A stretch of 64,000 nucleotides of DNA from contig JAGWTH010000017.1 in the NCBI GenBank assembly GCA_028868995.1, positions 1-64,000 of the forward strand, given 5' to 3'. The notes under the pieces are model-generated. The model did not search any database. It saw only the letters and a list, made by a program, of their open reading frames with translations, and was not told the DNA's origin. The position numbers and the translations under genes were made by a program. This stretch comes from Burkholderiales bacterium. GTDB lineage: Bacteria > Pseudomonadota > Gammaproteobacteria > Burkholderiales > Burkholderiaceae_C. Numbering within the stretch: the first letter of the stretch is position 1; every line of letters starts with the position of its first letter. Shown piece after piece: positions 1-64,000 of this stretch.

Positions 1-803
1 GCCGGCGGGGGCGCGACGGGCAGGGCCGCCGCAGCAGCAGCGAAGGAGGCGGGCGCCGCCGCCTTGGCCCGCACCGGCCGCGGCAGGGGGCGGGGCCGCA
101 GCTTCTGCGCGCTGGCGCTGCGCTCGCGCACGATGCGCGTCTGCAGCACCACGTAAGCGGCCGTGAGGGCCGGGACCACCACCTGCAGCAGCGGCGACTG
201 GGTCGCGACCCAGGTCGCGAACAGCGGGTCCGACATCGCGATGCTGCCCGCGACCCATCCCAGCAGCGCGCCGCCCAGGGGCACGAGCAGCGGGTAGTCC
301 GCCACGATGCGGGTCACGAACCAGCTGCCGAACATCAGCAGCGGGACGCTGAACACCGTGCCCAGCGCCAGCACGCCGACCTGGCCATGGGCCACGCCCG
401 CGAGCGCCATCACGTTGTCCATGCTCATGATCACGTCGGCGATGACCACAGTGCGCAGCGCGGCGCCCGCGTCCGGCGCCGTGGCCGGGTGGTCCTGACG
501 CGAAGGCCCGGACGGGTCCTCGTCGTCGTCCAGCATCAGCCGCACCGCGATCACCGCCAGCGCGATGCCGCCCACCAGCTTGAGCGCCGGCAGCAGCAGC
601 ACCAGCGAGGCGAGCAGCGACAGCACGACGCGCAGCACCACGGCGATGCCGGTGCCCGCCACCAGCACCTGCCGGCGCTCGGCGGCCGGCAGCCGGCGGC
701 AGGCCAGCGCGATGACGACCGCGTTGTCTCCGCTCAGCAGCAGGTCCAGCAGGAAGACCTCCAGGCTCATCCCCAGGAGGTGGAGGGCGCTCGTGATGTC
801 CAT
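1..803 (-). CDS. TerC/YjbE-family integral membrane protein (3' end cut by window edge)
   Basis: Predicted inner-membrane protein of the TerC superfamily, YjbE-like branch, which is linked to metal ion (often Mn) export or tellurite resistance. The ATG at 803 opens MDITSALHLLGMSLEVFLLD, and the family motif LLSGDNAVVIALACR follows at about residues 22-36. A second, degenerate copy, ADVIMSMDNVMALAGVA, lies near residue 125; the paired acidic motifs inside membrane segments are the family signature. A charged loop (DDDEDPSG) separates the two halves. The visible C-terminal tail is Ala/Pro-rich and still open at base 1. It lies just downstream of hflC on the same strand with a 10-base gap, so co-transcription is possible. 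The family call is firm; the ion is not known. Confidence 0.85.
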   Translation of the reverse strand, partial: MDITSALHLLGMSLEVFLLDLLLSGDNAVVIALACRRLPAAERRQVLVAGTGIAVVLRVVLSLLASLVLLLPALKLVGGIALAVIAVRLMLDDDEDPSGPSRQDHPATAPDAGAALRTVVIADVIMSMDNVMALAGVAHGQVGVLALGTVFSVPLLMFGSWFVTRIVADYPLLVPLGGALLGWVAGSIAMSDPLFATWVATQSPLLQVVVPALTAAYVVLQTRIVRERSASAQKLRPRPLPRPVRAKAAAPASFAAAAAALPVAPPP

Positions 804-813
804 GCCCCCGGCG

Positions 814-1695
814 CTAGCGGTGTCCCGCGGCCTCGGGGCCGGACTTGAACGCGCGCAGGAACGCCGCGTCCGGCGACACCACCACCGTGGCGCCGCTGTC
901 GGCCAGCGCCTGGCGGTAGGTCTGCAGGGAGCGGTACATCCGGTAGAACTGCGGGTCGTGCCCGAAGGCGGCGGCCAGGATGCCGTTGGCCGTCGCGTCG
1001 GCCTCGCCGCGCGTGATGCGGGACTGTTCCTGCGCCTGGGAGAGGATCACGGTGCGGTCGCGGTCGGCCTTGGCCTGGATCTGCTGCGCCCACTCGAAGC
1101 CCTGGGCGCGCAGCTCCTTGGCCTCACGCTGGCGTTCCGACTTCATGCGGTCGTAGATCGCCTGGCTGGTCTCCAGCGGCAGGTCGGCCTTGTGCAGGCG
1201 CACCTCCGTCACCTCGATCCCGAGGCCGCGCGCGCGCTCGGCCACCTCGTCGCGGATGCGGTCGACGATCTGCGCGCGCTGCGCCGACAGCAGCGAGGGC
1301 AGCTGCACCTGGCCCAGGACACGGCGCACCGAGGAGCTCACCAGCTGCCCCAGCTGCGGGTCGGCCAGTTCGAGCGTGCGCACCGACTGGTTGAAGCGCA
1401 GGGCATCGACGATGCGGTAGCGCGTGTAGGCCTGCACGACCAGCCGCTTCTGGTCGCCCAGGATCACCTGCTCGGCCGGCGTCTCCAGCGTCAGCAGGCG
1501 CGCGTCGTAGGGGATGATCGTGTCGATCAGGGGGATGCGCAGCTTCAGCCCCGGGGTGGTCACGCTGGCCACCGGCGCGCCCTGGCGCACGATCAGCACC
1601 TGCTCGCCCTCGGCGACGGTGTACAGCGTGCTGGAGGCGAGCCAGACCAGGACGATCGCGGCCAGCACCGCGGCGAAGCGCCGGTTGCGGCTCAT
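814..1695 (-). CDS. hflC: HflC-like membrane protease modulator (SPFH/band 7)
   Basis: Partner of HflK in the ring-forming complex that surrounds and modulates the FtsH protease at the inner membrane. The 293-residue protein has one N-terminal anchor (about residues 8-24), then a band-7/SPFH domain starting at VAEGEQVLIVRQGAPV and a long charged helical region (SERQREAKELRAQGFEWAQQ). Family length is typically about 290. The ATG overlaps the end of hflK by 4 bases (ATGA), a translational coupling arrangement. The C-terminus carries the YRMYRSLQTYRQAL and VVSPDAAFLRAFK segments seen in HflC proteins. The usual hfq-hflX genes are not present upstream, so this may be a second, orphan hflKC pair. 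Confidence 0.9.
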   Translation of the reverse strand: MSRNRRFAAVLAAIVLVWLASSTLYTVAEGEQVLIVRQGAPVASVTTPGLKLRIPLIDTIIPYDARLLTLETPAEQVILGDQKRLVVQAYTRYRIVDALRFNQSVRTLELADPQLGQLVSSSVRRVLGQVQLPSLLSAQRAQIVDRIRDEVAERARGLGIEVTEVRLHKADLPLETSQAIYDRMKSERQREAKELRAQGFEWAQQIQAKADRDRTVILSQAQEQSRITRGEADATANGILAAAFGHDPQFYRMYRSLQTYRQALADSGATVVVSPDAAFLRAFKSGPEAAGHR

Positions 1696-2804
1696 TTGGC
1701 GCCCTCCTTCGCGACGGCGGGCTTGCCCTTGTCGGTCAGCGGCATGTAGGGCACCACGCCCGCCATGCCCTTGCCGGAGGTGTCGATGATCACCCGGGTG
1801 GCCTTGCGCAGGACCTCGTCGACGCTTTCCATGTACAGCCGCCAGGCCGTCACGTCCTTCGCCTTGGCGTAGCTCTGGTACACCGCCATGAAGCTGCGGG
1901 CGTCGCCTTGCGCCAGGTTGATCGTCTGCGCCTTGTAGGCCTCGGCGTCCTGCGCGATGCGCACCGCCTCGCCGCGCGCACGGGGGAGCACGTCGTTGGC
2001 GTAGGCCTCGGCCTCGTTGCGGGCGCGCTCCTGGTCGGCGCGGGCCCGCTGCACGTCGTTGAAGGCGTCGATCACGGCCGAGGGCGGGTCGACCCGCTGC
2101 AGCTGCACCTGCGTCACCAGGATGCCCGCGTGCTGCCGGTCCAGCAGGGACTGCAGCAGGTCGCGCGTCTGGTTGGCGATCTCCTGGCGCTTGTCCGACA
2201 TGGCCGCCTGGATCGGCGTGCGGCCGATCACCTCGCGCAGGGCGCTCTCGGCCTCGATCTTCAGCGCGCCCTCGGGGTCGCGCACCCGGAAAAGGTACTC
2301 GCCCGCGTCCTTGATGCGCCACCACACCGTGCTGCCCGCCTCGACGATGTTCTCGTCGCCGGTGAGCATCTGGCCGTCGTGCGTGTCGTCCGGGCCGCCG
2401 CCGGAGCCGGCCGACGACGTCGCCGCGCTGCCGAGGCGGAACTGGTTGACCTGCGTGACCTTCGGGTGCAGCACGATCTCGAAGGGATAGGGCAGGTGGT
2501 AGTGCAGGCCGGGCCCGGTGGTCGACACCCAGCGGCCGAAGCGCAGCACCACACCCTGCTCGTCCGGCTGCACCATGTAGAGGCCGGAGTTGATCCAGGC
2601 GATCGCGACGAACCCGGCGAGCAGCCAGCCGCCCTTGCCCTGCAGGCCGAGCAGGTGCGCGTAGTAGCGCAGCCACTGCAGCAGGCGCGGCGCCGCGGCC
2701 GGGGCGGCCGGGGCAGCCGGCGCGGCTGCGGCGGGGGCGGAATCGGATGCGGGTTCGGGGGAGTCTGGGGCGGCGTCTGCCGGGGGCGTTTGCGTCGGGG
2801 TCAC
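1692..2804 (-). CDS. hflK: HflK-like membrane protease modulator
   Basis: SPFH/band-7 partner of HflC. The chosen start is GTG at 2804 (370 residues); no upstream ATG gives a sensible N-terminus because uppP begins divergently at 2989. Residues 1-40 are an Ala/Pro-rich low-complexity tail instead of the Gly-rich segment typical of canonical HflK. One transmembrane helix spans about 59-75, then the SPFH domain starts at YMVQPDEQGVVLRFGRWV. The RARADQERARNEAEAYANDV region is the characteristic charged helix. It is translationally coupled to hflC by a 4-base overlap. The family is clear; the exact start and whether this is the primary hflK copy are uncertain. Confidence 0.85.
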   Translation of the reverse strand: MTPTQTPPADAAPDSPEPASDSAPAAAAPAAPAAPAAAPRLLQWLRYYAHLLGLQGKGGWLLAGFVAIAWINSGLYMVQPDEQGVVLRFGRWVSTTGPGLHYHLPYPFEIVLHPKVTQVNQFRLGSAATSSAGSGGGPDDTHDGQMLTGDENIVEAGSTVWWRIKDAGEYLFRVRDPEGALKIEAESALREVIGRTPIQAAMSDKRQEIANQTRDLLQSLLDRQHAGILVTQVQLQRVDPPSAVIDAFNDVQRARADQERARNEAEAYANDVLPRARGEAVRIAQDAEAYKAQTINLAQGDARSFMAVYQSYAKAKDVTAWRLYMESVDEVLRKATRVIIDTSGKGMAGVVPYMPLTDKGKPAVAKEGAK

Positions 2805-2988
2805 GTGCTGGGCTGGCTCGCTGGGGCGCGGCAACCGCCGCGGCCGGTCCTGGCGCCCATGCGGCGCAGGAGGCGCGATTCTAGGAAGCGGCCCCTGACC
2901 GGAAGCCCTCGGCGGCGCCGGCCAGCGGTCAGCCGGCCCTGCCCATAATGCGCGGTTGCCTTGATTCCGGCTCCCGGTCCCCTTGCCC

Positions 2989-3828
2989 ATGCACCTGTTC
3001 CAGATCCTCGTGCTCGCCATCGTGCAGGGCGCGGCCGAACTCCTGCCCGTGTCCAGCTCCGCCCACGTGATCGTGGCGGAGAAGCTCATGGGGCTGGATG
3101 CGACCTCCCCCGAGATGACCTTCCTGCTGGTGATGCTGCACACCGGCACCATGTTCGCCGTCATCGCCTACTTCTGGAGCGCCTGGCGGCGCGCCTTCTT
3201 CGGCTCGGCGCTGCAGCTGCGCGCGAGCCTCGTGCGCGTGGTGCTGGCCACGGGCGTCACGGGCGTGGTCGGCCTGGCGCTGCTGCAGGTGATCAAGCAC
3301 GTGGTGGCCGGCGGCCGTGCCGACTACGAGATCGAGCAGCTGTTCGGCGATGCGCGCGTGATGACCGGGGGCCTGGTCGCCGCCGGCCTGCTGATCCTGG
3401 TCGCCTCGCGGCGGGCCGACCGGCCGGTGCGCGACATCAGCCTCCGCCAGGCCGGCTGGATCGGCGCGATCCAGGGCCTGTGCCTGCCGTTCCGCGGCTT
3501 TTCGCGCTCCGGCGCGACGATCTCGGCCGGCATGCTGCTGGGAGCGGCGCGCCAGCGCGCCGAGGAATTCAGCTTCGCCCTGGCCGTGGCGCTCACGCCC
3601 CCGGTGGTCGCGCGCGAGGCCTGGCGGCTGCTGAAGAACCAGGCGCTGGCGGCGCAGCCGTGCGGCGTCGCCCACCTGCTGGCGCCGGGGCTGACCGGCA
3701 TGGTGTTCAGCTTCCTGGCCGGGCTGCTGGCGCTGCGCTGGCTGTCCCGCTGGCTGGAGCAGGGACGCTGGCACTGGTTCGGCATCTACTGCCTGCTCGC
3801 GGCGGCCGTGGTGTGGCGCGTCGGCTGA
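2989..3828 (+). CDS. uppP: Undecaprenyl-diphosphate phosphatase
   Basis: Inner-membrane BacA/UppP enzyme that dephosphorylates undecaprenyl pyrophosphate to recycle the lipid carrier for peptidoglycan and other envelope polymers. The protein is 279 residues from the ATG at 2989 (an in-frame TTG lies two codons upstream). Signature 1 is QGAAELLPVSSSAH at residues 13-26. Signature 2 reads FRGFSRSGAT at 168-177, where better known enzymes have PGxSRSGAT; the SRSG core and catalytic Arg are kept. Several hydrophobic helices follow the family pattern. It is transcribed divergently from hflK and ends 36 bases before the convergent TRAP permease gene. Confidence 0.92.
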   Translation: MHLFQILVLAIVQGAAELLPVSSSAHVIVAEKLMGLDATSPEMTFLLVMLHTGTMFAVIAYFWSAWRRAFFGSALQLRASLVRVVLATGVTGVVGLALLQVIKHVVAGGRADYEIEQLFGDARVMTGGLVAAGLLILVASRRADRPVRDISLRQAGWIGAIQGLCLPFRGFSRSGATISAGMLLGAARQRAEEFSFALAVALTPPVVAREAWRLLKNQALAAQPCGVAHLLAPGLTGMVFSFLAGLLALRWLSRWLEQGRWHWFGIYCLLAAAVVWRVG

Positions 3829-3835
3829 AGGCGGC

Positions 3836-3856
3836 GCGGGCCGGTACCGGGCCCGC
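3836..3856. terminator. Inverted repeat between convergent uppP and TRAP permease
   Basis: A GC-rich inverted repeat centred on GGTACC (arms GCGGGCC and GGGCCCGC, with one bulged base) sits in the 36-base gap between two convergent stop codons. There is no clear T-tract on either side, so it could be a weak or factor-assisted terminator or simply a structured spacer. Confidence 0.35.
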
Positions 3857-3864
3857 CCGCACCT

Positions 3865-5961
3865 TCACATCCCCAGCAGCCTCGGCAGGATCAGCGAGAT
3901 CTCCGGCACGTAGGTGACCAGGCCCAGGAACACCAGCATGGTGAGCAGCCAGGGCCACACCGCCACCGTGAGCTCGGTGATCCCCATCTTCGCGATGCCC
4001 GAGGCGACGTAGAGGTTCAGGCCCACAGGCGGGTGGCACATCCCCACCTCCATGTTCACGGTCATCAGGATGCCGAAGTGGATCGGGTCGATCCCCAGCT
4101 TCATCGCGACCGGGAACAGGATGGGCGCCATGATCAGGATGATCGACGAAGGCTCCATCACGTTGCCGGCCAGCAGCAGCATGACGTTGACCACCAGCAG
4201 GAAGCCGATCGAGCCCAGGCCGCGGTCCACCATCCAGGAGGCCATCGCCTGCGGGATCTGCTCGTTGGTCATCAGGAACGAGAACAGCACCGCGTTCGTG
4301 ATGATGTACAGCAGCATCGCGCTCATGTTCGCCGAGGACAGCAGCACCCGCGGCACGTCCTTCAGGCGCATGTCCTTGTAGACGAACACCGCGATGACGA
4401 AGGCGTAGACCGCGCTCACGGCCGCCGCCTCGGTGGGCGTGAAGATGCCGGTGTAGATGCCGCCGATCACGATGACGATCAGCATCAGGCCCCACAGCGA
4501 CTCGCGCCCGGCGCGCGCGCGCTCGCCCCAGGTGGCCTTGGGCATGCGCGGGTAGCCGTTGCGGCGCGCCCGGTACCAGGTCGTCAGGCCCAGCATCGTG
4601 GCGAGCAGCATGCCCGGCACCACCCCGGCGATGAACAGCTTGCCCACCGAGGTGTTGGTCGACACCGAGTACAGCACCATCGCGATCGATGGCGGGATCA
4701 GGATGCCCAGCGCCCCGGCGGTCGTCACCACGCCGGCGCCGAAGCGGGGCGGGTAGCCCTGGGCCACCATGGCCGGCATCAGCACCGAGCCGATCGCCAC
4801 CACGGTGGCCGGCGACGAGCCCGACACCGCCGCGAACAGCGCGCAGGCCACCACCGCCGACAGCCCCAGCCCGCCGTTCCAGTGGCCCACCAGCGAGGTG
4901 GCGAAGTTGATCATCCGCCGCGCCACCCCGCCGTGGGTGAGGAAGTTGCCGGCCAGGATGAAGAACGGGATCGCCATGATCTCGAAGTTCTCGATGCCGG
5001 TGAACAGCTTCATCGCCACCGAGTCGAGCGAGACGTCGGTCAGCATGAACATGAAACTGAGCACCGTCAGGCCGAGCGCGATGGAGATCGGCATGCCGGT
5101 GAGCATCATCGAGATCAGGATCGCGAACACCAGGCCCGCGCGGGCGCCGCCGCCCAGGTGCACCGCGCCGGTCTTGGCCAGCAGGCCGAAGCCCAGCAGC
5201 ACGAAGGGCAGCGCCAGCAGCGCCCAGCCCAGGATGCGGCCCTGCCCGGGCGCGCCGCGCGCCGGGCCGTCCGCCTGCACCGGCGGCGGTGGCGCCTCGC
5301 CGGCCTCGACGCCCTCGACGTGGGCAGCGTCGTGCCGCGGCAGCGCGCCGGTGCGCCAGAAATGCCAGGCCACCTGCAGGAAGCGGAAGCACATGAGCGA
5401 AGAGCCCAGCGGAATCGCCATGTAGACGATCCACATCGGCGCCTCGAGGTCGTTCGAGCGGGAGCCGGACTGCCACACCCCATAGGTGAAGTGGACGCCG
5501 AAGCGGGCGATGGTCGCGGTGAAGAAGGCACCGGCCAGCAGGCCGAACAGGATCACCTTCTTCGCCCGCGCCGGCTCCATGCGCATCACCAGCACGTCGA
5601 CGCCCACGTGGATGCCGGTGCGCACGCCGTAGGCGGCGCCGAACTTGGCCATCCAGATGAACAGGTAGATGCACAGCTCCTGGGCCCAGGACAGGTCCTT
5701 GGACGCGAGCCAGGAGAAGATGGCCCGGAACGGCGGCGACAGGATCGCTAGGCCGTGCGCCTCCAGCCACTTGGCGAAGTCGATCGAATTGGAGGTGCCG
5801 TAGCGGTGCACCACCGCCACGAACACGAGGACGGTGGCCACGGCGATGAGGGTGGCGATCAGCCACTCCTCCAGATGGTCCAGCAGCCGGCCGAGGACGC
5901 GGGCCACCCGCGTCCCGGCGCCGGGGTCAGGCAGTGATGCCGGCAGCCTTGAGGAGATCAT
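3865..5961 (-). CDS. TRAP transporter permease, DctQ-DctM fusion
   Basis: Membrane part of a tripartite ATP-independent periplasmic transporter, which imports organic acids using an ion gradient. The 698-residue protein fuses the small DctQ subunit (about residues 25-200, opening LLDHLEEWLIATLIAVATVL) to the large DctM subunit (from about 240, with EAAAVSAVYAFVIAVFVYKD and MCHPPVGLNLYVASGIA near the end). An Ala/Pro/Gly-rich linker near 205-235 joins them. The ATG at 5961 overlaps the end of dctP by 35 bases; a GTG at 5907 (codon 19) would remove the overlap and is a possible alternative. Substrate is unknown, but the DctP partner suggests a dicarboxylate or sugar acid. Confidence 0.9.
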   Translation of the reverse strand: MISSRLPASLPDPGAGTRVARVLGRLLDHLEEWLIATLIAVATVLVFVAVVHRYGTSNSIDFAKWLEAHGLAILSPPFRAIFSWLASKDLSWAQELCIYLFIWMAKFGAAYGVRTGIHVGVDVLVMRMEPARAKKVILFGLLAGAFFTATIARFGVHFTYGVWQSGSRSNDLEAPMWIVYMAIPLGSSLMCFRFLQVAWHFWRTGALPRHDAAHVEGVEAGEAPPPPVQADGPARGAPGQGRILGWALLALPFVLLGFGLLAKTGAVHLGGGARAGLVFAILISMMLTGMPISIALGLTVLSFMFMLTDVSLDSVAMKLFTGIENFEIMAIPFFILAGNFLTHGGVARRMINFATSLVGHWNGGLGLSAVVACALFAAVSGSSPATVVAIGSVLMPAMVAQGYPPRFGAGVVTTAGALGILIPPSIAMVLYSVSTNTSVGKLFIAGVVPGMLLATMLGLTTWYRARRNGYPRMPKATWGERARAGRESLWGLMLIVIVIGGIYTGIFTPTEAAAVSAVYAFVIAVFVYKDMRLKDVPRVLLSSANMSAMLLYIITNAVLFSFLMTNEQIPQAMASWMVDRGLGSIGFLLVVNVMLLLAGNVMEPSSIILIMAPILFPVAMKLGIDPIHFGILMTVNMEVGMCHPPVGLNLYVASGIAKMGITELTVAVWPWLLTMLVFLGLVTYVPEISLILPRLLGM

Positions 5962-6928
5962 CCACGACCTGCTTGCCCACCCGACCCTCGGCCTCCTTGT
6001 AGACCGGCTTCAGCGCCGTCACCCAGGCCGCGCGTTGCTCGGGGGTGAGGGTGTGCAGCGTGGTCTTGCCCGAGGCCTTGATCTTGGCCAGCGCGTCGAC
6101 GTTCTCCTCCTTGGCGATGCCGTTGGAGTAGTCGGTCGACTCGGTCACGGCCTTTTCCAGCTGGCCGCGCACGTCGGCCGGCAGGCCGTTCCAGAACTTG
6201 GTGTTGGTGATCAGCGCGTACTGCAGGTGGGCGTGCTGGGAATTGGTGATGTGCTTCTGCACCTCGTAGAACTTCTGGGTGTAGTAGTTCGAGGGCGTGT
6301 TCTCGCAGCCGTCGACCACGCCGGTCTGCAGCGCCTGGTAGACCTCGGAGAAGGCCAGGATCTGCGGCAGCGCGCCGAGCTTGCGGAAGTACAGGTCGGC
6401 GATCTTGGAGCCGGAGATGCGGATCTTCAGGCCCTGGAAGTCCGCGGGCATCAGCAGCGGTTTGTTGGCCGAGACCATGTGGAAGCCGTTGTCCCAGAAG
6501 GCCAGGCCGGTGATGCCCTTGGCCTCCAGCTTCTTGAGCAGGCCCTGGCCGATCGGGCCCTTGACGACCTTGTTGTAGCCCTCCTCGCCGTTGAAGACGA
6601 AGGGCAGGTCCAGCGCCTCGAACTCGGGCACGCCGATCGGGCGGAACTTGGCCGTGGACGGCGCCAGCATCTGCACCGAACCGCTGTTCAGGGCGTCGAG
6701 CTCCTCCTTGTCCTTGTACAGGGTGGAGTTGGGATAGACCTCGACCTTCACCTTGCCGCCGGTGTACTTCTCGGCCAGCTCCTTGAACTTCAGCGCGCCC
6801 TTGCCCTTGGGGGTGTCGTTGGTCACCACGTGGCTGAACTTGATGACGATGGGCTGCTGAGCGAACACGGCCGGCGAGCCTGCCAGGGCCGCGGAGCCCG
6901 CGGCCAGGAGAACGGTGCGACGTTTCAT
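5927..6928 (-). CDS. dctP: TRAP transporter solute-binding protein, DctP family
   Basis: Periplasmic receptor that delivers substrate to the fused TRAP permease encoded immediately downstream. The ATG at 6928 is preceded by AGGAG and opens a signal peptide beginning MKRRTVLLAAGSAALAGS (333 residues in total); the paired Arg makes Tat export possible. Mature-region family signatures include IVIKFSHVVTNDTPKGKGAL, GKVKVEVYPNSTLYKDKEEL, and the ligand-region GLKIRISGSKIADLYFRKLG. The sequence FSEVYQALQTGVVDGCENTP is the highly conserved DctP segment. Ligand identity cannot be read from the sequence. Confidence 0.93.
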   Translation of the reverse strand: MKRRTVLLAAGSAALAGSPAVFAQQPIVIKFSHVVTNDTPKGKGALKFKELAEKYTGGKVKVEVYPNSTLYKDKEELDALNSGSVQMLAPSTAKFRPIGVPEFEALDLPFVFNGEEGYNKVVKGPIGQGLLKKLEAKGITGLAFWDNGFHMVSANKPLLMPADFQGLKIRISGSKIADLYFRKLGALPQILAFSEVYQALQTGVVDGCENTPSNYYTQKFYEVQKHITNSQHAHLQYALITNTKFWNGLPADVRGQLEKAVTESTDYSNGIAKEENVDALAKIKASGKTTLHTLTPEQRAAWVTALKPVYKEAEGRVGKQVVDDLLKAAGITA

Positions 6929-7194
6929 GATGAATCTCCTCGAATGCAAGGTGCGCACGGGCATCCGGTCGCTCGCCGGTGCCCGCGCGTAGGGCGGATT
7001 CTCGCGAGGTCGCGCTGCATCGGTGTGGGGGTAAACACGAAAGGGCCGAGCTGCGCCGGGAAAACCCCGAGGCAGCGCGACCGGGGCGCGACAGACGAAA
7101 GTACCAGCGGCCCCATGCCGTCGTACCGTCGTGCCGCCAGGCGCAAGTGCACAATGGCGCCCGCGCGGCGGCTGCGCCGCGTGCAGGAGGCCTC

Positions 7195-7587
7195 TTGTCG
7201 CTCAAGGCATTCGTGGTGGAGGACCAGGCCGCGGTCCGGGACAGCCTGATGGCCGCCCTGTCGGAGATCGTCGGCATCGCCACCGCCGGCTGGGCCGCCA
7301 CCGAGGCCGAGGCGGTCGCCTGGCTGCGCGATCCCGCCCACCACTGGGACATCGCCGTCGTCGACCTCGTGCTGGCGCCCGGCGGCGGCAGCGGCTTCGG
7401 CGTGCTGCAGGCGCTGCGCCAGCGCGCCGTCACGCAGAAGGCCGTGATGCTCACCGCCACCGCCGACCCGCAGGTGCGCCGGCGCTGCGAGGAACTCGGC
7501 GCCGACGGCGTGTTCGACAAGGCGATGGAGACGGAGGCGCTGCTGGACTACTGCGTCAAGCTGGCCCGCGCCGCGGGCGGGCACTGA
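7195..7587 (+). CDS. Stand-alone response-regulator receiver domain protein
   Basis: A 130-residue protein made only of a CheY-like receiver domain. The start is TTG at 7195, chosen because AGGAGG lies at 7185-7190 with correct spacing and no in-frame ATG precedes the domain. Acidic pocket residues E9/D10 and the phospho-acceptor D57 (in DIAVVDLVLAPGGGSG) are visible, as is the conserved Thr (MLTATADPQV) and the Lys in FDKAMET. There is no output domain, so it would act by protein contact. No histidine kinase lies nearby, making its partner unknown. Confidence 0.82.
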   Translation: MSLKAFVVEDQAAVRDSLMAALSEIVGIATAGWAATEAEAVAWLRDPAHHWDIAVVDLVLAPGGGSGFGVLQALRQRAVTQKAVMLTATADPQVRRRCEELGADGVFDKAMETEALLDYCVKLARAAGGH

Positions 7588-7606
7588 CCCCCCACCGAAG
7601 CCCCGT

Positions 7607-8269
7607 TCAGGCCGGCTCGGCGGCCACCTGCCGCAGCGCCTGCTCGAACAGCTCCGGCGGCTGACCGCCCTGGATCAGGTGGCGGTCGTTGATGATCACC
7701 GAGGGCACGGCGTGGATGCCCAGCGACTGGAAGTGGCGCTCCTGCTCGCGCACCTCGTCGGCGTAGCGGCCGCTGGCCAGCACTTCCTCCGCCTGGGCGC
7801 GGTCCAGGCCCACCGAGGCGGCCACCTCGGCCAGCACGGCGTGGTCGGCCACCTTGCGCGCCTCGCCGTGGTAGGCCTTGAGCAGCGCCATCTTCAGGTC
7901 GCGCTGCTGCTGCGGCCCCTGCTCTCCCGCCCAGGCCAGCAGCCGGTGCGCGTCGAAGGTGTTCCAGACGCGCCCGCGGCCTTCCTTGCGGAACTGGAAG
8001 CCCACGGCTGCGCCGCGCTGGGCGATGTTCTCGCGGTTCCTCGCCTGCTGCTCCGGCGTCGCGCCGTACTTCTGCGCGATGTGCTCGGTCACGTCCTGGC
8101 CCTCGGGGCCCATCTGCGGGTTGAGCTCGAAGGGCTGGAAGTGCAGGTCGACGGCCACCTCGCCGTCGAGCTTCTGCAGGGCGCGCTCCAGGGAGGCGAG
8201 GCCGACGGCGCACCAGGGGCAGGCCACGTCGGAGACGAAATCGATGCGCAGGGGTTTCATGGGCGCCAT
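7607..8269 (-). CDS. DsbA-family/FrnE-like oxidoreductase
   Basis: Cytoplasmic thioredoxin-fold protein of the FrnE/polyketide-biosynthesis-DsbA branch (no signal peptide). The CPWC redox motif is at residues 17-20 (start ATG 8269; an ATG three codons later at 8260 is equally possible). The region FQPFELNPQMGPEGQDVTEH is typical of the FrnE family, and the cis-Pro loop reads GIHAVPSVIIND. Length is 220 residues, near the family norm of 210-220. Such proteins are implicated in disulfide exchange during stress; the client is unknown. It is convergent with the receiver-domain gene. Confidence 0.85.
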   Translation of the reverse strand: MAPMKPLRIDFVSDVACPWCAVGLASLERALQKLDGEVAVDLHFQPFELNPQMGPEGQDVTEHIAQKYGATPEQQARNRENIAQRGAAVGFQFRKEGRGRVWNTFDAHRLLAWAGEQGPQQQRDLKMALLKAYHGEARKVADHAVLAEVAASVGLDRAQAEEVLASGRYADEVREQERHFQSLGIHAVPSVIINDRHLIQGGQPPELFEQALRQVAAEPA

Positions 8270-8325
8270 TCTGGCAAGTTCCGGCCGCCCGCGCCGCCGG
8301 CAGGGTCGGCCGCGCCCGGCGCCCC

Positions 8326-8514
8326 TCAGTGCGGCGGGCCGTTCTTCTGGCGCAGGTAGCGCTCGACTTCCTCGACCTGGTGGCCCGCATGGTGGACGGC
8401 CTCGCGCAGTTCGTCCATGCTCAGGTCGAACACGCGGCACCAGAACTGGACGTCGGTCTGCCGGGTCAGGTCGATGCGGCGGCTGCCGTCGGACGAGCTG
8501 GTGGTGTAGTCCAT
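8326..8514 (-). CDS. DUF3606 domain protein
   Basis: A 62-residue protein. The ATG at 8514 is preceded by AAAGGAG at good spacing. The segment IDLTRQTDVQFWCRVFDLSM followed by DELREAVHHAGHQVEEVERY is the DUF3606 pattern, a small domain common in Burkholderiales with no assigned function. It ends with YLRQKNGPPH. Confidence 0.8.
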   Translation of the reverse strand: MDYTTSSSDGSRRIDLTRQTDVQFWCRVFDLSMDELREAVHHAGHQVEEVERYLRQKNGPPH

Positions 8515-8582
8515 GCACAGGCTCCTTTCTTCCGGGGACTTCATGATGACCCCGAACGGTCCGCCCCGTCGCGTTGGCCCTG

Positions 8583-9017
8583 TCAGAAGCGGGTGCTTTC
8601 CCGTGTCAGACGGCGCCGCTCGACGACGGCCGCGCAGGCCTGGCGCTCGAACGGGTTGTCGCGGTAGGGATGGCGGCCGCGCAGCAGCTGCACCAGGCTG
8701 GCCAGCAGGTAGGCCGGCACGAACAGCGGGCCCCACCACTCGTACTGGCGCACGTGCACCTGCTCGTGCAGGCGCAGTTGCTCCAGGGCCGAACGGTCCA
8801 CGGCCAGGATCACGTGCCCCAGGGTCATCGCCGAGAAGCCCAGGCCGGCGGGCCCGCGCCCCAGCACGGCGCCGATGCGGCCGCCGCAGACTTCCACCAC
8901 GCCCTGGCGGCGGGCCACCCGGGCGCCGAACACCACCGCCACCGCGCCCAGCAGCAGCCCCGGCACCGTGTACGGTGCCGCCCACAGGTAGCGCAGCGTG
9001 CGTGCGGCCGGGGCCAT
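8583..9017 (-). CDS. Small membrane protein with HEQVH metallopeptidase-like motif
   Basis: A 144-residue protein of unknown function. It has a hydrophobic N-terminal segment (LWAAPYTVPGLLLGAVAVVF, about 11-30), a second hydrophobic stretch near FVPAYLLASLVQLL, and between them the sequence LHEQVHVRQYEWWGP. The HExxH pattern resembles zinc peptidase active sites (for example M48/M56 relatives), but no third ligand is obvious and the protein is far shorter than those families. It resembles conserved hypothetical proteins of Burkholderiales. Function is not assigned. Confidence 0.65.
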   Translation of the reverse strand: MAPAARTLRYLWAAPYTVPGLLLGAVAVVFGARVARRQGVVEVCGGRIGAVLGRGPAGLGFSAMTLGHVILAVDRSALEQLRLHEQVHVRQYEWWGPLFVPAYLLASLVQLLRGRHPYRDNPFERQACAAVVERRRLTRESTRF

Positions 9018-9078
9018 GGGGGCCCATTGTGGGGCGGGCCCGGAATTCCTGCACGGCGGCGGGCGCGGCCCGCGCCGC

Positions 9079-10176
9079 TCAGCGGGCGGAAGCGGGAATC
9101 GGCGCCAGCGGCGTTGCGACGTCGCCGCACTGCGCCCGGTGGCGCAGGGCCAGGTCGACCAGCATCAGGGCCAGCATGGCCTCGGCGATCGGGGTGGCGC
9201 GGATGCCCACGCAGGGGTCGTGGCGGCCCTTGGTGACGATCTGCGTCGCCTGGCCTTGCACGTCGATGGTGTCGCGCGGCGTGATGATGGAGCTGGTGGG
9301 CTTGATCGCGATCGACACCTCCAGGTCCTGGCCGGTGCTGATGCCGCCCAGGACACCGCCGGCGTTGTTGCTGGCGAAGCCGCCCGGCGTGAGCGCGTCG
9401 CCGTGCTCGGAGCCGCGCTGCTCCACGCTGCCGAAGCCGGCGCCGATCTCCACGCCCTTGACCGCGTTGATGCCCATCATCGCGTAGGCGATCTCGGCGT
9501 CGAGCTTGTCGAACAACGGCTGGCCCAGGCCCACCGGCATGCCGGTGGCGGTGACGCGGATGCGCGCGCCGCAGGAGTCGCCGGACTTGCGCAGGCTGTC
9601 CATGTAGGCCTCGAGGTCCGAGACGTCGGCCACGGGCGCGAAGAAGGGGTTGCGCGGCACGTGCTCCCAGCCCTGGAACGGGATTGCGATCTCGCCGACC
9701 TGCTGCATGCAGCCGCGCACGAGGGTGCCGTACTCCTGGTGCAGCCACTTCTTCGCCACCGCGCCGGCCGCGACCATGGGGGCGGTGAGGCGGGCGGAGG
9801 ATCGGCCACCGCCGCGCGGGTCGCGCAGGCCGTACTTCTCGAAGTAGGTGTAGTCGGCGTGGCCCGGGCGGAACTTGCTCGCGATCTCTCGGTAGTCCTT
9901 GCTGCGCTGGTCGGTGTTGCGGATCAGCAGGCAGATCGGCGTGCCGGTGGTGCGGCCCTCGTACACGCCCGAGAGGATCTCCACCTTGTCCTCTTCCTGG
10001 CGCTGAGTGACGTAACGGCTGGTGCCGGGGCGGCGGCGATCGAGGTCCGGCTGGATGTCGGCCTCGGACAGCTCCATGCCGGGCGGGCAGCCGTCGATCA
10101 CGCAGCCGATGGCCGGCCCGTGCGACTCGCCGAAGTTGGTGACCGCGAACAGGGTGCCGAAGGTGTTGCCGCTCAT
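9079..10176 (-). CDS. aroC: Chorismate synthase
   Basis: Last enzyme of the shikimate pathway: converts 5-enolpyruvylshikimate-3-phosphate to chorismate using reduced FMN. The 365-residue protein starts [20 protein letters not shown], containing signature 1 ([18 protein letters not shown]). The Arg-rich segment [20 protein letters not shown], the [21 protein letters not shown] segment with the second signature ([12 protein letters not shown]) and the C-terminal THPCVG-like region ([12 protein letters not shown]) are all present. Length matches the family. Confidence 0.97.
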
Positions 10177-10222
10177 GCGGCGATTATCCCAGAGGCCGTC
10201 GCCGACCCCGGGCGGCCGGGGC

Positions 10223-10687
10223 TCAGAGCTGCGCGGTCGGCTGCGCGTCGTCCGAGGCCGGCCAGTCGCGGATGTAGGCCTTGAGCATGCGGTTCTCGAA
10301 GTTCTGGCTGTCCACGACCGCCTTGGCGACGTCGTAGAAGCTGATCACGCCCATCAGCATGCGGGCGTCCATGACCGGCATGTAGCGGGCATGGCGCTCC
10401 AGCATCATGCGGCGGACCTCGTCGAGCTCGGTCTCCATGGTGCAGGTGAGCGGGTGGTCGTCCATGGCGGTGCGCACGAGCGTGTCGCCCACCTTGTTCC
10501 TGCTGGCCACGAAGCACTGGATCACCTCGCGGAAGGTGAGCATGCCCACCAGGTCGCCGTGCTCCATCACCACCAGGGAACCGATATCCTTGTCGGCCAT
10601 GACTTCGATTGCGCGTGCGACGGGCTCGTCGGGCGAGACGGTGTACAGGGTGTTGCCCTTCACCCGCAGGATGTCGCTGACTTTCAT
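10223..10687 (-). CDS. Two-CBS-domain protein
   Basis: A 154-residue cytoplasmic protein made of two CBS domains, which commonly bind adenosyl nucleotides. The first covers about 1-60 ([20 protein letters not shown], then [16 protein letters not shown]), the second about 70-130 ([20 protein letters not shown], then [15 protein letters not shown]). No catalytic domain is attached. It is divergent from metY with a 93-base gap. Ligand and partner are unknown. Confidence 0.88.
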
Positions 10688-10702
10688 GGCTGCCTCCTAG
10701 GG

Positions 10703-10726
10703 CCCGGCGTACTTTCGGGTACCGGG
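10703..10726. promoter_or_regulatory. Inverted repeat in the CBS protein/metY divergent intergenic region
   Basis: Bulged inverted repeat (CCCGGcGTAC, six-base loop, GTACCGGG) in the 93-base region shared by the divergent CBS-protein and metY start sites. It could be a regulator site or an mRNA hairpin. I see no SAM riboswitch-sized structure here, since the leader is too short. Confidence 0.3.
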
Positions 10727-10780
10727 TCGGAAGGAATATAGCCCACAATCCGCAGCAGTTCCACTGGAGGGTTTCGCCCC

Positions 10781-12076
10781 ATGCCCGGTTATTCCGACCC
10801 CGGATTCGACACGCTGGCCCTGCACGCCGGCGCCGCTCCCGACCCCGCGACCGGCGCCCGCGCCGTGCCGATCCACCTGAGCACCTCGTTCGTCTTCGAG
10901 TCCAGCGACCACGCCGCCGCCCTGTTCAACCTGGAGCGCTCCGGCCACGTCTATTCGCGCATCAGCAATCCGACCAACGCCGTGCTCGAACAGCGGGTGG
11001 CCGCGCTGGAGGGCGGGGTCGGGGCCATCACCACCGCCAGCGGCCAGGCGGCCCTGCACCTGGCCATCGCCACCCTGATGGGCGCCGGCTCGCACATCGT
11101 GGCCAGCACCGCGCTCTACGGCGGCTCGCAGAACCTGCTGCACTACACCCTGCGCCGCTTCGGCATTGAAACCACCTTCGTGCAGCCGGGCGACGTCGAC
11201 GGCTGGCGCGCCGCCATCCGGCCGGAGACGAAGCTGCTGTTCGGGGAGACGGTGGGCAACCCCGGCCTCGACGTGCTGGACATCCCCACCGTCTCGGCGA
11301 TCGCGCACGACGCCGGCCTGCCCTTGCTGGTCGATTCGACTTTCACCACCCCTTACCTGATGAAGCCGCTGGACCTGGGCGCCGACCTGGTCTACCACTC
11401 GGCCACCAAGTTCCTGTCCGGCCACGGCACGGTGATCGGCGGCGTGGTGGTGGACGGCGGCGGCTTCGACTGGGAGGGCTCGGGCCGCTTCGCCGAGCTC
11501 ACCGCGCCCTACGAGGGCTTCCACGGCATGGTGTTCAGCGAGGAGGCGACGGTGGGCGCCTTCCTGCTGCGCGCGCGGCGCGAGGGCCTGCGCGACTTCG
11601 GCGCCAGCATGAGCCCGCACACCGCCTGGCTGATCCTGCAGGGCATCGAGACGCTGCCGCTGCGCATGGAGCGCCACATGGCCAACACCCGCAAGGTGGT
11701 GGAGTTCCTGGCCGCGCATCCCTTCGTCACGCGGGTCGGCCACCCGATGCTGGAGTCCCACCCCAGCCACGCGCTCGCGCAGAAGCTGCTGCCCAAGGGC
11801 GCCGGCTCGGTGTTCAGCTTCGACCTGAAGGGCAGCCGCGAACAGGGCAAGCGCTTCATCGAGACGCTGAAGATCTTCAGCCACCTGGCCAACGTGGGCG
11901 ACTGCCGTTCGCTGGTGATCCACCCGGCCAGCACCACGCACTTCCGCATGACCGACGAAGCCCTCAAGGCCGCCGGCATCGGCCCCGGCACCATCCGCCT
12001 GTCGATCGGCCTGGAGGACCCGGACGACCTGGTCGACGACCTCAAGCGGGCCCTGCGCGCCGCCGAGAAGGCATGA
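10781..12076 (+). CDS. metY: O-acetylhomoserine sulfhydrylase (PLP-dependent)
   Basis: PLP enzyme of the Cys/Met metabolism family (gamma family) that makes homocysteine from O-acetylhomoserine and sulfide. At 431 residues it has MetY length, longer than MetB/MetC/MetZ (about 380-400). The PLP lysine is K210 in LVYHSATKFLSGHG. N-terminal YSRISNPTNAVLEQRVAALE and SGQAALHLAIATLM are typical. A C-terminal block, DCRSLVIHPASTTHF, contacts substrate in this family. It begins a tight run with an alpha/beta hydrolase (10-base gap) and a P450 (4-base gap). MetZ (O-succinylhomoserine) activity is the main alternative. Confidence 0.9.
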   Translation: MPGYSDPGFDTLALHAGAAPDPATGARAVPIHLSTSFVFESSDHAAALFNLERSGHVYSRISNPTNAVLEQRVAALEGGVGAITTASGQAALHLAIATLMGAGSHIVASTALYGGSQNLLHYTLRRFGIETTFVQPGDVDGWRAAIRPETKLLFGETVGNPGLDVLDIPTVSAIAHDAGLPLLVDSTFTTPYLMKPLDLGADLVYHSATKFLSGHGTVIGGVVVDGGGFDWEGSGRFAELTAPYEGFHGMVFSEEATVGAFLLRARREGLRDFGASMSPHTAWLILQGIETLPLRMERHMANTRKVVEFLAAHPFVTRVGHPMLESHPSHALAQKLLPKGAGSVFSFDLKGSREQGKRFIETLKIFSHLANVGDCRSLVIHPASTTHFRMTDEALKAAGIGPGTIRLSIGLEDPDDLVDDLKRALRAAEKA

Positions 12077-12086
12077 GGAGGCCACG

Positions 12087-12893
12087 ATGGAACTGATCGT
12101 CCAGGGTGCGCGCACCTTCTGCTACACCGGCGGCCGGCCGTTCGACCCCGCCCAACCCACCGTGGTGTTCGTGCACGGCGTGCTCAACGACCACAGCGTC
12201 TGGATCCTGCAGACCCGCTGGTTCGCCCACCACGGCTGGAACGTGCTGGCGCCCGACCTGCCGGGCCACTGCAAGAGCCAGGGCGAGCCGCCCAAGAGCG
12301 TCGAGGAGGCCGCCGAGTTCGTGCTGGCGTTGCTGGACGCCGCCGGCGTGCGCAAGGCGGCGCTGGTGGGCCACAGCTTCGGCTCGCTGGCCGTGCTGGA
12401 AGCGGCCGCGCGCGCACCGGAGCGGGTGTCGCACCTGGCCCTGGTGGGCACGGCCTTCCCGATGAAGGTCTCGCCCGCGCTGCTGGAGAACTCCCTCAAC
12501 GCGCCGCTGAAGGCGATAGCCATGGTGAACACCTATTCGCTGTCGACGCTGGCGCCGCCGCCCTCGGCCCTGGGCCCGGGCACCTGGCTGTACGGCGGCT
12601 CGCGTGCGCTGATGAAGCGGGTGCTGGCCAGCAACCGGCAGGTCAACGTGTTCCACCGCGGCTTCGTCGCCTGCGACAGCTACGCCGGCGGCGAGGAGGC
12701 GATGGCGAAGGTGCAGTGCCCGGTGCTGTTCCTGCTGGGGCGCAACGACGCGATGACGCCGCCCAAGGCAGCGCAGTCGCTGCAGGCAAGGGCCCGCCAG
12801 GCGAAGACCGTGCTGGTCGACGGCGGCCACCAGATGATGGCGGAGGCGCCCGACGCGGTGCTGTTCGCGCTGCGCGATTTCCTGCAAGGCTGA
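12087..12893 (+). CDS. Alpha/beta hydrolase
   Basis: A 268-residue cytoplasmic serine hydrolase-type protein. The oxyanion-region motif VVFVHGVLNDHSVW (about 31-44), nucleophile elbow VGHSFGSLAV (Ser catalytic) and late GGHQMMAEAPDAV (catalytic His) are visible; the acid is probably in FLLGRNDAMTP. It is preceded by GAGGCC-type spacing directly after metY and followed four bases later by the P450. Substrate unknown; an esterase or a C-C hydrolase role fits equally. Confidence 0.87.
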   Translation: MELIVQGARTFCYTGGRPFDPAQPTVVFVHGVLNDHSVWILQTRWFAHHGWNVLAPDLPGHCKSQGEPPKSVEEAAEFVLALLDAAGVRKAALVGHSFGSLAVLEAAARAPERVSHLALVGTAFPMKVSPALLENSLNAPLKAIAMVNTYSLSTLAPPPSALGPGTWLYGGSRALMKRVLASNRQVNVFHRGFVACDSYAGGEEAMAKVQCPVLFLLGRNDAMTPPKAAQSLQARARQAKTVLVDGGHQMMAEAPDAVLFALRDFLQG

Positions 12894-12897
12894 CGCG

Positions 12898-14172
12898 ATG
12901 CAGGTCACGCCGCCGATGAGCCCCGGGCGCGCGCGCGAGATCGCCGCGTCCTTCGACCTGCGCGCGCTGCCGCCGGACTTCCACGCCAACCCCTACCCGG
13001 TCTACGCCGCGCTGCGCGAACAGGAGCCGGTGCGGCGCATGCCGGACGGCTCCTGGTTCCTCACCCGCCATGCCGACCTGGTGGCGGTGTACCGCGACGC
13101 GCAGGGGTTCAGCTCCGACAAGAAGGTGGAGTTCACGCCGAAATACGGCGAGGGCGCCCCGCTGCTGGAGCACCACACCACCAGCCTCGTCTTCAACGAC
13201 CCGCCGCTGCACACGCGCGTGCGCAAGCTGATCATGGGCGCCCTCACCCGCCGCGCGATCGCCGACATGGAGCCCGGCCTGGTGAAGCTGGTGGACCAGC
13301 TCCTGGACGCCATCGAAGCGAAGGGCGGCGGCGACCTGATCGAGGACTTCGCCTCGGCGATTCCCGTGGAGATCATCGGCAACCTGCTGGGCGTGCCGCA
13401 TGCCGAGCGCGGGCCGCTGCGCGGCTGGTCGCTGGCCATCCTGGGCGCGCTGGAGCCGAAGCTCACGCGCGAGCAGGAAGACCTGGGCAACCGCAGCGTG
13501 CTCGAATTTCTGGACTACCTGAAGATCCTGGTGGCCGAGCGCCGCCGGCACCCGGGCGACCCCGAGCACGACGTGCTCACGCGGCTGATCCAGGGAGAAG
13601 GCGCCGGCGAGCAGCTGACCGAGACCGAGCTGCTGCAGAACTGCATCTTCATCCTCAACGCCGGCCACGAGACCACCACCAACCTGATCGGCAATGCGCT
13701 GGTGGCGCTGCAGGAGTGGCCGGGCGAGAAGGAGCGGCTGCTGGCCGCGATCGGCCGGCGGCCGGACTGGGCGGCGCTGGAGCCGCTCATGACGCTGGCG
13801 GTCGACGAGTTCCTGCGCTTCGAGTCCTCCAACCAGCTGGGCAACCGGCGGGCGCTGCGCGCCTGCGAGGTGGGCGGCGTGGCGCTGCCCGAGGGTGCGC
13901 TGGTGACGCTGTGCATCGGCGCGGCGAACCGCGACCCGGCGCAGTTCGGCGAGGCGGAGGTGATGGACCTGCGGCGCGAAGACAACCGGCACCTGGCCTT
14001 CGGCTTCGGCATCCACCAGTGCGCGGGCCTGAGCCTGGCGCGGCTGGAGGGACGCATCGCGATCGGGCGCTTCCTGGCGCGCTTCCCGCGCTACCGGCTC
14101 ACCGAAGCGCCGACGCGCGGCGGGCGGGCGCGGTTCCGGGGGTTCCTGCGGGCGCCGTTCGCGGTGGAGTGA
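12898..14172 (+). CDS. Cytochrome P450
   Basis: A 424-residue soluble bacterial P450 monooxygenase. The I-helix reads NAGHETTTNLIGNALVAL, the K-helix ExxR is EFLR, and the heme-binding loop is FGFGIHQCAGLSLARLE with the axial Cys at about 375. There is no N-terminal anchor. No ferredoxin or ferredoxin reductase lies nearby, so redox partners come from elsewhere. It closes the metY-hydrolase-P450 run. Substrate is not deducible. Confidence 0.94.
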   Translation: MQVTPPMSPGRAREIAASFDLRALPPDFHANPYPVYAALREQEPVRRMPDGSWFLTRHADLVAVYRDAQGFSSDKKVEFTPKYGEGAPLLEHHTTSLVFNDPPLHTRVRKLIMGALTRRAIADMEPGLVKLVDQLLDAIEAKGGGDLIEDFASAIPVEIIGNLLGVPHAERGPLRGWSLAILGALEPKLTREQEDLGNRSVLEFLDYLKILVAERRRHPGDPEHDVLTRLIQGEGAGEQLTETELLQNCIFILNAGHETTTNLIGNALVALQEWPGEKERLLAAIGRRPDWAALEPLMTLAVDEFLRFESSNQLGNRRALRACEVGGVALPEGALVTLCIGAANRDPAQFGEAEVMDLRREDNRHLAFGFGIHQCAGLSLARLEGRIAIGRFLARFPRYRLTEAPTRGGRARFRGFLRAPFAVE

Positions 14173-14198
14173 GCGGGGAGCCGGGGTTCGCCTGCGGC

Positions 14199-15401
14199 TC
14201 AGAGCACGTCGCTCAGGTACAGCGACGACAGCCGCCCGCTCTCCCACATCTTCGCGGTGGCCACGTTCACGGGCAGCAGCAGCGCCCGCATCAGCGGCTC
14301 CAGCGAGGTGGAGCGCACGTCGGCCAGCATCACGTAGCGCGTGCCGTCCTGGTCCTCCAGCTCGTTGAGGCGGCCGATCCAGTCCAGCTGCACCAGGGCC
14401 TGCAGCACCGGCTCGAGCTGCAGCACGTCGACCTGCATGCGCGCGCCCAGCTCGGTCGCCGTGAGACCGTGCCGGGCGGTGGGTCCCGCCCGCTTCAGCA
14501 GCGCCAGCACCTCCAGCGCCAGCTGGAACTGCCAGCCGTGCCCGCCGGGCAGCCGGCGCGGGCCGGCCAGCAGCGCCGGCAGGTAGGCCGCGATCACCGC
14601 GCCCAGCAGCACGATCACCCAGGTGATGTAGATCCAGACCAGCAGGATGGGCACGGTGGCGAAGGCGCCGTACACCATCGAGTAGGTGGGCACCTTGGCG
14701 ATGTACCAGGCGAGCATCCGCTTGGCGAGCTCCAGTCCCACCGCGGCGAACAGGCCGCCGGCCAGCGCATGGGGGCGCTTCACCGGGGTGTTGGGCACGT
14801 AGCGGTACAGCGCCATGAAGGCGCCCACCAACAGCGCGAACTCCACCAGGTCGATCAGCAGGCCCAGCGTGCCGGGCAGCCGGGTCACCAGGCCGCGGCC
14901 GGCCGAGATCACGTACGAGGTGGTGCCCAGGCTGGCGGCCAGCAGCAGCGGGCCCAGCGTGAGCGTGGCCCAGTAGATCATCACGCGCTGGCCCAGCGGG
15001 CGCGGGCGGCGCACGCGCCAGATGTTGTTCAGCGTGCGGTCGATGGTCAGCACCAGGGCGGTGGCGCTCACCACCAGCGCCGCCAGGCCGACGCCGCCCA
15101 GGCGGCTCGCCTTGCCGGCGAACTGCGTGAGGTAGCCCAGCACCTGGCGCGAGATCGCCTCGGGCACCAGGCTCTGCACCAGCCAGGCCTGCAGGTTGGC
15201 CTGCAGCTTGCCGAAGATGGGGAAGGCCGTGAAGATCGCCAGGGCCACCGTGAAGAACGGCACCAGGGCGATGGTGGTGGTGAAGGTCAGGCTGCTGGCG
15301 GTGAGGCCCAGGCGGTCCTCGCGGAAGCGTTCGCGCAGCGTCGCCAGCGTCGGCACCCAGGGGAAGCGGGCGAGGTCGGCGAGGAACTGGCGCGGATTCA
15401 T
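14199..15401 (-). CDS. YihY/BrkB-family inner-membrane protein
   Basis: A 400-residue membrane protein of the YihY family (once called RNase BN, now not considered an RNase). Starts MNPRQFLADLARFPWVPTLA; about six hydrophobic helices lie within residues 30-280, including LTASSLTFTTTIALVPFFTV and ITWVIVLLGAVIAAYLPALL. The C-terminal third is soluble and winged-helix-like (LTATELGARMQVDVLQLEPV). Function in bacteria is not established. It is convergent with the P450 and divergent from the DUF2069 gene. Confidence 0.9.
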   Translation of the reverse strand: MNPRQFLADLARFPWVPTLATLRERFREDRLGLTASSLTFTTTIALVPFFTVALAIFTAFPIFGKLQANLQAWLVQSLVPEAISRQVLGYLTQFAGKASRLGGVGLAALVVSATALVLTIDRTLNNIWRVRRPRPLGQRVMIYWATLTLGPLLLAASLGTTSYVISAGRGLVTRLPGTLGLLIDLVEFALLVGAFMALYRYVPNTPVKRPHALAGGLFAAVGLELAKRMLAWYIAKVPTYSMVYGAFATVPILLVWIYITWVIVLLGAVIAAYLPALLAGPRRLPGGHGWQFQLALEVLALLKRAGPTARHGLTATELGARMQVDVLQLEPVLQALVQLDWIGRLNELEDQDGTRYVMLADVRSTSLEPLMRALLLPVNVATAKMWESGRLSSLYLSDVL

Positions 15402-15425
15402 TGCTCGCTATGATGCCATTGCCCC

Positions 15426-15779
15426 ATGAAAAGCCCCGCCGTCCCCGTCCCCCCCGCCGTCGAAGCCACCCGCTGGATCGCCGTGGCCAGCCTGCTCGGG
15501 CTGATCGTCCTGGGCCTCGTGTGGGAGCTGTGGCTGCCCGCGCGTCCCAGCCCCTGGGCGGTGAAGGTGCTGCCCCTGTGCATCCCCGTCGCCGGGCTGC
15601 TCAAGCGCCGCATGTACACCTATCGCTGGGTCAGCCTGCTGGTGTGGCCCTATTTCATGGAAGGCGTGGTCCGCGCGAACGAGGGCCTGGCCCCGGCGCT
15701 GGAGATCGCGCTGTCCCTCAGCCTCTTCCTCGCCTGCGGGCTGCACGTGCGCCTGCGCCTGCGCCACTCACCGAAATGA
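15426..15779 (+). CDS. DUF2069 membrane protein
   Basis: A 117-residue inner-membrane protein matching DUF2069. Hydrophobic helices are visible at WIAVASLLGLIVLGLVWELW, WAVKVLPLCIPVAGLL and LEIALSLSLFLACGLHV, with the conserved KRRMYTYRWVSLLVWPYF segment. Its stop overlaps the start of the FAD-dependent dehydrogenase gene by 4 bases (ATGA), so the two are translationally coupled. Confidence 0.85.
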   Translation: MKSPAVPVPPAVEATRWIAVASLLGLIVLGLVWELWLPARPSPWAVKVLPLCIPVAGLLKRRMYTYRWVSLLVWPYFMEGVVRANEGLAPALEIALSLSLFLACGLHVRLRLRHSPK

Positions 15780-17194
15780 ACGCCCTGATCCCGCACCTGC
15801 GCGCCGCTGTCGGCGCCGCCAACGTCCTCACCGAAGGCGACCTCAGTGCCTGGGAGCAGGACTGGCGCAAGCGCTCGCGCGGCAAGGCGCTGGCCGTGGT
15901 GCGGCCCGGCTCCACCGACGAAGTGGCGGCGGTCGTACGCGCCTGCGCCGCCGCCGGCACGCCCATCGTGCCCCAGGGCGGCAACACCGGCCTGGTGGTG
16001 GGCGGCGTGCCGGATGCCTCGGGCCGCGAGGTGGTCCTGAGCCTCACGCGCATGAACAAGGTCCGCGCCATCGACCCGGCCAACCTCGCCATGACGGTGG
16101 ACGCCGGCTGCGTGCTGCAGAACCTGCAGCTGGCCGCCGAGGAGGCCGGCCTGCTGTTCCCCCTGAGCCTGGCCGCCGAGGGCAGCTGCACCATCGGCGG
16201 CAACCTCGCCACCAACGCCGGCGGCACCCAGGTGCTGCGCTACGGCAACACGCGCGAGCTGTGCCTGGGCCTGGAGGTGGTCACGGCGCAGGGCGAGGTC
16301 TGGAACGGCCTGACCGGCCTGCGCAAGGACAACACCGGCTACGACCTGCGCGACCTGTTCATCGGCAGCGAGGGCACGCTGGGCGTGATCACCGGCGCCA
16401 CCCTGAAGCTCTACCCCCTGCCCGCGGCCACGCTCACCGCCTGGGCCGCGGTGCCCTCGCTGGAGGCGGCCGTGACGCTGCTGGGGCTGGCGCGCAGGCA
16501 CCTGGGCGCGGGCCTCACCGGCTTCGAGGTGATGGGGCAGTTCGCCCTGGGCCTGGCCGACAAGCACTACCCCCACCTGCGTGTGCCCCTGTTCCGCGAC
16601 CATCCCTATTGCGTGCTGCTGGAGAACGCCGACCAGGAATCCGAAAGCCATGCCCGCGGCCAGTTCGAGCGGCTGCTGGAAGCCGCGCTGGAGGACGGCT
16701 GCGCGGCCGACGCCGTGGTGGCCGAGAACATCGGCCAGGCACGGCAGCTGTGGCACATCCGCGAGTCGATCCCGCTGGCCCAGGCCGAGGAAGGCCTGAA
16801 CATCAAGCACGACATCTCGCTGCCGGTGTCGCGCATCCCGGCCTTCTGCGCCGAGACCGACGCCCTGCTGCGCCAGGAGATCGCGGGCGTGCGGCTGGTC
16901 AACTTCGGCCACCTGGGCGACGGCAACCTGCACTACAACGTGCAGGCGCCCGAAGGCGGCGACATGAAGGCCTTCCTCGACGCCAACGAGGAGCGGGTGA
17001 ACAAGCTGGTGTACGACCAGGTCAAGCGCTTCGACGGCTCGATCTCGGCGGAGCACGGCATCGGCGCGCTCAAGGTGGGCAAGCTGCCCGAGTACAAGTC
17101 GCCGGTGGCGATCGCGATGATGCGCTCGCTGAAGCTGGCGCTGGACCCGCAGGGGCTGCTGAATCCGGGGCGGGTGGTGCCGGGCGGCCATTGA
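15776..17194 (+). CDS. FAD-binding 2-hydroxyacid dehydrogenase (D2HGDH/D-lactate type)
   Basis: A 472-residue flavoprotein of the GlcD/D-2-hydroxyglutarate dehydrogenase group. The PCMH FAD domain has VPQGGNTGLVVGGVPDASG (about 62-80) and ATNAGGTQVLRYGNTRELCL; the C-terminal oxidase domain has LVNFGHLGDGNLHYNVQAPE (metal/substrate His region) and ends with SAEHGIGALKVGKLPEYKSP and LKLALDPQGLLNPGRV. Likely substrate is D-2-hydroxyglutarate, D-lactate or a related 2-hydroxyacid; the sequence does not discriminate. It overlaps DUF2069 by 4 bases. Confidence 0.9.
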   Translation: MNALIPHLRAAVGAANVLTEGDLSAWEQDWRKRSRGKALAVVRPGSTDEVAAVVRACAAAGTPIVPQGGNTGLVVGGVPDASGREVVLSLTRMNKVRAIDPANLAMTVDAGCVLQNLQLAAEEAGLLFPLSLAAEGSCTIGGNLATNAGGTQVLRYGNTRELCLGLEVVTAQGEVWNGLTGLRKDNTGYDLRDLFIGSEGTLGVITGATLKLYPLPAATLTAWAAVPSLEAAVTLLGLARRHLGAGLTGFEVMGQFALGLADKHYPHLRVPLFRDHPYCVLLENADQESESHARGQFERLLEAALEDGCAADAVVAENIGQARQLWHIRESIPLAQAEEGLNIKHDISLPVSRIPAFCAETDALLRQEIAGVRLVNFGHLGDGNLHYNVQAPEGGDMKAFLDANEERVNKLVYDQVKRFDGSISAEHGIGALKVGKLPEYKSPVAIAMMRSLKLALDPQGLLNPGRVVPGGH

Positions 17195-17206
17195 GATAAT
17201 CCCCCC

Positions 17207-18016
17207 ATGACGCGCCCCGTCCGCTCCCAGTACGAAGACTTCATGCGCCATGTGTACACCCATGGCACGCCCAAGACCGACCGCACCGGCACCGGCACGC
17301 GCAGCGTGTTCGGCTACCAGATGCGCTTCGACCTGAACGAGGGCTTCCCGCTGGTGACGACCAAGAAGGTCCACCTCAAGTCCATCATCCACGAGCTGCT
17401 GTGGTTCCTGGAGGGCTCGAGCAACAACAACGACCTGCGCGAGCGCGGCGTGACCATCTGGGACGAGTGGGCCCGCGAGGACGGCGACCTGGGCCCGGTG
17501 TACGGCGTGCAGTGGCGCAGCTGGCCCACGCCCGACGGCGGCCACGTCGACCAGATCGCCGAGGCGGTCAAGACGATCAAGACGAATCCGGACTCGCGCC
17601 GCATCATCGTCAGCGCCTGGAACGTGGCCGACATCCCCAGGATGGCGCTGGCGCCCTGCCACGCCTTCTTCCAGTTCTACGTGGCCGACGGCAAGCTGTC
17701 CTGCCAGCTGTACCAGCGCAGCGCCGACATCTTCCTCGGCGTGCCCTTCAACATCGCCAGCTACGCGCTGCTCACGCACATGATGGCGCAGCAGTGCGAC
17801 CTGGGCGTGGGCGACTTCATCTGGACCGGCGGCGACTGCCACATCTACAGCAACCACCACGAGCAGGTGGAGCTGCAACTGAGCCGCCAGCCCTACCCCT
17901 ATCCCACGCTGAACATCAAGCGCAAGCCCGCCTCGATCTTCGACTACCGGTACGAGGACTTCGAGGTGCTGGACTACCAGTGCCACGGGGCGATCAAGGC
18001 GCCCGTGGCCGTCTGA
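17207..18016 (+). CDS. thyA: Thymidylate synthase
   Basis: Converts dUMP and methylenetetrahydrofolate to dTMP and dihydrofolate. 269 residues, near the 264 norm. Opens with [20 protein letters not shown] and [15 protein letters not shown]; the catalytic Cys is C151 in [14 protein letters not shown], and the dUMP-binding [20 protein letters not shown] segment follows. Its stop overlaps the folA start by one base (TGATG), coupling it with the enzyme that regenerates tetrahydrofolate. Confidence 0.98.
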
Positions 18017-18513
18017 TGAAGCTCGGCCTGATCTGGGCGCAGGCGCGCAACGGCGTCATCGGCCAGGGCGGCGTCATGCCCTGGCACCTGCCCGAGGACC
18101 TGGCGCACTTCAAGCGCACGACCCTGGGTGCGCCGGTGATCATGGGCCGCAAGACCTGGGACTCGCTGCCGCCGCGGTTCCGGCCCCTGCCCGGACGGCG
18201 CAATGTGGTGATCACCCGCGATCCCCAATGGCGCGCGGAGGGTGCGGAGCATGCGACGACGCTGGAGCAGGCGATCGCCTTGTGCGGGGATGCGGCCGCC
18301 GTCTGGGTCACCGGCGGGGCCGAGATCTTCCGGCTGGCCATCCCCCTTGCCGACCTGGCCGTCGTGACCGAGATCGACGCGGATTTCGCCGGCGACGTGC
18401 ACGCGCCGGCGCTGGGGCCCGGCTGGCGCGAGACCGCGCGCGAGCGGCATGTATCGAAGACGGGTCTCGCCTACAGTTTCGTGAGCTACCAGAACACACA
18501 TCCGGAGGATTGA
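18016..18513 (+). CDS. folA: Dihydrofolate reductase
   Basis: NADPH-dependent reduction of dihydrofolate produced by ThyA. The ATG at 18016 overlaps the thyA stop by one base. The 165-residue protein has LGLIWAQARNGVIGQGGVMP, the catalytic WHLPEDLAHFKRTT (acidic residue in the active site), VIMGRKTWDSLP, and VWVTGGAEIF, all standard DHFR signatures. It is followed one base later by a DUF4337 gene. Confidence 0.97.
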   Translation: MKLGLIWAQARNGVIGQGGVMPWHLPEDLAHFKRTTLGAPVIMGRKTWDSLPPRFRPLPGRRNVVITRDPQWRAEGAEHATTLEQAIALCGDAAAVWVTGGAEIFRLAIPLADLAVVTEIDADFAGDVHAPALGPGWRETARERHVSKTGLAYSFVSYQNTHPED

Positions 18514-18514
18514 C

Positions 18515-19114
18515 ATGTCAGAGGGCGGATTCCACGTGCACGGACCGCACGACCACGAGCTGGAGCACGCGACCCAGCATGCGGCCGAAGGCCACCACGG
18601 GGTGGGCGGCGGCAGCCTGACCAACCAGGTCGCGCTGTTCACCGCCGTGATCGCCACGGTGGGCGCGATCTTCTCGTACATGGCCGGCGCCACCCAGGCC
18701 AATGCCGGCCTGTACAAGAACAACGCGGCCATCAAGAAGACCGAAGCCTCCAACCAGTGGAACTACTACCAGTCCAAGAGCAGCAAGCAGAACCTCTCGG
18801 AGCTGGCGATGGCCCTGGTGGCGGAGGACAAGAAGCCCTTCTACGCCAAGGAGATCGAGCGCTACAAGGCGGAAAAGGCCGACATCAAGGCGGCCGCCGA
18901 CAAGCTCGAGGCCGAGGCCACCGAGTGGGACAAGAAGAGCGACGCCCAGATGCACGTGCACCACCGGTGGGCCCAGGCGACCACGGCGCTGCAGGTGTCG
19001 ATCGCGCTGGCCGCCATCGCGCTGCTCACCAAGAAGAAGTGGCTGGAGATGGGCATGTTCGGCGTGGGCGCCGTGGGCGTGGCCGTCGGCATCGCCGCGG
19101 CCTTCCACGTTTGA
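18515..19114 (+). CDS. DUF4337 domain protein
   Basis: A 199-residue protein with a His-rich N-terminus (FHVHGPHDHELEHATQH), one hydrophobic segment at LFTAVIATVGAIFSYMAG, a central charged coiled-coil-like region (KEIERYKAEKADIKAAADKL) and two C-terminal hydrophobic segments (LQVSIALAAIALL and MFGVGAVGVAVGIAAAF). This is the DUF4337 pattern. Function unknown. Shine-Dalgarno GGAGG precedes the ATG. It begins one base after folA and ends ten bases before xth. Confidence 0.85.
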   Translation: MSEGGFHVHGPHDHELEHATQHAAEGHHGVGGGSLTNQVALFTAVIATVGAIFSYMAGATQANAGLYKNNAAIKKTEASNQWNYYQSKSSKQNLSELAMALVAEDKKPFYAKEIERYKAEKADIKAAADKLEAEATEWDKKSDAQMHVHHRWAQATTALQVSIALAAIALLTKKKWLEMGMFGVGAVGVAVGIAAAFHV

Positions 19115-19124
19115 CGTTCTACGC

Positions 19125-19904
19125 ATGAAGATCACGACCTGGAACGTCAACTCCCTCACCGCGCGCCTGCAGCACGTGCTGGACTGGACGGCCGCGAACC
19201 CGGTCGACGTCCTGTGCGTGCAGGAACTCAAGCTCACCGAGGACAAGTTCCCGCTCGAGGCGCTGCAGGCGGCGGGCTACGAGCACTGCGCGGTGTTCGG
19301 GCAGAAGACCTACAACGGCGTGGCGGTGATGAGCCGCCGGCCGCTGCGCGACGTGGTGCGCAACATCACGGGCTTCGCCGACGAGAACTCCCGCCTCCTG
19401 TCGGTCACGCTGGACACGCCGGCCGGCGAGGTGCGGCTGGTCAACGGCTATTTCGTCAACGGCCAGGCGCCCGGCACCGACAAGTTCGACTACAAGATGT
19501 CCTGGCTGCGCGGCCTGCGCGACCAGGTGCGCGAGGAGCTGGCGCGGCACCCGCGCCTGGTGCTGCTGGGCGACTTCAACATCGCCCCCGAGGACCGCGA
19601 CTCCTTCGACCCCGAGGGCCTGCGCGAGACCATCCACCACACCACCGAGGAACGCGACCACTTCCGCCGGCTGCTGGAGCTGGGCCTGGTGGACAGCTTC
19701 CGCCTGTTCGAGCAGCCGGAGAAGAGCTTCAGCTGGTGGGACTACCGCATGCTGGGCTACCCGAAGAACCGCGGTCTGCGCATCGACCACATCCTGGTCA
19801 GCGACGCGCTGAAGCCCCAGGTGAAGTCCTGCTCGATCGACCGCACCCCGCGCAAGTGGGAGAAGCCGAGCGACCACGCGCCGGTGACGGTGGACATCGG
19901 CTGA
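19125..19904 (+). CDS. xth: Exodeoxyribonuclease III family AP endonuclease
   Basis: Base-excision repair nuclease: Mg-dependent AP endonuclease and 3'-5' exonuclease. 259 residues. EEP-fold signatures: ITTWNVNSLTARL at the start, VLCVQELKLTED (catalytic Glu), YFVNGQAPGTDKFDYKMSWL, LLGDFNIAPEDRD, and the C-terminal LRIDHILVSDALKP with the final SDHAPVTVDIG His. It is an ExoIII/XthA-type enzyme. Confidence 0.95.
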   Translation: MKITTWNVNSLTARLQHVLDWTAANPVDVLCVQELKLTEDKFPLEALQAAGYEHCAVFGQKTYNGVAVMSRRPLRDVVRNITGFADENSRLLSVTLDTPAGEVRLVNGYFVNGQAPGTDKFDYKMSWLRGLRDQVREELARHPRLVLLGDFNIAPEDRDSFDPEGLRETIHHTTEERDHFRRLLELGLVDSFRLFEQPEKSFSWWDYRMLGYPKNRGLRIDHILVSDALKPQVKSCSIDRTPRKWEKPSDHAPVTVDIG

Positions 19905-20381
19905 ATCTGCAGCGGTGATGAGGAGGCTGCAGCGGCGCCGGGGCTGCACCGCCTTCGCGGTCGGCTCGGATGGATGGTCTCTGGACGATCCTGCCTGCGG
20001 GTGGTGGAAATCACCGTGAAGCATGAAATCGAGCATCCCGTCGGGCCCAGCCCCCGGCCAGCAGAGGGTGCGAGGTCGGGCAGCCAGCCTTCGTCCTGGC
20101 CCCGAGCCGCTACAGGCCTTGGCACGCGAACGCGCCCAAGCATCCAGAGCTGCTGCCCGAGCGAACCCCGGGCCCGTGCGGATCCGTCGGTGCGCGCCAA
20201 GCCGCGTCCGCAGGGTTTGCCGCGTCCCGACGACCCGCGAGGACCTGCAAGCGCCCTGCCTTCAAGCGCATGCGCCTGCAACCAGCGCCAGGTTTCCTGC
20301 TGCGCCATGGGGGTCTTCGGCACCCCCTGCTTCGCCTGAGCAGTTTCTGCCTGATCATCGGGCCAACTCCGAATTCCTCTC
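19905..20381. other. 477-base intergenic region without a supported gene
   Basis: The region separates the housekeeping xth gene from the ligase-associated DNA repair operon. Reading frames are open on both strands but their translations are Arg/Pro/Ala-rich, lack family motifs and have no good ribosome binding sites. I recognise no tRNA, mobile element ends or clear hairpin terminator. It probably contains the promoter for the repair operon and may mark the edge of a transferred block. Confidence 0.4.
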
Positions 20382-21125
20382 ATGACCCCTCCTTCCATTG
20401 CCATGGTGACTGGCGCCCGCGGAGGCATCGGCCGCGCGCTCGTGGCCAAGTTGCGCGCCAGCGGCCTTCGTGTCGCAGCCGTCGGACGCGATGCAACCCT
20501 GATGGCGGACCTCGCTGCGGACGCCCACATCACGGCCGACACCACGACGCCGGAGGGTGCGGCTGCGGCACTGGCTGCCTGCCTGGACGCATTCGCCGCA
20601 CCACCGTCGCAGCTGGCGCACTGCGTCGGAAGCACCCTGATCGCGCCGCTGCACCGCTGCAGCCCGGCGCAGGTTCGCGAGGTACTGCGCGTCAACCTCG
20701 ACAGCGCCCTGTTCACGCTCCAGGCCTGGGTGGAGGCGATGCGCAGCGCAGGTCTGCCGGGTTCGGCCGTTCTGATGTCCAGCGTGGTCGCGCGCATTGG
20801 CGTGGCCAACCACGAGGTCATCGCGGCGGCCAAGGGCGGGCTGGAAGCGTTGGTGCGCGGCGCCGCCGCGACCTACGCCGCGTCCGGGTTGCGCATCAAT
20901 GCGGTCGCTCCCGGCATGACCGACACCCCGATGACGGCCCCCCTGCTGAAGGCTGACGCGATGCGCGAGGCTGCCGCCAGGCAGTACCCGCTCGGAGGGT
21001 TGCAGACTGCCGACCATGTCGCCGACACGATGGCCTGGCTGCTTTCCGACGCTGCCATCCGCCTCACAGGCCAGGTCGTCGCGGTCGATGGCGGTTTCAC
21101 GACAGTGCGGCCGCTGGTGCGCTGA
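20382..21125 (+). CDS. Atypical short-chain dehydrogenase/reductase-like protein
   Basis: A 247-residue Rossmann-fold SDR. The nucleotide-binding TGARGGIG motif is at residues 10-17 and the C-terminal VDGGFTTVRPL is typical. The active-site YxxxK motif is altered: residues 141-151 read VANHEVIAAAK, so Ile147 stands where the catalytic Tyr should be, while Lys151 is retained; the usual NNAG is replaced by HCVGS. Related proteins with an NHExIAAAK segment form a recognisable subgroup, so this is probably not a simple mutation. Its stop overlaps the exonuclease start by one base, making it the first gene of the DNA repair operon. Enzymatic activity is doubtful. Confidence 0.85.
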   Translation: MTPPSIAMVTGARGGIGRALVAKLRASGLRVAAVGRDATLMADLAADAHITADTTTPEGAAAALAACLDAFAAPPSQLAHCVGSTLIAPLHRCSPAQVREVLRVNLDSALFTLQAWVEAMRSAGLPGSAVLMSSVVARIGVANHEVIAAAKGGLEALVRGAAATYAASGLRINAVAPGMTDTPMTAPLLKADAMREAAARQYPLGGLQTADHVADTMAWLLSDAAIRLTGQVVAVDGGFTTVRPLVR

Positions 21126-22180
21126 TGCCGCCGTCTGCGCGTGCTCGAGAAGACCTGATTCAGCGCCGACCCGAGGGCCTCTATTGTCCCCCCGGTGGGT
21201 TTTACATCGACCCCTGGCGGCCGGTGGATCTCGCGGTGATCACCCACGCCCATGCAGATCATGCCCGCCGGGGCCATGCCCACTACCTTTCGCAAAGCGA
21301 TGCGCAGGCGCTCTTGCGGGTGCGCTTGGGCGATGACATCTCTGTACGAGGCCTCGCCTACGGGGAGCGCCTGCGGATCGGGGATGTCGTCGTCAGCTTG
21401 CATCCGGCGGGCCATGTGCTGGGCTCGGCACAGGTGCGGGTGGAGCACCGCGGTGAGGTCTGGGTGGTCTCGGGTGACTACTTCGTCAGCGGCGCAGGGG
21501 ACCACAACCCGACCTGCACCCCGTTCGAGCCAGTGCGATGCGACACGTTCATCACCGAGTGCACCTTCGGTCTTCCGATCTACCGCTGGGCGTCCCAGGC
21601 GGCCCTGATGGCGCAGATCCGGTCCTGGTGGGCCGAGTGCGCATCGGAAGGCCGGCATGCGCTGTTGCTGGGCTACAGCCTCGGCAAAGCGCAGCACCTG
21701 CTGGCCGGCCTCGCGGGCGACGATGCGCCTGGGCCCGTGCTGGTGCACGGCTCGGTGGCCAAACTCAACGAAGCCTACCGCGCCGGCGGGGTCGTGCTGC
21801 CGGCAGTCGGGACCGTCGATGCCTCCACTGACTTCAGGCGCCTGCGCGGCGCCCTCGTCATCGCCCCGCCGGCCGTGCACGGGAGTGCCTGGGCGCGCAA
21901 GCTGGGGCCGCATCGCGACGCCTTCGCCAGCGGCTGGATGCGGCTGCGCGGCGCGCGCCGTCGCCAGGGCGTGGATCGCGGCTTCGTCCTGAGCGACCAT
22001 GCGGACTGGCCGGGACTGCTGCAGGCCATCGCCGCCAGCGGTGCGGCGCGCATCATCGTGACCCATGGGGACGAGGACGCGCTCATCCGGCTGCTGCGCG
22101 AGCAGCATGGGCTGCAAGCCGAAAGCCTGGCCACGGAGTTCGACGACCGTGATGCCGACCCGCCGGGCCCGTCGGCATGA
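21125..22180 (+). CDS. Ligase-associated DNA exonuclease (metallo-beta-lactamase fold)
   Basis: A 351-residue MBL/beta-CASP-type nuclease of the ligase-associated exonuclease family, related to SNM1/Artemis-like enzymes. The metal-binding HxHxDH motif is HAHADH in LAVITHAHADHARRGH; further ligands lie in LHPAGHVLGSAQVRVE, VVSGDYFVSGAGDHNPTC and LSDHADWPGLLQAI. It overlaps the SDR by one base and the ligase by 4 bases. In bacteria with this cluster it is proposed to trim ends during interstrand or oxidative damage repair. Confidence 0.92.
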   Translation: MPPSARAREDLIQRRPEGLYCPPGGFYIDPWRPVDLAVITHAHADHARRGHAHYLSQSDAQALLRVRLGDDISVRGLAYGERLRIGDVVVSLHPAGHVLGSAQVRVEHRGEVWVVSGDYFVSGAGDHNPTCTPFEPVRCDTFITECTFGLPIYRWASQAALMAQIRSWWAECASEGRHALLLGYSLGKAQHLLAGLAGDDAPGPVLVHGSVAKLNEAYRAGGVVLPAVGTVDASTDFRRLRGALVIAPPAVHGSAWARKLGPHRDAFASGWMRLRGARRRQGVDRGFVLSDHADWPGLLQAIAASGAARIIVTHGDEDALIRLLREQHGLQAESLATEFDDRDADPPGPSA

Positions 22181-23844
22181 AGGCTTTCACCGCGCTCTAC
22201 CTGGCGCTCGATGCCAGCACCGGCACCCTGGACAAGCTGCAGGCCCTCAAGCGCCATTTCGCCGCCGCCGCGCCGCGCGATGCGGCCTGGGCCGCCTACC
22301 TGCTGGCCGGCGGCCGGCCGCGCCGCGCGGTGCCCACGCGCGAGCTGCGCGACCTCGCGTGCGAGCTGGCCGGACTGCCCGACTGGCTGTTCGAAGCCGG
22401 CTATGCCGCCACCGGCGATCTCGCCGAGGCCATCGCCTACATCCTGCCCGCGCCCGTGACCGACCATGGCGGCAGCCTCGCCGACTGGATGGAGCATCGC
22501 ATCGCGCCGCTGCGTGGCCTGGATCCGGCCGCGCGCGCCGCGGCCTTGCGGGAGGCCTGGGCCGGCTTGCCAGCCGAAGGCCGCTTCCTGTACGTGAAAC
22601 TGGTGGGTGGCGGCTTTCGGGTGGGGGTGAGCCGCGGCCTCGTGCAACGCGCGCTGGCCGAGCTGCACGACCTGCCGCCGGCCCTCGTCGCGCAGCGCAT
22701 GATGGGCTGCACCGACGGCAGCCGTCCCCCAGGCGCTGCCGACTACGAGGCCTGGACCGCCCCGGCCGCTACGGACGGCAGCGGGCCGCGCGGCGGACAC
22801 CCCTACCCTTTCTTCCTGGCGCAACCGCTGCCCGGCCCGCCCGACCGGTTGGGGCCGCGCGAGGTCTGGTGGGCCGAGTGGAAGTACGACGGAATCCGAG
22901 TCCAGGTGGTCAAGCGCGACGGCCGGGTCTGGGTCTGGTCGCGCGGAGAGGAACTAGTCACCGAACGCTTCCCGGAGGTGGTGGCCGAGGCTGCGCGCTG
23001 GCCGGACGGCACAGTCGTGGATGGCGAGCTGCTGGCCTGGCGGCCGGGCGACAACGACCCGGCACCGTTCGCGCTGCTGCAAAAGCGCATCGCCCGCAAG
23101 ACGCTGTCCAGGGCGATCCTCGTCTCGGCGCCAGTCCGCCTGCTGGCATACGACCTGCTGGAGGAGGCCGGGCAGGACCTGCGCGGGCAAGCATTGCACC
23201 TGAGGCGCGCTCGACTGGAGGCGCTGGGCATCGCGGCGTCGCCGCTGTTGGGTGCAACCGACTGGGCTGGACTCGCGAGCCTGCGCGAGCAGTCGCGCGC
23301 CCGCCGGATGGAGGGCCTGATGCTCAAGCATCGCGACGGCACCTATGGCCTGGGGCGCACAGGCAGCGGCGAGGCGGCCTGGTGGAAGTGGAAGCTCTCG
23401 CCCCTGAGCGTGGACGCGGTGCTGATCTACGCCCAGGCCGGCCACGGACGGCGCGCCAGCCTGTACACGGACTACACCTTCGCCGTCTGGAGCCGTCCAC
23501 CCGTGGATGCGGACGAGGCGGCGGCGGCGCTGCAGGCGCCGCAGGGAGACTTGCAGCTGGTCTCCTTCGCCAAGGCCTACTCAGGCCTGAGCGACCCGGA
23601 AATCCGGCGTGTCGACCGGCTCGTGCGCAGCACCACGCTGGAGAAATTCGGCCCGGTGCGGCGGGTTCGGCCGACGCTGGTGTGCGAGCTGGGATTCGAG
23701 GGCCTGCAGTCCAGCCCGCGCCACAAGAGCGGCATCGCGGTGCGGTTTCCGCGCATCCTGCGCATCCGGGATGACAAGCCGCTGCACGAGGCCGATTCGC
23801 TCGTCACGCTGCAGCGGCTGATGGAGACGGCCGATGGGGCCTGA
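22177..23844 (+). CDS. ATP-dependent DNA ligase (damage-response type)
   Basis: A 555-residue ATP-dependent ligase of the cisplatin damage-response/LigB-like group. The nucleotidyl-lysine is K236 in [18 protein letters not shown] (motif I KxDGxR). Motif III-like VVDGELLAW, motif [18 protein letters not shown] and motif [19 protein letters not shown] follow; an N-terminal alpha-helical DNA-binding domain occupies about 1-200 and an OB domain the C-terminus. It overlaps both neighbours (4 bases with the exonuclease, 11 with the helicase). The chromosome's NAD-dependent LigA would be separate. Confidence 0.94.
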
Positions 23845-26329
23845 AGACTGGCTGGCGGCGCGCGGCTGGCAGGCCTTTGGCTTCCAGCGCGAGGTCTGGG
23901 AGCACCTGCGCGCCGGCCGCTCGGGCCTGCTGCATGCGAGCACGGGCGCAGGCAAGACGCTGGCGGTCTGGCTCGGTGCGCTGCAGCACATCCGGGCCGC
24001 CGGGCCGCTGGCGGTGCTGTGGGTCACCCCGATGCGCGCCCTGGCGCAAGACACGCTGCAGGCGCTCCAGGACGCCGCCGGCGCGCTCGCGCCCGATTGG
24101 ACGCTGGGCATGCGCACGGGCGACACCTCCCCGGGCGAGCGTGCCGCGCAGCAGAAGCGCTGGCCCACGGGGCTGGTGACCACGCCCGAATCGCTCAGCC
24201 TGCTTCTCGCGCGTTCGGACGCGCCCGCCCTGCTGAGGGGCGTGCGCCTGGTCGTCGTGGACGAATGGCACGAGCTGCTGGGCAGCAAGCGGGGCGTGCA
24301 GCTGCAACTGGCCCTGGCGCGGCTGCGGCGCTGGAACCCGGCCCTGGTCACCTGGGGCCTGTCCGCCACGCTGGCCAACCTCGCCGAAGCATGCGACACG
24401 CTCGCCCCTGGCGCCGAGCTGGTCCAGGGGGCGCAGGACAAAGAGCTGGTCATCGACACGCTGCTGCCGCCGGCGGTGGAGCGCTTCGCATGGGCCGGGC
24501 ACATGGGCCTGTCGATGCTGCCCGCAGTGGTGGCGCGGCTGGAGGCCGCCGCCAGCAGCCTGGTCTTCACCAACACCCGCTCGCAGGCGGAACGCTGGTT
24601 CCAGGCGCTGCTGGACGCGCGGCCGCACTGGGCCGACCGCCTGGCGCTGCACCACGGCTCGCTGGACGCCGACACCCGCCAGTGGGTGGAGCGCGCGATG
24701 AAGGCCGGCCAGCTCAAGGCGGTGGTGTGCACCGCCAGCCTGGACCTGGGCGTGGACTTCCTGCCTGTCGAACAGGTGCTGCAGATCGGCTCGGCCAAGG
24801 GCGTGGCACGGCTGATGCAACGCGCGGGCCGCTCCGGACATGCCCCGGGGCGGCGTTCGCGGGTCACGCTGGTGCCTACCCACAGCTGGGAGCTGGTGGA
24901 GGCGTCGGCCCTGCGCGCCGCGGTGCAGGCCGGCCGCATCGAGCCGCGCCGCCCGCCCCGGGCGCCGCTGGACGTGCTCGTGCAGCACCTGGTGACCGTG
25001 GCCCTGGGAGGCGGGTTCCAGCCCGACGCGATGCTGGCCGAGGTGCGCAGCGCGCCCAGCTACCGACAGCTGGGCGACGCCGACTGGGACTGGGCGCTGG
25101 CCTTCGTGCGCCATGGTGGACGCAGTCTGCGCGCGTATCCCCAGTTCCAGCGGGTCGTGCCCGATGCCGACGGCGTCTGGCGCGTGCCCGACGCACGCCT
25201 GGCGCGCCGGCACCGCAGCAACATCGGCACCATCGTGTCGCAGGCCTCCATGACCGTGCAGTTCCTCGGGGGCAAGCGCATCGCCAGTGTCGAGGAAAGC
25301 TTCATCGCGCGGCTCCAGCCGGGCGATGTCTTCCTGCTCGGGGGCCGGCGCCTGGAGCTGGTGCGTTGCGAAGGGCTGACCGCCTACGTGCGCCTGGCCC
25401 AGTCCGGCCGCGCCTTGCTTCCGCGCTGGGGCGGCGGCCAGCTGCCCATCTCCGACACCCTGGGCCAGGCGCTGCTGCAGCGGCTGGCCCAGGCCGCGAG
25501 CGGGGAAGCAGCGGATGCGGAAATGCAGGCCGTGCAGCCGGTGCTGGCGCTGCAAGCGGCTTGGTCGGCGCTGCCCACTCCGCAAACGCTGGTCGCCGAG
25601 AGGCTCACGTCGCCGGACGGCCATCATCTGTTCGTCTACCCGTTTGCCGGCCGCACGGTGCACCTGGGCCTGGCGACGCTGCTGGCCTGGCGGCTGGCGA
25701 GTGCGACGCCGGCCACGTTCAGCATGGCCGTCAACGACTACGGGCTGGAGTTGCTGAGCGCGACACCCATCGACTGGGCGACGATGCTGCCGGTGGCGCT
25801 GGTGCCCACCGATCTGGCCACGTTGCGCCAGCAAGTGCTGGCCAGCCTGAACGCGGGCGAGCTGGCCCGCCGGCGCTTCCGGGAAATCGCGCGCATCAGC
25901 GGCCTGATCTTCCAGAGCCACCCGGGCGAGGCCCGCAGCCAGCGGCAGCTGCAGGCGTCCAGCTCGCTGTACTTCGATGTGTTTCGCCAGCACGATCCCG
26001 ACAACCGGCTGCTGCGCCAGGCGCAAGAGGAGCTGCTGAGCGAGGAGCTCGCGGTCGAACAGCTCGATCGGACCTTGCGGGCGCTGGCGACGCGGCGGCT
26101 GCACCTGATCGCGCCCCCGCGGGCGACGCCGCTGGCCCTGCCCTTGATCGTGGAGCGGCTGCGCGAGCGCCTGAGCACCGAGACCCTGGCGCAGCGCCTG
26201 GGACGCATGCTCGGCGAGCTGGAGGCGGCCGCCGGCGGCGAGGCTCCGGCGGATCTCACCGAGCGGTTGCGCTTCGGCGCCGATCCGGACCAGGGCGCAG
26301 CCCGGCGCCCGACGCGGAGGCGCCGGTGA
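23834..26329 (+). CDS. Ligase-associated DEXH-box helicase (Lhr-core-like)
   Basis: An 831-residue superfamily 2 3'-5' DNA helicase. Walker A is [17 protein letters not shown] (about 33-50), Walker B/DEXH is [15 protein letters not shown], motif III LSATLAN, motif [16 protein letters not shown] and motif [17 protein letters not shown]. Beyond residue 420 the winged-helix and Lhr-core domain regions follow ([20 protein letters not shown]). It sits between the ligase and PdeM genes with overlaps on both sides. The family was studied biochemically in Pseudomonas putida as Lhr-Core. Confidence 0.94.
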
Positions 26330-27051
26330 GGGCGTCCGGCGCCCTCGCACTGGACGTGGCCGGCACGCGGCTGTGGCTGCGACCCGACCGCACCGTCTGG
26401 TGGCCCGACGAGGGAGTGCTCTTCGCGGCCGACCTGCACCTGGGCAAGGGCGCGGCTTTCCGTGCCATGGGCCAGCCGCTGCCGGCCGGCGGCAGCAGCG
26501 CAACGCTTCAGAGGCTGGCTTCGGCGGCTCGGGCCTGCGGTGCGGCGCGCGTGGTCGTTCTGGGCGACTTCTGGCACCACCGCAGCGGCCTGGGCCCGGC
26601 GCTCGAGGCGGGCGTGGCCGAGTTCGCGACCCGCTGGCCCACCACGGTGATATTGGGCAACCATGATCGCACCGTGGCCCCCGAAGCGGCCGCGCGGCTG
26701 CCGCTGCAGGTCGAGCGCGGCCGGCTGGCCGTGGGCCCATTCACGGCTGCGCACGAGCCCGCCCTGGCCAGTGCGGCCGCCCCGCGGGCCGGCTTCACCC
26801 TGGCCGGACACCTCCATCCAGCCGTGCTCTTGCGCTCCCGCAGCGGGGACCGGCTGCGCCAGCCTTGCTTCGCCATCACGGCGCACGAACTCGTGCTGCC
26901 CGCATTCGGCAGCCACACGGGCAGCTGGACCTGCACTCCAGCGGAGTACGAGCGCCTGGATGCGCGGGTCGCGCTGGCGGGCGCCTCCGAGGTCGTCCTG
27001 CTGGGACGCTCCACCGGGGCGCGGGCGCACGGCCGTCCGCGACAGACCTAG
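26326..27051 (+). CDS. pdeM: Ligase-associated endonuclease PdeM (calcineurin-like phosphoesterase)
   Basis: A 241-residue metallophosphoesterase. The start is GTG at 26326, overlapping the helicase stop by 4 bases. Dinuclear-metal motifs are in order: [17 protein letters not shown] (DxH), [12 protein letters not shown] (GD), ILGNHDRT (GNHD) and LAGHLHPAV (GHxH). Length and motifs fit the MPE/PdeM family that accompanies the Lhr-core helicase, exonuclease and ligase. It ends the operon and is convergent with a TetR gene. Confidence 0.92.
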
Positions 27052-27117
27052 TTTCCTGCTTCGCAACGACCGGACGTTGCGCGCAGTCCAAGGTGGATTC
27101 GCGCGCAAACCGCATGG

Positions 27118-27741
27118 CTAGTTCAAGAGGAACGCCATGACGTAGCGCACCAGCGCATCCTCGATGGCGGGAAGCGGCACGTCGGGCGGCGCGGCCAGGA
27201 TGCCCTGCAGCACGCCCACGAAGGCGTGCACCAGGACGAAGGCCTCGGCCCGGGGCAGCTTGCGAACCCGCTGATCGTGCGCGACGACGCCGCTGGAGGC
27301 CAGCAGGCCCACCGCGATCGAGCGCAGCGCTTGCGGGGAAACCGGGCCCTTGCCGGCGGTCGCGCCATGCAGGAGTTGACGCTGCACCGCGGTGCGTCCG
27401 CCGAACGCCTTCAGCACGGCGCGCACCGCCAGGCGGATGCGGTCCCCCGGTTCCGACGGCGCCGGACCGCTGAGCGATTCCAGGATGCGCTCGCCGAGCG
27501 ACCCGAGCTCGCGCTGGACCAGCGCATCCACGATGGCCTGGCGGTCGGCGAAGTACTGGTACAGGGTGCCGATGCTCACGCCGGCCACCGCGGCAATGCG
27601 GTTCGTCGTCAGCGCAGCCTCGCCCTCCCGGTCCAGGATGCGAAGGGCCGCCTCCAATATGAGTTCGACCTTGTGCCGGGCCCGCGCCTGGCTCGGCGCC
27701 CTGCGCACAAGTCCTTGATCCGTTTGCGTTTTTCGGGTCAT
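27118..27741 (-). CDS. TetR/AcrR-family transcriptional regulator
   Basis: A 207-residue repressor-type protein. The TetR helix-turn-helix covers about residues 24-70 (VELILEAALRILDREGEAAL, then TTNRIAAVAGVSIGTLYQYF). The C-terminal ligand-binding domain is variable. It is divergent from an exported hydrolase gene 134 bases away, with an imperfect inverted repeat between them, so control of itself and that hydrolase is likely. Ligand unknown. Confidence 0.92.
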   Translation of the reverse strand: MTRKTQTDQGLVRRAPSQARARHKVELILEAALRILDREGEAALTTNRIAAVAGVSIGTLYQYFADRQAIVDALVQRELGSLGERILESLSGPAPSEPGDRIRLAVRAVLKAFGGRTAVQRQLLHGATAGKGPVSPQALRSIAVGLLASSGVVAHDQRVRKLPRAEAFVLVHAFVGVLQGILAAPPDVPLPAIEDALVRYVMAFLLN

Positions 27742-27770
27742 GAAGGGGGCGTCGGAATGCGAGTACCCGA

Positions 27771-27789
27771 ATGTGAGCGAAGCTCATAT
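27771..27789. promoter_or_regulatory. Imperfect inverted repeat, candidate TetR operator
   Basis: ATGTGAGC and GCTCATAT flank a three-base spacer (GAA), a 19-base imperfect palindrome with seven of eight arm pairs matching. It lies 30 bases upstream of the TetR start and about 90 bases upstream of the divergent hydrolase start. Size and location suit a TetR dimer site; function is inferred. Confidence 0.45.
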
Positions 27790-27875
27790 CCTGCCAGCCA
27801 TCGACGCACGCGCACAAGGCCTCCGCAGGCGAGTGGGGCCTTTCGCACGCTGCACGACATCCCGAAAGGAAGGAA

Positions 27876-28955
27876 ATGAACATGCTGCGCCATCTGATCG
27901 GTCACCTCGGCCTCGCCGCGGCCCTTGGCTCCCTCATGGTCGCTCCGGCGGCGGCGGCCGAACCCACCGAGCCCGCCGAGCAGTGGCAGGCTTCCGGGAG
28001 CCATTTCAACTGGGTGTCGCCGCTGCCCGAGAACCACGGCCGCAGCGTGAAGGTGTTCTATCGGTGCGCCGGGGATCCTGCGAAGCCGACCCTCGTCATG
28101 CTGCACGGCTTCCCGACCAGCAGCTTCGACTTCCGCCCGATGTTCGACCTCCTGCAGGCCGACTTCCACGTCTGCACCCTGGACTTTCCCGGCTTCGGCC
28201 TGTCCGACAAGCCCGCCGACGGTTTCGTCTATTCGCTTTCGCAGGACGCGCAGCTGGTGTGGGACTTCGTCTCCCGGATCCTGGGCGTGAAGGAGTTCAT
28301 CCTGTTCTCGCACGATCGCGGGGACAGCGTGGCGCTGCGATTCCTCCAGCTCTACCAGGCCGCCCCGACCCGGCCATTCGTGGTGACGCACCAGTTCCTG
28401 ACGAATGCCAACCTGTACCTGCCGCTGGCCAACCTGACCCACTTCCAGAAGGTCATGCTGAATCCGCAGACCAGCGCCGTTGCCGTGAGCCAGGTCACGC
28501 CGAAGCAACTGGCAATCGGCATGGGCGAAACGCAGTATTCCCCGCCCCTGCCGCCGGACGATGCGGAAGTGCGGGCCCTGGAGTACAACTTCGCCTACCA
28601 GGACGGCGTGCGGGTGATCCCGGCGACGATCCAATACCTGAACGAGCGCAAGAAGTTCGAGGACGGCTACTTGGCGTCGCTGGCTGCGAGCGACGTCCCG
28701 GTGACGCTGATCTGGGGCGTGCACGACATGGTGTCGCCGGTGCGGGTGGCGAACCACGTCTGGAGCAGCGCGCTGGCCACGCGCGCGGCACCCGCGTCCT
28801 ATTGGCTGGCACCCTGCGCCAACCACTACCTGCTGCACGACCAACCGCAGGCGATCGCGGCGTTGATGCGGGCCGAGCTGGGCCTGCACGCCCCGGCGGC
28901 GCCAGCCAACCTGGCGCCGGACGCTTGCGCACCGGTGCTGGTGGACCGGCACTGA
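27876..28955 (+). CDS. Exported alpha/beta hydrolase, haloalkane/haloacetate dehalogenase-like
   Basis: A 359-residue protein with a Sec-type signal peptide (MNMLRHLIGHLGLAAALGSL, cleavage likely after APAAAA near residue 28). Alpha/beta hydrolase motifs: VMLHGFPTSSFDFRP (oxyanion region, about 74-88), nucleophile elbow LFSHDRGDSVAL with Asp147 as nucleophile, and CANHYLLHDQPQ (catalytic His). Asp followed by Arg (HDRG) resembles haloacetate dehalogenases and some epoxide hydrolases, but those are cytoplasmic, so a periplasmic version is unusual. AAGGAAGG precedes the ATG. It is divergent from the TetR gene. Confidence 0.85.
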   Translation: MNMLRHLIGHLGLAAALGSLMVAPAAAAEPTEPAEQWQASGSHFNWVSPLPENHGRSVKVFYRCAGDPAKPTLVMLHGFPTSSFDFRPMFDLLQADFHVCTLDFPGFGLSDKPADGFVYSLSQDAQLVWDFVSRILGVKEFILFSHDRGDSVALRFLQLYQAAPTRPFVVTHQFLTNANLYLPLANLTHFQKVMLNPQTSAVAVSQVTPKQLAIGMGETQYSPPLPPDDAEVRALEYNFAYQDGVRVIPATIQYLNERKKFEDGYLASLAASDVPVTLIWGVHDMVSPVRVANHVWSSALATRAAPASYWLAPCANHYLLHDQPQAIAALMRAELGLHAPAAPANLAPDACAPVLVDRH

Positions 28956-28992
28956 CCGGATCTTCCGCTCGCAGACAGTTTGCCGCGGGCGG

Positions 28993-29778
28993 TCAGATCC
29001 CGTCGGAGTGCGACTTCTCCAGTTCGTCCGACAGGATCTGGAACGACAGCCAACCGAAATCGGGCGAACCCAGGGTCCGGGCCAGGCCACGCGCCGCTTC
29101 CGGTGGCCAGATTTCGGGGCGGCCTGCCGCTTCTGCGGCCAACTGGACCTGGCACGCTCTTTCCATGCAGACGAACCACCAGGCGGCCTCGTCGACGGTG
29201 CGACCGGTGCTGAACAGTCCGTGACCGACATGAATGGCGGTCTTGCACGGTCCGAATGCATCGGCGAAGCGTGCGGCGTCCTCCCTGGTCAATGCGATAC
29301 GAGGTTCGCGGATGAGGGCCTGCTGTTCGAACAACACGCAAGCGTCCTGCGAGATCGGATCGAGCAACCGACCGAGGCTGGCCCATGCCTTGCCATGCGG
29401 CGTGTGGGCATGGCAGACCGCGGAAACCTCCGGGCGGGCCTCGTGGATCGCCGAGTGCAGCAGCAGCCCCACGGGGTTGACAGGCCTCGTTCCTATGAGC
29501 ACCTGGCCGCGATGATCGACACACAGCAGGTCGGAAGGCGTGATGCGCGAGAAGGACACGCCGACCGGGTTCACCCACAGCAGCTCGGGATGCTCGGGAT
29601 CGCGCACCGTCACGTGCCCGAGCAGCCCCTCGGCGAAACCCAGTTTCCCGAAAACGCGACAGACCGCCACCAGCCTCGCCCGCAGGTGCGTTCGCTCCTC
29701 TTCCATCGTCGCGAACTTCGGCGGAGTGCGCGTCGAAAACTGGCTTGCAGCCCGCTTCAGTGAGTCAGTGTCTGACAT
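28993..29778 (-). CDS. Class II aldolase/adducin-family protein
   Basis: A 261-residue protein. The ATG at 29778 follows GGAGA at six bases. The aldolase II domain includes LGFAEGLLGHVTVRDPEHPE, NPVGVSFSRITPSDLLCVD, the metal-site HEARPEVSAVCHAHTPHG (HxH), and AIHVGHGLFSTGRTVDEAAW (third His). This family catalyses Zn-dependent retro-aldol or decarboxylation reactions on hydroxyacids and sugars; substrate unknown. It is downstream of a GFA gene on the same strand with a 71-base gap. Confidence 0.9.
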   Translation of the reverse strand: MSDTDSLKRAASQFSTRTPPKFATMEEERTHLRARLVAVCRVFGKLGFAEGLLGHVTVRDPEHPELLWVNPVGVSFSRITPSDLLCVDHRGQVLIGTRPVNPVGLLLHSAIHEARPEVSAVCHAHTPHGKAWASLGRLLDPISQDACVLFEQQALIREPRIALTREDAARFADAFGPCKTAIHVGHGLFSTGRTVDEAAWWFVCMERACQVQLAAEAAGRPEIWPPEAARGLARTLGSPDFGWLSFQILSDELEKSHSDGI

Positions 29779-29849
29779 GAGATCTCCAGGCGATCGCGTT
29801 GCGGATCCGCCCCGTGGGATGGGAGGGCCATCGAGGCCCGGCCTGGCCA

Positions 29850-30263
29850 TCAAGGGGCCGCCTGGCTTGGGAACTGCGGCATCTCCGGCGGGAACGACAC
29901 CCAGTCGTGCTTGTGCCGGGTCCAGACAGCTCGTTGCGGAGCACCGAACGATGGGTCGGCGAAGCAGCCGACCGCCACTCCGATGGATTGCGGAAAGACT
30001 TCGGCGGTCCAGGCGACCGTCGAGCCGCAAGTCGGACAGAAGTAGCACTCGATGCCACGCCCTGCGTCCGAACCGCGCCGATACGTCCTGCGCTCTCCCG
30101 AAATCAAGACCTGGGCCCGCGGGAAATAGGCGCTCACACCGAACACGGAGCCCGTTCTTTTCTGGCACTCGGTGCAGCTGCAGGCACCCGTGCGCTCGGG
30201 CTGGCCCTTGCACTCCGCCCGCAGCCCCCCGCAGCAGCACGAAGCCACCCGCGACTCAGTCAA
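29850..30263 (-). CDS. GFA-family zinc protein
   Basis: A 137-residue protein of the glutathione-dependent formaldehyde-activating (GFA/CENP-V) fold. Zn-binding Cys clusters are visible: SCCCGGLRAEC, TGACSCTECQKRTGS and YFCPTCGSTVAW. GFA proteins are named from one founding member, and most have no demonstrated formaldehyde role. Its start overlaps the end of the upstream 104-residue gene by 8 bases. Confidence 0.86.
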   Translation of the reverse strand: MTESRVASCCCGGLRAECKGQPERTGACSCTECQKRTGSVFGVSAYFPRAQVLISGERRTYRRGSDAGRGIECYFCPTCGSTVAWTAEVFPQSIGVAVGCFADPSFGAPQRAVWTRHKHDWVSFPPEMPQFPSQAAP

Positions 30264-30570
30264 CCGGCAGCTCCTGGGCGATGTTGCTGCGCACCCAGCT
30301 GCTCAGGCCCGAAGTGACGTTGTCGGCCCGCCAGGCCTGGAATCCGGGGTCCGCCGTCAATCGATCCATGCATTCGCCGTAAGCCTTGAAATCCGGGAAC
30401 ATGAAGGACACGACCGTGTTGCCCACCTCGCCTCCGGTCACGGTCCAGACGGAAGCTTGAGCCCCGTGCTTCCTCCAAAGCACCACGGCGGCCTGGATGC
30501 TGGCCCTGTACTTGGACATGTCAGCACCCGGATTGGGCTTGAAGACGAACTGCGCGACGCAACGTGCCAT
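30256..30570 (-). CDS. Small hypothetical protein, possible dimeric alpha/beta barrel fold
   Basis: A 104-residue protein opening MARCVAQFVFKPNPGADMSK with GASVWTVTGGEVGNTVVSF-like pattern (residues 35-55). Alternation of beta strands with helices and length suggest a stress-responsive/NIPSNAP-type dimeric barrel, but I do not recognise the family with certainty. AGGAGATCCC precedes the ATG. It overlaps the GFA gene by 8 bases, so the pair is translationally coupled. Confidence 0.7.
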   Translation of the reverse strand: MARCVAQFVFKPNPGADMSKYRASIQAAVVLWRKHGAQASVWTVTGGEVGNTVVSFMFPDFKAYGECMDRLTADPGFQAWRADNVTSGLSSWVRSNIAQELPVD

Positions 30571-30597
30571 GGGATCTCCTCAATGGATCGAAAGACT

Positions 30598-30636
30598 TTT
30601 TGTTTTAAACGTATTAAATATACTTTTCATCAGGGA
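30598..30636. promoter_or_regulatory. AT-rich stretch upstream of small-protein/GFA genes
   Basis: A strikingly AT-rich run (from TTTTTGTTTTAAACG to AAATATACTTTTCA) inside very GC-rich sequence, containing the imperfect palindrome GTATTAAATATAC. It lies 28-66 bases upstream of the minus-strand gene ending its start at 30570 and about 160 bases upstream of the plus-strand gene at 30793. It is a plausible promoter/operator zone for the minus-strand operon; no precise -35/-10 is claimed. Confidence 0.4.
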
Positions 30637-30792
30637 AAGTCCTCGATGGGCCCGCAGCGCACGTGTTCCTGGGTCTGCGACGATGGAGCAGCATGAGACC
30701 ACTGCGCGCGCACCAATCCCCGTGGGCGCACATTCACCGCCTGGACCGTCGCCGTGGGGGCGCGCATGCGCCCGGTAAGGAAGGAGTGATCC

Positions 30793-31161
30793 ATGAGTTT
30801 TGCCATCGCAGCGACCGCCACGGGCGGCGCCGCCATCGCCCTGGGTACGGGCTGGCTTTTCGCCGGACCGCTATTGCTCAAGCGATGGCGCATCGGGCCC
30901 GATCCGGCTGCGCTGCTTGTCGGCCGGCGCCTGGGCGCCGTCTACCTCGGAATGAGCGTCATCCTGCTGCTGGCCCGCACGCAGCCGGCGTCGCCGCTGC
31001 GAACCGCCCTGTCGGCGGGGATGCTCCTGGCCTTGGTCGCCCTGGCGGCGCTCGGGGTGTACGAGTTCATCGCCCGGCGCGCGGCAGCCGCGATCCTGGT
31101 GAGCGTGGTGCTCGAGCTGGTGCTCGCGTCGCTGTTTGCCTCCGATCTGCTCGGCATGTAG
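30793..31161 (+). CDS. Small integral membrane protein, unknown function
   Basis: A 122-residue hydrophobic protein with four predicted transmembrane helices (roughly 5-25, 47-63, 71-92, 97-117): AATATGGAAIALGTGWLFAG, RLGAVYLGMSVILLLAR, TALSAGMLLALVALAALGVY and AAAILVSVVLELVLASLFAS. GGAAGGAG lies at good spacing before the ATG. No family recognised. Confidence 0.7.
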   Translation: MSFAIAATATGGAAIALGTGWLFAGPLLLKRWRIGPDPAALLVGRRLGAVYLGMSVILLLARTQPASPLRTALSAGMLLALVALAALGVYEFIARRAAAAILVSVVLELVLASLFASDLLGM

Positions 31162-31329
31162 GGCGTGCGCCCTCGCGTCCATGGTGGGCGTGCATCGACT
31201 CCCCCTGCAGTGACCCGGCGTCCGAAGGCTCGTCCAGGGCTGGGCTGCGAACGGCGTTGCGCTCACGCAAGAGACCGCCAGGGCCTCATCCGCAGGAGGA
31301 ACGCGGCGTCCCGATGCGCCGTGGGCCCT

Positions 31330-32316
31330 TCAGCGATTGACCGCCTGCATGGCTGCCTGGGGATAGCGCTCGCCGCGGGCAGCACCAGGCGGCAGCGCGC
31401 TCTCGAGGGCTTGAATTTCGTCCGTCCGCAGCTGTATCTGCACCGCTGCCAGGTTCTGCTGGAGCCGGTCGATGCTGCGCGTGCCTGGAATGGGCACCAT
31501 GTCGCTGCCACGCCCGAGCAGCCAGGCCAGCGCGAGCTGGGCCGGCGTGCAGCCTCGCGCCGCAGCGAGTTGACGCACCGAATCGGCCAGGCGCAGGTTG
31601 GCTGCCAGGGCGTCGCCCTGGAATCGGGGCGTGTTGCGCCGGTAGTCCGCCGGATGGAGGTCTTCCGCGCTTCGGATTGCGCCGGTCAGGAAACCGCGCC
31701 CCAGGGGGCTGTAGGCGACGAACCCGATGCCCAGCTCGCGCGTCGTGGCCAGGATTTCCGGCTCCACATCCCGGGTCCACAGCGAGTATTCGGTCTGCAG
31801 GGCCGCAATGGGGTGGACGGCATGGGCACGCCGGATGGTCGCGGGCGCCGCCTCCGACAGTCCCAGCCAGCGAACCTTGCCGCTGCGCACCAGGTCGGCC
31901 ATCGCACCCACCGTCTCCTCGATCGGCACGCGAGAGTCGACGCGGTGCTGGTAGTAGAGGTCGATCTCGTCGACGCCGAGCCGTCGCAAGCTCGCGTCGC
32001 AAGCCTGCTTGACGTACTCGGGACGCCCATCGACGCCGAGGAAGCTGCCGCCGGGACCGCGCACGTTGCCGAACTTGGTGGCCAGCACCACGCGATCGCG
32101 CCTGCCACGCAGCGCACGGCCCACCAACTCCTCGTTGTGCCCGCTGCCATACATGTCGGCGGTGTCCAGGAAATTCACGCCCAGCTCGATGGCGCGGTGG
32201 ATCACCGAGATCGACGCGGCCTCGTCCGCCGGCCCGTAGAACTCCGACATGCCCATGCAGCCCAGGCCGATCGCGCTGACCTGCGGGCCATTGTGGCCAA
32301 GACGACGCTGCTGCAA
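31330..32316 (-). CDS. Aldo/keto reductase
   Basis: A 328-residue NADPH-dependent oxidoreductase of the AKR superfamily (AKR13/YakC-like). The TTG at 32316 is chosen because AGGAG lies seven bases upstream and the protein then opens [20 protein letters not shown]; an in-frame ATG ten codons upstream at 32346 lacks a ribosome site. The catalytic tetrad is visible: Asp and Tyr in [18 protein letters not shown], Lys in [12 protein letters not shown], His in [11 protein letters not shown]. The C-terminal cofactor site is [17 protein letters not shown]. Substrate unknown. Confidence 0.9.
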
Positions 32317-32448
32317 CGCTGCTCTCCTTCCAGATGAAGCCCGCATGCTAGGGCAATTCCAGGAAGGATGCAGGCCGGCAAAGGGTCACCGCGCCGCAGA
32401 CCGGGCGAACAGGCGCCCCGCCAGGCTATCCCCGTGCGCAGGCGCCTG

Positions 32449-33342
32449 TCAGAGCCGGCCTTCCCCGCTGGCGAACAAGGCATCCAGCTTGCGCTCGAAT
32501 TCGTGGTAACCGATGGCCTGGTAGAGCTCCTCGCGCGTCTGCATCGTCCCGACCATCGCCGCCTGCGTCCCGTCGCGGCGAATCGTCCGGTAGACCGTCT
32601 CGGCAGCACGGTTCATGGCGCGGAACGCGCTGAGCGGGTACAGCGCCATGGCCACGCCCGCCGCCGCAAGCTCGGAGACGGTGAACAGGGGCGTCCTGCC
32701 GAACTCCGTGATATTGGCCAGGATGGGCACGCCCAGGCTGGAGGCAAACCGGCGGTAGGTCTCGAGCTCGGAAGCCGCCTCCACGAAAATCCCGTCGGCA
32801 CCGGCTTCGACCATCCGAGCGCAGCGCTCCAGGGCCGCGTCCACCCCCTCGCCGGCGATGGCGTCCGTGCGCCCGATCAGGTAGAAGCTCTCGTCGGTGC
32901 GCGCATCGACCGCGGCCTTGATGCGGTCCACCATCTCCTGGACCGGCACGATTTCCTTGCCGGGACGGTGTCCGCAGCGCTTGGCACCGACCTGGTCCTC
33001 GATGTGGCAGGCCGCCGCACCGGCCTGGATCAGGCTGCGCACCGTGCGCGCGATGTTGAATGCGCTGGGACCAAAGCCGGTGTCGATATCGACCAGCAAC
33101 GGCGTTTCGCAGACCGCGGTGATCCGCCGCACGTCGACCAGGACGTCCTCCAGCGTGCTGATGCCCAGGTCGGGCAGGCCCAGCGATCCGGCGGCGACGC
33201 CGCCGCCGGACAGGTAGATGGCACGATAGCCCGCACCGCGCGCCAGCAGCGCGTGGTGGGCATTGATCGTCCCGACGATCTGCAGGGGCTGTTCGTCCCG
33301 CAGCGCCCGGCGAAATCGCTGACCCGGTGTCAGATGCTCCAT
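32449..33342 (-). CDS. prpB: 2-methylisocitrate lyase-like protein (PrpB)
   Basis: A 297-residue member of the isocitrate lyase/PEP mutase superfamily, closest by motif to PrpB, which splits 2-methylisocitrate to pyruvate and succinate. The active-site loop is [12 protein letters not shown] (Cys at about 123); Mg-binding [15 protein letters not shown] and [10 protein letters not shown] are present. PrpC/PrpD are absent here. It is the last gene of an eight-gene transport/catabolism operon, 12 bases after the LeuD-like gene, so its natural substrate may be another 2-alkyl malate or tricarboxylate rather than the usual propionate-cycle intermediate. Confidence 0.88.
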
Positions 33343-33354
33343 GTCGTGGCCATT

Positions 33355-33981
33355 TCAATCCATCCAGATCCAGGGTCGCATCGCCCGATCACGCTCCTGC
33401 CATTCGGCGATCCGAGGCAGCATGGTGCGGGTCGAGTCGATCGCATCGAGTCCTTGAAGCAGGGCCTGGCGGCGCCGCGGATCGATGTGGAACGCCGCTT
33501 GCCACTGTCCCGGCCATTGGACCACGCCATTTTCCAGATCGACGACGAGTTGCACGGGCTGCCCGCGCCGCCGGCTTTGCTCCAGGCGATCGAGCAGCCA
33601 CTCCACCTGGTCCGGGGGAAGCTGGATCGGCAGCAGCCCGTTCTGGTAGCAGTTGTTGCGGAAGATATCGCCATAGGAAGGGGCGATCAGGCAACCGATA
33701 CCCAGCCCCTGCAGCGCCCACACGGCATGCTCGCGCGAGGAGCCGCAGGCGAAATTGGGGCCCGTCACCAGGATGCTGGCTTCCCGCCAGCCGGCCTGGT
33801 TGAGGATGAAGCCGGGATTCTCCGAGCCGTCCGCCAGGAACCGAAGCGGCTCCAGCGCCCACCGGCCCAGATGCTCCCGCGGGCATTGCGCCAGCTTCTC
33901 GATCCGGATGATGACGTCGGTGTCCACGTTGGCCAGCGGCAGGGGCGCGGCCACCCCGGTGATCGTGCGCACCGGCTTCAT
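33355..33981 (-). CDS. leuD: LeuD-like small subunit of a 3-isopropylmalate dehydratase-type hydratase
   Basis: A 208-residue swivel-domain subunit that pairs with the LeuC-like protein encoded just upstream. Family signatures: NVDTDVIIRIEKLAQ, ILVTGPNFACGSSREHAVWA, IAPSYGDIFRNNCYQNGLLP. The ATG at 33981 overlaps the LeuC-like stop by 4 bases. True LeuD has the same length. Because no leuB/leuA is nearby and the neighbours are two retro-aldol lyases and an ABC importer, the complex may hydrate a substituted maleate (as dimethylmaleate hydratase does) rather than serve leucine synthesis. Confidence 0.88.
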   Translation of the reverse strand: MKPVRTITGVAAPLPLANVDTDVIIRIEKLAQCPREHLGRWALEPLRFLADGSENPGFILNQAGWREASILVTGPNFACGSSREHAVWALQGLGIGCLIAPSYGDIFRNNCYQNGLLPIQLPPDQVEWLLDRLEQSRRRGQPVQLVVDLENGVVQWPGQWQAAFHIDPRRRQALLQGLDAIDSTRTMLPRIAEWQERDRAMRPWIWMD

Positions 33982-35408
33982 GCGACCCGCCCGCCGTCGA
34001 CCCGGTCCACGATGGCACCACGGACCGCGCAGGCCGCGGCGACCGCCGGACTCGCGAGGTGCGTGCGGGCTCCCGGCCCCTGCCTTCCCACGAAGTTGCG
34101 ATTGGACGTGGAGACGCAACGCTCCCCAGGCGCTACCGTCTCTCCGTTGGCCCCCACGCACAGGGAGCATCCAGGACGGCGCCACTCGAATCCCGCGGCG
34201 GCGAAGTCCCGGTCCAGCCCCTCGGCCTCGGCGACTCGCCGGACCTCCTCGGACCCGGGAACGACCCAGGCCGTCACGTGGGCGGCGACCCGGCGTCCGC
34301 GCACCATGGCGGCGGCCTGCCGGAGGTCCTCGATGCGGCCGTTGGTGCAGGACCCGATGAATACGCGGTCCACCCGGGTGCCCGCGATGGGCTGCCCGGG
34401 CCGCAGGTCCATGTAGGCCAGCGCCTGCGCGATCGCCCCTGCCGCTGCCGGATCGGACGCCCGCAGGGGATCCGGGACGTGCCCACCCAGCCCGATGGCC
34501 TGCTCGGGACTCGTTCCCCAGGTGATTTGCGGCTGGATGGCGCTGGCATCGATCGCCTCTTCACGATCGAAACGCGCTTCGGGGTCGCTTCGCAGGCTTC
34601 GCCAGGCGTCCACCGCCCGCTGCCAGTCCGCCCCCTTCGGCGCGTACGGTCGCCCCGCGAGCCATCCGAAGGTGACCTCATCGGGCGCGATCATGCCCAT
34701 GCGGGCGCCCAGCTCGATGGTCATGTTGCACAGCGTCAGCCGTCCGGCCATGTCCAGGGCCTCCACGACCGGCCCCGCATATTCCACGGCATGGCCCGTC
34801 CCGGCGGAGGTCCCCAGCTTCGCAATGATGGCGAGCGCCAGGTCCTTGGCGCCCACGCCGGGCTGCAGCCGCCCGGTGATCGTGATGCGCATGCGCAGCG
34901 GACGCCTTTGCACGATGGTCTGCGTGGCCAGCACGTGCGTGATCTCGCTCGTTCCCGTGCCCCAGGCCAGGGCCCCGAGTGCGCCATGCGTGCTGGTGTG
35001 GCTGTCGCCGCAGACCACCAGGGAACCCGGCAGGGTCAGGCCGAGCTCCGGACCCATCACGTGGACGATGCCGTGACCGGGCTGGTCGCGCTCGAAGATG
35101 CGGATGCCGCGCTTGCGGCTGCCCTGCTCCAGCGCATCCACCAGGGCTTCGGCCCACGCATTCTCGCGGCCGGTTCGGTCGGGCCGGGACGAGACGACAT
35201 GGTCCGCCGTGGCGAAGGTCAGCGCGGGGCTGTGGACCGCGATGCCGCGGCCGTCCAGCTCCGCGTACGCCGGTCCGCCGACCAGGTCGTGCACGAGGTG
35301 CCGGTCCACGTGCAGCAGCGCCGTGTCATCGCCCAGCTGCGCCACGACATGGCTGTCCCACAGCTTGTCGAAGAGGGTCCGGGCGCCCTGCGCAGCGACC
35401 GCGTTCAT
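33978..35408 (-). CDS. leuC: LeuC-like large subunit of a 3-isopropylmalate dehydratase-type hydratase
   Basis: A 476-residue aconitase-superfamily catalytic subunit. The 4Fe-4S ligands are C354 (IGSCTNGRIEDL) and C414/C417 (PGCSLCVGANGE). CGDSHTSTHGALGALAWGTG is the aconitase signature. Compared with true LeuC, the substrate-region DHNV is DHVV here (TADHVVSSRPDR). Its ATG overlaps the end of the upstream lyase gene by 4 bases and its own stop overlaps leuD. Placement in an operon with two isocitrate-lyase-family genes and an importer favours a catabolic hydratase; leucine biosynthesis cannot be excluded from sequence alone. Confidence 0.88.
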   Translation of the reverse strand: MNAVAAQGARTLFDKLWDSHVVAQLGDDTALLHVDRHLVHDLVGGPAYAELDGRGIAVHSPALTFATADHVVSSRPDRTGRENAWAEALVDALEQGSRKRGIRIFERDQPGHGIVHVMGPELGLTLPGSLVVCGDSHTSTHGALGALAWGTGTSEITHVLATQTIVQRRPLRMRITITGRLQPGVGAKDLALAIIAKLGTSAGTGHAVEYAGPVVEALDMAGRLTLCNMTIELGARMGMIAPDEVTFGWLAGRPYAPKGADWQRAVDAWRSLRSDPEARFDREEAIDASAIQPQITWGTSPEQAIGLGGHVPDPLRASDPAAAGAIAQALAYMDLRPGQPIAGTRVDRVFIGSCTNGRIEDLRQAAAMVRGRRVAAHVTAWVVPGSEEVRRVAEAEGLDRDFAAAGFEWRRPGCSLCVGANGETVAPGERCVSTSNRNFVGRQGPGARTHLASPAVAAACAVRGAIVDRVDGGRVA

Positions 35409-36280
35409 GCGTTCGCCGGCTCCACGTAGCGCTTCTCGAACTCCCACACCTCGGGAAATCCGACCAGTTCGTGCAGCTGCGCCATGGTGAAGGCAGGAAC
35501 CGGCGAACCGGCCGTGCTGCCATGTTCCTTCAGCCAGGCGAAGTTGCGCTCCAGGGCCGCGCACACCACGCCCATGCCGGCCGAAGGGTAGATCGCGATG
35601 TCGAAGCCCCAGGCCTGCAGGTCCTGCCGGGGAATCTCGGGCGATTTGCCCGTGGGCACCATGTTCGCGAGCAGCCATGCATCGATGGAATCGCCCACCC
35701 GCCTGAACTCGTCCCCCGACTCCGGCGCCTCGATGAACACGATGTCCGCCCCGGCGGCGGCGAAGGCCTGGCCGCGCCGGATCGCCTCGTCCAGGCCCAG
35801 GGCGGTGCGCGAATCCGTCCGGGCGATGATCAGCGTGTCGTCATGCCGGCGGGCGTGGACGGCCACCTCGATGCGGCGCACCGCGTCGACCATCGGGACC
35901 ACCCTGCGGTTGGGCGTGTGCCCGCACTTCTTGGGCATCTCCTGGTCCTCGATCTGGATGGCCTGCACGCCCGCGGCCTCGTAGCCGCGCACCGTCTCGC
36001 GCACATTGAGCAGGCCGCCGAATCCCGTGTCGGCATCGGCGATCAGCGGCGTGGAGGTGCCTTCGGCGATCGTGCGCGCGCGACCGACCATGTCGGTGTA
36101 GGTGGCCAGGCCCGCGTCGGGACGACCGAGATGGGAGCCGGAGATGCCATAGCCGGTCATGTACAGGGCCTTGAATCCCATCCGGTCGGCGATCCGGGCC
36201 GAGAACATCTCGAAGACGCCGGGAGCGAGGACGAATTCCCCGCGGGTCAGCAAGTCCTTCAGGCGCGTGGTGGAAGTCAT
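35405..36280 (-). CDS. Isocitrate lyase/PEP mutase-family lyase (2,3-dimethylmalate lyase-like)
   Basis: A 291-residue TIM-barrel enzyme of the ICL/PEP mutase superfamily. Mg-site DADTGFGG (82-89) and QIEDQEMPKKCGH with the catalytic loop KKCGH at 117-121 are present; FIEAPESGDEF lies later. The KKCGH loop with catalytic Cys marks it as a C-C lyase rather than a phosphonate enzyme. It is a second, divergent lyase in the same operon as prpB, about 45 bases after the permease and overlapping the LeuC-like gene by 4 bases. Dimethylmalate lyase or another 2-alkylmalate lyase is the best guess; an oxaloacetate decarboxylase-like activity is an alternative. Confidence 0.86.
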   Translation of the reverse strand: MTSTTRLKDLLTRGEFVLAPGVFEMFSARIADRMGFKALYMTGYGISGSHLGRPDAGLATYTDMVGRARTIAEGTSTPLIADADTGFGGLLNVRETVRGYEAAGVQAIQIEDQEMPKKCGHTPNRRVVPMVDAVRRIEVAVHARRHDDTLIIARTDSRTALGLDEAIRRGQAFAAAGADIVFIEAPESGDEFRRVGDSIDAWLLANMVPTGKSPEIPRQDLQAWGFDIAIYPSAGMGVVCAALERNFAWLKEHGSTAGSPVPAFTMAQLHELVGFPEVWEFEKRYVEPANA

Positions 36281-36325
36281 GTGAAGATCCTTTCAACGAA
36301 TGCGAGCGATCGGGACGGCCGTCCA

Positions 36326-37114
36326 TCAGCCGGCGAATCGCCCGTGGACACGGCGCTCCACGGCCAGCAGCAGCCAGCTCGCCACGGTCGCGAGAAAAAC
36401 GAGCAGCAGCGCCAGCGCGAGGATGACGTCGGTGTTGTTGCTCTCCATGGCCTTGATCAGCAGGTAGCCGATACCGCGCTGGGACGCGAACATCTCGCCG
36501 ATGAGCGTGCCCAGCAGCGTCAGGGAGAATCCGAAGCGGAAACCGGTGACGATCTCCGGCAGGCTCGCCGGCACCAGCACGTGGGCAAACATCTGCGCGG
36601 GACCCAGGCGCATCGCCCGGGCCGCGCGCACGTACACCTGCGGGATGTTGCGAACGGCGTTCATGGTGAACAGCACCACCGGGATGATGCCGTGCATGGT
36701 GCCGAAGGCGACCTTGGCCGACATGCCCAGGCCGAAGAGCAGCAGCACGATCGGGTAGAGGGTGATCTTCGGGATCGAATACAGACCCACCAGCAGCGGC
36801 TCCGCGACCTCGCCCGAGAGCCGGTGGGCCCCCAGCGCCACGCCCAGGCCCAGTCCTCCAGCCAGAGAAATCACCAGCGCCAGGGCGAATGCGCGGCCGG
36901 TTTCCATGGCGTGGCCGGCAAAGTCGGGTGCCAGCACCAGATGCGCGAGCTTGCGTACAGTGGCCGTCGGCGAGGTGAGGACCTGCGCTCCCGCGGCCCA
37001 CGACAGCAGCTGCCATGCCGCAAGCAAGATCGCGAGCAGCAGCAGCCGGTCCTGCAGGACCTGCCGCGAGCCCGAGCCAGTCCCCGGCAACGCACCCATC
37101 GCGGGAACTGACAT
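36326..37114 (-). CDS. ABC transporter permease (nitrate/sulfonate/taurine type)
   Basis: A 262-residue inner-membrane permease of the SsuC/TauC family. Multiple hydrophobic helices (about six) with the EAA-type cytoplasmic loop VRAARAMRLGPAQMFAHVLV followed by PASLPEIVTGFRFG. The ATG at 37114 overlaps the stop of the other permease by one base (TGATG). Together with the second permease it forms the heterodimeric channel of the importer. Substrate unknown. Confidence 0.92.
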   Translation of the reverse strand: MSVPAMGALPGTGSGSRQVLQDRLLLLAILLAAWQLLSWAAGAQVLTSPTATVRKLAHLVLAPDFAGHAMETGRAFALALVISLAGGLGLGVALGAHRLSGEVAEPLLVGLYSIPKITLYPIVLLLFGLGMSAKVAFGTMHGIIPVVLFTMNAVRNIPQVYVRAARAMRLGPAQMFAHVLVPASLPEIVTGFRFGFSLTLLGTLIGEMFASQRGIGYLLIKAMESNNTDVILALALLLVFLATVASWLLLAVERRVHGRFAG

Positions 37115-37875
37115 CAGCGGCCTCCGCGCTTGAGGTACATGCGTCGCTCCCAGGTGTGGAGAACCATGTTCAACCCACCCACGAATCCGAGCAGCAGCAC
37201 CATGAGTCCGTACATGGTGGAATTGTCGAAGCTGTTGTAGGCGAAGGCGATGTCGAATCCGAAGCCGGCGCCGCTGAGCACGAACTCACCGGCGATCACC
37301 CCGATGAACGAATAGGCGATCGACAACTTCAAGCCTGTGAACAGGTAAGGCGCGCACGAGGGCAGGACGACGTGGACCATCTCCTGCAGGGGCGACAGGC
37401 GCAATGCGCGCGCGGTGCGCCGCAGTGCCAGCGGAACACGCTCGAAACCCTGGAGGGTGCTCATCGCCATGGCGACGAAGGAGAAGATGAACCCGATGGC
37501 CACCAGGGGCCAGCGGTTCAGTCCGAACAGTACGATGAACAGCGGATAGAAGACGAAGGTCGGCACCGCGTAGTAGCTGGCAAGCAGCGGGTCGGCCGCC
37601 ACGCGCAGGCGCGGCATGCGGTACAGGAGCCAGCCGATGCCGAAGCCCACGATCACGGCGAGCCCGCAGGCGATGGCCACGTTCGTGAGCGTCAGGAGAA
37701 TGTGCGCGGTGTACTGGCCGGAGGCGAGCAGGCGCAACGCGCCCCGCAGCATCTGCGACGGCGCGATCACCGCCACCGGATCGATGCGACCGGCCCGGCA
37801 GGCGGCCTCGAGTGCGGCCAGCGCAGCGAGGACCACGGCCAGGCGAACCCAGCCGGCACGGCTGACGAAGCTCAT
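37114..37875 (-). CDS. ABC transporter permease (nitrate/sulfonate/taurine type)
   Basis: A 253-residue permease homologous to its neighbour. The EAA loop reads LRRTARALRLSPLQEMVHVV, then LPSCAPYLFTGLKLSIAYSF. The ATG at 37875 overlaps the ATPase stop by 4 bases (ATGA). The hydrophobic pattern gives about six membrane segments. Being one of two distinct permease genes points to a heterodimeric channel. Confidence 0.92.
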   Translation of the reverse strand: MSFVSRAGWVRLAVVLAALAALEAACRAGRIDPVAVIAPSQMLRGALRLLASGQYTAHILLTLTNVAIACGLAVIVGFGIGWLLYRMPRLRVAADPLLASYYAVPTFVFYPLFIVLFGLNRWPLVAIGFIFSFVAMAMSTLQGFERVPLALRRTARALRLSPLQEMVHVVLPSCAPYLFTGLKLSIAYSFIGVIAGEFVLSGAGFGFDIAFAYNSFDNSTMYGLMVLLLGFVGGLNMVLHTWERRMYLKRGGR

Positions 37876-38750
37876 GCCATCCCCGCGGACTGGCCGTAGG
37901 CCAGGGACTTCTGCGATTCGGTGCGCAGGGTGGACCACAGGCGCGCCGTGATGCGGCCGAAGCGCTCGTCGGTGACGATGTTGCTGTCCCGCTCGCGTGG
38001 CCAGCCGGTGGTCACCACGTCGAGGAACACCCCGGGGCGCGCCGACATCACGCCGACGCGATCCGACAGCATGGCCGCCTCGTCCAGCGCGTGGGTGATC
38101 AACAGCACGGTGGCCCCCGTGTCCCGCCAGAGCTTGAGCAGTTCGTCTCCCATGAGCAGGCGCGTCTGCTGGTCGAGCGCGCCGAACGGTTCGTCGAGCA
38201 GCAGCAGGCGCGGGCGCATGACCAGGGTGCGGGCAATGCACAGGCGCTGGCGCATGCCCCCCGACAGCTGGGCGGGGTAGTGCCCGGCAAATCCGCGCAA
38301 GCCCATGAACGACAGCGCATGGTCCACCCGCGAACGGATCTCGGCGCCGTCCATGCCAGCCCTGCGCAGCCCGAACGCGGCGTTCTCGTACACCGTCAGC
38401 CAGGGAAAGCTCGCGTCCTGCTGGAACACGATTCCCACGCCGTCCGGCACCGTTGCGTCGACCGGCCGTCCTTCGAATTCCACCGTGCCGCCCGACGGCC
38501 GGGCGAGCCCGGCAAGGACGTCCAGCAACGTCGACTTGCCGCAGCCGGAGGGCCCCACCACCGAGAAGAACTCGCCGCGGCGCAGGTCCAGGTCGATCGG
38601 GCCAAGTGCGTGCACCGGCTGCGCACCCGCCGCCCCGGGGTAGACACGGGTGACGCCGCGCAGGCTCGCGTGGGCCGGCTGCGCCATGCCTGTCGGGACG
38701 ACATCGCCTGCGGCCTCGTGCAGGCGCACCGGGGCGGGATCCGCGACCAT
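37872..38750 (-). CDS. ABC transporter ATP-binding protein (SsuB/TauB type)
   Basis: A 292-residue ATPase. Walker A VVGPSGCGKSTLLDVLAG, Q-loop FQQDASFPW, signature AQLSGGMRQRLCIARTLV, Walker B LLLLDEPFGALD, H-loop LLITHALDEA. An N-terminal extension of about 25 residues precedes the domain. The ATG at 38750 (a GTG one codon earlier is also possible) overlaps the stop of the binding-protein gene by one base, and its own stop overlaps the permease start. Confidence 0.93.
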   Translation of the reverse strand: MVADPAPVRLHEAAGDVVPTGMAQPAHASLRGVTRVYPGAAGAQPVHALGPIDLDLRRGEFFSVVGPSGCGKSTLLDVLAGLARPSGGTVEFEGRPVDATVPDGVGIVFQQDASFPWLTVYENAAFGLRRAGMDGAEIRSRVDHALSFMGLRGFAGHYPAQLSGGMRQRLCIARTLVMRPRLLLLDEPFGALDQQTRLLMGDELLKLWRDTGATVLLITHALDEAAMLSDRVGVMSARPGVFLDVVTTGWPRERDSNIVTDERFGRITARLWSTLRTESQKSLAYGQSAGMA

Positions 38751-39724
38751 CACTTGCTGCGCAGGTCGGCCGGCAGGTAGCTTTCGTCGACGACGGTCTT
38801 CCAGTCGAAGGGCCCCTCGGGCACCGCCTTCACCATCTGGAGTCCCTTGAGCATGAAGGCCATCCCCTCGTAGTCGAATCCGCCGCGGCTCCAGTAGACC
38901 CCCTTGGCCGCCAGCACGCTGTCGATGGCGGCTTTCGCCTGTTCGGTCGGGATCTTGTATTCACGCGCCATGATGGGGGCGGCCTCGTCCGGATGGGCCT
39001 GGATGAACTCCACCGCCTTGCGGCGGGCCGAGATGATGCCGCGGATCACGTCGGGGTGCTTCTGCAGGTAGTCCGTGCGGACGATGCCGACCGTCTGGGT
39101 CACCCGCGGGGCGATGTCGGAGGACCACCAGGCCGCGCGGAAGTTGTTCTTCTCCTTGCTCCACACGGGCTCGGTCACGTACGTCATGTCCACGCCCCCC
39201 TCGCGCAAGGCCGTGAGGCCCGAGCCGATGCCGCCCACCGACTTGCGCTCGACCGAGCTTTCGAGCTTCTCGTCCTTGAGCATGACCGAGGTGATGATGT
39301 CCGTCACCGACTTGGGGCTGGAGTAGCCGAGCTTCTTGCCCTTGAGGTCCGCGAACTTCTTGATGCTGGCATCGTCCTTGCGCGTGATCCACACCTGGTC
39401 GGCCACGGACAGCACGCCGCCGTGGACGATGGTGAGCTTCACGCCCTGCTGGATGGCCGCGATGGCCGCCGGGAGCGCGACCTCGCCGTAGGGAATCTCG
39501 GAGGCCAGTGCGTTGCGGATCGTGGTCCCGCCGCCCGCGGAGGTGATGAACCCCGTGACGTCGATGCCGGCATCCGACTTGAACCAGCCCTTCTCGCGGG
39601 CGATCGCGAAGGGCACGCCGTACATGCCCGTTCCGAAGTGCGTGACGGTCAGATCCACCGCCAGGGCCGAAGTCGCCGCGAGTATCCCGGTTGCCGCCAC
39701 CGCGGCGCGAAAGAGTCGAAACAT
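38750..39724 (-). CDS. ABC transporter substrate-binding protein (NMT1/SsuA-like)
   Basis: A 324-residue periplasmic receptor. Signal peptide at residues 1-22 (MFRLFRAAVAATGILAATSA, then LAVDL). Mature family motifs: THFGTGMYGVPFAIAREKGW and LKGKKLGYSSPKSVTDIITS, typical of nitrate/sulfonate/taurine/NMT1-type receptors. AGGAG precedes the ATG. It is the first gene of the eight-gene operon, reading from the palindrome-rich region shared with gntR. Ligand unknown; a carboxylate is suggested by the downstream enzymes. Confidence 0.92.
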   Translation of the reverse strand: MFRLFRAAVAATGILAATSALAVDLTVTHFGTGMYGVPFAIAREKGWFKSDAGIDVTGFITSAGGGTTIRNALASEIPYGEVALPAAIAAIQQGVKLTIVHGGVLSVADQVWITRKDDASIKKFADLKGKKLGYSSPKSVTDIITSVMLKDEKLESSVERKSVGGIGSGLTALREGGVDMTYVTEPVWSKEKNNFRAAWWSSDIAPRVTQTVGIVRTDYLQKHPDVIRGIISARRKAVEFIQAHPDEAAPIMAREYKIPTEQAKAAIDSVLAAKGVYWSRGGFDYEGMAFMLKGLQMVKAVPEGPFDWKTVVDESYLPADLRSK

Positions 39725-39786
39725 GCCAGTCTCCTATTCGAATGGGGATTGCCTTGAACCGAGGCAAGTCGGTGCATCAATCTCTT

Positions 39787-39798
39787 GTTGTGCACAAC
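39787..39798. promoter_or_regulatory. Perfect palindrome GTTGTGCACAAC, candidate GntR operator
   Basis: A 12-base perfect palindrome 63 bases upstream of the substrate-binding protein start. TTGTGCACAA-type sites are typical of FCD-class GntR operators, and the gntR gene lies on the other side of the same intergenic region. A second copy of the core is at 39874-39881. Confidence 0.6.
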
Positions 39799-39873
39799 GG
39801 CAAACTTTATGCGGGCCGATCCGTGAAGGATCCCAGGGATTTCCCGTGGATGGCCCAGACGAACAGCATTTGG

Positions 39874-39881
39874 TGTGCACA
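39874..39881. promoter_or_regulatory. TGTGCACA palindrome core, second candidate GntR operator
   Basis: Eight-base palindromic core TGTGCACA within GGTGTGCACAAT, 86 bases (centre to centre) from the first copy and about 58 bases upstream of the gntR ATG. Same core as the 39787-39798 site. Placement near gntR suits autoregulation. Confidence 0.5.
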
Positions 39882-39884
39882 ATC

Positions 39885-39912
39885 GGGCCTCCGCGATGAT
39901 TCGCGGAGGCCC
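39885..39912. repeat. Perfect 12-bp inverted repeat with 4-base loop upstream of gntR
   Basis: Arms GGGCCTCCGCGA and TCGCGGAGGCCC are exactly complementary, separated by TGAT. It starts four bases after the second TGTGCACA core and ends 26 bases before the gntR ATG, so it lies in the probable 5' leader. No T-tract follows on either strand, arguing against a standard intrinsic terminator. It may be an RNA hairpin or a second regulator site. Confidence 0.7.
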
Positions 39913-39938
39913 AAGAACGCTGAAGGGGAAGGAGCTGC

Positions 39939-40610
39939 ATGGAGCACAAGCAGGCCAACGCCGCGGACCAGGCCTATGCCTACGTGCGCGAGCGCGTGAT
40001 TTCGGGAGACTTCGCCGCGGGCACGCGGCTGACGGAATGGCAGATCGCGGATGCGCTGGGCACCTCGCGCACGCCGGTGCGAGAGGCCATGCGCCGGCTG
40101 GTGGGCGACGGGTTCCTGCAGTTCCGCCCGAATGTCGGCACCTTCGTGGGCTCCTACTCCACCAAGGAGATCAGCGAGCTGTTCGAGCTGAGGGCGTTGC
40201 TCGAGTCGGAAGTCGCCGGCGCCGCCGCCCTGCGGATTTCCGGCGAGCAACTCGAGCAGCTGACCGTGCTGCAGCAGCGCATCGAGGAACGCGGGTTGGA
40301 CCTCGGCCGCGACAACCTCGAGCGCATCGCAGGCCTCAATCGCGAGTTCCACCGCCTGATCGCGCAGGCCAGCGACAGTCCTCGAACGGTCGGCATGCTG
40401 ACCAACGCCATCGAAGCCCCGGTGGTCCAGCAGACATTTCGCCGCTACAGCACCGCACAGCTGCAGCGCAGCTTCCACCAGCACCGTGAATTGATCGATG
40501 CCTTCCAGTCGCGCGACCGCTCCTGGGCACGCGATGCCATGAGCTGCCACGTACGGGCAGCACGCTTTGCCATGCTCAACGCGTCGAGTGAACAGGCGGG
40601 GGGATCATGA
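39939..40610 (+). CDS. GntR-family (FCD domain) transcriptional regulator
   Basis: A 223-residue regulator with an N-terminal winged helix (about 10-75: AYAYVRERVISGDFAAGTRL, then TEWQIADALGTSRTPVREAM) and a C-terminal FCD ligand-binding domain (ELFELRALLESEVAGAAALR). GGAAGGAG precedes the ATG. It is divergent from the transport/catabolic operon and overlaps the downstream hydrolase by 4 bases, making it the likely specific regulator of both. FCD regulators typically respond to small organic acids. Confidence 0.93.
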   Translation: MEHKQANAADQAYAYVRERVISGDFAAGTRLTEWQIADALGTSRTPVREAMRRLVGDGFLQFRPNVGTFVGSYSTKEISELFELRALLESEVAGAAALRISGEQLEQLTVLQQRIEERGLDLGRDNLERIAGLNREFHRLIAQASDSPRTVGMLTNAIEAPVVQQTFRRYSTAQLQRSFHQHRELIDAFQSRDRSWARDAMSCHVRAARFAMLNASSEQAGGS

Positions 40611-41506
40611 ACGCCATCCGCCGCGTGCGCGCCGGCGTGCTGGAAGTGGCGTACCACGAGTGCGGCCCCGCTGCGGGTCCGCCGGTCATCCTGCTGCACG
40701 GCTTCCCCTACGACATCCACAGCTACGAGGGTGTCGCCCCCCTGCTGGCGCAGCAGGGATGCCGGGTGCTGGTGCCCTACCTGCGGGGCTACGGCCCCAC
40801 GCGCTTCCTGTCGGACCGCACGCCGCGTTCGGGCGAGCAGGCCGTGCTCGGCGCGGACCTGGTCGCCTTCATGGATGCGCTGGCCCTGCCGCGGGCCGTG
40901 CTGGCGGGCTACGACTGGGGCGGTCGTGCAGCCTGCGTGGTGGCGGCCCTCTGGCCGCGGCGCTGCACGGGCCTGGTCTCCGTCAACAGCTACAACATCC
41001 AGGACATCGCTCGCGCCATGGAGCCGGACCTGCCGGCCAACGAGAAGGTCTACTGGTACCAGTACTACTTCCACCTGGAGCGCGGCCGGCTCGGGCTGCA
41101 GCGTGACCGGCGCGGCCTCTGCCGGCTGCTGTGGCAGGACTGGTCGCCCACCTGGAAATTCGACGACGCCACTTTCGAACGCAGCGCCGCGGCCTTCGAC
41201 AACCCGGACTTCGTTGACGTGGTGATCCACTCCTATCGCCACCGCTACGGGCTGGTCCCCGGCGACCCGGACGTGGCGGCGATCGAGGCCCGGCTGGCAG
41301 CGCAGCCCCCCATCACCGTGCCTGCCGTCACCCTCGACGGCGCCGATGACGGCGTGCGTGCGGCGCAGCAGGCAGCGGCGCACGCACGCCACTTCGTCGG
41401 CGCTCGCGAGCACCAGGTCGTGCCCGGTGTCGGCCACAACCTGCCGCAGGAGTGGCCCCAGGGATTCGCAGGCGCGGTCCTCAAGCTGGTGCGAGGCGGA
41501 GGCTGA
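40607..41506 (+). CDS. Alpha/beta hydrolase, epoxide hydrolase/dehalogenase-like
   Basis: A 299-residue cytoplasmic enzyme. Oxyanion-region VILLHGFPYDIHSYEG, nucleophile elbow AGYDWGGRAA (Asp nucleophile, as in epoxide hydrolases and haloalkane dehalogenases), catalytic His in VVPGVGHNLPQEWPQ. The ATG overlaps the gntR stop by 4 bases, so it is co-expressed with the regulator and probably acts in the same pathway, perhaps freeing the carboxylate from a lactone, ester, epoxide or halide precursor. Substrate not known. Confidence 0.88.
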   Translation: MNAIRRVRAGVLEVAYHECGPAAGPPVILLHGFPYDIHSYEGVAPLLAQQGCRVLVPYLRGYGPTRFLSDRTPRSGEQAVLGADLVAFMDALALPRAVLAGYDWGGRAACVVAALWPRRCTGLVSVNSYNIQDIARAMEPDLPANEKVYWYQYYFHLERGRLGLQRDRRGLCRLLWQDWSPTWKFDDATFERSAAAFDNPDFVDVVIHSYRHRYGLVPGDPDVAAIEARLAAQPPITVPAVTLDGADDGVRAAQQAAAHARHFVGAREHQVVPGVGHNLPQEWPQGFAGAVLKLVRGGG

Positions 41507-41531
41507 CCTGCGCGACGCCCCGCCGGCCCGC

Positions 41532-42806
41532 CTACTTGCCGGCGATGCGCAGCAGGTGCTGCCAGGCGCGCTGCAGGAAGCCGGCCCGCTGCACGTCGGC
41601 CTGCGCCACCAGCGGCGCCTCCGCCAGGGTCTTGCCGTTCGCGCTGGCGACCACCTTGCCGACCACGGCGCCCTTGGCCACCGGGGCTTCCAGGTCGGGC
41701 TTGATCTGCACCGCGGTCTGCACCTTCTGGCCGCGCGGCACCGTGACGGACCACGGGGACGCCAGGACCGCGGGAACGGTGTCCGCCTTGCCGAAGGCCA
41801 CCTTGGCCGTCGCCACCGTCGCATTGGCATCGAAGGGCGTGACCTTCTCGAAGCTGCCGAAGCCCCAGCCCAGCAGCGCACGCGTCTCGTCCGCGCGCGC
41901 CTGCGAGGTCGGCGTGTGGAGGATGACCGTGATGAGGCGCATGCCGTTGCGCTTGGCGGAGGTCACCAGGCAGTAGCCCGCCGCCTCGGTGTGGCCGGTC
42001 TTCAGCCCGTCCACGGAGGGATCGGTGTACAGCAGGGCATTGCGGTTGCCCTGCTTGATCCCGTTGTAGGTGAAGTCGCGCTCCGCGTAGATCGGGTAGT
42101 AGTCCGCGCTCTCGCGGATCACCGCGCGCGCGAGGATGGCGAGGTCCCGCGCCGACGCCATGTGGTCCGGGTCGGGCAGGCCCGTGGCATTGACGAAGTG
42201 CGTGTGCGTCATGCCCAGGCGCTGGGCCTCGGCGTTCATCAGCTTGGCGAAGGCTTCCTCCGAACCGGCCATGTGCTCGGCGATCGCCTTGGCCGCGTCG
42301 TTGCCGGACTGGACGATGATGCCGCGCAGGATGTCGATCACCTTGGCCTGGCCATGCAGCGGCAGGTACATGCACGACTCGACGCTCGAGCCGCGGCACC
42401 AGGCGTGCTCGCTGACGCTGACCAGGTCGTCCTGCTTGAGCTTGCCGGAGCGCAGCGCCTGCTCGACCAGGAAGCTCGTCATCATCTTCGTGAGCGACGC
42501 CGGCGGCAGCGGCTCGTCCGCGTTGGCGGAGGCGAGCACCTCCCCCGAGTCGAAGTCCATCAGCAGCCAGGCCTTGGCAGGCAGCGCTGGCGCGCCGTCG
42601 GCCAGCGCGGTCTGGGCCGCCAGGGGCGGCATGGCGGACTCGGCGGCGGCTTCGGTCTTGCGGACGGCCTTCCTGGGAGCCTGGTGCTTGCTGGAAGCGT
42701 GCTTGTGCGGATGGTGCACTGCCGACCAGGCGTCCGCGCCAGGCCACAGGGTGGCGGCGGCAATGGCACAAGCGAGGGGCAGGAGGTTGGAGGGCTTGAA
42801 TTTCAT
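41532..42806 (-). CDS. D-alanyl-D-alanine carboxypeptidase (PBP5/6 type)
   Basis: A 424-residue exported serine peptidase of peptidoglycan remodelling. The ATG at 42806 opens a signal peptide (MKFKPSNLLPLACAIAAATL) followed by a His/Lys-rich linker. The S11 active site is visible: SLTK at 104-107, SGNDAAKAI (SxN), KTGHTEAAGY (KTG). The C-terminal PBP5_C-like domain follows (VPRGQKVQTAVQIKPDLEAP). The end ...QRAGFLQRAWQHLLRIAGK fits an amphipathic membrane anchor. Further upstream ATG (42851) is possible but would disrupt the signal. Confidence 0.93.
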   Translation of the reverse strand: MKFKPSNLLPLACAIAAATLWPGADAWSAVHHPHKHASSKHQAPRKAVRKTEAAAESAMPPLAAQTALADGAPALPAKAWLLMDFDSGEVLASANADEPLPPASLTKMMTSFLVEQALRSGKLKQDDLVSVSEHAWCRGSSVESCMYLPLHGQAKVIDILRGIIVQSGNDAAKAIAEHMAGSEEAFAKLMNAEAQRLGMTHTHFVNATGLPDPDHMASARDLAILARAVIRESADYYPIYAERDFTYNGIKQGNRNALLYTDPSVDGLKTGHTEAAGYCLVTSAKRNGMRLITVILHTPTSQARADETRALLGWGFGSFEKVTPFDANATVATAKVAFGKADTVPAVLASPWSVTVPRGQKVQTAVQIKPDLEAPVAKGAVVGKVVASANGKTLAEAPLVAQADVQRAGFLQRAWQHLLRIAGK

Positions 42807-43218
42807 CTTGGTCGACGGTGCGCGGGGGATGGAGGCGAGGATCGGAAACATGTTGCTGGGGCGTGGCAAGCGCCGACCGCGCCTCCTGTTGGGCGGCGCA
42901 GGCCCGGGTAGGGATTGTGAACGCCCCACACAGCCCTGCCTTGGAGCTGCCCGTCGACCCGGAGTTGCATCCACCCGGCGGATGGAGGCAGGCCGGCGCC
43001 TGGACGACTACGAAACGATTACGTGTCACCCCATCGCGGTAGAGCGCACACCTGCCACCCGGCGGTGACCGCTGCGCCAAGTGCTGCCGCACTCCGTTTG
43101 TGCTGGCAAGGCGGCGCAGGCTGGCGGCCGCCCTCTACCCTCACGCAGACGGCGAGCCCCCATGCCCGGGAAAAGCCGCCCCAGGCACAGCGCGCGCCGC
43201 GGGACCGCTAGCGCGTGT
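42807..43218. other. 412-base intergenic region without a supported gene
   Basis: The gap lies between the carboxypeptidase start and the HiPIP stop. Reading frames here are Arg/Pro-rich and lack motifs or ribosome binding sites. No tRNA-like cloverleaf was recognised. It must contain the carboxypeptidase promoter, but I cannot place it. Confidence 0.4.
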
Positions 43219-43518
43219 TCAGGCCTTCTTGGCCCAGGCGCTGCACCAACCCTTGGCCTGAACCTGCTTGCCCCCGAAGATCGGGCAGGCGCCAGCGGCA
43301 TCGGCAGGCTTGCCCTGGTACAACGCGCAATTGCCGCAATGCTGGCCGGCGGCGTACTTCGGGAAGCGCTTGGTGTCCGCCTTGGTTGCATCGGCCACGT
43401 AGCCCAGCGCCACGGCCTGCGGATCTTTCGCATCCAGTTTCGCCTGCGCGTGGGCGGCAGAAGCAAGAGCTGCGCTGCCGGCTGCAACGGTCATCAGGAA
43501 GGTACGGCGGGTGTTCAT
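43219..43518 (-). CDS. High-potential iron-sulfur protein (HiPIP)
   Basis: A 99-residue periplasmic electron carrier with one 4Fe-4S cluster. The twin-Arg signal is MNTRRTFLMTVAAGSAALAS with cleavage likely near AHA (about residue 24). Cluster ligands are C61, C64, C78 and C92 in QHCGNCALYQG, GACPIFGG and GWCSAW. HiPIPs donate electrons to reaction centres or terminal oxidases; no photosynthesis genes are in the window. Confidence 0.95.
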   Translation of the reverse strand: MNTRRTFLMTVAAGSAALASAAHAQAKLDAKDPQAVALGYVADATKADTKRFPKYAAGQHCGNCALYQGKPADAAGACPIFGGKQVQAKGWCSAWAKKA

Positions 43519-43633
43519 GGGGAAAGTCTCCGGAAGTGAAATTGCCTGCAGGAGGCGATGGACGCTGCAGCGCGAGAAAGAACCGCGCACGCGGCGGTGG
43601 GAAAGAGGGCCAGGGCGTCGAGCACAGCCAGTC

Positions 43634-44011
43634 TCATGACGGTCGACGCCAGGTACGCCGAGCGATCAGGAAGGCCCGATAGCCCGCTTCCAGCACCCAC
43701 AGCAGCGGCGGCGTGCCGAGCAGGCGCCCAGCCCAGGCCCAGCCCGGCAGGCAGCGCCAGAGCGTGGTGAATGCTTCGGCGCCACTGACCAGCCTGCCAT
43801 CGGGCCGCCGCAGATGCAATCGAGCCAGCGCCTCGTCGCGGGTCAACCCGGGACCGAGCTGCGCTGGCGTGCATGCGCTGACGTCCACCCAGTCGACGAA
43901 CTGTGCTCCGGCCTGGCGGCGGTACAAGGCGATTTCGCGCGAGCAAACAGGGCAAGCACCGTCGAAATACAGGGTGAGAGGGGGCTGGGAGCGAGGTGGG
44001 GCAACCGCCAT
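43634..44011 (-). CDS. DCC-family (DUF393) thiol-disulfide-like protein
   Basis: A 125-residue protein of the DCC/YuxK family. The motif LYFDGACPVCSREIALYRRQ gives the CxxC at about 20-23. The rest (WCLPGWAWAGRLL-type hydrophobic run and VLEAGYRAFLIARR) is typical. An in-frame GTG seven codons upstream (44032) is an alternative start. It is divergent from the MerR regulator. Function of DCC proteins is not established. Confidence 0.86.
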   Translation of the reverse strand: MAVAPPRSQPPLTLYFDGACPVCSREIALYRRQAGAQFVDWVDVSACTPAQLGPGLTRDEALARLHLRRPDGRLVSGAEAFTTLWRCLPGWAWAGRLLGTPPLLWVLEAGYRAFLIARRTWRRPS

Positions 44012-44030
44012 GGAGAAATCATAGCCACTC

Positions 44031-44093
44031 ACGACTCAATATCGATTCGCTCTTCTATTTTCCGGCGATTTTGGTAAGCTTTTACGATTCAAT
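44031..44093. promoter_or_regulatory. Direct repeats ACGAyTCAAT in the DCC/MerR intergenic region
   Basis: ACGACTCAAT at 44031-44040 and ACGATTCAAT at 44084-44093 are near-identical ten-mers, 53 bases apart (about five helical turns), in an AT-rich gap between divergent genes. The placement suits binding by the adjacent MerR-type regulator; this is inference. Confidence 0.4.
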
Positions 44094-44116
44094 TCCAACT
44101 CAACAGACAGCGCGCC

Positions 44117-45157
44117 GTGGCAAAGCCAGCACCGCCTTCGCGAGCCGCCGCTCCCCCTGCGTCATCGGCTGCCCCATCCGGGTTCCGCAGCGGGGCTGTC
44201 GCACGCCTGGCCCAGATGCCGGTGGCGACCCTGCGTACCTGGGAGCAACGCTACCAGGCAGTGCTCCCGGCCACCTTGCCCTCGGGACACCGGATGTACT
44301 CCCCGGCCGACGTGCAGCGCGTGCTGCTGCTGCGAAGGCTCACACGCGAGGGATACGCGATCGGCTCGATCGCTGCGCTGGACGTCGAACGACTGCAGGA
44401 CCTGGCCGACGGCCGGACCGCCGGGCGACCGGGCACGGCGCAGAAGCTGGCGGCGTCGGGACTGCGTGCCGTCGTGATCGGCCAGGCGCTGGCGGTGCGG
44501 CTGCAAAGGCCGGCGGTGACACGCGGGCTGTCCCGCACGCTGCGTGCAGTGGCCGTGTTCGACACCCTGGAGGAAGCCGCGCGCGCCCGGCACACGAAGC
44601 CTTGCGACCTGCTTCTGTGGCAGGTGCCGCCCTTGCAAGCCGACCCCACGCCAGTCCTGCTCGCGGCAAGGCGTGTCTGGCAGCCGCGCCTGACCGCGGT
44701 GGTCTACCGCTTCGCCGATGCGACAGTGCGAAGGCGCCTGAGCGATGCAGGCGCCGCCATCACGCGCGAGCCTCCGGACGACGAGGCATGGTCCGCCTGG
44801 CTGGCCTCGCTGGAAAGCTCGACCGCCGGGGCGCACCGACCGCAGCCGCTGCCCGAACCCGCGCCCGCGCCCGCAGCGAGCGATGCGCCGGCCAGGCCGC
44901 GCTTCGACGAGGCCACGCTCACAGCGATCGCGGGCCTGCCGCCACGAATGGCCTGCGAATGCCCCCGCCATGTAGCGGAGTTGCTGATGCAGCTCACCAG
45001 CTTCGAAAGCTACAGCGCGGGCTGCGCCGACAGGAACGCGGCCGACGCGCAACTGCACACTTACCTGCGGCAGGTGGCCGCGGCCGCGCGGACCCTGTTC
45101 GAGTCGGCCCTGGAACGCGTGGCGCTGCACGAGGGCCTGTCGCTGACAGGAGGCTGA
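44117..45157 (+). CDS. MerR-family transcriptional regulator (LitR/CarH-like)
   Basis: A 346-residue regulator starting GTG at 44117. The MerR helix-turn-helix lies at about 22-90 (SGAVARLAQMPVATLRTWEQ, SGHRMYSPADVQRVLLLRRL). The C-terminal part has a long domain (about 110-330) shaped like the photoreceptor-type regulators, but the cobalamin-ligand His motif of CarH/LitR is not apparent. A conserved-looking tail, CECPRHVAELLMQLTSFESY, follows an Ala/Pro linker. The SOUL heme gene is eight bases downstream. Regulation by light or singlet oxygen is inferred from context. Confidence 0.85.
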   Translation: MAKPAPPSRAAAPPASSAAPSGFRSGAVARLAQMPVATLRTWEQRYQAVLPATLPSGHRMYSPADVQRVLLLRRLTREGYAIGSIAALDVERLQDLADGRTAGRPGTAQKLAASGLRAVVIGQALAVRLQRPAVTRGLSRTLRAVAVFDTLEEAARARHTKPCDLLLWQVPPLQADPTPVLLAARRVWQPRLTAVVYRFADATVRRRLSDAGAAITREPPDDEAWSAWLASLESSTAGAHRPQPLPEPAPAPAASDAPARPRFDEATLTAIAGLPPRMACECPRHVAELLMQLTSFESYSAGCADRNAADAQLHTYLRQVAAAARTLFESALERVALHEGLSLTGG

Positions 45158-45165
45158 AGGACAGG

Positions 45166-45825
45166 ATGCAGACCGGCACGATGCGAAAGGCCCTGGGCGC
45201 CACGGCGCTGGGCATGGCGCTGGCCACGGCGCATACTGGCGCGATGGCCATCGAGGAACCCACCTACCAGGTCGTGCGGCGGCTCGATGGCGTCGAGGTG
45301 CGGCAGTACGCCCCTTACGTGGTGGCGCAGGTGCGGGTCGACGGCAGCGCCGACGAGGCGGGCCGACAGGCCTTCCCCATCCTGGCCGGCTACATCTTCG
45401 GCAAGAACAAGGGCGAGAGGAAGCTGGAGATGACGGCGCCGGTCACGCAAGCGCCCGTGCCGGTGAAGATGGCCATGACAGCGCCCGTCACGCAGACCGC
45501 GGCGAACGGCGGCTACATCGTGCAATTCGTGCTGCCGCGCGAGGTCACGCTCGCGACCGCGCCCGCGCCGCTGGATCCGCGGGTGGAACTGCGCGAGGTG
45601 CCGGGCGCGCGCGTGGCGGTCATCCGCTACTCGGGCTTCTGGTCGCAATCGAACTACGAGGAACACCTGGAAAAGCTGGAAGCGGCCTTGCGCGCGGCCG
45701 GCCTGGCGTGGAGCGGCGAGCCGGTGCTGGCGCGCTACAACCCTCCGTTCACGCCCTGGTTCCTGCGCCGCAACGAGGTCTGGCTGCAGCTCGATCCAGG
45801 CGCCCCGGGCAGGACGGGGCCCTGA
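45166..45825 (+). CDS. SOUL-family heme-binding protein
   Basis: A 219-residue protein with a hydrophobic N-terminal signal (MRKALGATALGMALATAHTG region; start ATG 45166 after AAGGA). The SOUL domain begins EEPTYQVVRRLDGVEVRQYA, followed by LEMTAPVTQAPVP and MTAPVTQT repeats, IVQFVLPREVTLATAPAPLD and ending YNPPFTPWFLRRNEVWLQL. SOUL proteins bind heme in eukaryotes; bacterial members often occur in light/oxidative-stress clusters, as here. Confidence 0.9.
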   Translation: MQTGTMRKALGATALGMALATAHTGAMAIEEPTYQVVRRLDGVEVRQYAPYVVAQVRVDGSADEAGRQAFPILAGYIFGKNKGERKLEMTAPVTQAPVPVKMAMTAPVTQTAANGGYIVQFVLPREVTLATAPAPLDPRVELREVPGARVAVIRYSGFWSQSNYEEHLEKLEAALRAAGLAWSGEPVLARYNPPFTPWFLRRNEVWLQLDPGAPGRTGP

Positions 45826-45853
45826 GGCGCCCTGCCGGCGCTGCGCTCGCGCC

Positions 45854-46909
45854 TCAGGGCCGATCGGCCGGCGGCTGGCTGCAGGAAGCGGCCACGCTGT
45901 CGGCCAGCGCGCGGCCGCTGAGCCAGGCGCCTTCCACGCGGCCTCCGGCCAGCCAGTCGCCGGCCAGTCCCAGCCGCAAGCCCGGATCCCAGGCGTGGCG
46001 GGAGGCGTCGCCCGCTTCGGTCTGCGCATACAGCCAGCGATGCGCGGTCCAGGCGGCCGGCGCGGGCGCGCCCCAGGCCGAGAACGCGGCGAGCAACTCG
46101 GCGGCGACCGCCTGCGCGTCGCTGTCGCGATGCTCGCTGCTCCAGCCGGATTCGGCATGCAGCAACCAGGTCTCCACGCCGCCGCGCCCCGGCTTGGCGC
46201 TGTCGCGCGCGATCCAGCGCAGGGGGCCGCTGTTGACGAAGGCCGCCTCGAAGGGCAGCGCCGGCGGCAGGTCGTAGCGCAACATCAGCGCCCAGCACGG
46301 ATGCATCGCCGCCGCATCGGCCCGGCGCGCGAGCAGCGCGCTGTGCGGCGCCGCCAGCGCCTGTGCCTGCGGCGCGGGAAGCGCCAGCACCACCGCGTCG
46401 AAGCGATCGCTGTCGCCGGTGACCAGGTCAGCGCCCTGCTCGCGCGAATGCAGGCGCCAGCCCTGCCCGTCGCGCTCCAGGGCGGTGATCGTGGCGTGGA
46501 AGCTCACGGGCAGGTCGGCCGCGAGCCCTTCGGCCGCAGCGCGCATGGACGGGGTGCCCACGTAGCGCACGAGGGCCGGCGCGTCCTTTTCGGCGCCCGC
46601 CGCACGCCGCAGGCCGCCGCCCCCGAGCACGGCCGGGCGCACCGGCCAGGCCGCGGCGCGGCCAGCGGCGATCCAGCGCGCCACCTCCTGCTGGAAATCC
46701 GGATCGCGGACGGTGAAGTACTGCGCGCCGTGGTCGCACTGCCAGCCCTCGCCGTGGCGCGTGGCCATGCGGCCGCCCGGCGCACCGCTTTTGTCGAACA
46801 GCCGCACGAGGCAGCCCTGCTCGCGCAGGCGCCGGGCGCAGGACAGGCCGGCAAGCCCGGCGCCGACGATCGCCACACGGGCGGCAGGAGGGGAAGGAGC
46901 GAAGTTCAC
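45854..46909 (-). CDS. Renalase-like NAD(P)/FAD-dependent oxidoreductase
   Basis: A 351-residue flavoprotein of the amine oxidase/renalase type. The dinucleotide-binding motif is VAIVGAGLAGLSCARRL (about 12-28) with the FAD-acidic residue in VRLFDKSGAPGGRMATR. GWQCDHGAQYFTVRDPDF is the renalase-like signature, and LRLGLAGDWLAGGRVEGAWL (C-terminal) is the second FAD contact. It is convergent with the SOUL gene. Bacterial relatives in such clusters are thought to act on modified nicotinamides or to protect against oxidative damage. Confidence 0.9.
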   Translation of the reverse strand: MNFAPSPPAARVAIVGAGLAGLSCARRLREQGCLVRLFDKSGAPGGRMATRHGEGWQCDHGAQYFTVRDPDFQQEVARWIAAGRAAAWPVRPAVLGGGGLRRAAGAEKDAPALVRYVGTPSMRAAAEGLAADLPVSFHATITALERDGQGWRLHSREQGADLVTGDSDRFDAVVLALPAPQAQALAAPHSALLARRADAAAMHPCWALMLRYDLPPALPFEAAFVNSGPLRWIARDSAKPGRGGVETWLLHAESGWSSEHRDSDAQAVAAELLAAFSAWGAPAPAAWTAHRWLYAQTEAGDASRHAWDPGLRLGLAGDWLAGGRVEGAWLSGRALADSVAASCSQPPADRP

Positions 46910-46941
46910 GGCGACCGATTGTCCTGCACCGCGGAGCGCCG

Positions 46942-47505
46942 ATGCTAAGATCCGCGCCGATTTTGCTGGCCCCTGGCCACGCGCACCGGTCCGGGCGCTG
47001 GCAGGCCGACCCCACCCGACTGCCCCTGTCCTTGGAACGCATCGCCCCGTCCGACACCCGCGCGAACACGGTCCCTCCCCGCCTGGTCGGCTGGCTGGGC
47101 TACGGCGGCCTGCTGCCCTTCGTCGGACTGGCCGTCGCGCGGCTCATGGGCCTGGGCCCCGCAGGAACGGCCGGCAATGCATTGATCGCCTACGGCGCGG
47201 TGATCCTGAGCTTCGTGGGGGCGCTGCACTGGGCCTTCGCGATGACCCTGCCCGCGCTGTCCGCCGACCTGCGCCAGGGCCGCTATGCCTGGAGCGTGCT
47301 GCCGTCGCTGGTCGCCTGGGTGGCCTTGCTGCTGCCCGCCGTCGCGGGGGCGCTGCTGCTGGCGGCCACCTTCTTGCTGCACCTGTGGCAGGACCACCGG
47401 CTTGCGAAGGCCGCGGACGCCGCCCTGCCGGCCTGGTACCTGCCGCTGCGGTGGCGGCTCACCGCGGTTGCGGTCGCCTGCCTGGCGAGCGTCGCGCTGC
47501 GCTGA
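46942..47505 (+). CDS. DUF3429 membrane protein
   Basis: A 187-residue protein with about five hydrophobic helices after a basic N-terminus (from LVGWLGYGGLLPFVGLAVAR). The stretch AYGAVILSFVGALHWAFAMT is the DUF3429 core (GxxHW). The start ATG at 46942 is tentative; translation could begin later. The family is frequently found in singlet oxygen/light-response clusters, as here. Divergent from the renalase-like gene. Confidence 0.85.
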   Translation: MLRSAPILLAPGHAHRSGRWQADPTRLPLSLERIAPSDTRANTVPPRLVGWLGYGGLLPFVGLAVARLMGLGPAGTAGNALIAYGAVILSFVGALHWAFAMTLPALSADLRQGRYAWSVLPSLVAWVALLLPAVAGALLLAATFLLHLWQDHRLAKAADAALPAWYLPLRWRLTAVAVACLASVALR

Positions 47506-47535
47506 GCAACGCAGCCGCGGCGCGTCCGACGAGGG

Positions 47536-49050
47536 CTACTCCAGCCCCAGCTCCTGGATCTTGCGGGTGATGGTGTTGCGGCCGATCCCCAGCTTCTGCG
47601 CCGCCTCGATGCGCCGGCCGCGCGTGTTCTGCAGCGCGGTGAGGATCAGCTTCGATTCGAAGCGCTTGGTGAGCTGGTCCCACACGTCGTGATGGCCGGC
47701 GGCCAGGAGGTGCTGGGCTTCGGCTTCGAGGGCGGACTCCCAGCCGGCGAGGGTCGGGGTCGCAGGGAAGACTTCGGCCGGGGCTTCCGTCGCGGGGGCG
47801 GCGGGAGCGGCAACGGGGACGGATGGGACGGCGGCGCCCCCGACCCGGGCCTCCCCCAGGGCGGAAGGAAGGGCAGCCGAGGGGGCGGATTCCAGGACTT
47901 CGGGGGGCAGGTCCTTGGGTTCGATCAGCTGCGCCGGGGCCATCACCGTGAGCCAGTGGCAGATGTTCTCCAGCTGGCGCACGTTGCCGGGGAAGGCGAA
48001 GGACATCAGCCGCTCGATCGCGGCGTCGGAGATGCGCTTGGGCTCCACGCCCAGCTGCTTGGCGCTTTGCTGCAGGAAGTGGCGCGCCAGCATGGGGACG
48101 TCCTCGCGGCGCTCGCGCAGCGCCGGCAGGCGCAGGCGGATCACGTTGAGGCGGTGGAACAGGTCCTCGCGGAACACGCCTTCCTTGACGCGCTGCTCCA
48201 GGTCCTGGTGCGTGGCCGCGATGACCCGCACGTTGGCCTTGATCGCGTTGTGGCCGCCCACGCGGTAGAAGTGGCCGTCCGACAGCACGCGCAGCAGCCG
48301 CGTCTGCAGGTCGAAGGGCATGTCGCCAATCTCGTCGAGGAACAGCGTGCCGCCCTCGGCCTGCTCGAAGCGCCCCCTTCGCATCGTCTGCGCGCCGGTG
48401 AAGGCTCCGCGCTCGTGGCCGAACAGCTCCGACTCGAGCAGGTCCTTCGGAATCGCCGCGGTGTTGATCGCCACGAAGGGCCCGTTGGCGCGCGGCGAGT
48501 GCTTGTGCAGCGCACGCGCCACCAGCTCCTTGCCCGAGCCCGACTCGCCGGTGATCATCACCGTGACGTTGCTCTGCGACAGCCGCCCGATCGCGCGGAA
48601 CACGTCCTGCATCGCCGGCGCCTGGCCCAGCATCTCGGGCGCGGCAGCCATGCGTTCCTCGGCCACCTCCTCGCGCTGGCTTTCCTCCACCGCGCGGCGA
48701 ATGAGCTCCACCGCCTTGGGCAGGTCGAAGGGCTTGGGCAGGTATTCGAAGGCGCCGCCCTGGAAGGCCGACACGGCGGAGTCCAGGTCCGAGAAGGCCG
48801 TCATGATGATGACCGGCAGGCCCGGGTGCTTTTCCTTCACCTTGGTCAGCAGGTCCAGGCCCGAGCCGCCCGGCATGCGGATGTCGCTCACCAGGATCTG
48901 CGGGCCGTCCTCGTCGTTGGCCGCTTCCAGCGCGCTCAGCACCTCGCGCGCGTTGGTGAAGCTGCGCGTGGGCAGGTCCTCGCGCATCAGTGCCTTTTCG
49001 AGCACGAAGCGGATGGATTGGTCATCGTCAACGATCCAGATCGGCTTCAT
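47536..49050 (-). CDS. ntrC: Nitrogen regulation response regulator NtrC (sigma-54 activator)
   Basis: A 504-residue three-domain activator. Receiver domain with D56 (QILVSDIRMPG); central AAA+ domain with Walker A ITGESGSGKELVARALH, sigma-54 contact GAFTGA (HERGAFTGAQTM) and Walker B GGTLFLDEIGDMP; C-terminal Fis-type helix-turn-helix (NTRGRRIEAAQKLGIGRNTI). An Ala/Pro linker separates the last two. It is the distal gene after ntrB, 38 bases downstream. It likely activates the glnA promoter described below. Confidence 0.97.
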   Translation of the reverse strand: MKPIWIVDDDQSIRFVLEKALMREDLPTRSFTNAREVLSALEAANDEDGPQILVSDIRMPGGSGLDLLTKVKEKHPGLPVIIMTAFSDLDSAVSAFQGGAFEYLPKPFDLPKAVELIRRAVEESQREEVAEERMAAAPEMLGQAPAMQDVFRAIGRLSQSNVTVMITGESGSGKELVARALHKHSPRANGPFVAINTAAIPKDLLESELFGHERGAFTGAQTMRRGRFEQAEGGTLFLDEIGDMPFDLQTRLLRVLSDGHFYRVGGHNAIKANVRVIAATHQDLEQRVKEGVFREDLFHRLNVIRLRLPALRERREDVPMLARHFLQQSAKQLGVEPKRISDAAIERLMSFAFPGNVRQLENICHWLTVMAPAQLIEPKDLPPEVLESAPSAALPSALGEARVGGAAVPSVPVAAPAAPATEAPAEVFPATPTLAGWESALEAEAQHLLAAGHHDVWDQLTKRFESKLILTALQNTRGRRIEAAQKLGIGRNTITRKIQELGLE

Positions 49051-49088
49051 GTCTTCCTTCGGTCAACCTCGATGCAAGTTCTTCGTCC

Positions 49089-50162
49089 CTAGGGCAGGGG
49101 GATCAGGATCTTGAAATCCGTCCGCCCCGGCACGCTGTCGCACTCGATCAGGCCATGATGCTGCTGCACGAAGGTCTGCGCCAGCGTCAGCCCCAGGCCG
49201 GAGCCGCCTTCCCTGCCCGACACCAGCGGGAAGAAGATGCGGTCCTTGATCGAGTCCGGCACGCCGGGCCCGTTGTCGATGACATGCAATTCCAGTGCCA
49301 GTCGGTAGCGCTGCTTGCCGAAGGTGACCTGGCGGCCGATGCGCGTCTTGAAGGTCAGCTGCGCGTCGCCCGCGGCGATGCGCTCGGCCAGCGCCTGGCA
49401 GGCATTGTGGGCGATGTTCAGCACGGCCTGGATCAGCTGCTCGCGGTCGCCGCGGAACTCGGGGATGGAGGTGTCGTAGTCGCGCACGACCCTCAGCCCC
49501 TTGGGGAACTCCGCCAGGATCAGCGAGCGCACCCGCTCGCACACCTCGTGGATGTTGACGTCGCCCACCACGTGCGGGCGGCGGTGCGGCGCCAGCAGGC
49601 GGTCGACCAGGGTCTGCAGGCGGTCGGCCTCGTGGATCACCACCCGCGTGTACTCCTTGAGCGACGGGTCGATCTCCATCTCCAGCAGCTGCGCCGCCCC
49701 GCGGATGCCGCCCAGCGGGTTCTTGATCTCGTGCGCGAGGTTGCGAATGAGCTCCTTGTTCGCCTGGGCCTGGTCGATCAGGCGCTCCTCGCGGTCCTGC
49801 CGGGTCTGCGCCTCCAGCGGCAGCAGCTCCACCACGAACTCGTCGGGGGTGTCGGTCTGGGCCAGCACCACGTGCACGGGCATGGGCTCGGCCTGGTGGC
49901 GCACCAGCCTCGCGTCGTAGCGCAGCGCCGCGTACTCGTTGCCGCGGGCGCCGTCGAGCGCCGTGCGCAGCACGTGCGGCTCGGTGAAGAAGCCCAGGAA
50001 GCTCGTGCCCTCGATGGTGCGGCGCGAGGTGCCCACGGCATCCTCCAGCGCCGCGTTGGCGAACAGCACCGTGCCGTCGCCCCGCACCACGGCCACCAGG
50101 GTGGCCAGCAGGTCGAAGGACTGGAAGCGCTGCGAGGAGGGGGAGGAGGAAGGCTTGTTCAA
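49089..50162 (-). CDS. ntrB: Nitrogen regulation sensor histidine kinase NtrB
   Basis: A 357-residue soluble kinase/phosphatase of NtrC. PAS domain in about 15-120 (DLLATLVAVVRGDGTVLFAN), dimerization/H-box H144 in NLAHEIKNPLGGIRGAAQLL, HATPase motifs IQAVLNIAHNACQAL (N-box), VIDNGPGVPDSI and SGREGGSGLGLTLAQTF. No membrane segment, as expected. Activity is normally set by PII proteins (glnB/glnK not in the window). Confidence 0.96.
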   Translation of the reverse strand: MNKPSSSPSSQRFQSFDLLATLVAVVRGDGTVLFANAALEDAVGTSRRTIEGTSFLGFFTEPHVLRTALDGARGNEYAALRYDARLVRHQAEPMPVHVVLAQTDTPDEFVVELLPLEAQTRQDREERLIDQAQANKELIRNLAHEIKNPLGGIRGAAQLLEMEIDPSLKEYTRVVIHEADRLQTLVDRLLAPHRRPHVVGDVNIHEVCERVRSLILAEFPKGLRVVRDYDTSIPEFRGDREQLIQAVLNIAHNACQALAERIAAGDAQLTFKTRIGRQVTFGKQRYRLALELHVIDNGPGVPDSIKDRIFFPLVSGREGGSGLGLTLAQTFVQQHHGLIECDSVPGRTDFKILIPLP

Positions 50163-50166
50163 GCCC

Positions 50167-50676
50167 TCATTTTGCCGCCGGGCTGGACGCCTGCGCCCCG
50201 CCGGACACGCGGGCCAGCTCGCGCTGCAGGCCGGCGACGTCCTGGTCGGCGCGCTCCAGGGCGGCCTTGAGCTCGGCCACCCGGTCCAGGTACTTCTGGT
50301 AGTTCTTGTGCTCGGGGCCCAGCTTCTCGGGCTCGCCGTTGTTGTATTCCTTGGCGATCGCGTCGCGGCGGGCCTGGGCCTTCTTCAGCTCGGCCTCCAG
50401 GATGGAGCGGGCCTCGGCGTCGCGGGCCTTCTGCTCGTCGGCGCTCACGCGCTTTTCGCTCATGCCGCCGCCGGGCGCGGGGCTGGCCTTGTTGACCTTG
50501 GTGCCCTCCACGATGGTCACGTTGCCGCCCGCGATGGGCTTGCAGCCCTTGGCCTGGGCCTCGGCCCGGTCGTTGGTGTAGGTGTTGCCGCAGCGCCAGA
50601 TCTGCTGGGACTGCGCCTGGGCGAGCGCCGCGGCGGCGAGGAGTGCGAAAGGAATCAGGACGTGACGGATCTTCAT
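50167..50676 (-). CDS. Exported DUF4124-like coiled-coil protein
   Basis: A 169-residue protein: signal peptide MKIRHVLIPFALLAAAALAQ, then QIWRCGNTYTNDRAEAQAKG as in DUF4124-type proteins, and a charged coiled-coil (EELKKAQARRDAIAKEYNNG region, YLDRVAELKAALERADQDVA). It lies between glnA and ntrB on the same strand, six bases from ntrB's start, and is usual at this locus in Burkholderiales. Periplasmic role unknown. Confidence 0.85.
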   Translation of the reverse strand: MKIRHVLIPFALLAAAALAQAQSQQIWRCGNTYTNDRAEAQAKGCKPIAGGNVTIVEGTKVNKASPAPGGGMSEKRVSADEQKARDAEARSILEAELKKAQARRDAIAKEYNNGEPEKLGPEHKNYQKYLDRVAELKAALERADQDVAGLQRELARVSGGAQASSPAAK

Positions 50677-50718
50677 CGGTTTCTCCGCGCACGCAAGGCG
50701 CACGCAGGGGGGTGGACC

Positions 50719-50747
50719 AGTATGACCCAAACTCTGCAGATTGCCAA
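50719..50747 (-). promoter_or_regulatory. Sigma-70-like promoter for the DUF4124/ntrBC operon
   Basis: On the minus strand, TTGGCA (50747-50742) and CATACT (50724-50719) are separated by exactly 17 bases, located 43 bases upstream of the DUF4124 ATG and just downstream of the glnA terminators. This gives ntrBC an initiation site independent of glnA. Confidence 0.55.
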
Positions 50748-50762
50748 TTAAGCTGTTGATTC

Positions 50763-50794
50763 AAAAAAGAAAACGGGCGACGCCTGTCGCCCGT
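50763..50794 (-). terminator. Intrinsic terminator downstream of glnA
   Basis: Stem ACGGGCGAC/GTCGCCCGT (9 bp, loop GCCT) followed on the minus strand by a U-rich run (plus-strand AAAAAAGAAAA at 50763-50773). It lies about 80 bases beyond the glnA stop and would stop transcripts before the DUF4124/ntrBC genes. Confidence 0.85.
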
Positions 50795-50829
50795 TGACCG
50801 CCGCCGGTCCGGGCGCGGCGGCGGCAAAA

Positions 50830-50855
50830 GAAAAGCGGCCCGAAGGCCGCTTTTT
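50830..50855. terminator. Bidirectional intrinsic terminator just after glnA
   Basis: Stem AAAGCGGCC/GGCCGCTTT (loop CGAA) flanked by A-run and T-run, so it can act in both directions. It starts about 17 bases after the glnA stop codon. Together with the next hairpin it gives two terminators in series. Confidence 0.9.
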
Positions 50856-50871
50856 CCTGGAAGCCTGGGGC

Positions 50872-52293
50872 TTACAGGGAGTAGTACATGTCGAACTCGA
50901 TCGGATGCGTCGTCATGCGGAAGCGGGTCACTTCCTGCATCTTCAGCTCGATGTAGGCGTCGATCATGGTGTCGGTGAACACGCCGCCCTTGGTCAGGAA
51001 GGCGCGGTCCTTGTCCAGGTACTCCAGGGCCTGGTCCAGGCTGTGGCAGACGGTCGGGATCTTCGCGTCCTCTTCCGGCGCCAGGTGGTACAGGTCCTTG
51101 GTCGCGGCCTCGCCCGGGTGGATCTTGTTCTCCACGCCGTCCAGGCCCGCCATCAGCATGGCGGCGAAGCCCAGGTACGGGTTGCAAGTGGGATCCGGGA
51201 AGCGCACCTCGATGCGGCGACCCTTCGGGTTGGCCACGTACGGGATGCGGATGGACGCCGAGCGGTTGCGGGCGGAGTACGCCAGCTTCACCGGGGCCTC
51301 GAAGCCGGGCACCAGGCGCTTGTAGCTGTTGGTGCCGGGGTTGGTGATGGCGTTCAGCGCGCGGGCGTGCTTGATGATGCCGCCGATGTAGTACAGCGCG
51401 AAGTCGCTCAGGCCGGCATAGCCTTCACCGGCGAACAGGTTCTTGCCGTCCTTCCACACGGACTGGTGCACGTGCATGCCGGAGCCGTTGTCGCCGACGA
51501 TGGGCTTGGGCATGAAGGTCGCGGTCTTGCCGTAGGCGTTGGCGACGTTGTGCACCACGTACTTCAGCAGGATGGTCCAGTCGGCGCGCTGCACCAGCGT
51601 GCTGAACTTGGTGCCGATCTCGTTCTGGCCGGCGGCCGCCACTTCGTGGTGGAACACTTCCACCGGGATGCCCAGCGACTCGAGGATCAGGGACATCTCG
51701 GCGCGCATGTCCTGCGTGCTGTCGACCGGGGGCACGGGGAAGTAGCCGCCCTTGGTGACGGGACGGTGGCCCTTGTTGCCGCCTTCCATCTTCTTGCCGG
51801 TGTTCCACGGGGCCTCGTACTCGTCGATCTCGACGAAGGAGCCCTCGGGGCCCGCGCCCCAGCGCACGTCGTCGAAGATGAAGAACTCGGGCTCGGGACC
51901 GAAGTAGGCGGTGTCGCCCAGGCCGGAGGCCTTCAGGTAGGCCTCGGCGCGCTTGGCGATCGAGCGCGGGTCGCGGTCGTAGGCCTTGCCGTCGCCCGGC
52001 TCGAGGACGTCGCACGACAGGATCAGCGTCGTCTCTTCGAAGAAGGGGTCGATGTTGGCGGTGTTCGGGTCCGGCATCAGCAGCATGTCGGACGCCTCGA
52101 TGCCCTTCCAGCCGGCGATCGACGAGCCGTCGAAGGCATGGCCGGACGTGAACTTGTCTTCGTCGAAGTGGGACACGGGCACGGACACGTGCTGTTCCTT
52201 GCCACGGGTGTCGGTAAAACGGAAGTCAACGAACTTGACCTCGTTGTCCTTCACCATCTTCATGACGTCCGCGACGCTCTTGGCTGCTGCCAT
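50872..52293 (-). CDS. glnA: Glutamine synthetase type I
   Basis: ATP-dependent amidation of glutamate, main ammonium assimilation enzyme. 473 residues from the ATG at 52293, preceded by AGGAGAA. Motifs: [33 protein letters not shown] (metal Glu), [40 protein letters not shown] (ATP/Arg site) and [17 protein letters not shown] with the Tyr that is adenylylated in the GSI-beta enzymes. Upstream NtrC sites and a sigma-54 promoter give nitrogen-dependent control. Confidence 0.98.
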
Positions 52294-52346
52294 CAGGTTC
52301 TCCTGGGGGATGGTTGGTTGTGAAACGAATACGTGGCTGGCGGGGA

Positions 52347-52362
52347 TGCAGGTTCTGTGCCA
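52347..52362 (-). promoter_or_regulatory. Sigma-54 (RpoN) promoter for glnA
   Basis: Minus-strand TGGCAC-N5-CTGCA (consensus TGGCAC-N5-TTGCA), with the -24 GG and -12 GC elements correctly spaced. Predicted transcription start lies near 52335, about 40 bases upstream of the glnA ATG. Two NtrC-type sites lie further upstream at the distance expected for an enhancer. Confidence 0.8.
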
Positions 52363-52455
52363 AAGCTGGTGCATGCAGCACGGCGCGCAGCGCGGCGATT
52401 CTGCCCGATTCCTGGCCGGTTTCCCTACGCGAGCCTTGCGAAATTCGTCGGGATA

Positions 52456-52472
52456 TGCACCGATGAGGTGCG
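52456..52472. promoter_or_regulatory. NtrC binding site (proximal)
   Basis: TGCACC-N5-GGTGCG, a 17-base match to the enteric NtrC site pattern TGCACy-N5-rGTGCA, centred about 129 bases upstream of the predicted sigma-54 start of glnA. It forms a pair with the site at 52483-52499. Confidence 0.8.
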
Positions 52473-52482
52473 ATCAGGCATT

Positions 52483-52499
52483 TGCACCCGTTTGGTGCG
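52483..52499. promoter_or_regulatory. NtrC binding site (distal)
   Basis: TGCACC-N5-GGTGCG, same sequence pattern as the proximal site, with centres 27 bases apart. It abuts the end of the neighbouring CinA-like gene (stop at 52502). Paired sites are the hallmark of NtrC enhancers upstream of glnA. Confidence 0.8.
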
Positions 52500-52501
52500 C
52501 C

Positions 52502-53314
52502 TCAGGGGCGCACCAATTCGGGGCCCGTACGGACATTCAGCAGGGCCAGACCCTCGCGCAGGCGCCGGTAGGCCGGCTCCACGTCGTCCGGCTCGCCCTT
52601 GACGCCCAGGTCGATGTGCCGGCCCAGGGTGGGATGGTCGACGCTGGGCAGGCTGAACACCTTCACCTTCGGGTGCTCGCGCTCCACGTCCTCCATCAGC
52701 GGGGTGAGCGTGGCCTCCATGGAGCCGAAGACGATCACCGACTTCTCCAGGTAGGCGCCCCGGCGGAACAGGTGGGTGTAGTAGGTATCCAGCACGCTTT
52801 CCATCATGGGCCAGGCCATGACCGGGAAGCCCGGGACGAAGTGCACCGTGCCCACGGTGAAGCCGGGGATCTTGTTGTACGGGTTGGGGATGAGGCTCGC
52901 GCCCCGGGGGAACACGCCCATGTTCAGGCGGTGGATGTTGTCCGGCCGGTCCGGCTCGTAGGGCACGCCCTGCTCCCGGGCGATGTCCTGCATGCGCTCG
53001 CGAATCAGCGCCTCGGCCTGGGGGTGCAGCTGAAGCTCCACGCCCAGCGCCTTGGCGGCGCACTGGCGGGTGTGGTCGTCCGGGGTGGCGCCGATGCCGC
53101 CGCAGGAGAACACGACGTCGCCCGAGGCGAAGGCGCGCTTGAGGGTCTGCGTGATCCGCTCCGGCTGGTCGCCCACGTACTCCGCCCAGCCCAGCTGCAG
53201 CCCGCGGGCGGCGAGCAGCTCGATCAGCTTGGGCAGGTGCTTGTCGGCACGCTTGCCAGAAAGGATCTCGTCACCGACGATGATCAGGCCGAAGTTGGGG
53301 GTGCGATCGTTCAT
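52502..53314 (-). CDS. Molybdopterin-binding/CinA N-terminal-like protein
   Basis: A 270-residue protein of the MoCF_biosynth fold: FGLIIVGDEILSGKRADKHL at the start, then DVVFSCGGIGATPDDHTRQC, the conserved GGxGxTxDD motif. Like the short CinA-type proteins of Burkholderiales it lacks the CinA C-terminal amidase domain. Function (a nucleotide pyrophosphatase-like or molybdopterin role) is inferred from the fold only. It is transcribed toward the glnA regulatory region. Confidence 0.85.
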   Translation of the reverse strand: MNDRTPNFGLIIVGDEILSGKRADKHLPKLIELLAARGLQLGWAEYVGDQPERITQTLKRAFASGDVVFSCGGIGATPDDHTRQCAAKALGVELQLHPQAEALIRERMQDIAREQGVPYEPDRPDNIHRLNMGVFPRGASLIPNPYNKIPGFTVGTVHFVPGFPVMAWPMMESVLDTYYTHLFRRGAYLEKSVIVFGSMEATLTPLMEDVEREHPKVKVFSLPSVDHPTLGRHIDLGVKGEPDDVEPAYRRLREGLALLNVRTGPELVRP

Positions 53315-53436
53315 GTGCGTTGCTGCGCCCGTTCCGCGAAGGCAGGAATGCGGGGCGAGCGCATTTTTCCACGCCTTGGCCCGGGGACGCACGGCGAGGG
53401 CCGAACAGCACCGCGCCGCCGCTAACATTGCCCCCC

Positions 53437-54858
53437 ATGAGTTCCATCACCCCCGTCATCCTCTGCGGCGGCTCCGGTACGCGGCTTTGGCCGTTGAGCC
53501 GCAAGAGTTTTCCCAAGCAGTTCGTGCCCCTGGTGGGCCACAAGAGCCTGTTGCAGCTGACCCTGGAGCGGGTGGCGGGGCTGGGTGGCGAGGTGGTGTG
53601 CGTGGCCGCCGAGGACCATCGCTTCCTGGTGGCCGACGCCCTGCGGCAGGCCGGGCAGAAAGGCACCCTGCTGCTGGAGCCGGTGGCGCGCAACACCGCT
53701 GCGGCGATGGCGCTGGCGGCGCTGCGGGCGCAGCCGGACGAGGTGCTGCTGTTCTGCCCCGCCGACCACCACATCCCTGACGCCGAGGCCTTCCGCCGCA
53801 CCATGCGCGAGGGCCTCGCCGCCGCGGCGGGCGGGATGATCGTCACCTTCGGCGTGGTGCCCAGCTTTCCCAGCACCGCCTACGGCTACATCCGCCAGGG
53901 CGCGGCGCGCGCCGACGGCAGCCGGCAGGTCGCGCAGTTCATCGAGAAGCCCGATGCCGCCCGCGCGCAGCAGTTGCTGCTGCAGGGCGACGTGCTGTGG
54001 AACGCCGGCATCTTCCTGGCGCAGGCCGGCGTGCTGGTCGACGCGCTGCAGAAGCACGCGCCGGACATCCTCGCATCCTGCCGCACCGCGCTGCAAGGCG
54101 CGAAGACCGAACAACCCGGCAGCGCCGCCCCCGGCGTGAGCTTCGTCCGCCCCGACCGCGCCGCCTTCGAGGCCTGCCGCTCGCAGAGCATCGACTACGC
54201 CGTGATGGAGAAGCACCCCGACGTCGCCGTGATCCCCTTCCGCGGCCAGTGGAGCGACGTCGGCAGCTGGAATGCCGTGGCCGACCTGGCGCCCCCCGAC
54301 GCGCAGGACAACCGCATCCAGGGCCAGGGTTGGACCCGCCAGGCCCGCAACACCTTCATCCACGCGCCGCACCGCCCGGTGGTGGCGCTGGGCACCGAGG
54401 ACCTGCTGATCATCGACACGCCCGACGCCGTGCTGGTGGCCGCGCGCGACTGCGCCGAGCAGGTGAAGGACGTGGTCGCCATGCTGGAGGAAGGCAACGC
54501 CGCCCAGGCCGCCTTCCACCGCAAGGTGGTGCGGCCCTGGGGCTGGTACGACAGCGTGGACGCGGGCGACCGCTTCCAGGTCAAGCGCATCGGCGTGAAG
54601 CCGGGCGCGTCGCTGAGCCTGCAGAAGCACCACCACCGCGCCGAGCACTGGATCGTCGTGCGCGGCACGGCGGAGGTCACGCGCGGGACCGAGGTGTACC
54701 TGCTCAGCGAGAACCAGTCGACCTACATCCCCATCGGCGAGGTGCACCGGCTGCACAACCCGGGGAAGATGGAGCTCGAGATGATCGAGGTGCAGTCCGG
54801 CGGCTACCTCGGCGAGGACGACATCGTGCGGATCGAGGACACCTACGGCAGGGCCTGA
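53437..54858 (+). CDS. cpsB: Mannose-1-phosphate guanylyltransferase/mannose-6-phosphate isomerase
   Basis: A 473-residue bifunctional enzyme that makes GDP-mannose for exopolysaccharide or LPS. N-terminal nucleotidyltransferase with ILCGGSGTRLWPLSRKSFPK, FCPADHHI, and FIEKPDAARA; C-terminal cupin type II isomerase domain with PGASLSLQKHHHRAEHWIVV and YIPIGEVHRLHNPGKMELEM. Its 3' end overlaps the convergent EI24 gene by 16 bases. No other EPS genes are adjacent, but an EPS-associated regulator lies 4 kb downstream. Confidence 0.96.
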   Translation: MSSITPVILCGGSGTRLWPLSRKSFPKQFVPLVGHKSLLQLTLERVAGLGGEVVCVAAEDHRFLVADALRQAGQKGTLLLEPVARNTAAAMALAALRAQPDEVLLFCPADHHIPDAEAFRRTMREGLAAAAGGMIVTFGVVPSFPSTAYGYIRQGAARADGSRQVAQFIEKPDAARAQQLLLQGDVLWNAGIFLAQAGVLVDALQKHAPDILASCRTALQGAKTEQPGSAAPGVSFVRPDRAAFEACRSQSIDYAVMEKHPDVAVIPFRGQWSDVGSWNAVADLAPPDAQDNRIQGQGWTRQARNTFIHAPHRPVVALGTEDLLIIDTPDAVLVAARDCAEQVKDVVAMLEEGNAAQAAFHRKVVRPWGWYDSVDAGDRFQVKRIGVKPGASLSLQKHHHRAEHWIVVRGTAEVTRGTEVYLLSENQSTYIPIGEVHRLHNPGKMELEMIEVQSGGYLGEDDIVRIEDTYGRA

Positions 54859-55694
54859 TCCACGGCTGGCGTGGGCGGGGACGCCGGCATGGGGGCCGCC
54901 CCCGCACCGCGCAACCTCTCCAGCGCCGCCAGGCAGTAGTGCGTGAACCACAGCGCCGAGAAGGCGAACACCAGCGTGTAGATCCACACCGCCACCGGCA
55001 CCAGCACCGGGAAGGCCGCGGCGAAGATCCAGCCCGAGGCCCACAGCAGCCCGGGCGCCGCGCCCAGGTAGCCCGTGGCCACCCCCATCAGCAGCAGCGG
55101 CATGCGGTGCGCGCGGAAGACCTCGCGCCGCTCCTCCACGCTCGCGTGCTCGGCCAGCGCGTCGAAGGCCATCACCCGATAGGTGAGCCAGCCCCAGATC
55201 AGCGGCGGCAGCACCAGCACCAGCGGCGGGATGAACCACAGCGGCACCGACACCACCAGCGCGACCAGCGCCAGCAGCATCGATCCCAGCGACCAGAATG
55301 CGCTGCCCACGAAGGACGCCCCGTGCCGCCGCTCCAGCGCCGGGAAGCGGCGCTTGGCCACCAGCCCCACCACCGCCGGCGTCATCGCCACGGCCACCAC
55401 CAGCAGCACCACCAGCACCAGCACCGGCGTGACGGCGAAGATCACCAGCAGCGGCGCCAGCGCGTTCTTCAGCCCCGGCAGGCCCATGTCGGTGAGCCAG
55501 CTGCCCAGGCTGGTGAGCCACTGGGTCGACTGCAGCCAGGTGAACACCGCGTTCACCGCGCCGTCCCAGAAGAAGTAGCCCAGCCCGAAAGCCAGCGCCA
55601 CCAGCCCCAGCAGCGGCAGCAGCGACAGCACGATCACCCGCGGGTGCAGGCAGTAGGCGACGGCGCGCCAGAACGAGTCCAACAACAAGGGCAT
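54843..55694 (-). CDS. EI24-domain membrane protein
   Basis: A 283-residue multi-spanning protein (about five helices) of the EI24/CysZ-like group: VAYCLHPRVIVLSLLPLLGL, a central helix pair (LAPLLVIFAVTPVLVLVVLL), then WFIPPLVLVLPPLIWGWLTY and MAFDALAEHASVEERREVFR, typical of the Burkholderiales EI24 proteins. The C-terminus is Pro/Ala-rich and overlaps cpsB. Function is not established (sulfate uptake is known only for CysZ). Confidence 0.85.
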   Translation of the reverse strand: MPLLLDSFWRAVAYCLHPRVIVLSLLPLLGLVALAFGLGYFFWDGAVNAVFTWLQSTQWLTSLGSWLTDMGLPGLKNALAPLLVIFAVTPVLVLVVLLVVAVAMTPAVVGLVAKRRFPALERRHGASFVGSAFWSLGSMLLALVALVVSVPLWFIPPLVLVLPPLIWGWLTYRVMAFDALAEHASVEERREVFRAHRMPLLLMGVATGYLGAAPGLLWASGWIFAAAFPVLVPVAVWIYTLVFAFSALWFTHYCLAALERLRGAGAAPMPASPPTPAVDQALP

Positions 55695-55773
55695 AGGGGG
55701 CGCATGTTAGCCCCCGCGCGCCACCCCGCCTGGATCAACAATCGGGTTACATCGATCCACTAAACTCCCGCCG

Positions 55774-56613
55774 ATGTCCCCCACCCACCCCCGCCTGGCG
55801 CGCGCCGCGCGGGCCCTCCTGATCTGTGCCGCACTCGGCACCGCCGCCGCCGCCCACGCGGCCCCGCCCGCCGACACCGTCGACATCGAGCAGCTCACCT
55901 GGACCGAGCTGAAGGCCCGCCTGGACGCCGGCACCACCACCGTGCTGGTCCCCATCGGCGCGACCGAGCAGAACGGGCCCCACATGGTGCTGGGCAAGCA
56001 CAACGTGCGCGCCCACGTGCTGGCCGACGAGATCGCCCGCAAGCTGGGCAACGCCGTGGTGGCGCCGGTGCTGGCCTACGTTCCAGAGGGCAGCATCCAC
56101 CCGCCGGCGGCGCACATGCGCTTCACCGGCACCATCTCCATCCCCGAGGCGACCTTCGAGTCCATCCTGGAGTCCACGGCCCGCAGCTTCAAGCAGCACG
56201 GCTTTCGCGACGTGGTCTTCCTGGGCGACCACGGCGGCTACCAGCAGGGCGAGCAGCGCGTGGCCGAGAAGCTCAACCGCGAGTGGAAGGCCGACCCCGC
56301 CTGCCGCGTGCACGCCCTGCGCGAGTACTACGAGGTCACCCAGACCACCTTCGTCCAGACCCTCCGGAAGAAGGGCTTCAGCGAAGCCGAGATCGGCACC
56401 CATGCCGGCCTGAACGACACCGCCCTGGCGATGGCCGTGGACCCGGCCCTGGTGCGCCCCGAGGCGCTGGCCCGCGGCGTGCACCTGGACGCCGCCCACG
56501 GCGTGCACGGCGACCCGCGCCGCGCCACCGCCGAGCTCGGCCGCCTGGGCGTGCAGGAAATCGTCACCACTTCGGTCGCCGCCATTCAACGCGCGACGGC
56601 CGCCCAACGTTGA
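55774..56613 (+). CDS. Exported creatininase-family protein
   Basis: A 279-residue creatininase-fold protein with a Sec signal peptide (ARALLICAALGTAAAAHAAP). The family block usually reads EQHGPHLPLGTD; here residues 65-77 read EQNGPHMVLGKHN, so one metal-ligand His and the Asp are replaced. FTGTISIPEATFESILEST and VFLGDHGGYQQGEQRVAEKL are conserved. Such EQNGPHM-type proteins form a recognisable subgroup; the substrate is unknown and creatininase activity is doubtful. It is followed 29 bases later by the YncE-like gene. Confidence 0.86.
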   Translation: MSPTHPRLARAARALLICAALGTAAAAHAAPPADTVDIEQLTWTELKARLDAGTTTVLVPIGATEQNGPHMVLGKHNVRAHVLADEIARKLGNAVVAPVLAYVPEGSIHPPAAHMRFTGTISIPEATFESILESTARSFKQHGFRDVVFLGDHGGYQQGEQRVAEKLNREWKADPACRVHALREYYEVTQTTFVQTLRKKGFSEAEIGTHAGLNDTALAMAVDPALVRPEALARGVHLDAAHGVHGDPRRATAELGRLGVQEIVTTSVAAIQRATAAQR

Positions 56614-56642
56614 GGGACACAGGTCCCCAAGCAGTCCCACCC

Positions 56643-57941
56643 ATGAAACCGAAGCAGACCGTCATCACCGCCCTGGGCGCCGCCTGCCTGGGCATCACCC
56701 TGCTGGCCCTGCACGTGACCGGCAGCGCCGGCCCCGCCAACCCGGCCTCGGCCCCCGCCTCCACCGTGCCCGCCGCCGCCCCGGCCGGGGCCCCGCACGC
56801 CATCAAGACGATCCCGGGCATGCCCCCGGTAGTGGACCCCACCAACCTCTACTCGGAAACGGCCGCCGGCCACATGAGCGAGGCCGTCAAGGGCGAGCTG
56901 GAGCGCGTGTACGTGCCCAACCTACGCTCCAACGACGTCTACGTGATCGACCCCGCGACGCTGAAGGTGATCGACAAGTTCAAGGTCGGCCGCAGCCCGC
57001 AGCACGTGGTGCCCTCGTGGGACCTGCAGACCCTGTGGGTGGCCAACAATGCCGAGGGCCGCACCGACGGCAGCCTGACCCCCATCGACCCGCGCACCGG
57101 CAAGCCCGGCAAGGCGGTGCCGGTGGACGACCCCTACAACATGTACTTCACGCCCGACGGCAAGTCGGCGATCGTGGTGGCCGAGGCCAAGCGGCGGCTG
57201 GACTTCCGCGACCCGCACACGATGGCGCTGCAGTACTCCATCCTCACGCCGCGCTGCGGCGGCATCAACCACGCCGACTTCTCCATCGACGGCCGCTACG
57301 CCATCTTCACCTGCGAGTTCAACGGCTCCATCGCCAAGATCGACCTGGCCGACCGCAAGGTGCTGGGCTACCTGAAGCTGAAGATGCCCGCCACCCGCCT
57401 GAAGGAAGGCAGCACCATTGACAACCCGCAAAGCGAGATCTGCACCATCAGCCGCGGCATGCCGCAGGACATCCGCATCTCGCCCGACGGCAAGCGCTTC
57501 TACATCGCCGACATGGACGCCGACGGCGTGCACGTGGTGGACGGCGACAAGTTCGAGGAGGTGGGCTTCATCGTCACGGGTCTCGGCACCCACGGCCTGT
57601 ACCCCAGCCGCGACGGCAAGCGCCTGTACGTGGCCAACCGCAGCACCCACGCCATCCACGGCAAGCCCCACGGCCCCGGCAGCGTGAGCGTGATCGACTT
57701 CGCCACCGGCAAGGTGGTGGCCAACTGGCCCATCCCCGGCGGCGGCAGCCCCGACATGGGCAACGTCAGCGCCGACGGCAAGTACCTGTGGCTGTCCGGC
57801 CGCTTCGACGACGAGGTCTACCGCTTCGACACCGCCACCGGCGCCGTGGTCAAGATCAAGGTCGGCCAGGAACCCCACGGCATGACCGTGTGGCCGCAGC
57901 CGGGGCGGTACTCACTGGGTCACACGGGCAACTTGCGCTGA
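56643..57941 (+). CDS. YncE-like seven-bladed beta-propeller protein, exported
   Basis: A 432-residue protein with an N-terminal signal-anchor (MKPKQTVITALGAACLGITL) and a Pro/Ala linker. Repeating propeller strands: ERVYVPNLRSNDVYVIDPAT, QTLWVANNAEGRTDGSLTPI, KRLYVANRSTHAIHGKPHGP, KYLWLSGRFDDEVYRFDTAT. Blade motif (VYVIDPATL)-type repeats are seen in YncE and in PQQ/copper-handling exported proteins. It likely works with the adjacent creatininase-like protein in the periplasm; cargo or substrate unknown. Confidence 0.86.
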   Translation: MKPKQTVITALGAACLGITLLALHVTGSAGPANPASAPASTVPAAAPAGAPHAIKTIPGMPPVVDPTNLYSETAAGHMSEAVKGELERVYVPNLRSNDVYVIDPATLKVIDKFKVGRSPQHVVPSWDLQTLWVANNAEGRTDGSLTPIDPRTGKPGKAVPVDDPYNMYFTPDGKSAIVVAEAKRRLDFRDPHTMALQYSILTPRCGGINHADFSIDGRYAIFTCEFNGSIAKIDLADRKVLGYLKLKMPATRLKEGSTIDNPQSEICTISRGMPQDIRISPDGKRFYIADMDADGVHVVDGDKFEEVGFIVTGLGTHGLYPSRDGKRLYVANRSTHAIHGKPHGPGSVSVIDFATGKVVANWPIPGGGSPDMGNVSADGKYLWLSGRFDDEVYRFDTATGAVVKIKVGQEPHGMTVWPQPGRYSLGHTGNLR

Positions 57942-58660
57942 GCCTGGCAGGCGGCCAGGTCCGCCTGCCCAAGCCAGCGCCACTCGCCCGGCCGCAGGTC
58001 GGCGGGCAACTCCAGGTCGCCGATGCGCGAGCGGTGCAGCCGCTCTACCCGATTCCCCACCGCAGCGAGCATGCGCTTCACCTGGTGGTACTTCCCCTCC
58101 GTCAGCGTCAACTCCAGCGCCTTCTCCCCCGTCCGCACACAAGCCGCCGCCCGCACCGCCCTCGGGTCATCCTCCAGCACCACCCCCTCCAGCAGCCTCT
58201 TCACCTGCCGCTCATCCACCGCATCCGCCGTCCCCACCTGGTACACCTTCGGCACATGCCTCTTCGGCGACCCCATGCGATGAATGAACGCCCCGTCATC
58301 GCTCAGTAACAGCAGCCCGGTAGTGTCCTGGTCCAGCCGCCCGATGGCCTGCACGCCAGGTTGCCCCCCCTTCACCGGCCGCTGCCGCAGCGGCCCCGGC
58401 AGCAGGGTGTAGATGCTGGGCCAGGCGCCCGGCTTCTGCGAGCACTCGTAGCCCGCCGGCTTGTGCAGCATGAGGTAGGCCTTGGCGTGGTAGGCCCAGG
58501 CCTGGCCCTCCACGGTGAAGGCCAGCCCCTCGGGCTCGAACTCGGCGAACGGGTCGGTCACCGGCACGCCGCCGACCGTGACCAAGCCCTGCTGGACCAG
58601 GCCCAGGCAGATGCGGCGGGTGCCGAAGCCTTGAGAAAAAAGTATTTCCTGCAAATGCAT
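57920..58660 (-). CDS. Pseudouridine synthase, RsuA/RluB family
   Basis: A 246-residue RNA-modifying enzyme. N-terminal S4 domain (MHLQEILFSQGFGTRRICLG), then the catalytic domain with YLMLHKPAGYECS and GRLDQDTTGLLLLSDDGAFI, with catalytic Asp at about 110. KVYQVGTADAVDERQVKRLL and KYHQVKRMLAAVGNRVERLH are typical. It overlaps the 3' end of the YncE gene by 22 bases (convergent). Confidence 0.92.
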   Translation of the reverse strand: MHLQEILFSQGFGTRRICLGLVQQGLVTVGGVPVTDPFAEFEPEGLAFTVEGQAWAYHAKAYLMLHKPAGYECSQKPGAWPSIYTLLPGPLRQRPVKGGQPGVQAIGRLDQDTTGLLLLSDDGAFIHRMGSPKRHVPKVYQVGTADAVDERQVKRLLEGVVLEDDPRAVRAAACVRTGEKALELTLTEGKYHQVKRMLAAVGNRVERLHRSRIGDLELPADLRPGEWRWLGQADLAACQAQRKLPV

Positions 58661-58808
58661 ACATAGACCCGCCCCTCCCCCATTCGGCAGAAGAGCGGAA
58701 ATTTCCTTGCACCGAGCATTGCTGCTGCGGTTGCACACTGATACAGTTGTTCGCTCAGATTTGAACGGTCCGCGGCGAGACTCCCCGCCGCAGCCGCCCG
58801 AGTATTCC

Positions 58809-59114
58809 ATGGCCAGCAAACAACTCGAACAAGCCGAAGACCTGCACTTCCGGGTGCTGAAGCTGCTGCAGGACAACCCCGACCTGTCGCAGCGCGAGCT
58901 GGCGCAGAAGCTGGGCGTGAGCAACGGCAAGCTGCACTACTGCATGAAGGCGCTGATGGAGAAGGGGCTGGTGAAGCTGGGCAACTTCGCAGCTTCGAAG
59001 CATCACCTGGGGTATGCGTACTTGCTGACGCCGAAGGGAATGGCGCAGAAGGCGGCGATGACGGGGAGGTTCCTCAAGAGAAAGATGTCGGCTTCGCCGG
59101 CGCCATCCTCATAA
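58809..59114 (+). CDS. MarR-family EPS-associated transcriptional regulator
   Basis: A 101-residue winged-helix protein. The helix-turn-helix is FRVLKLLQDNPDLSQRELAQ followed by KLGVSNGKLHYCMKALMEKG, and the YLLTPKGMAQKAAMTGRFLK segment is the pattern of the EPS-associated MarR regulators that sit at the head of exopolysaccharide loci. It is divergent from the pseudouridine synthase. Here the EPS genes that should follow are missing, replaced by a low-G+C remnant. Confidence 0.88.
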   Translation: MASKQLEQAEDLHFRVLKLLQDNPDLSQRELAQKLGVSNGKLHYCMKALMEKGLVKLGNFAASKHHLGYAYLLTPKGMAQKAAMTGRFLKRKMSASPAPSS

Positions 59115-59475
59115 TGAGCGCATTCGGCTACGGGGGCAAGACCAGGAAGACCTGAGTGGCCGTTTGATTTACGCAATAACCAGCAGCAAGGTTCTTTCAG
59201 CTGCAGCCGGCATCATCGGCCGGTTCATTCCCGCACTCAAGGCAAATACTTTCGGCGTAGGTGTTCGATTTCGCTCTGACTCGTCTTGGCGGCGCATCTT
59301 CAGCGAGTGTGGCTACGAGGTCGTGGGCTGCGTGCGGGGACTGGAAGAGATCACTTCTCCTCGTCGTATTCTGATGATCAAGAGCTTGCGTAGGGACAGT
59401 TACCTTCTGCGAGCGAAGTCAACCCTTGATTAGGGTTGCAGACCGACAACCGTATCGACTCCTGCGAGCAAAAGA
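59115..59475 (+). pseudogene. Methyltransferase-like C-terminal remnant
   Basis: The frame from about 59164 to 59433 encodes 89 residues ending WRRIFSECGYEVVGCVRGLE and ITSPRRILMIKSLRRDSYLL, resembling the last third of SAM-dependent methyltransferases found in EPS loci. The N-terminal SAM-binding part is absent, the only start is TTG without a ribosome binding site, and base composition is clearly lower in G+C than the neighbours. I read it as a broken relic of a polysaccharide gene; a genuine small protein is less likely. Confidence 0.5.
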
Positions 59476-59493
59476 GTGCCATCCCTAATCCAG

Positions 59494-59937
59494 ATGATCG
59501 TTGCAGCAGCACTCACGACGTGCTCGATGGCGTTCGGCCAAGCCTCTTCGAGCTCTTCGTACGACTGGGGACAAGGCGCCGTCAAGCAGACCTACAAAGG
59601 GGCAAGGTCTTCAGATCCTTACGACTGGGGTCAGGGTGCGGTGAACAGCGCGTACTCGGGCCAGGTCCTGCCATCGAATGCGGGCAAGGTGCAGATGAGG
59701 CTAGCCGAGGGTCGTGGGCTCGACTCCCCCACTGGGCAGGATGACTCCGAGTCGGGCTCCAAGCCTGCAGCAGCTATCAGGTCCAGAGCGTCGTCACATG
59801 GTTTGCCGGCCATCCACAAGCCGGCCGCCACCGCTGGCCTCTCCGCAGGGGCTGGCGTGAGCGCGTCGAGTTTGGGTGACGTGCCGAAGGGTGAGGGAAC
59901 GCGGCGGGACGGGATGATGGATCCGGCGTCGCCCTGA
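59494..59937 (+). CDS. Small exported protein with YDWGQGAV repeats
   Basis: A 147-residue hypothetical protein. ATG 59494 gives a signal-like N-terminus (MIVAAALTTCSMAFGQASSS); a GTG six codons upstream is possible. Two copies of YDWGQGAV occur, 18 residues apart (YDWGQGAVKQTYKG and YDWGQGAVNSAYSG). The rest is Ser/Gly/Pro-rich with no known domain. No clear Shine-Dalgarno sequence is seen. Function unknown; it may be a surface protein of the former EPS locus. Confidence 0.5.
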   Translation: MIVAAALTTCSMAFGQASSSSSYDWGQGAVKQTYKGARSSDPYDWGQGAVNSAYSGQVLPSNAGKVQMRLAEGRGLDSPTGQDDSESGSKPAAAIRSRASSHGLPAIHKPAATAGLSAGAGVSASSLGDVPKGEGTRRDGMMDPASP

Positions 59938-59954
59938 CGGGGGAGGGACGCCTT

Positions 59955-59980
59955 GGATCCCCGCCTTCGCGGGGATGACG
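59955..59980. repeat. REP-like interspersed palindrome (copy 1)
   Basis: GGATCCCCGCCTTCGCGGGG followed by ATGACG: a short palindromic unit with CCCCGC/GCGGGG arms, found widely in Proteobacteria as an extragenic element (translated on the minus strand it yields VIPAKAGIQ). A second copy is at 61681-61706. It lies just upstream of the MscS gene. Confidence 0.75.
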
Positions 59981-59992
59981 AAGGGGGCAGGC

Positions 59993-60832
59993 ATGGACAA
60001 CTCTCTGCAGTCGATCGATCAGGTGAAGGCCTCCGCGCTGGACATGGCGGTGCGCTTCGGCCCGAAGCTGCTCACGGCGATCGTCATCTTCGTGGTCGGC
60101 TACTTCGTCGGCGGCTGGGTGGGCGGCATGCTGGATCGGCTCCTTGTGCGCCTGAAGCTCGAGGCTCCTGTGCGTGTGCTGCTGGTGCGGATGACGCGGA
60201 TCCTGGTGCTGGCGCTGTTCGCGATCGTCGCGTTGCAGAACCTGGGCATCGAGCTGTTGCCGCTGGTCGCCGGCCTGGGGGTGGCGGGAGCGGGCATCGC
60301 GCTGGCGATGCAGGGCATCCTGGGCAACGTCGCGGCGGGGCTCACGATCATGTTCACGCGGCCGTTTCACGTGGGCGACTACATCTCGATCGCCCACGAG
60401 GAAGGGGAGGTGCTGGACATCAGCCTCTTCAGCACGACCCTGGGGCACACCGACCTGTCGAAGGTGGTGATTCCCAACCGCAAGATCGTCGGGGAGATCC
60501 TCCACAACTACGGCCGCATCCGGCGGCTCGCCATCCAGGTGGGCATCTCCTACGGCGCCGACGTGGACGCCGCCCTGGGCCTGGTGGCGGACATCCTGCG
60601 CGCGCACCCCCGCGTGCTGCAGGATCCGGCCCCCGCGTTCGGGGTGACGCAGCTGGCGGAGTCGCACGTCACCGTGAGCGTCGCGCCGTGGGTGCAGGTG
60701 CCTGACTACGAGAAGGTGATCGCCGAGGTCAACAAGGCGATCCTCGATGTGTTCCGCGCACGGGGGATCGGGATTGCGGTGCCGCAGAGGGAGGTGCGGG
60801 TGGTGGGGCAGGCGGCGGGCAAGGCCACCTAG
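59993..60832 (+). CDS. MscS-family mechanosensitive ion channel
   Basis: A 279-residue small-conductance channel that releases solutes on osmotic downshock. ATG 59993, preceded by AAGGGGGC. Transmembrane helices at LLTAIVIFVVGYFVGGWVGG and ILVLALFAIVALQNLGIELL; the pore-lining TM3 is GLGVAGAGIALAMQGILGNV followed by the beta domain (FTRPFHVGDYISIAHEEGEV). IPNRKIVGEILHNYGRIRRL is the conserved beta-domain segment. Length matches E. coli MscS (286). Confidence 0.94.
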   Translation: MDNSLQSIDQVKASALDMAVRFGPKLLTAIVIFVVGYFVGGWVGGMLDRLLVRLKLEAPVRVLLVRMTRILVLALFAIVALQNLGIELLPLVAGLGVAGAGIALAMQGILGNVAAGLTIMFTRPFHVGDYISIAHEEGEVLDISLFSTTLGHTDLSKVVIPNRKIVGEILHNYGRIRRLAIQVGISYGADVDAALGLVADILRAHPRVLQDPAPAFGVTQLAESHVTVSVAPWVQVPDYEKVIAEVNKAILDVFRARGIGIAVPQREVRVVGQAAGKAT

Positions 60833-60904
60833 GCCTGGTAGCTGTAGACCCGGCCAAGGCACCCGGCCGGAAGCCAGTTCGTCGTTCGCAGTGGTTGAGC
60901 CCCC

Positions 60905-61669
60905 TCACGCCATGAAATTCCCCCCATTCACATCCAGCACCGCCCCCGTGCAATAACCCGCGTCCCTGGCCACGAAGTACGCCACCGCCGCCGCCACCTC
61001 CTCCGGCCGGCCCAGCCGCCCGGCCGGGATCACCGCCGCCAGCTGCGCGTTCACCTCCCCGCCCACTGCGCGGGTCATCTCTGACTCCACCCTCCCCGGC
61101 GCCACGCAGTTGACCGTGACGCCGAAAGGCGCCAGCTCAGCCGCCAGCACCCGGGCCAGGCCGGTCAGGCCGGACTTGCTGGCCTGGTAGTGGGCACCGG
61201 GCACCGGCGTGCGCGTGCGCGCGGCCTGGCTGGTGATCATGACGACGCGGCCCCAGCCGTGCGCCTTCAGTGCGGGGATGCACTGGCGCGTGACGAGGAA
61301 GGCGCCAGTGAGGTTGACGTCGATCACGCGGCGCCACTCCTGCAGCGACATGTCGGCCACCTCGCGCTTGCGGCCCTCGTGCTTGGGCGAGATGCCGGCG
61401 TTGTTCACCAGGATGGCCAGCCGCTGCCACCAGTCGCCCAGGCGCTGCGGCAGCGTGGCGACGGCGGCTTCGTCGGCGATGTCCAGGCACACGGCGCGGG
61501 CTTGGGCGCCGGATTCACGCAGAGTGCGGGCGGTGTTCTCGACTTCGGGGTCGAGGTCGGCGAGGACCACGGGGTGGCCCTCGCGGGCCAGGCGTTCGCT
61601 GATGGCGCGGCCGAGGCCGCGGGCGGCGCCGGTGACGAGGGCGACGTGTATGCTGGGGAGGTCATTCAT
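60905..61669 (-). CDS. Short-chain dehydrogenase/reductase
   Basis: A 254-residue classical SDR (FabG-like). Cofactor motif TGAARGLG (13-20), NNAG at 89-92, catalytic Y161/K165 in HYQASKSG, and a C-terminal LDVNGGNFMA. ATG 61669 is followed by NDLPS. It is divergent from a LysR gene with a 61-base gap containing a REP-like palindrome. Substrate is unknown; many relatives reduce 3-oxoacids or oxidise alcohols in catabolism. Confidence 0.93.
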   Translation of the reverse strand: MNDLPSIHVALVTGAARGLGRAISERLAREGHPVVLADLDPEVENTARTLRESGAQARAVCLDIADEAAVATLPQRLGDWWQRLAILVNNAGISPKHEGRKREVADMSLQEWRRVIDVNLTGAFLVTRQCIPALKAHGWGRVVMITSQAARTRTPVPGAHYQASKSGLTGLARVLAAELAPFGVTVNCVAPGRVESEMTRAVGGEVNAQLAAVIPAGRLGRPEEVAAAVAYFVARDAGYCTGAVLDVNGGNFMA

Positions 61670-61680
61670 GGTGGGGGACT

Positions 61681-61706
61681 GGATCCCCGCCTGCGCGGGG
61701 ATGACG
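61681..61706. repeat. REP-like interspersed palindrome (copy 2)
   Basis: GGATCCCCGCCTGCGCGGGG followed by ATGACG, nearly identical to the copy at 59955-59980 (TGC instead of TTC in the loop). It sits in the 61-base gap between the divergent SDR and LysR genes. Confidence 0.75.
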
Positions 61707-61730
61707 GAACGTGGGGGATGAGGCGAGACC

Positions 61731-62675
61731 ATGGAACTGCGGCACCTTCGGTACTTCCTGGCCGTGGCCGAGACGCTGAACTTCGGGCGGGCGGCCACGC
61801 GGCTGGGGATCGCCCAGCCGCCGCTGTCGCGGCAGATCCAGGACCTGGAGGCCGAGATCGGCACCCCGCTGTTCCACCGCACGCCGCGCGGCGTGCTGCT
61901 GACGGACGCCGGGGCCGTGTTCGCGCAGAGGGCCATGCACATCCTGGCGACGTCCGACGACGCGGTGGCCGAGGCCCGCGACGCCGGCATCGGCCGCGGC
62001 GGCCGGCTGGTGATCGGCTTCGTGCACTCGGTGGCGTACTCGCTGCTGCCGCGCATCCTGCCGGAGTTCAAGCGCCGCCACCCCCGGGTGGCCGTGTCGC
62101 TGCGCGAGGTGACGGTGCAGGACAAGGAAAGCGCCCTGCTGTCCGAGCAGATCGACGTGGGCATCTTCCGCCCGCCGCCCACGCACCCGGAGATCGTGAA
62201 CTTCCCCGTCCACGAGGAAGGCTTCGTGCTGGCCCTGCCCGCGCAGCACCCGCTGGGGCGCAAGCGGCGCATCCCGGCCGCCGCCCTGCGCGACGAGCCG
62301 CAGATCCTGTTCCGCGCGCTGCGCGGTGACGTGGGGCTGCGCGGCACGATCGCGGCCTTCCTGCGCGAGCACGGCATCCCGGTGAAGGCCGCCGAGGAGG
62401 TGGGGACGATCCACGCCGCGCTGGGCCTGGTGCTGGCGGGCGCGGGCGTGTGCATCGTGCCGCAGACCAGCAGCATCGTCACCATCCCCGGCCTGGTGTT
62501 CCGCCCCTTCGCGGAGCCGACCACCCGGGTGACCTCCACCGTGTGCTGGCGCGTGCAGGACCGCAGCGTGCTGGTGCGGGCCTTCCGGCAGCACCTGCGG
62601 GAGATGTACGGCGGCCCGCTCGAGGCGCCCGGCATCCCGGGCGCGGCGGGCCGCACCGGGCGTCACGACGGCTGA
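61731..62675 (+). CDS. LysR-family transcriptional regulator
   Basis: A 314-residue LTTR. N-terminal helix-turn-helix: MELRHLRYFLAVAETLNFGR and AATRLGIAQPPLSRQIQDLE; the C-terminal substrate-binding domain shows the periplasmic-binding-like pattern (GRGGRLVIGFVHSVAYSLLP). It is divergent from the SDR gene and overlaps the convergent Bug-protein gene by 13 bases. Probable regulator of the adjacent SDR; inducer unknown. Confidence 0.94.
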   Translation: MELRHLRYFLAVAETLNFGRAATRLGIAQPPLSRQIQDLEAEIGTPLFHRTPRGVLLTDAGAVFAQRAMHILATSDDAVAEARDAGIGRGGRLVIGFVHSVAYSLLPRILPEFKRRHPRVAVSLREVTVQDKESALLSEQIDVGIFRPPPTHPEIVNFPVHEEGFVLALPAQHPLGRKRRIPAAALRDEPQILFRALRGDVGLRGTIAAFLREHGIPVKAAEEVGTIHAALGLVLAGAGVCIVPQTSSIVTIPGLVFRPFAEPTTRVTSTVCWRVQDRSVLVRAFRQHLREMYGGPLEAPGIPGAAGRTGRHDG

Positions 62676-63649
62676 ATCTTGGCGGCCTTGACCGCCTTGC
62701 CCCAGGTCTCGCGCGCGTCCTTCACCATGGTGGCGAATTCGGCGGGCGTGTTGGTGCCGGGCTCGGCGCCCAGGTCCGACAGGCGCTTGGCGATCTCGGG
62801 GTTGCGCACCGCCTCCGCCACCTCGCGGTTGAGCCGCTCGACGACGGCGGGCGGCGTGCCGGCGGGCGCGAACAGGCCGAACCAAGTGACCACGTTGAAG
62901 CCGGGGTAGCCGGACTCGGCCACGGTCGGGATGTCCGGGTCGCTGGCCACGCGCTTGGGGCCGGTCACGGCCAGGGCGCGCAGGGTGCCGGCGCGGGCGA
63001 AGCCGATGGCCGAAGGCATGTTGTCGAACATGACCTGGATGCCCTTGCCGCCCACCAGGTCGGACAGCGCCGGGCCGCTGCCCTTGTAGGGCACGTGCAC
63101 CATCTGCAGGCCGGTGGCCAGGTTGAACAGTTCGGCCGTCAGGTGGGGCGTGTTGCCCGTGCCCGAGGAGCCGAAGAACACCGCGCCCGGCCGGGCCTTG
63201 GCCCAGGCGACGAACTCCTGCACCGTCTTGGCGGGCACCTGCGGGTTGACCACCATCAGGTTGGGCAGCGAAGCGATGAGCGACACCGGGGCAAAGTCGC
63301 GCACGGTGTCCACCGGCATGGTCTTGTAGATCCAGGGGTTCACGGCCATGGTGCCGGCCGTGCCCAGCATGAGCGTGTAGCCGTCAGGGGCGGACTTGGC
63401 GACCAGGTCGGCGCCGATGTTGCCGCCGGCGCCGGGGCGGTTGTCCACCACCACGGCCTGGTGCATCGTCTTGGACAGCTGCGCGCCGATGATGCGCGCG
63501 ATGATGTCCGTGGTGCCGCCGGGCGCGTAGCCCACCACGATGCGGATCGGCCGGCTGGGGTAGTCCTGCGCCTGGGCGGCCGCGGGCAGCAGCAGCGCCA
63601 GGCCGGCGGCCGCGACGAGGCGGCCGATCATCGTCTGGAAGTTCCTCAT
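62663..63649 (-). CDS. Bug-family tripartite tricarboxylate transporter substrate-binding protein
   Basis: A 328-residue TctC/Bug periplasmic receptor. ATG 63649 opens a signal peptide (MRNFQTMIGRLVAAAGLALL). Family motifs: YPSRPIRIVVGYAPGGTTDI, VVVDNRPGAGGNIGADLVAK, GTAGTMAVNPWIYKT, VPYKGSGPALSDLVGG. No TctA/TctB membrane genes are nearby, as is usual for orphan Bug proteins of Burkholderiales. Its 3' end overlaps the LysR gene by 13 bases. Ligand unknown. Confidence 0.95.
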   Translation of the reverse strand: MRNFQTMIGRLVAAAGLALLLPAAAQAQDYPSRPIRIVVGYAPGGTTDIIARIIGAQLSKTMHQAVVVDNRPGAGGNIGADLVAKSAPDGYTLMLGTAGTMAVNPWIYKTMPVDTVRDFAPVSLIASLPNLMVVNPQVPAKTVQEFVAWAKARPGAVFFGSSGTGNTPHLTAELFNLATGLQMVHVPYKGSGPALSDLVGGKGIQVMFDNMPSAIGFARAGTLRALAVTGPKRVASDPDIPTVAESGYPGFNVVTWFGLFAPAGTPPAVVERLNREVAEAVRNPEIAKRLSDLGAEPGTNTPAEFATMVKDARETWGKAVKAAKIQPS

Positions 63650-63681
63650 GGTCTTGTCTCCTTTTGTCGTTGTGGTCACTC

Positions 63682-64000
63682 TCAGAAGCGGGCCTGGCTG
63701 ATGCTGGCGCCGCCGCACACGAACAGGGTCTGCCCCGTGGTGAAGCTCGCTTCGGGCGAGAGGAAGTATTCCACCGCGGCGGCGACCTCCTGCACCGTGC
63801 CCATGCGGGCCATCGGGATCGCGGCCAGCATGGCCTGGCTGCGCGGCAGCTCGGGCGGGTTGTTGCGGGCGAACATCTCGGTGGCCACGGGCCCGGGCGC
63901 CACGCAGTTGACGGTGATGCCCTGCGTGGCCAGCTCCAGGGCCCAGCTGCGCGTGAGCCCCACCAGGCCGGCCTTGGCCGCCGCGTACATGCTGCCGCCG
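63682..64000 (-). CDS. Short-chain dehydrogenase/reductase (5' part outside window)
   Basis: Visible C-terminal 105 residues of an SDR, beginning within the active site (YAAAKAGLVGLTRSWALELA, K of YxxxK present) and continuing GITVNCVAPGPVATEMFARN to the end GQTLFVCGGASISQARF. The 5' half lies beyond base 64000. It precedes the Bug gene by 32 bases on the same strand and may be co-transcribed with it. Confidence 0.85.
   Translation of the reverse strand, partial: GGSMYAAAKAGLVGLTRSWALELATQGITVNCVAPGPVATEMFARNNPPELPRSQAMLAAIPMARMGTVQEVAAAVEYFLSPEASFTTGQTLFVCGGASISQARF

Follow-up and report, generated by a model that had tools for sequence, protein, structure and literature searches.

Within the window, a 64,000 nt stretch from the 3.76 Mb genome of a Ramlibacter-like soil bacterium, eight minus-strand genes form a tight array running from position 39724 down to 32449, in the order binding protein, ATPase, two permeases, a lyase (LY1), LeuC, LeuD and PrpB. 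Consecutive genes overlap by 1–4 nt, except for gaps of 45 nt between the second permease and LY1 and of 12 nt between LeuD and PrpB. All eight genes, and two divergent genes on the other side of the intergenic region, are open reading frames at the positions given by the initial annotation, which confirms the same-strand arrangement described there; their families were borne out by Pfam and NCBIfam. The array is more than a chance association, because its gene order recurs in other genomes. Scans for promoters and terminators gave nothing above chance.

The first four genes make up an ABC importer that is complete by Pfam, with an NMT1/SsuA-like binding protein (38750..39724; PF09084, 83.4 bits), an ATPase of the nitrate/taurine type (37872..38753; PF00005) and two BPD permeases (37114..37875 and 36326..37114, both PF00528). 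These NMT1, ABC and BPD domains are shared with the SsuA/NMT1 importers of nitrate, sulfonate and taurine, but all NCBIfam models listed for the four proteins scored below their cut-offs, including SsuA_fam for the binding protein (87.7 versus 163.5 bits) and, among the best 25 of 188 matches of the ATPase, the top model ntrCD (201.3 bits). The solved relatives of the binding protein were weak and diverse (3qsl, THI5/THI13, SsuA, taurine), and AlphaFold2 modelled the protein poorly (mean pLDDT 41.4); homologues with 86–88% identity occur in three further members of the genus.

The importer genes are followed by LY1 (35405..36280), a lyase of the ICL/PEP-mutase superfamily (PF13714, 147.9 bits; prpB model 253.2 bits, below the cut-off of 354.4), and by the large (LeuC-like, 33978..35408) and small (LeuD-like, 33355..33981) subunits of a hydratase. 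LeuC matches PF00330 (530.7 bits) and exceeds the cut-offs of PRK12466 (701.4 bits) and of the generic leuC model TIGR00170 (612.9 versus 560.25 bits), and LeuD exceeds that of the generic leuD model TIGR00171 (163.7 versus 116.25 bits). The last gene (32449..33342) encodes a member of the 2-methylisocitrate lyase family, which passes both methylisocitrate lyase models (NF008455, 506.1 bits; TIGR02317, 403.9 bits). In profile searches of the organism's own genome, LeuC was the sole aconitase-family match placed in the window, and neither prpC nor the PrpD family had a match there, in agreement with the absence of prpC and prpD noted initially.

The divergent plus-strand genes encode a GntR/FCD transcription factor (39939..40610; PF00392 and PF07729) and, overlapping it by 4 nt, an alpha/beta hydrolase of the epoxide-hydrolase family (40607..41506; 5bov, 303.7 bits). 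The intergenic region contains two predicted operators, the perfect palindrome TTGTGCACAA (39788..39797) and, 85 bp away, GTGTGCACAA (39873..39882). The same GntR (77–79% identical) is encoded divergently in two further Ramlibacter loci, and paired TTGT(G/A)CACA-type sites, 85–86 bp apart, were found in all three. The count of TTGTGCACAA in the window alone says little, being reached by 7 of 100 shuffles, and the site was absent from nine other loci scanned (both loci of genome G012 and seven from other genera). Its only other exact occurrence in the genome, on contig C21, falls within a doubtful gene call, upstream of what by eye is a TctC-like gene. The hydrolase had been proposed to release the imported substrate, a step that was not borne out: tblastn at E up to 1e-5 detected no homologue in 168 loci, except in the one representing the window's own genome. 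We therefore rejected the hydrolase as a core part, and it probably lies outside the operon core.

A canonical leuC-leuD-leuB cluster is located on another contig of the same genome (C49; 787.1, 269.2 and 492.4 bits, all above cut-off), and the window LeuCD is therefore a second copy and not the sole isopropylmalate isomerase (IPMI), which disfavours leucine synthesis as its role. The pair resembles isopropylmalate isomerase in passing the leuC and leuD models, and in the AlphaFold2 model of LeuD (mean pLDDT 94.7), for which the nearest solved structures are IPMI small subunits, but differs in its company of lyases and importer and in a loop, where RIE-R/K (RIEK in the window) replaces the P-x-x of canonical LeuD. 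Of the 72 homologues readable at one position of this loop, 27 (the window included) have Arg there and the other 45 have Pro, which is also the residue of the canonical copy of the same genome (L008); the alignment had 76 rows, of which four with a gap at this column were dropped. An ICL-family lyase adjoins the LeuD gene in 26/27 Arg-type versus 7/45 Pro-type homologues, a lyase being scored as adjacent when a BLAST match to LY1 or PrpB covered half of the called protein, by which distant lyases could escape. The LeuC partners of the Arg-type LeuD proteins form one supported clade (27 of 80 tree rows, support 100/98), with a lyase within 4 kb in 25/27 rows of the clade versus 5/53 others; the sample was picked by LeuC similarity (best 80 of at least 536, with plasmid and genus loci chosen by hand), genes of the relatives were called with a simple codon-usage caller, and p-values overstate the association as related genomes are not independent. 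Locus L104 was counted for LeuD and is absent from the tree, as its called LeuC frame has 393 aa and the tree took frames >400 aa, while L149 (genome G012), with the loop IIRIERC, is in neither the LeuD count nor the tree. The Arg/Pro position probably belongs to the substrate-recognition region; for the Arabidopsis IPMI small subunit, one study (PMC7308503) describes a five-residue region that sets substrate preference.

The lyase loop K(K/R)CGH is present in both enzymes; in LY1 it reads EDQEMPKKCGH and is kept in the relatives. Among solved chains, LY1 scored 190 bits with one labelled CPEP phosphorylmutase, 181.5 with methylisocitrate lyase and 171 with 2,3-dimethylmalate lyase. PrpB homologues of at least 72% identity were found in 7 of 59 genomes of the genus, among them all four found with the importer binding protein (hypergeometric p 8e-5, which kinship of the genomes overstates); this co-occurrence was measured against the importer, Arg-type LeuCD having been sought in just three other genomes of the genus. 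The PrpB match is the likeness to the 2-methylcitrate cycle (PrpC, PrpD or AcnD-PrpF, aconitase and PrpB), from which the locus differs by having LeuCD as hydratase and, around PrpB, no match to the PrpD or PrpF families. The cycle is disfavoured, as no PrpC reached its cut-off in the genome (model TIGR01800, cit_synth_II; best 318.6 versus 421.3 bits), though a divergent PrpC may have escaped this search. The only PrpD-family match of the genome is on contig C80 and its two PrpF-family matches are on C22 and C28, outside the window.

Comparison of the neighbourhoods of the LeuC-like protein showed that the lyase and LeuCD genes stay linked across genera. In one further genome of the genus, G012, PrpB follows as well, giving the identical order LY1-LeuC-LeuD-PrpB behind a TctC-like gene instead of the ABC importer, and G056 has LY1-LeuC-LeuD without an adjoining PrpB, its PrpB being located on another contig amid other catabolic genes. 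TctC-like (tripartite-tricarboxylate-type) binding proteins occupy the place of the ABC importer in related clusters; PrpF-family isomerases and an acyl-CoA ligase are also encoded in related clusters. Since related LeuCD pairs are accompanied by an acyl-CoA ligase or a LeuB homologue, the substrates may differ between lineages. The second lyase of the relatives also differs, being 34–37% identical to LY1 or PrpB, and some show a single lyase, so that a shared 2-methylisocitrate intermediate is not required.

Taken together, the locus is probably a substrate-inducible catabolic operon for the import, hydration and cleavage of a branched di- or tricarboxylate. This retains, as the best reading, the cassette of import, hydration and retro-aldol cleavage proposed initially, and is supported by the second LeuCD copy and the linkage of lyase and LeuCD across genera. 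The GntR/FCD protein would act as repressor by binding two TTGTGCACA-type sites spaced 85 bp apart, from which the substrate or a product would release it. The NMT1/SsuA-type importer may take up a small branched di- or tricarboxylate, which the LeuCD pair, by family an aconitase-superfamily hydratase and here with a rebuilt loop, would convert from a substituted cis-butenedioate to substituted malates by hydration or isomerisation. LY1 and PrpB, as their loops suggest, would then cut a C–C bond to give an alpha-keto acid (pyruvate or glyoxylate) and a second acid. Since PrpB accompanies the set and no methylcitrate synthase was detected, our tentative choice of substrate class is a methyl-branched tricarboxylate such as 2-methylaconitate, 2-methylcitrate or 2-methylisocitrate. 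More speculatively, one hydratase may serve two lyases: an unsymmetrical disubstituted maleate could yield two regio-isomeric malates, each cut by its own ICL-family lyase to an alpha-keto acid and an acid. PrpB would then work outside the methylcitrate cycle as the terminal lyase of hydratase-lyase cassettes that are interchangeable and have LeuCD, an AcnA-like or an MmgE/PrpD-type enzyme as hydratase, and RIE-type LeuCD would represent a new family of catabolic hydratases that current annotation assigns to leucine biosynthesis.

In the nicotinate fermentation of Eubacterium barkeri, the 2,3-dimethylmaleate hydratase DmdAB acts together with a 2,3-dimethylmalate lyase. Here too a two-subunit aconitase-superfamily hydratase would feed an ICL-superfamily lyase with a catalytic Cys loop, and an aerobic counterpart of this end-pathway, in which LeuCD hydrates a dialkylmaleate (such as dimethylmaleate or 2-ethyl-3-methylmaleate) for cleavage to pyruvate and a fatty acid, would follow the same reaction logic; the PrpF-family isomerases and acyl-CoA ligase of related clusters are in its favour, as the ligase could activate the freed acid. 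We nevertheless consider this unlikely, as the window LeuD scored only 57.4 bits on the LeuD/DmdB model TIGR02087 (cut-off 108.95), the solved dimethylmalate lyase is not the closest match of LY1, and the operon lacks an isomerase, the PrpF-family 3-methylitaconate isomerase expected of this pathway. The importer, the GntR and the second lyase are further differences. The genome has a second module, on contig C57, whose small subunit fits the DmdB-type model better (158 bits). Compared via family models, the E. barkeri pathway is an analogue and not a family assignment, because the window LeuD fails the LeuD/DmdB model, and the earlier description of the two lyase-hydratase sets as exactly the same enzyme pairing was too strong.

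Plain tricarboxylate scavenging is improbable. Aconitate, for example, could be converted by LeuCD to isocitrate and by a lyase to glyoxylate and succinate, which would suit the TctC-like binding proteins in the importer's place in related clusters, and the rebuilt LeuD loop adds basic residues that could hold a third carboxylate. However, contig C76 has two more aconitase-family genes, whose called products of 907 and 771 aa are AcnA/AcnB-like in length, and a 464-aa frame on C20, partially matched by the prpB model, may encode an isocitrate lyase, which would make such a route redundant; PrpB, besides, prefers 2-methylisocitrate. A spare isopropylmalate isomerase adjoining unrelated genes by chance would explain the scores on the generic models and the LeuB homologue (423.8 bits, above cut-off) that follows the Arg-type pair in locus L105, but is very doubtful in view of the canonical leuCDB, the changed LeuD loop and the neighbouring lyases and importers. 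In the pantaphos cluster, too, LeuCD-like proteins accompany a relative of PEP mutase, but phosphonate biosynthesis is scarcely credible here despite the superfamily of LY1, a sub-threshold match of the GntR to phnR_burk (95.9 versus 271.5 bits) and the Pantoea and actinomycete phosphonate clusters in the literature, since LY1 and PrpB have lyase loops and fall below the PEP mutase cut-off (106.0 and 113.7 versus 319.55 bits), in a gene set of importer and lyases.

No described system matching this set was found among the papers listed by literature searches, as judged by titles and abstract openings and with subscription papers mostly outside the search, and the terms "isopropylmalate" and "isocitrate lyase" were absent from the main texts of two RB-TnSeq studies on related hosts (PMC12543098 and PMC9007349). 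Automatic annotation as LeuC, LeuD and methylisocitrate lyase points towards leucine synthesis or propionate use, while in this sample a catabolic-looking LeuCD clade stands apart by a single loop residue and by its neighbouring genes, which allows a simple re-annotation check. The locus thus exposes a putative route by which soil beta-proteobacteria would process branched acids with a hydratase and lyases, and which is amenable to plain enzyme assays.

Eight genes on the minus strand (39724 down to 32449) and two on the plus strand lie where the initial annotation had placed them, and the minus-strand genes are joined by overlaps of 1–4 nt, with gaps of 45 and 12 nt, again in agreement with that annotation. 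Pfam and NCBIfam models upheld the gene families of the operon, and the catalytic-loop cysteine is present in both lyases, the ICL-family lyase LY1 (KKCGH) and PrpB (KRCGH). In NCBIfam, PrpB passed both methylisocitrate lyase models and LY1 stayed below the cut-off for both. Two further minus-strand genes lie close downstream of the operon: one, at 28996–29778, is of the class II aldolase/adducin family (308.3 bits, over cut-off), whereas the other, at 31333–32346, is aldo-keto reductase-like and scores below cut-offs. The LeuCD of the window is not the only isopropylmalate isomerase (IPMI) of the organism, a possibility that had been raised as an objection to a catabolic role, since a canonical leuC-leuD-leuB set is found on contig C49 of the same genome (787.1, 269.2 and 492.4 bits).

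An alignment of 76 LeuD sequences, 72 of them without a gap at the position of the window Arg in DTDVIIRIEKL, showed Arg in 27 and Pro in 45 and no third residue. An ICL-family lyase was located within 3.5 kb of 26/27 Arg-type LeuD genes, the window included, versus 7/45 of the Pro-type genes. The single Arg-type LeuD lacking a lyase is on a Methylobacterium plasmid (L105, 9995–13154), where the place of the lyase after the Arg-type LeuCD is taken by a homologue of LeuB, which scores above cut-off at 423.8 bits. The Arg/Pro column forms the start of the loop after DTDxII and, on our reading of an alignment with solved LeuD proteins, would coincide with the substrate-preference region of the Arabidopsis IPMI small subunit. 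The predicted structure of the window LeuD is confident (mean pLDDT 94.7), with IPMI small subunits as nearest solved structures. Published work attributes the substrate preference of the Arabidopsis subunit to a five-residue region within a flexible loop (PMC7308503).

The LeuC tree, drawn from a capped sample (the top 80 among at least 536 relatives, plus loci picked by hand), placed the window LeuC within a clade of 27/80 rows (support 100/98), made up of 26 with Arg-type partners and one further locus, L044. A lyase was present within 4 kb in 25/27 clade rows versus 5/53 outside (Fisher p 1e-13, inflated by kinship among the rows), with three of these five rows being the sister group of the clade. 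Among named genomes, the top LeuC match was a Ramlibacter MAG (L022, 73% identity).

The L022 locus carries GntR, importer, LY1, LeuC and LeuD as in the window, with a convergent PrpB at the end, and a locus in another genome of the genus (L127, G056) has the same genes in the same order without PrpB. In genus genome G012 the importer adjoins an SDR gene on one contig (that of L126), and on a second contig (L149) a TctC-like gene is followed by LY1-LeuC-LeuD-PrpB; the enzyme core thus holds its order there with the transporter gene swapped. In loci from Paraburkholderia (P. xenovorans LB400, L079, among them) and Caballeronia, importer and LeuCD are followed by another ICL-family lyase, and LY1 also precedes LeuC in five of these loci (L040, L042, L056, L079 and L081). 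Azospirillum plasmid p3 has the order lyase-LeuC-LeuD-importer-LY1 with a Pro-type LeuD, and clusters in Comamonadaceae and neighbours variously add TctC proteins, PrpF, a YrdC-like protein and an acyl-CoA ligase. The YrdC-like protein and the CoA ligase, each belonging to a cluster of 6 members, accompany LeuCD in these bacteria, as at L028 (12081–14503); the ligase comes close to the model for 3-(methylthio)propionyl-CoA ligase, with 763 of 822 bits. On a Roseomonas plasmid (L107, 6186–8879), an LY1-type lyase (60%) lies behind large and small subunits annotated as aconitase/3-isopropylmalate dehydratase family, and LY1 relatives therefore accompany more than one hydratase type.

Two predicted operators, TTGTGCACAA (39788–39797) and GTGTGCACAA (39873–39882), lie in the divergent promoter region (214 bp). 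Candidate sites were also found in the divergent regions of L022 (TTGTACACA and TTGTGCACA) and L127 (TTGTGCACA twice), and the spacing is 85, 85 and 86 bp in window, L022 and L127, respectively. No such sites were detected in the two G012 stretches, where no match to the window GntR was called, or in seven other loci scanned. The number of sites in the window is by itself unremarkable (three with no more than one mismatch, a count that 7/100 shuffles reach), and the case for paired operators rests on position and conservation. The exact palindrome TTGTGCACAA occurs at two places in the genome, and a reversed control pattern at one; its second occurrence (contig C21, 29584–29593) falls within a gene call that is uncertain, with a gene that is TctC-like by eye lying downstream.

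Gene order, families, catalytic loops, the loop residue, the LeuC clade, gene company and the paired sites are the observations from which we propose that the operon would be subject to repression, and that a branched di- or tricarboxylate may be imported, hydrated by LeuCD and then cleaved by the lyases. On a disubstituted maleate, an aconitase-type enzyme can place the hydroxyl on either carbon, and both products would be malates which an ICL-family lyase could cut; this would explain why two lyases are kept in several clusters. With 2-methylaconitate as substrate, PrpB would yield pyruvate and succinate. The initial annotation had likened the operon to the dimethylmaleate hydratase and 2,3-dimethylmalate lyase of Eubacterium barkeri, and the two do share the same logic, but membership of that family did not hold, as the window LeuD fails its LeuD test, and the operon was therefore not filed under this pathway. 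No description of the operon composition was found among the listed titles and opening lines of abstracts in the open-access literature. The window's own genome contains a second hydratase-lyase module (L009, contig C57, 3889–9319), with a HacA-type large subunit (411 bits) and LeuD/DmdB-type small subunit (158 bits), both over cut-off, ABC genes that are Liv-like by eye, an allantoinase-like amidohydrolase, a PrpB-like lyase and an FAD enzyme near flavocytochrome c/TcuA, a set that may represent a route for cyclic imides or hydantoins.

The distribution of the importer binding protein is sporadic: among 60 genus genomes searched, the window's own included, it was found at 86–88% identity in three others, and in the family 2/250 sampled genomes matched at E up to 1e-60, namely its own and one at 38% identity. 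Matches to PrpB at E up to 1e-100 were present in 10/59 genus genomes, seven at ≥72% identity, and all four genomes with the binding protein are among these seven (p 8e-5, not corrected for kinship); Arg-type LeuCD was looked for only in the three other genomes with the binding protein. No match in the window's own genome passes the prpC model (best 318.6 of 421.3 bits), and BLAST against its own citrate synthase found no match among the called proteins in seven stretches of 10–18 kb around other PrpB genes. In G056, the PrpB locus (L161, 8262–15045) also encodes an Asp/Glu-racemase-family protein, MmgE/PrpD and a TcuA-like FAD enzyme, along with proteins that are TctC-like by eye. In one of the seven stretches, from genus genome G041 (L162, 5457–15955), PrpB is accompanied by PrpF (517.6 bits, over cut-off) and by an AcnA-type aconitase, a 2-hydroxyacid dehydrogenase, CoxG, a PuuE-like deacetylase and xanthine-dehydrogenase-type subunits; the cluster resembles a route for N-heterocycles with PrpB as its last step. 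Such an arrangement suggests a role for PrpB in several catabolic clusters of the genus.
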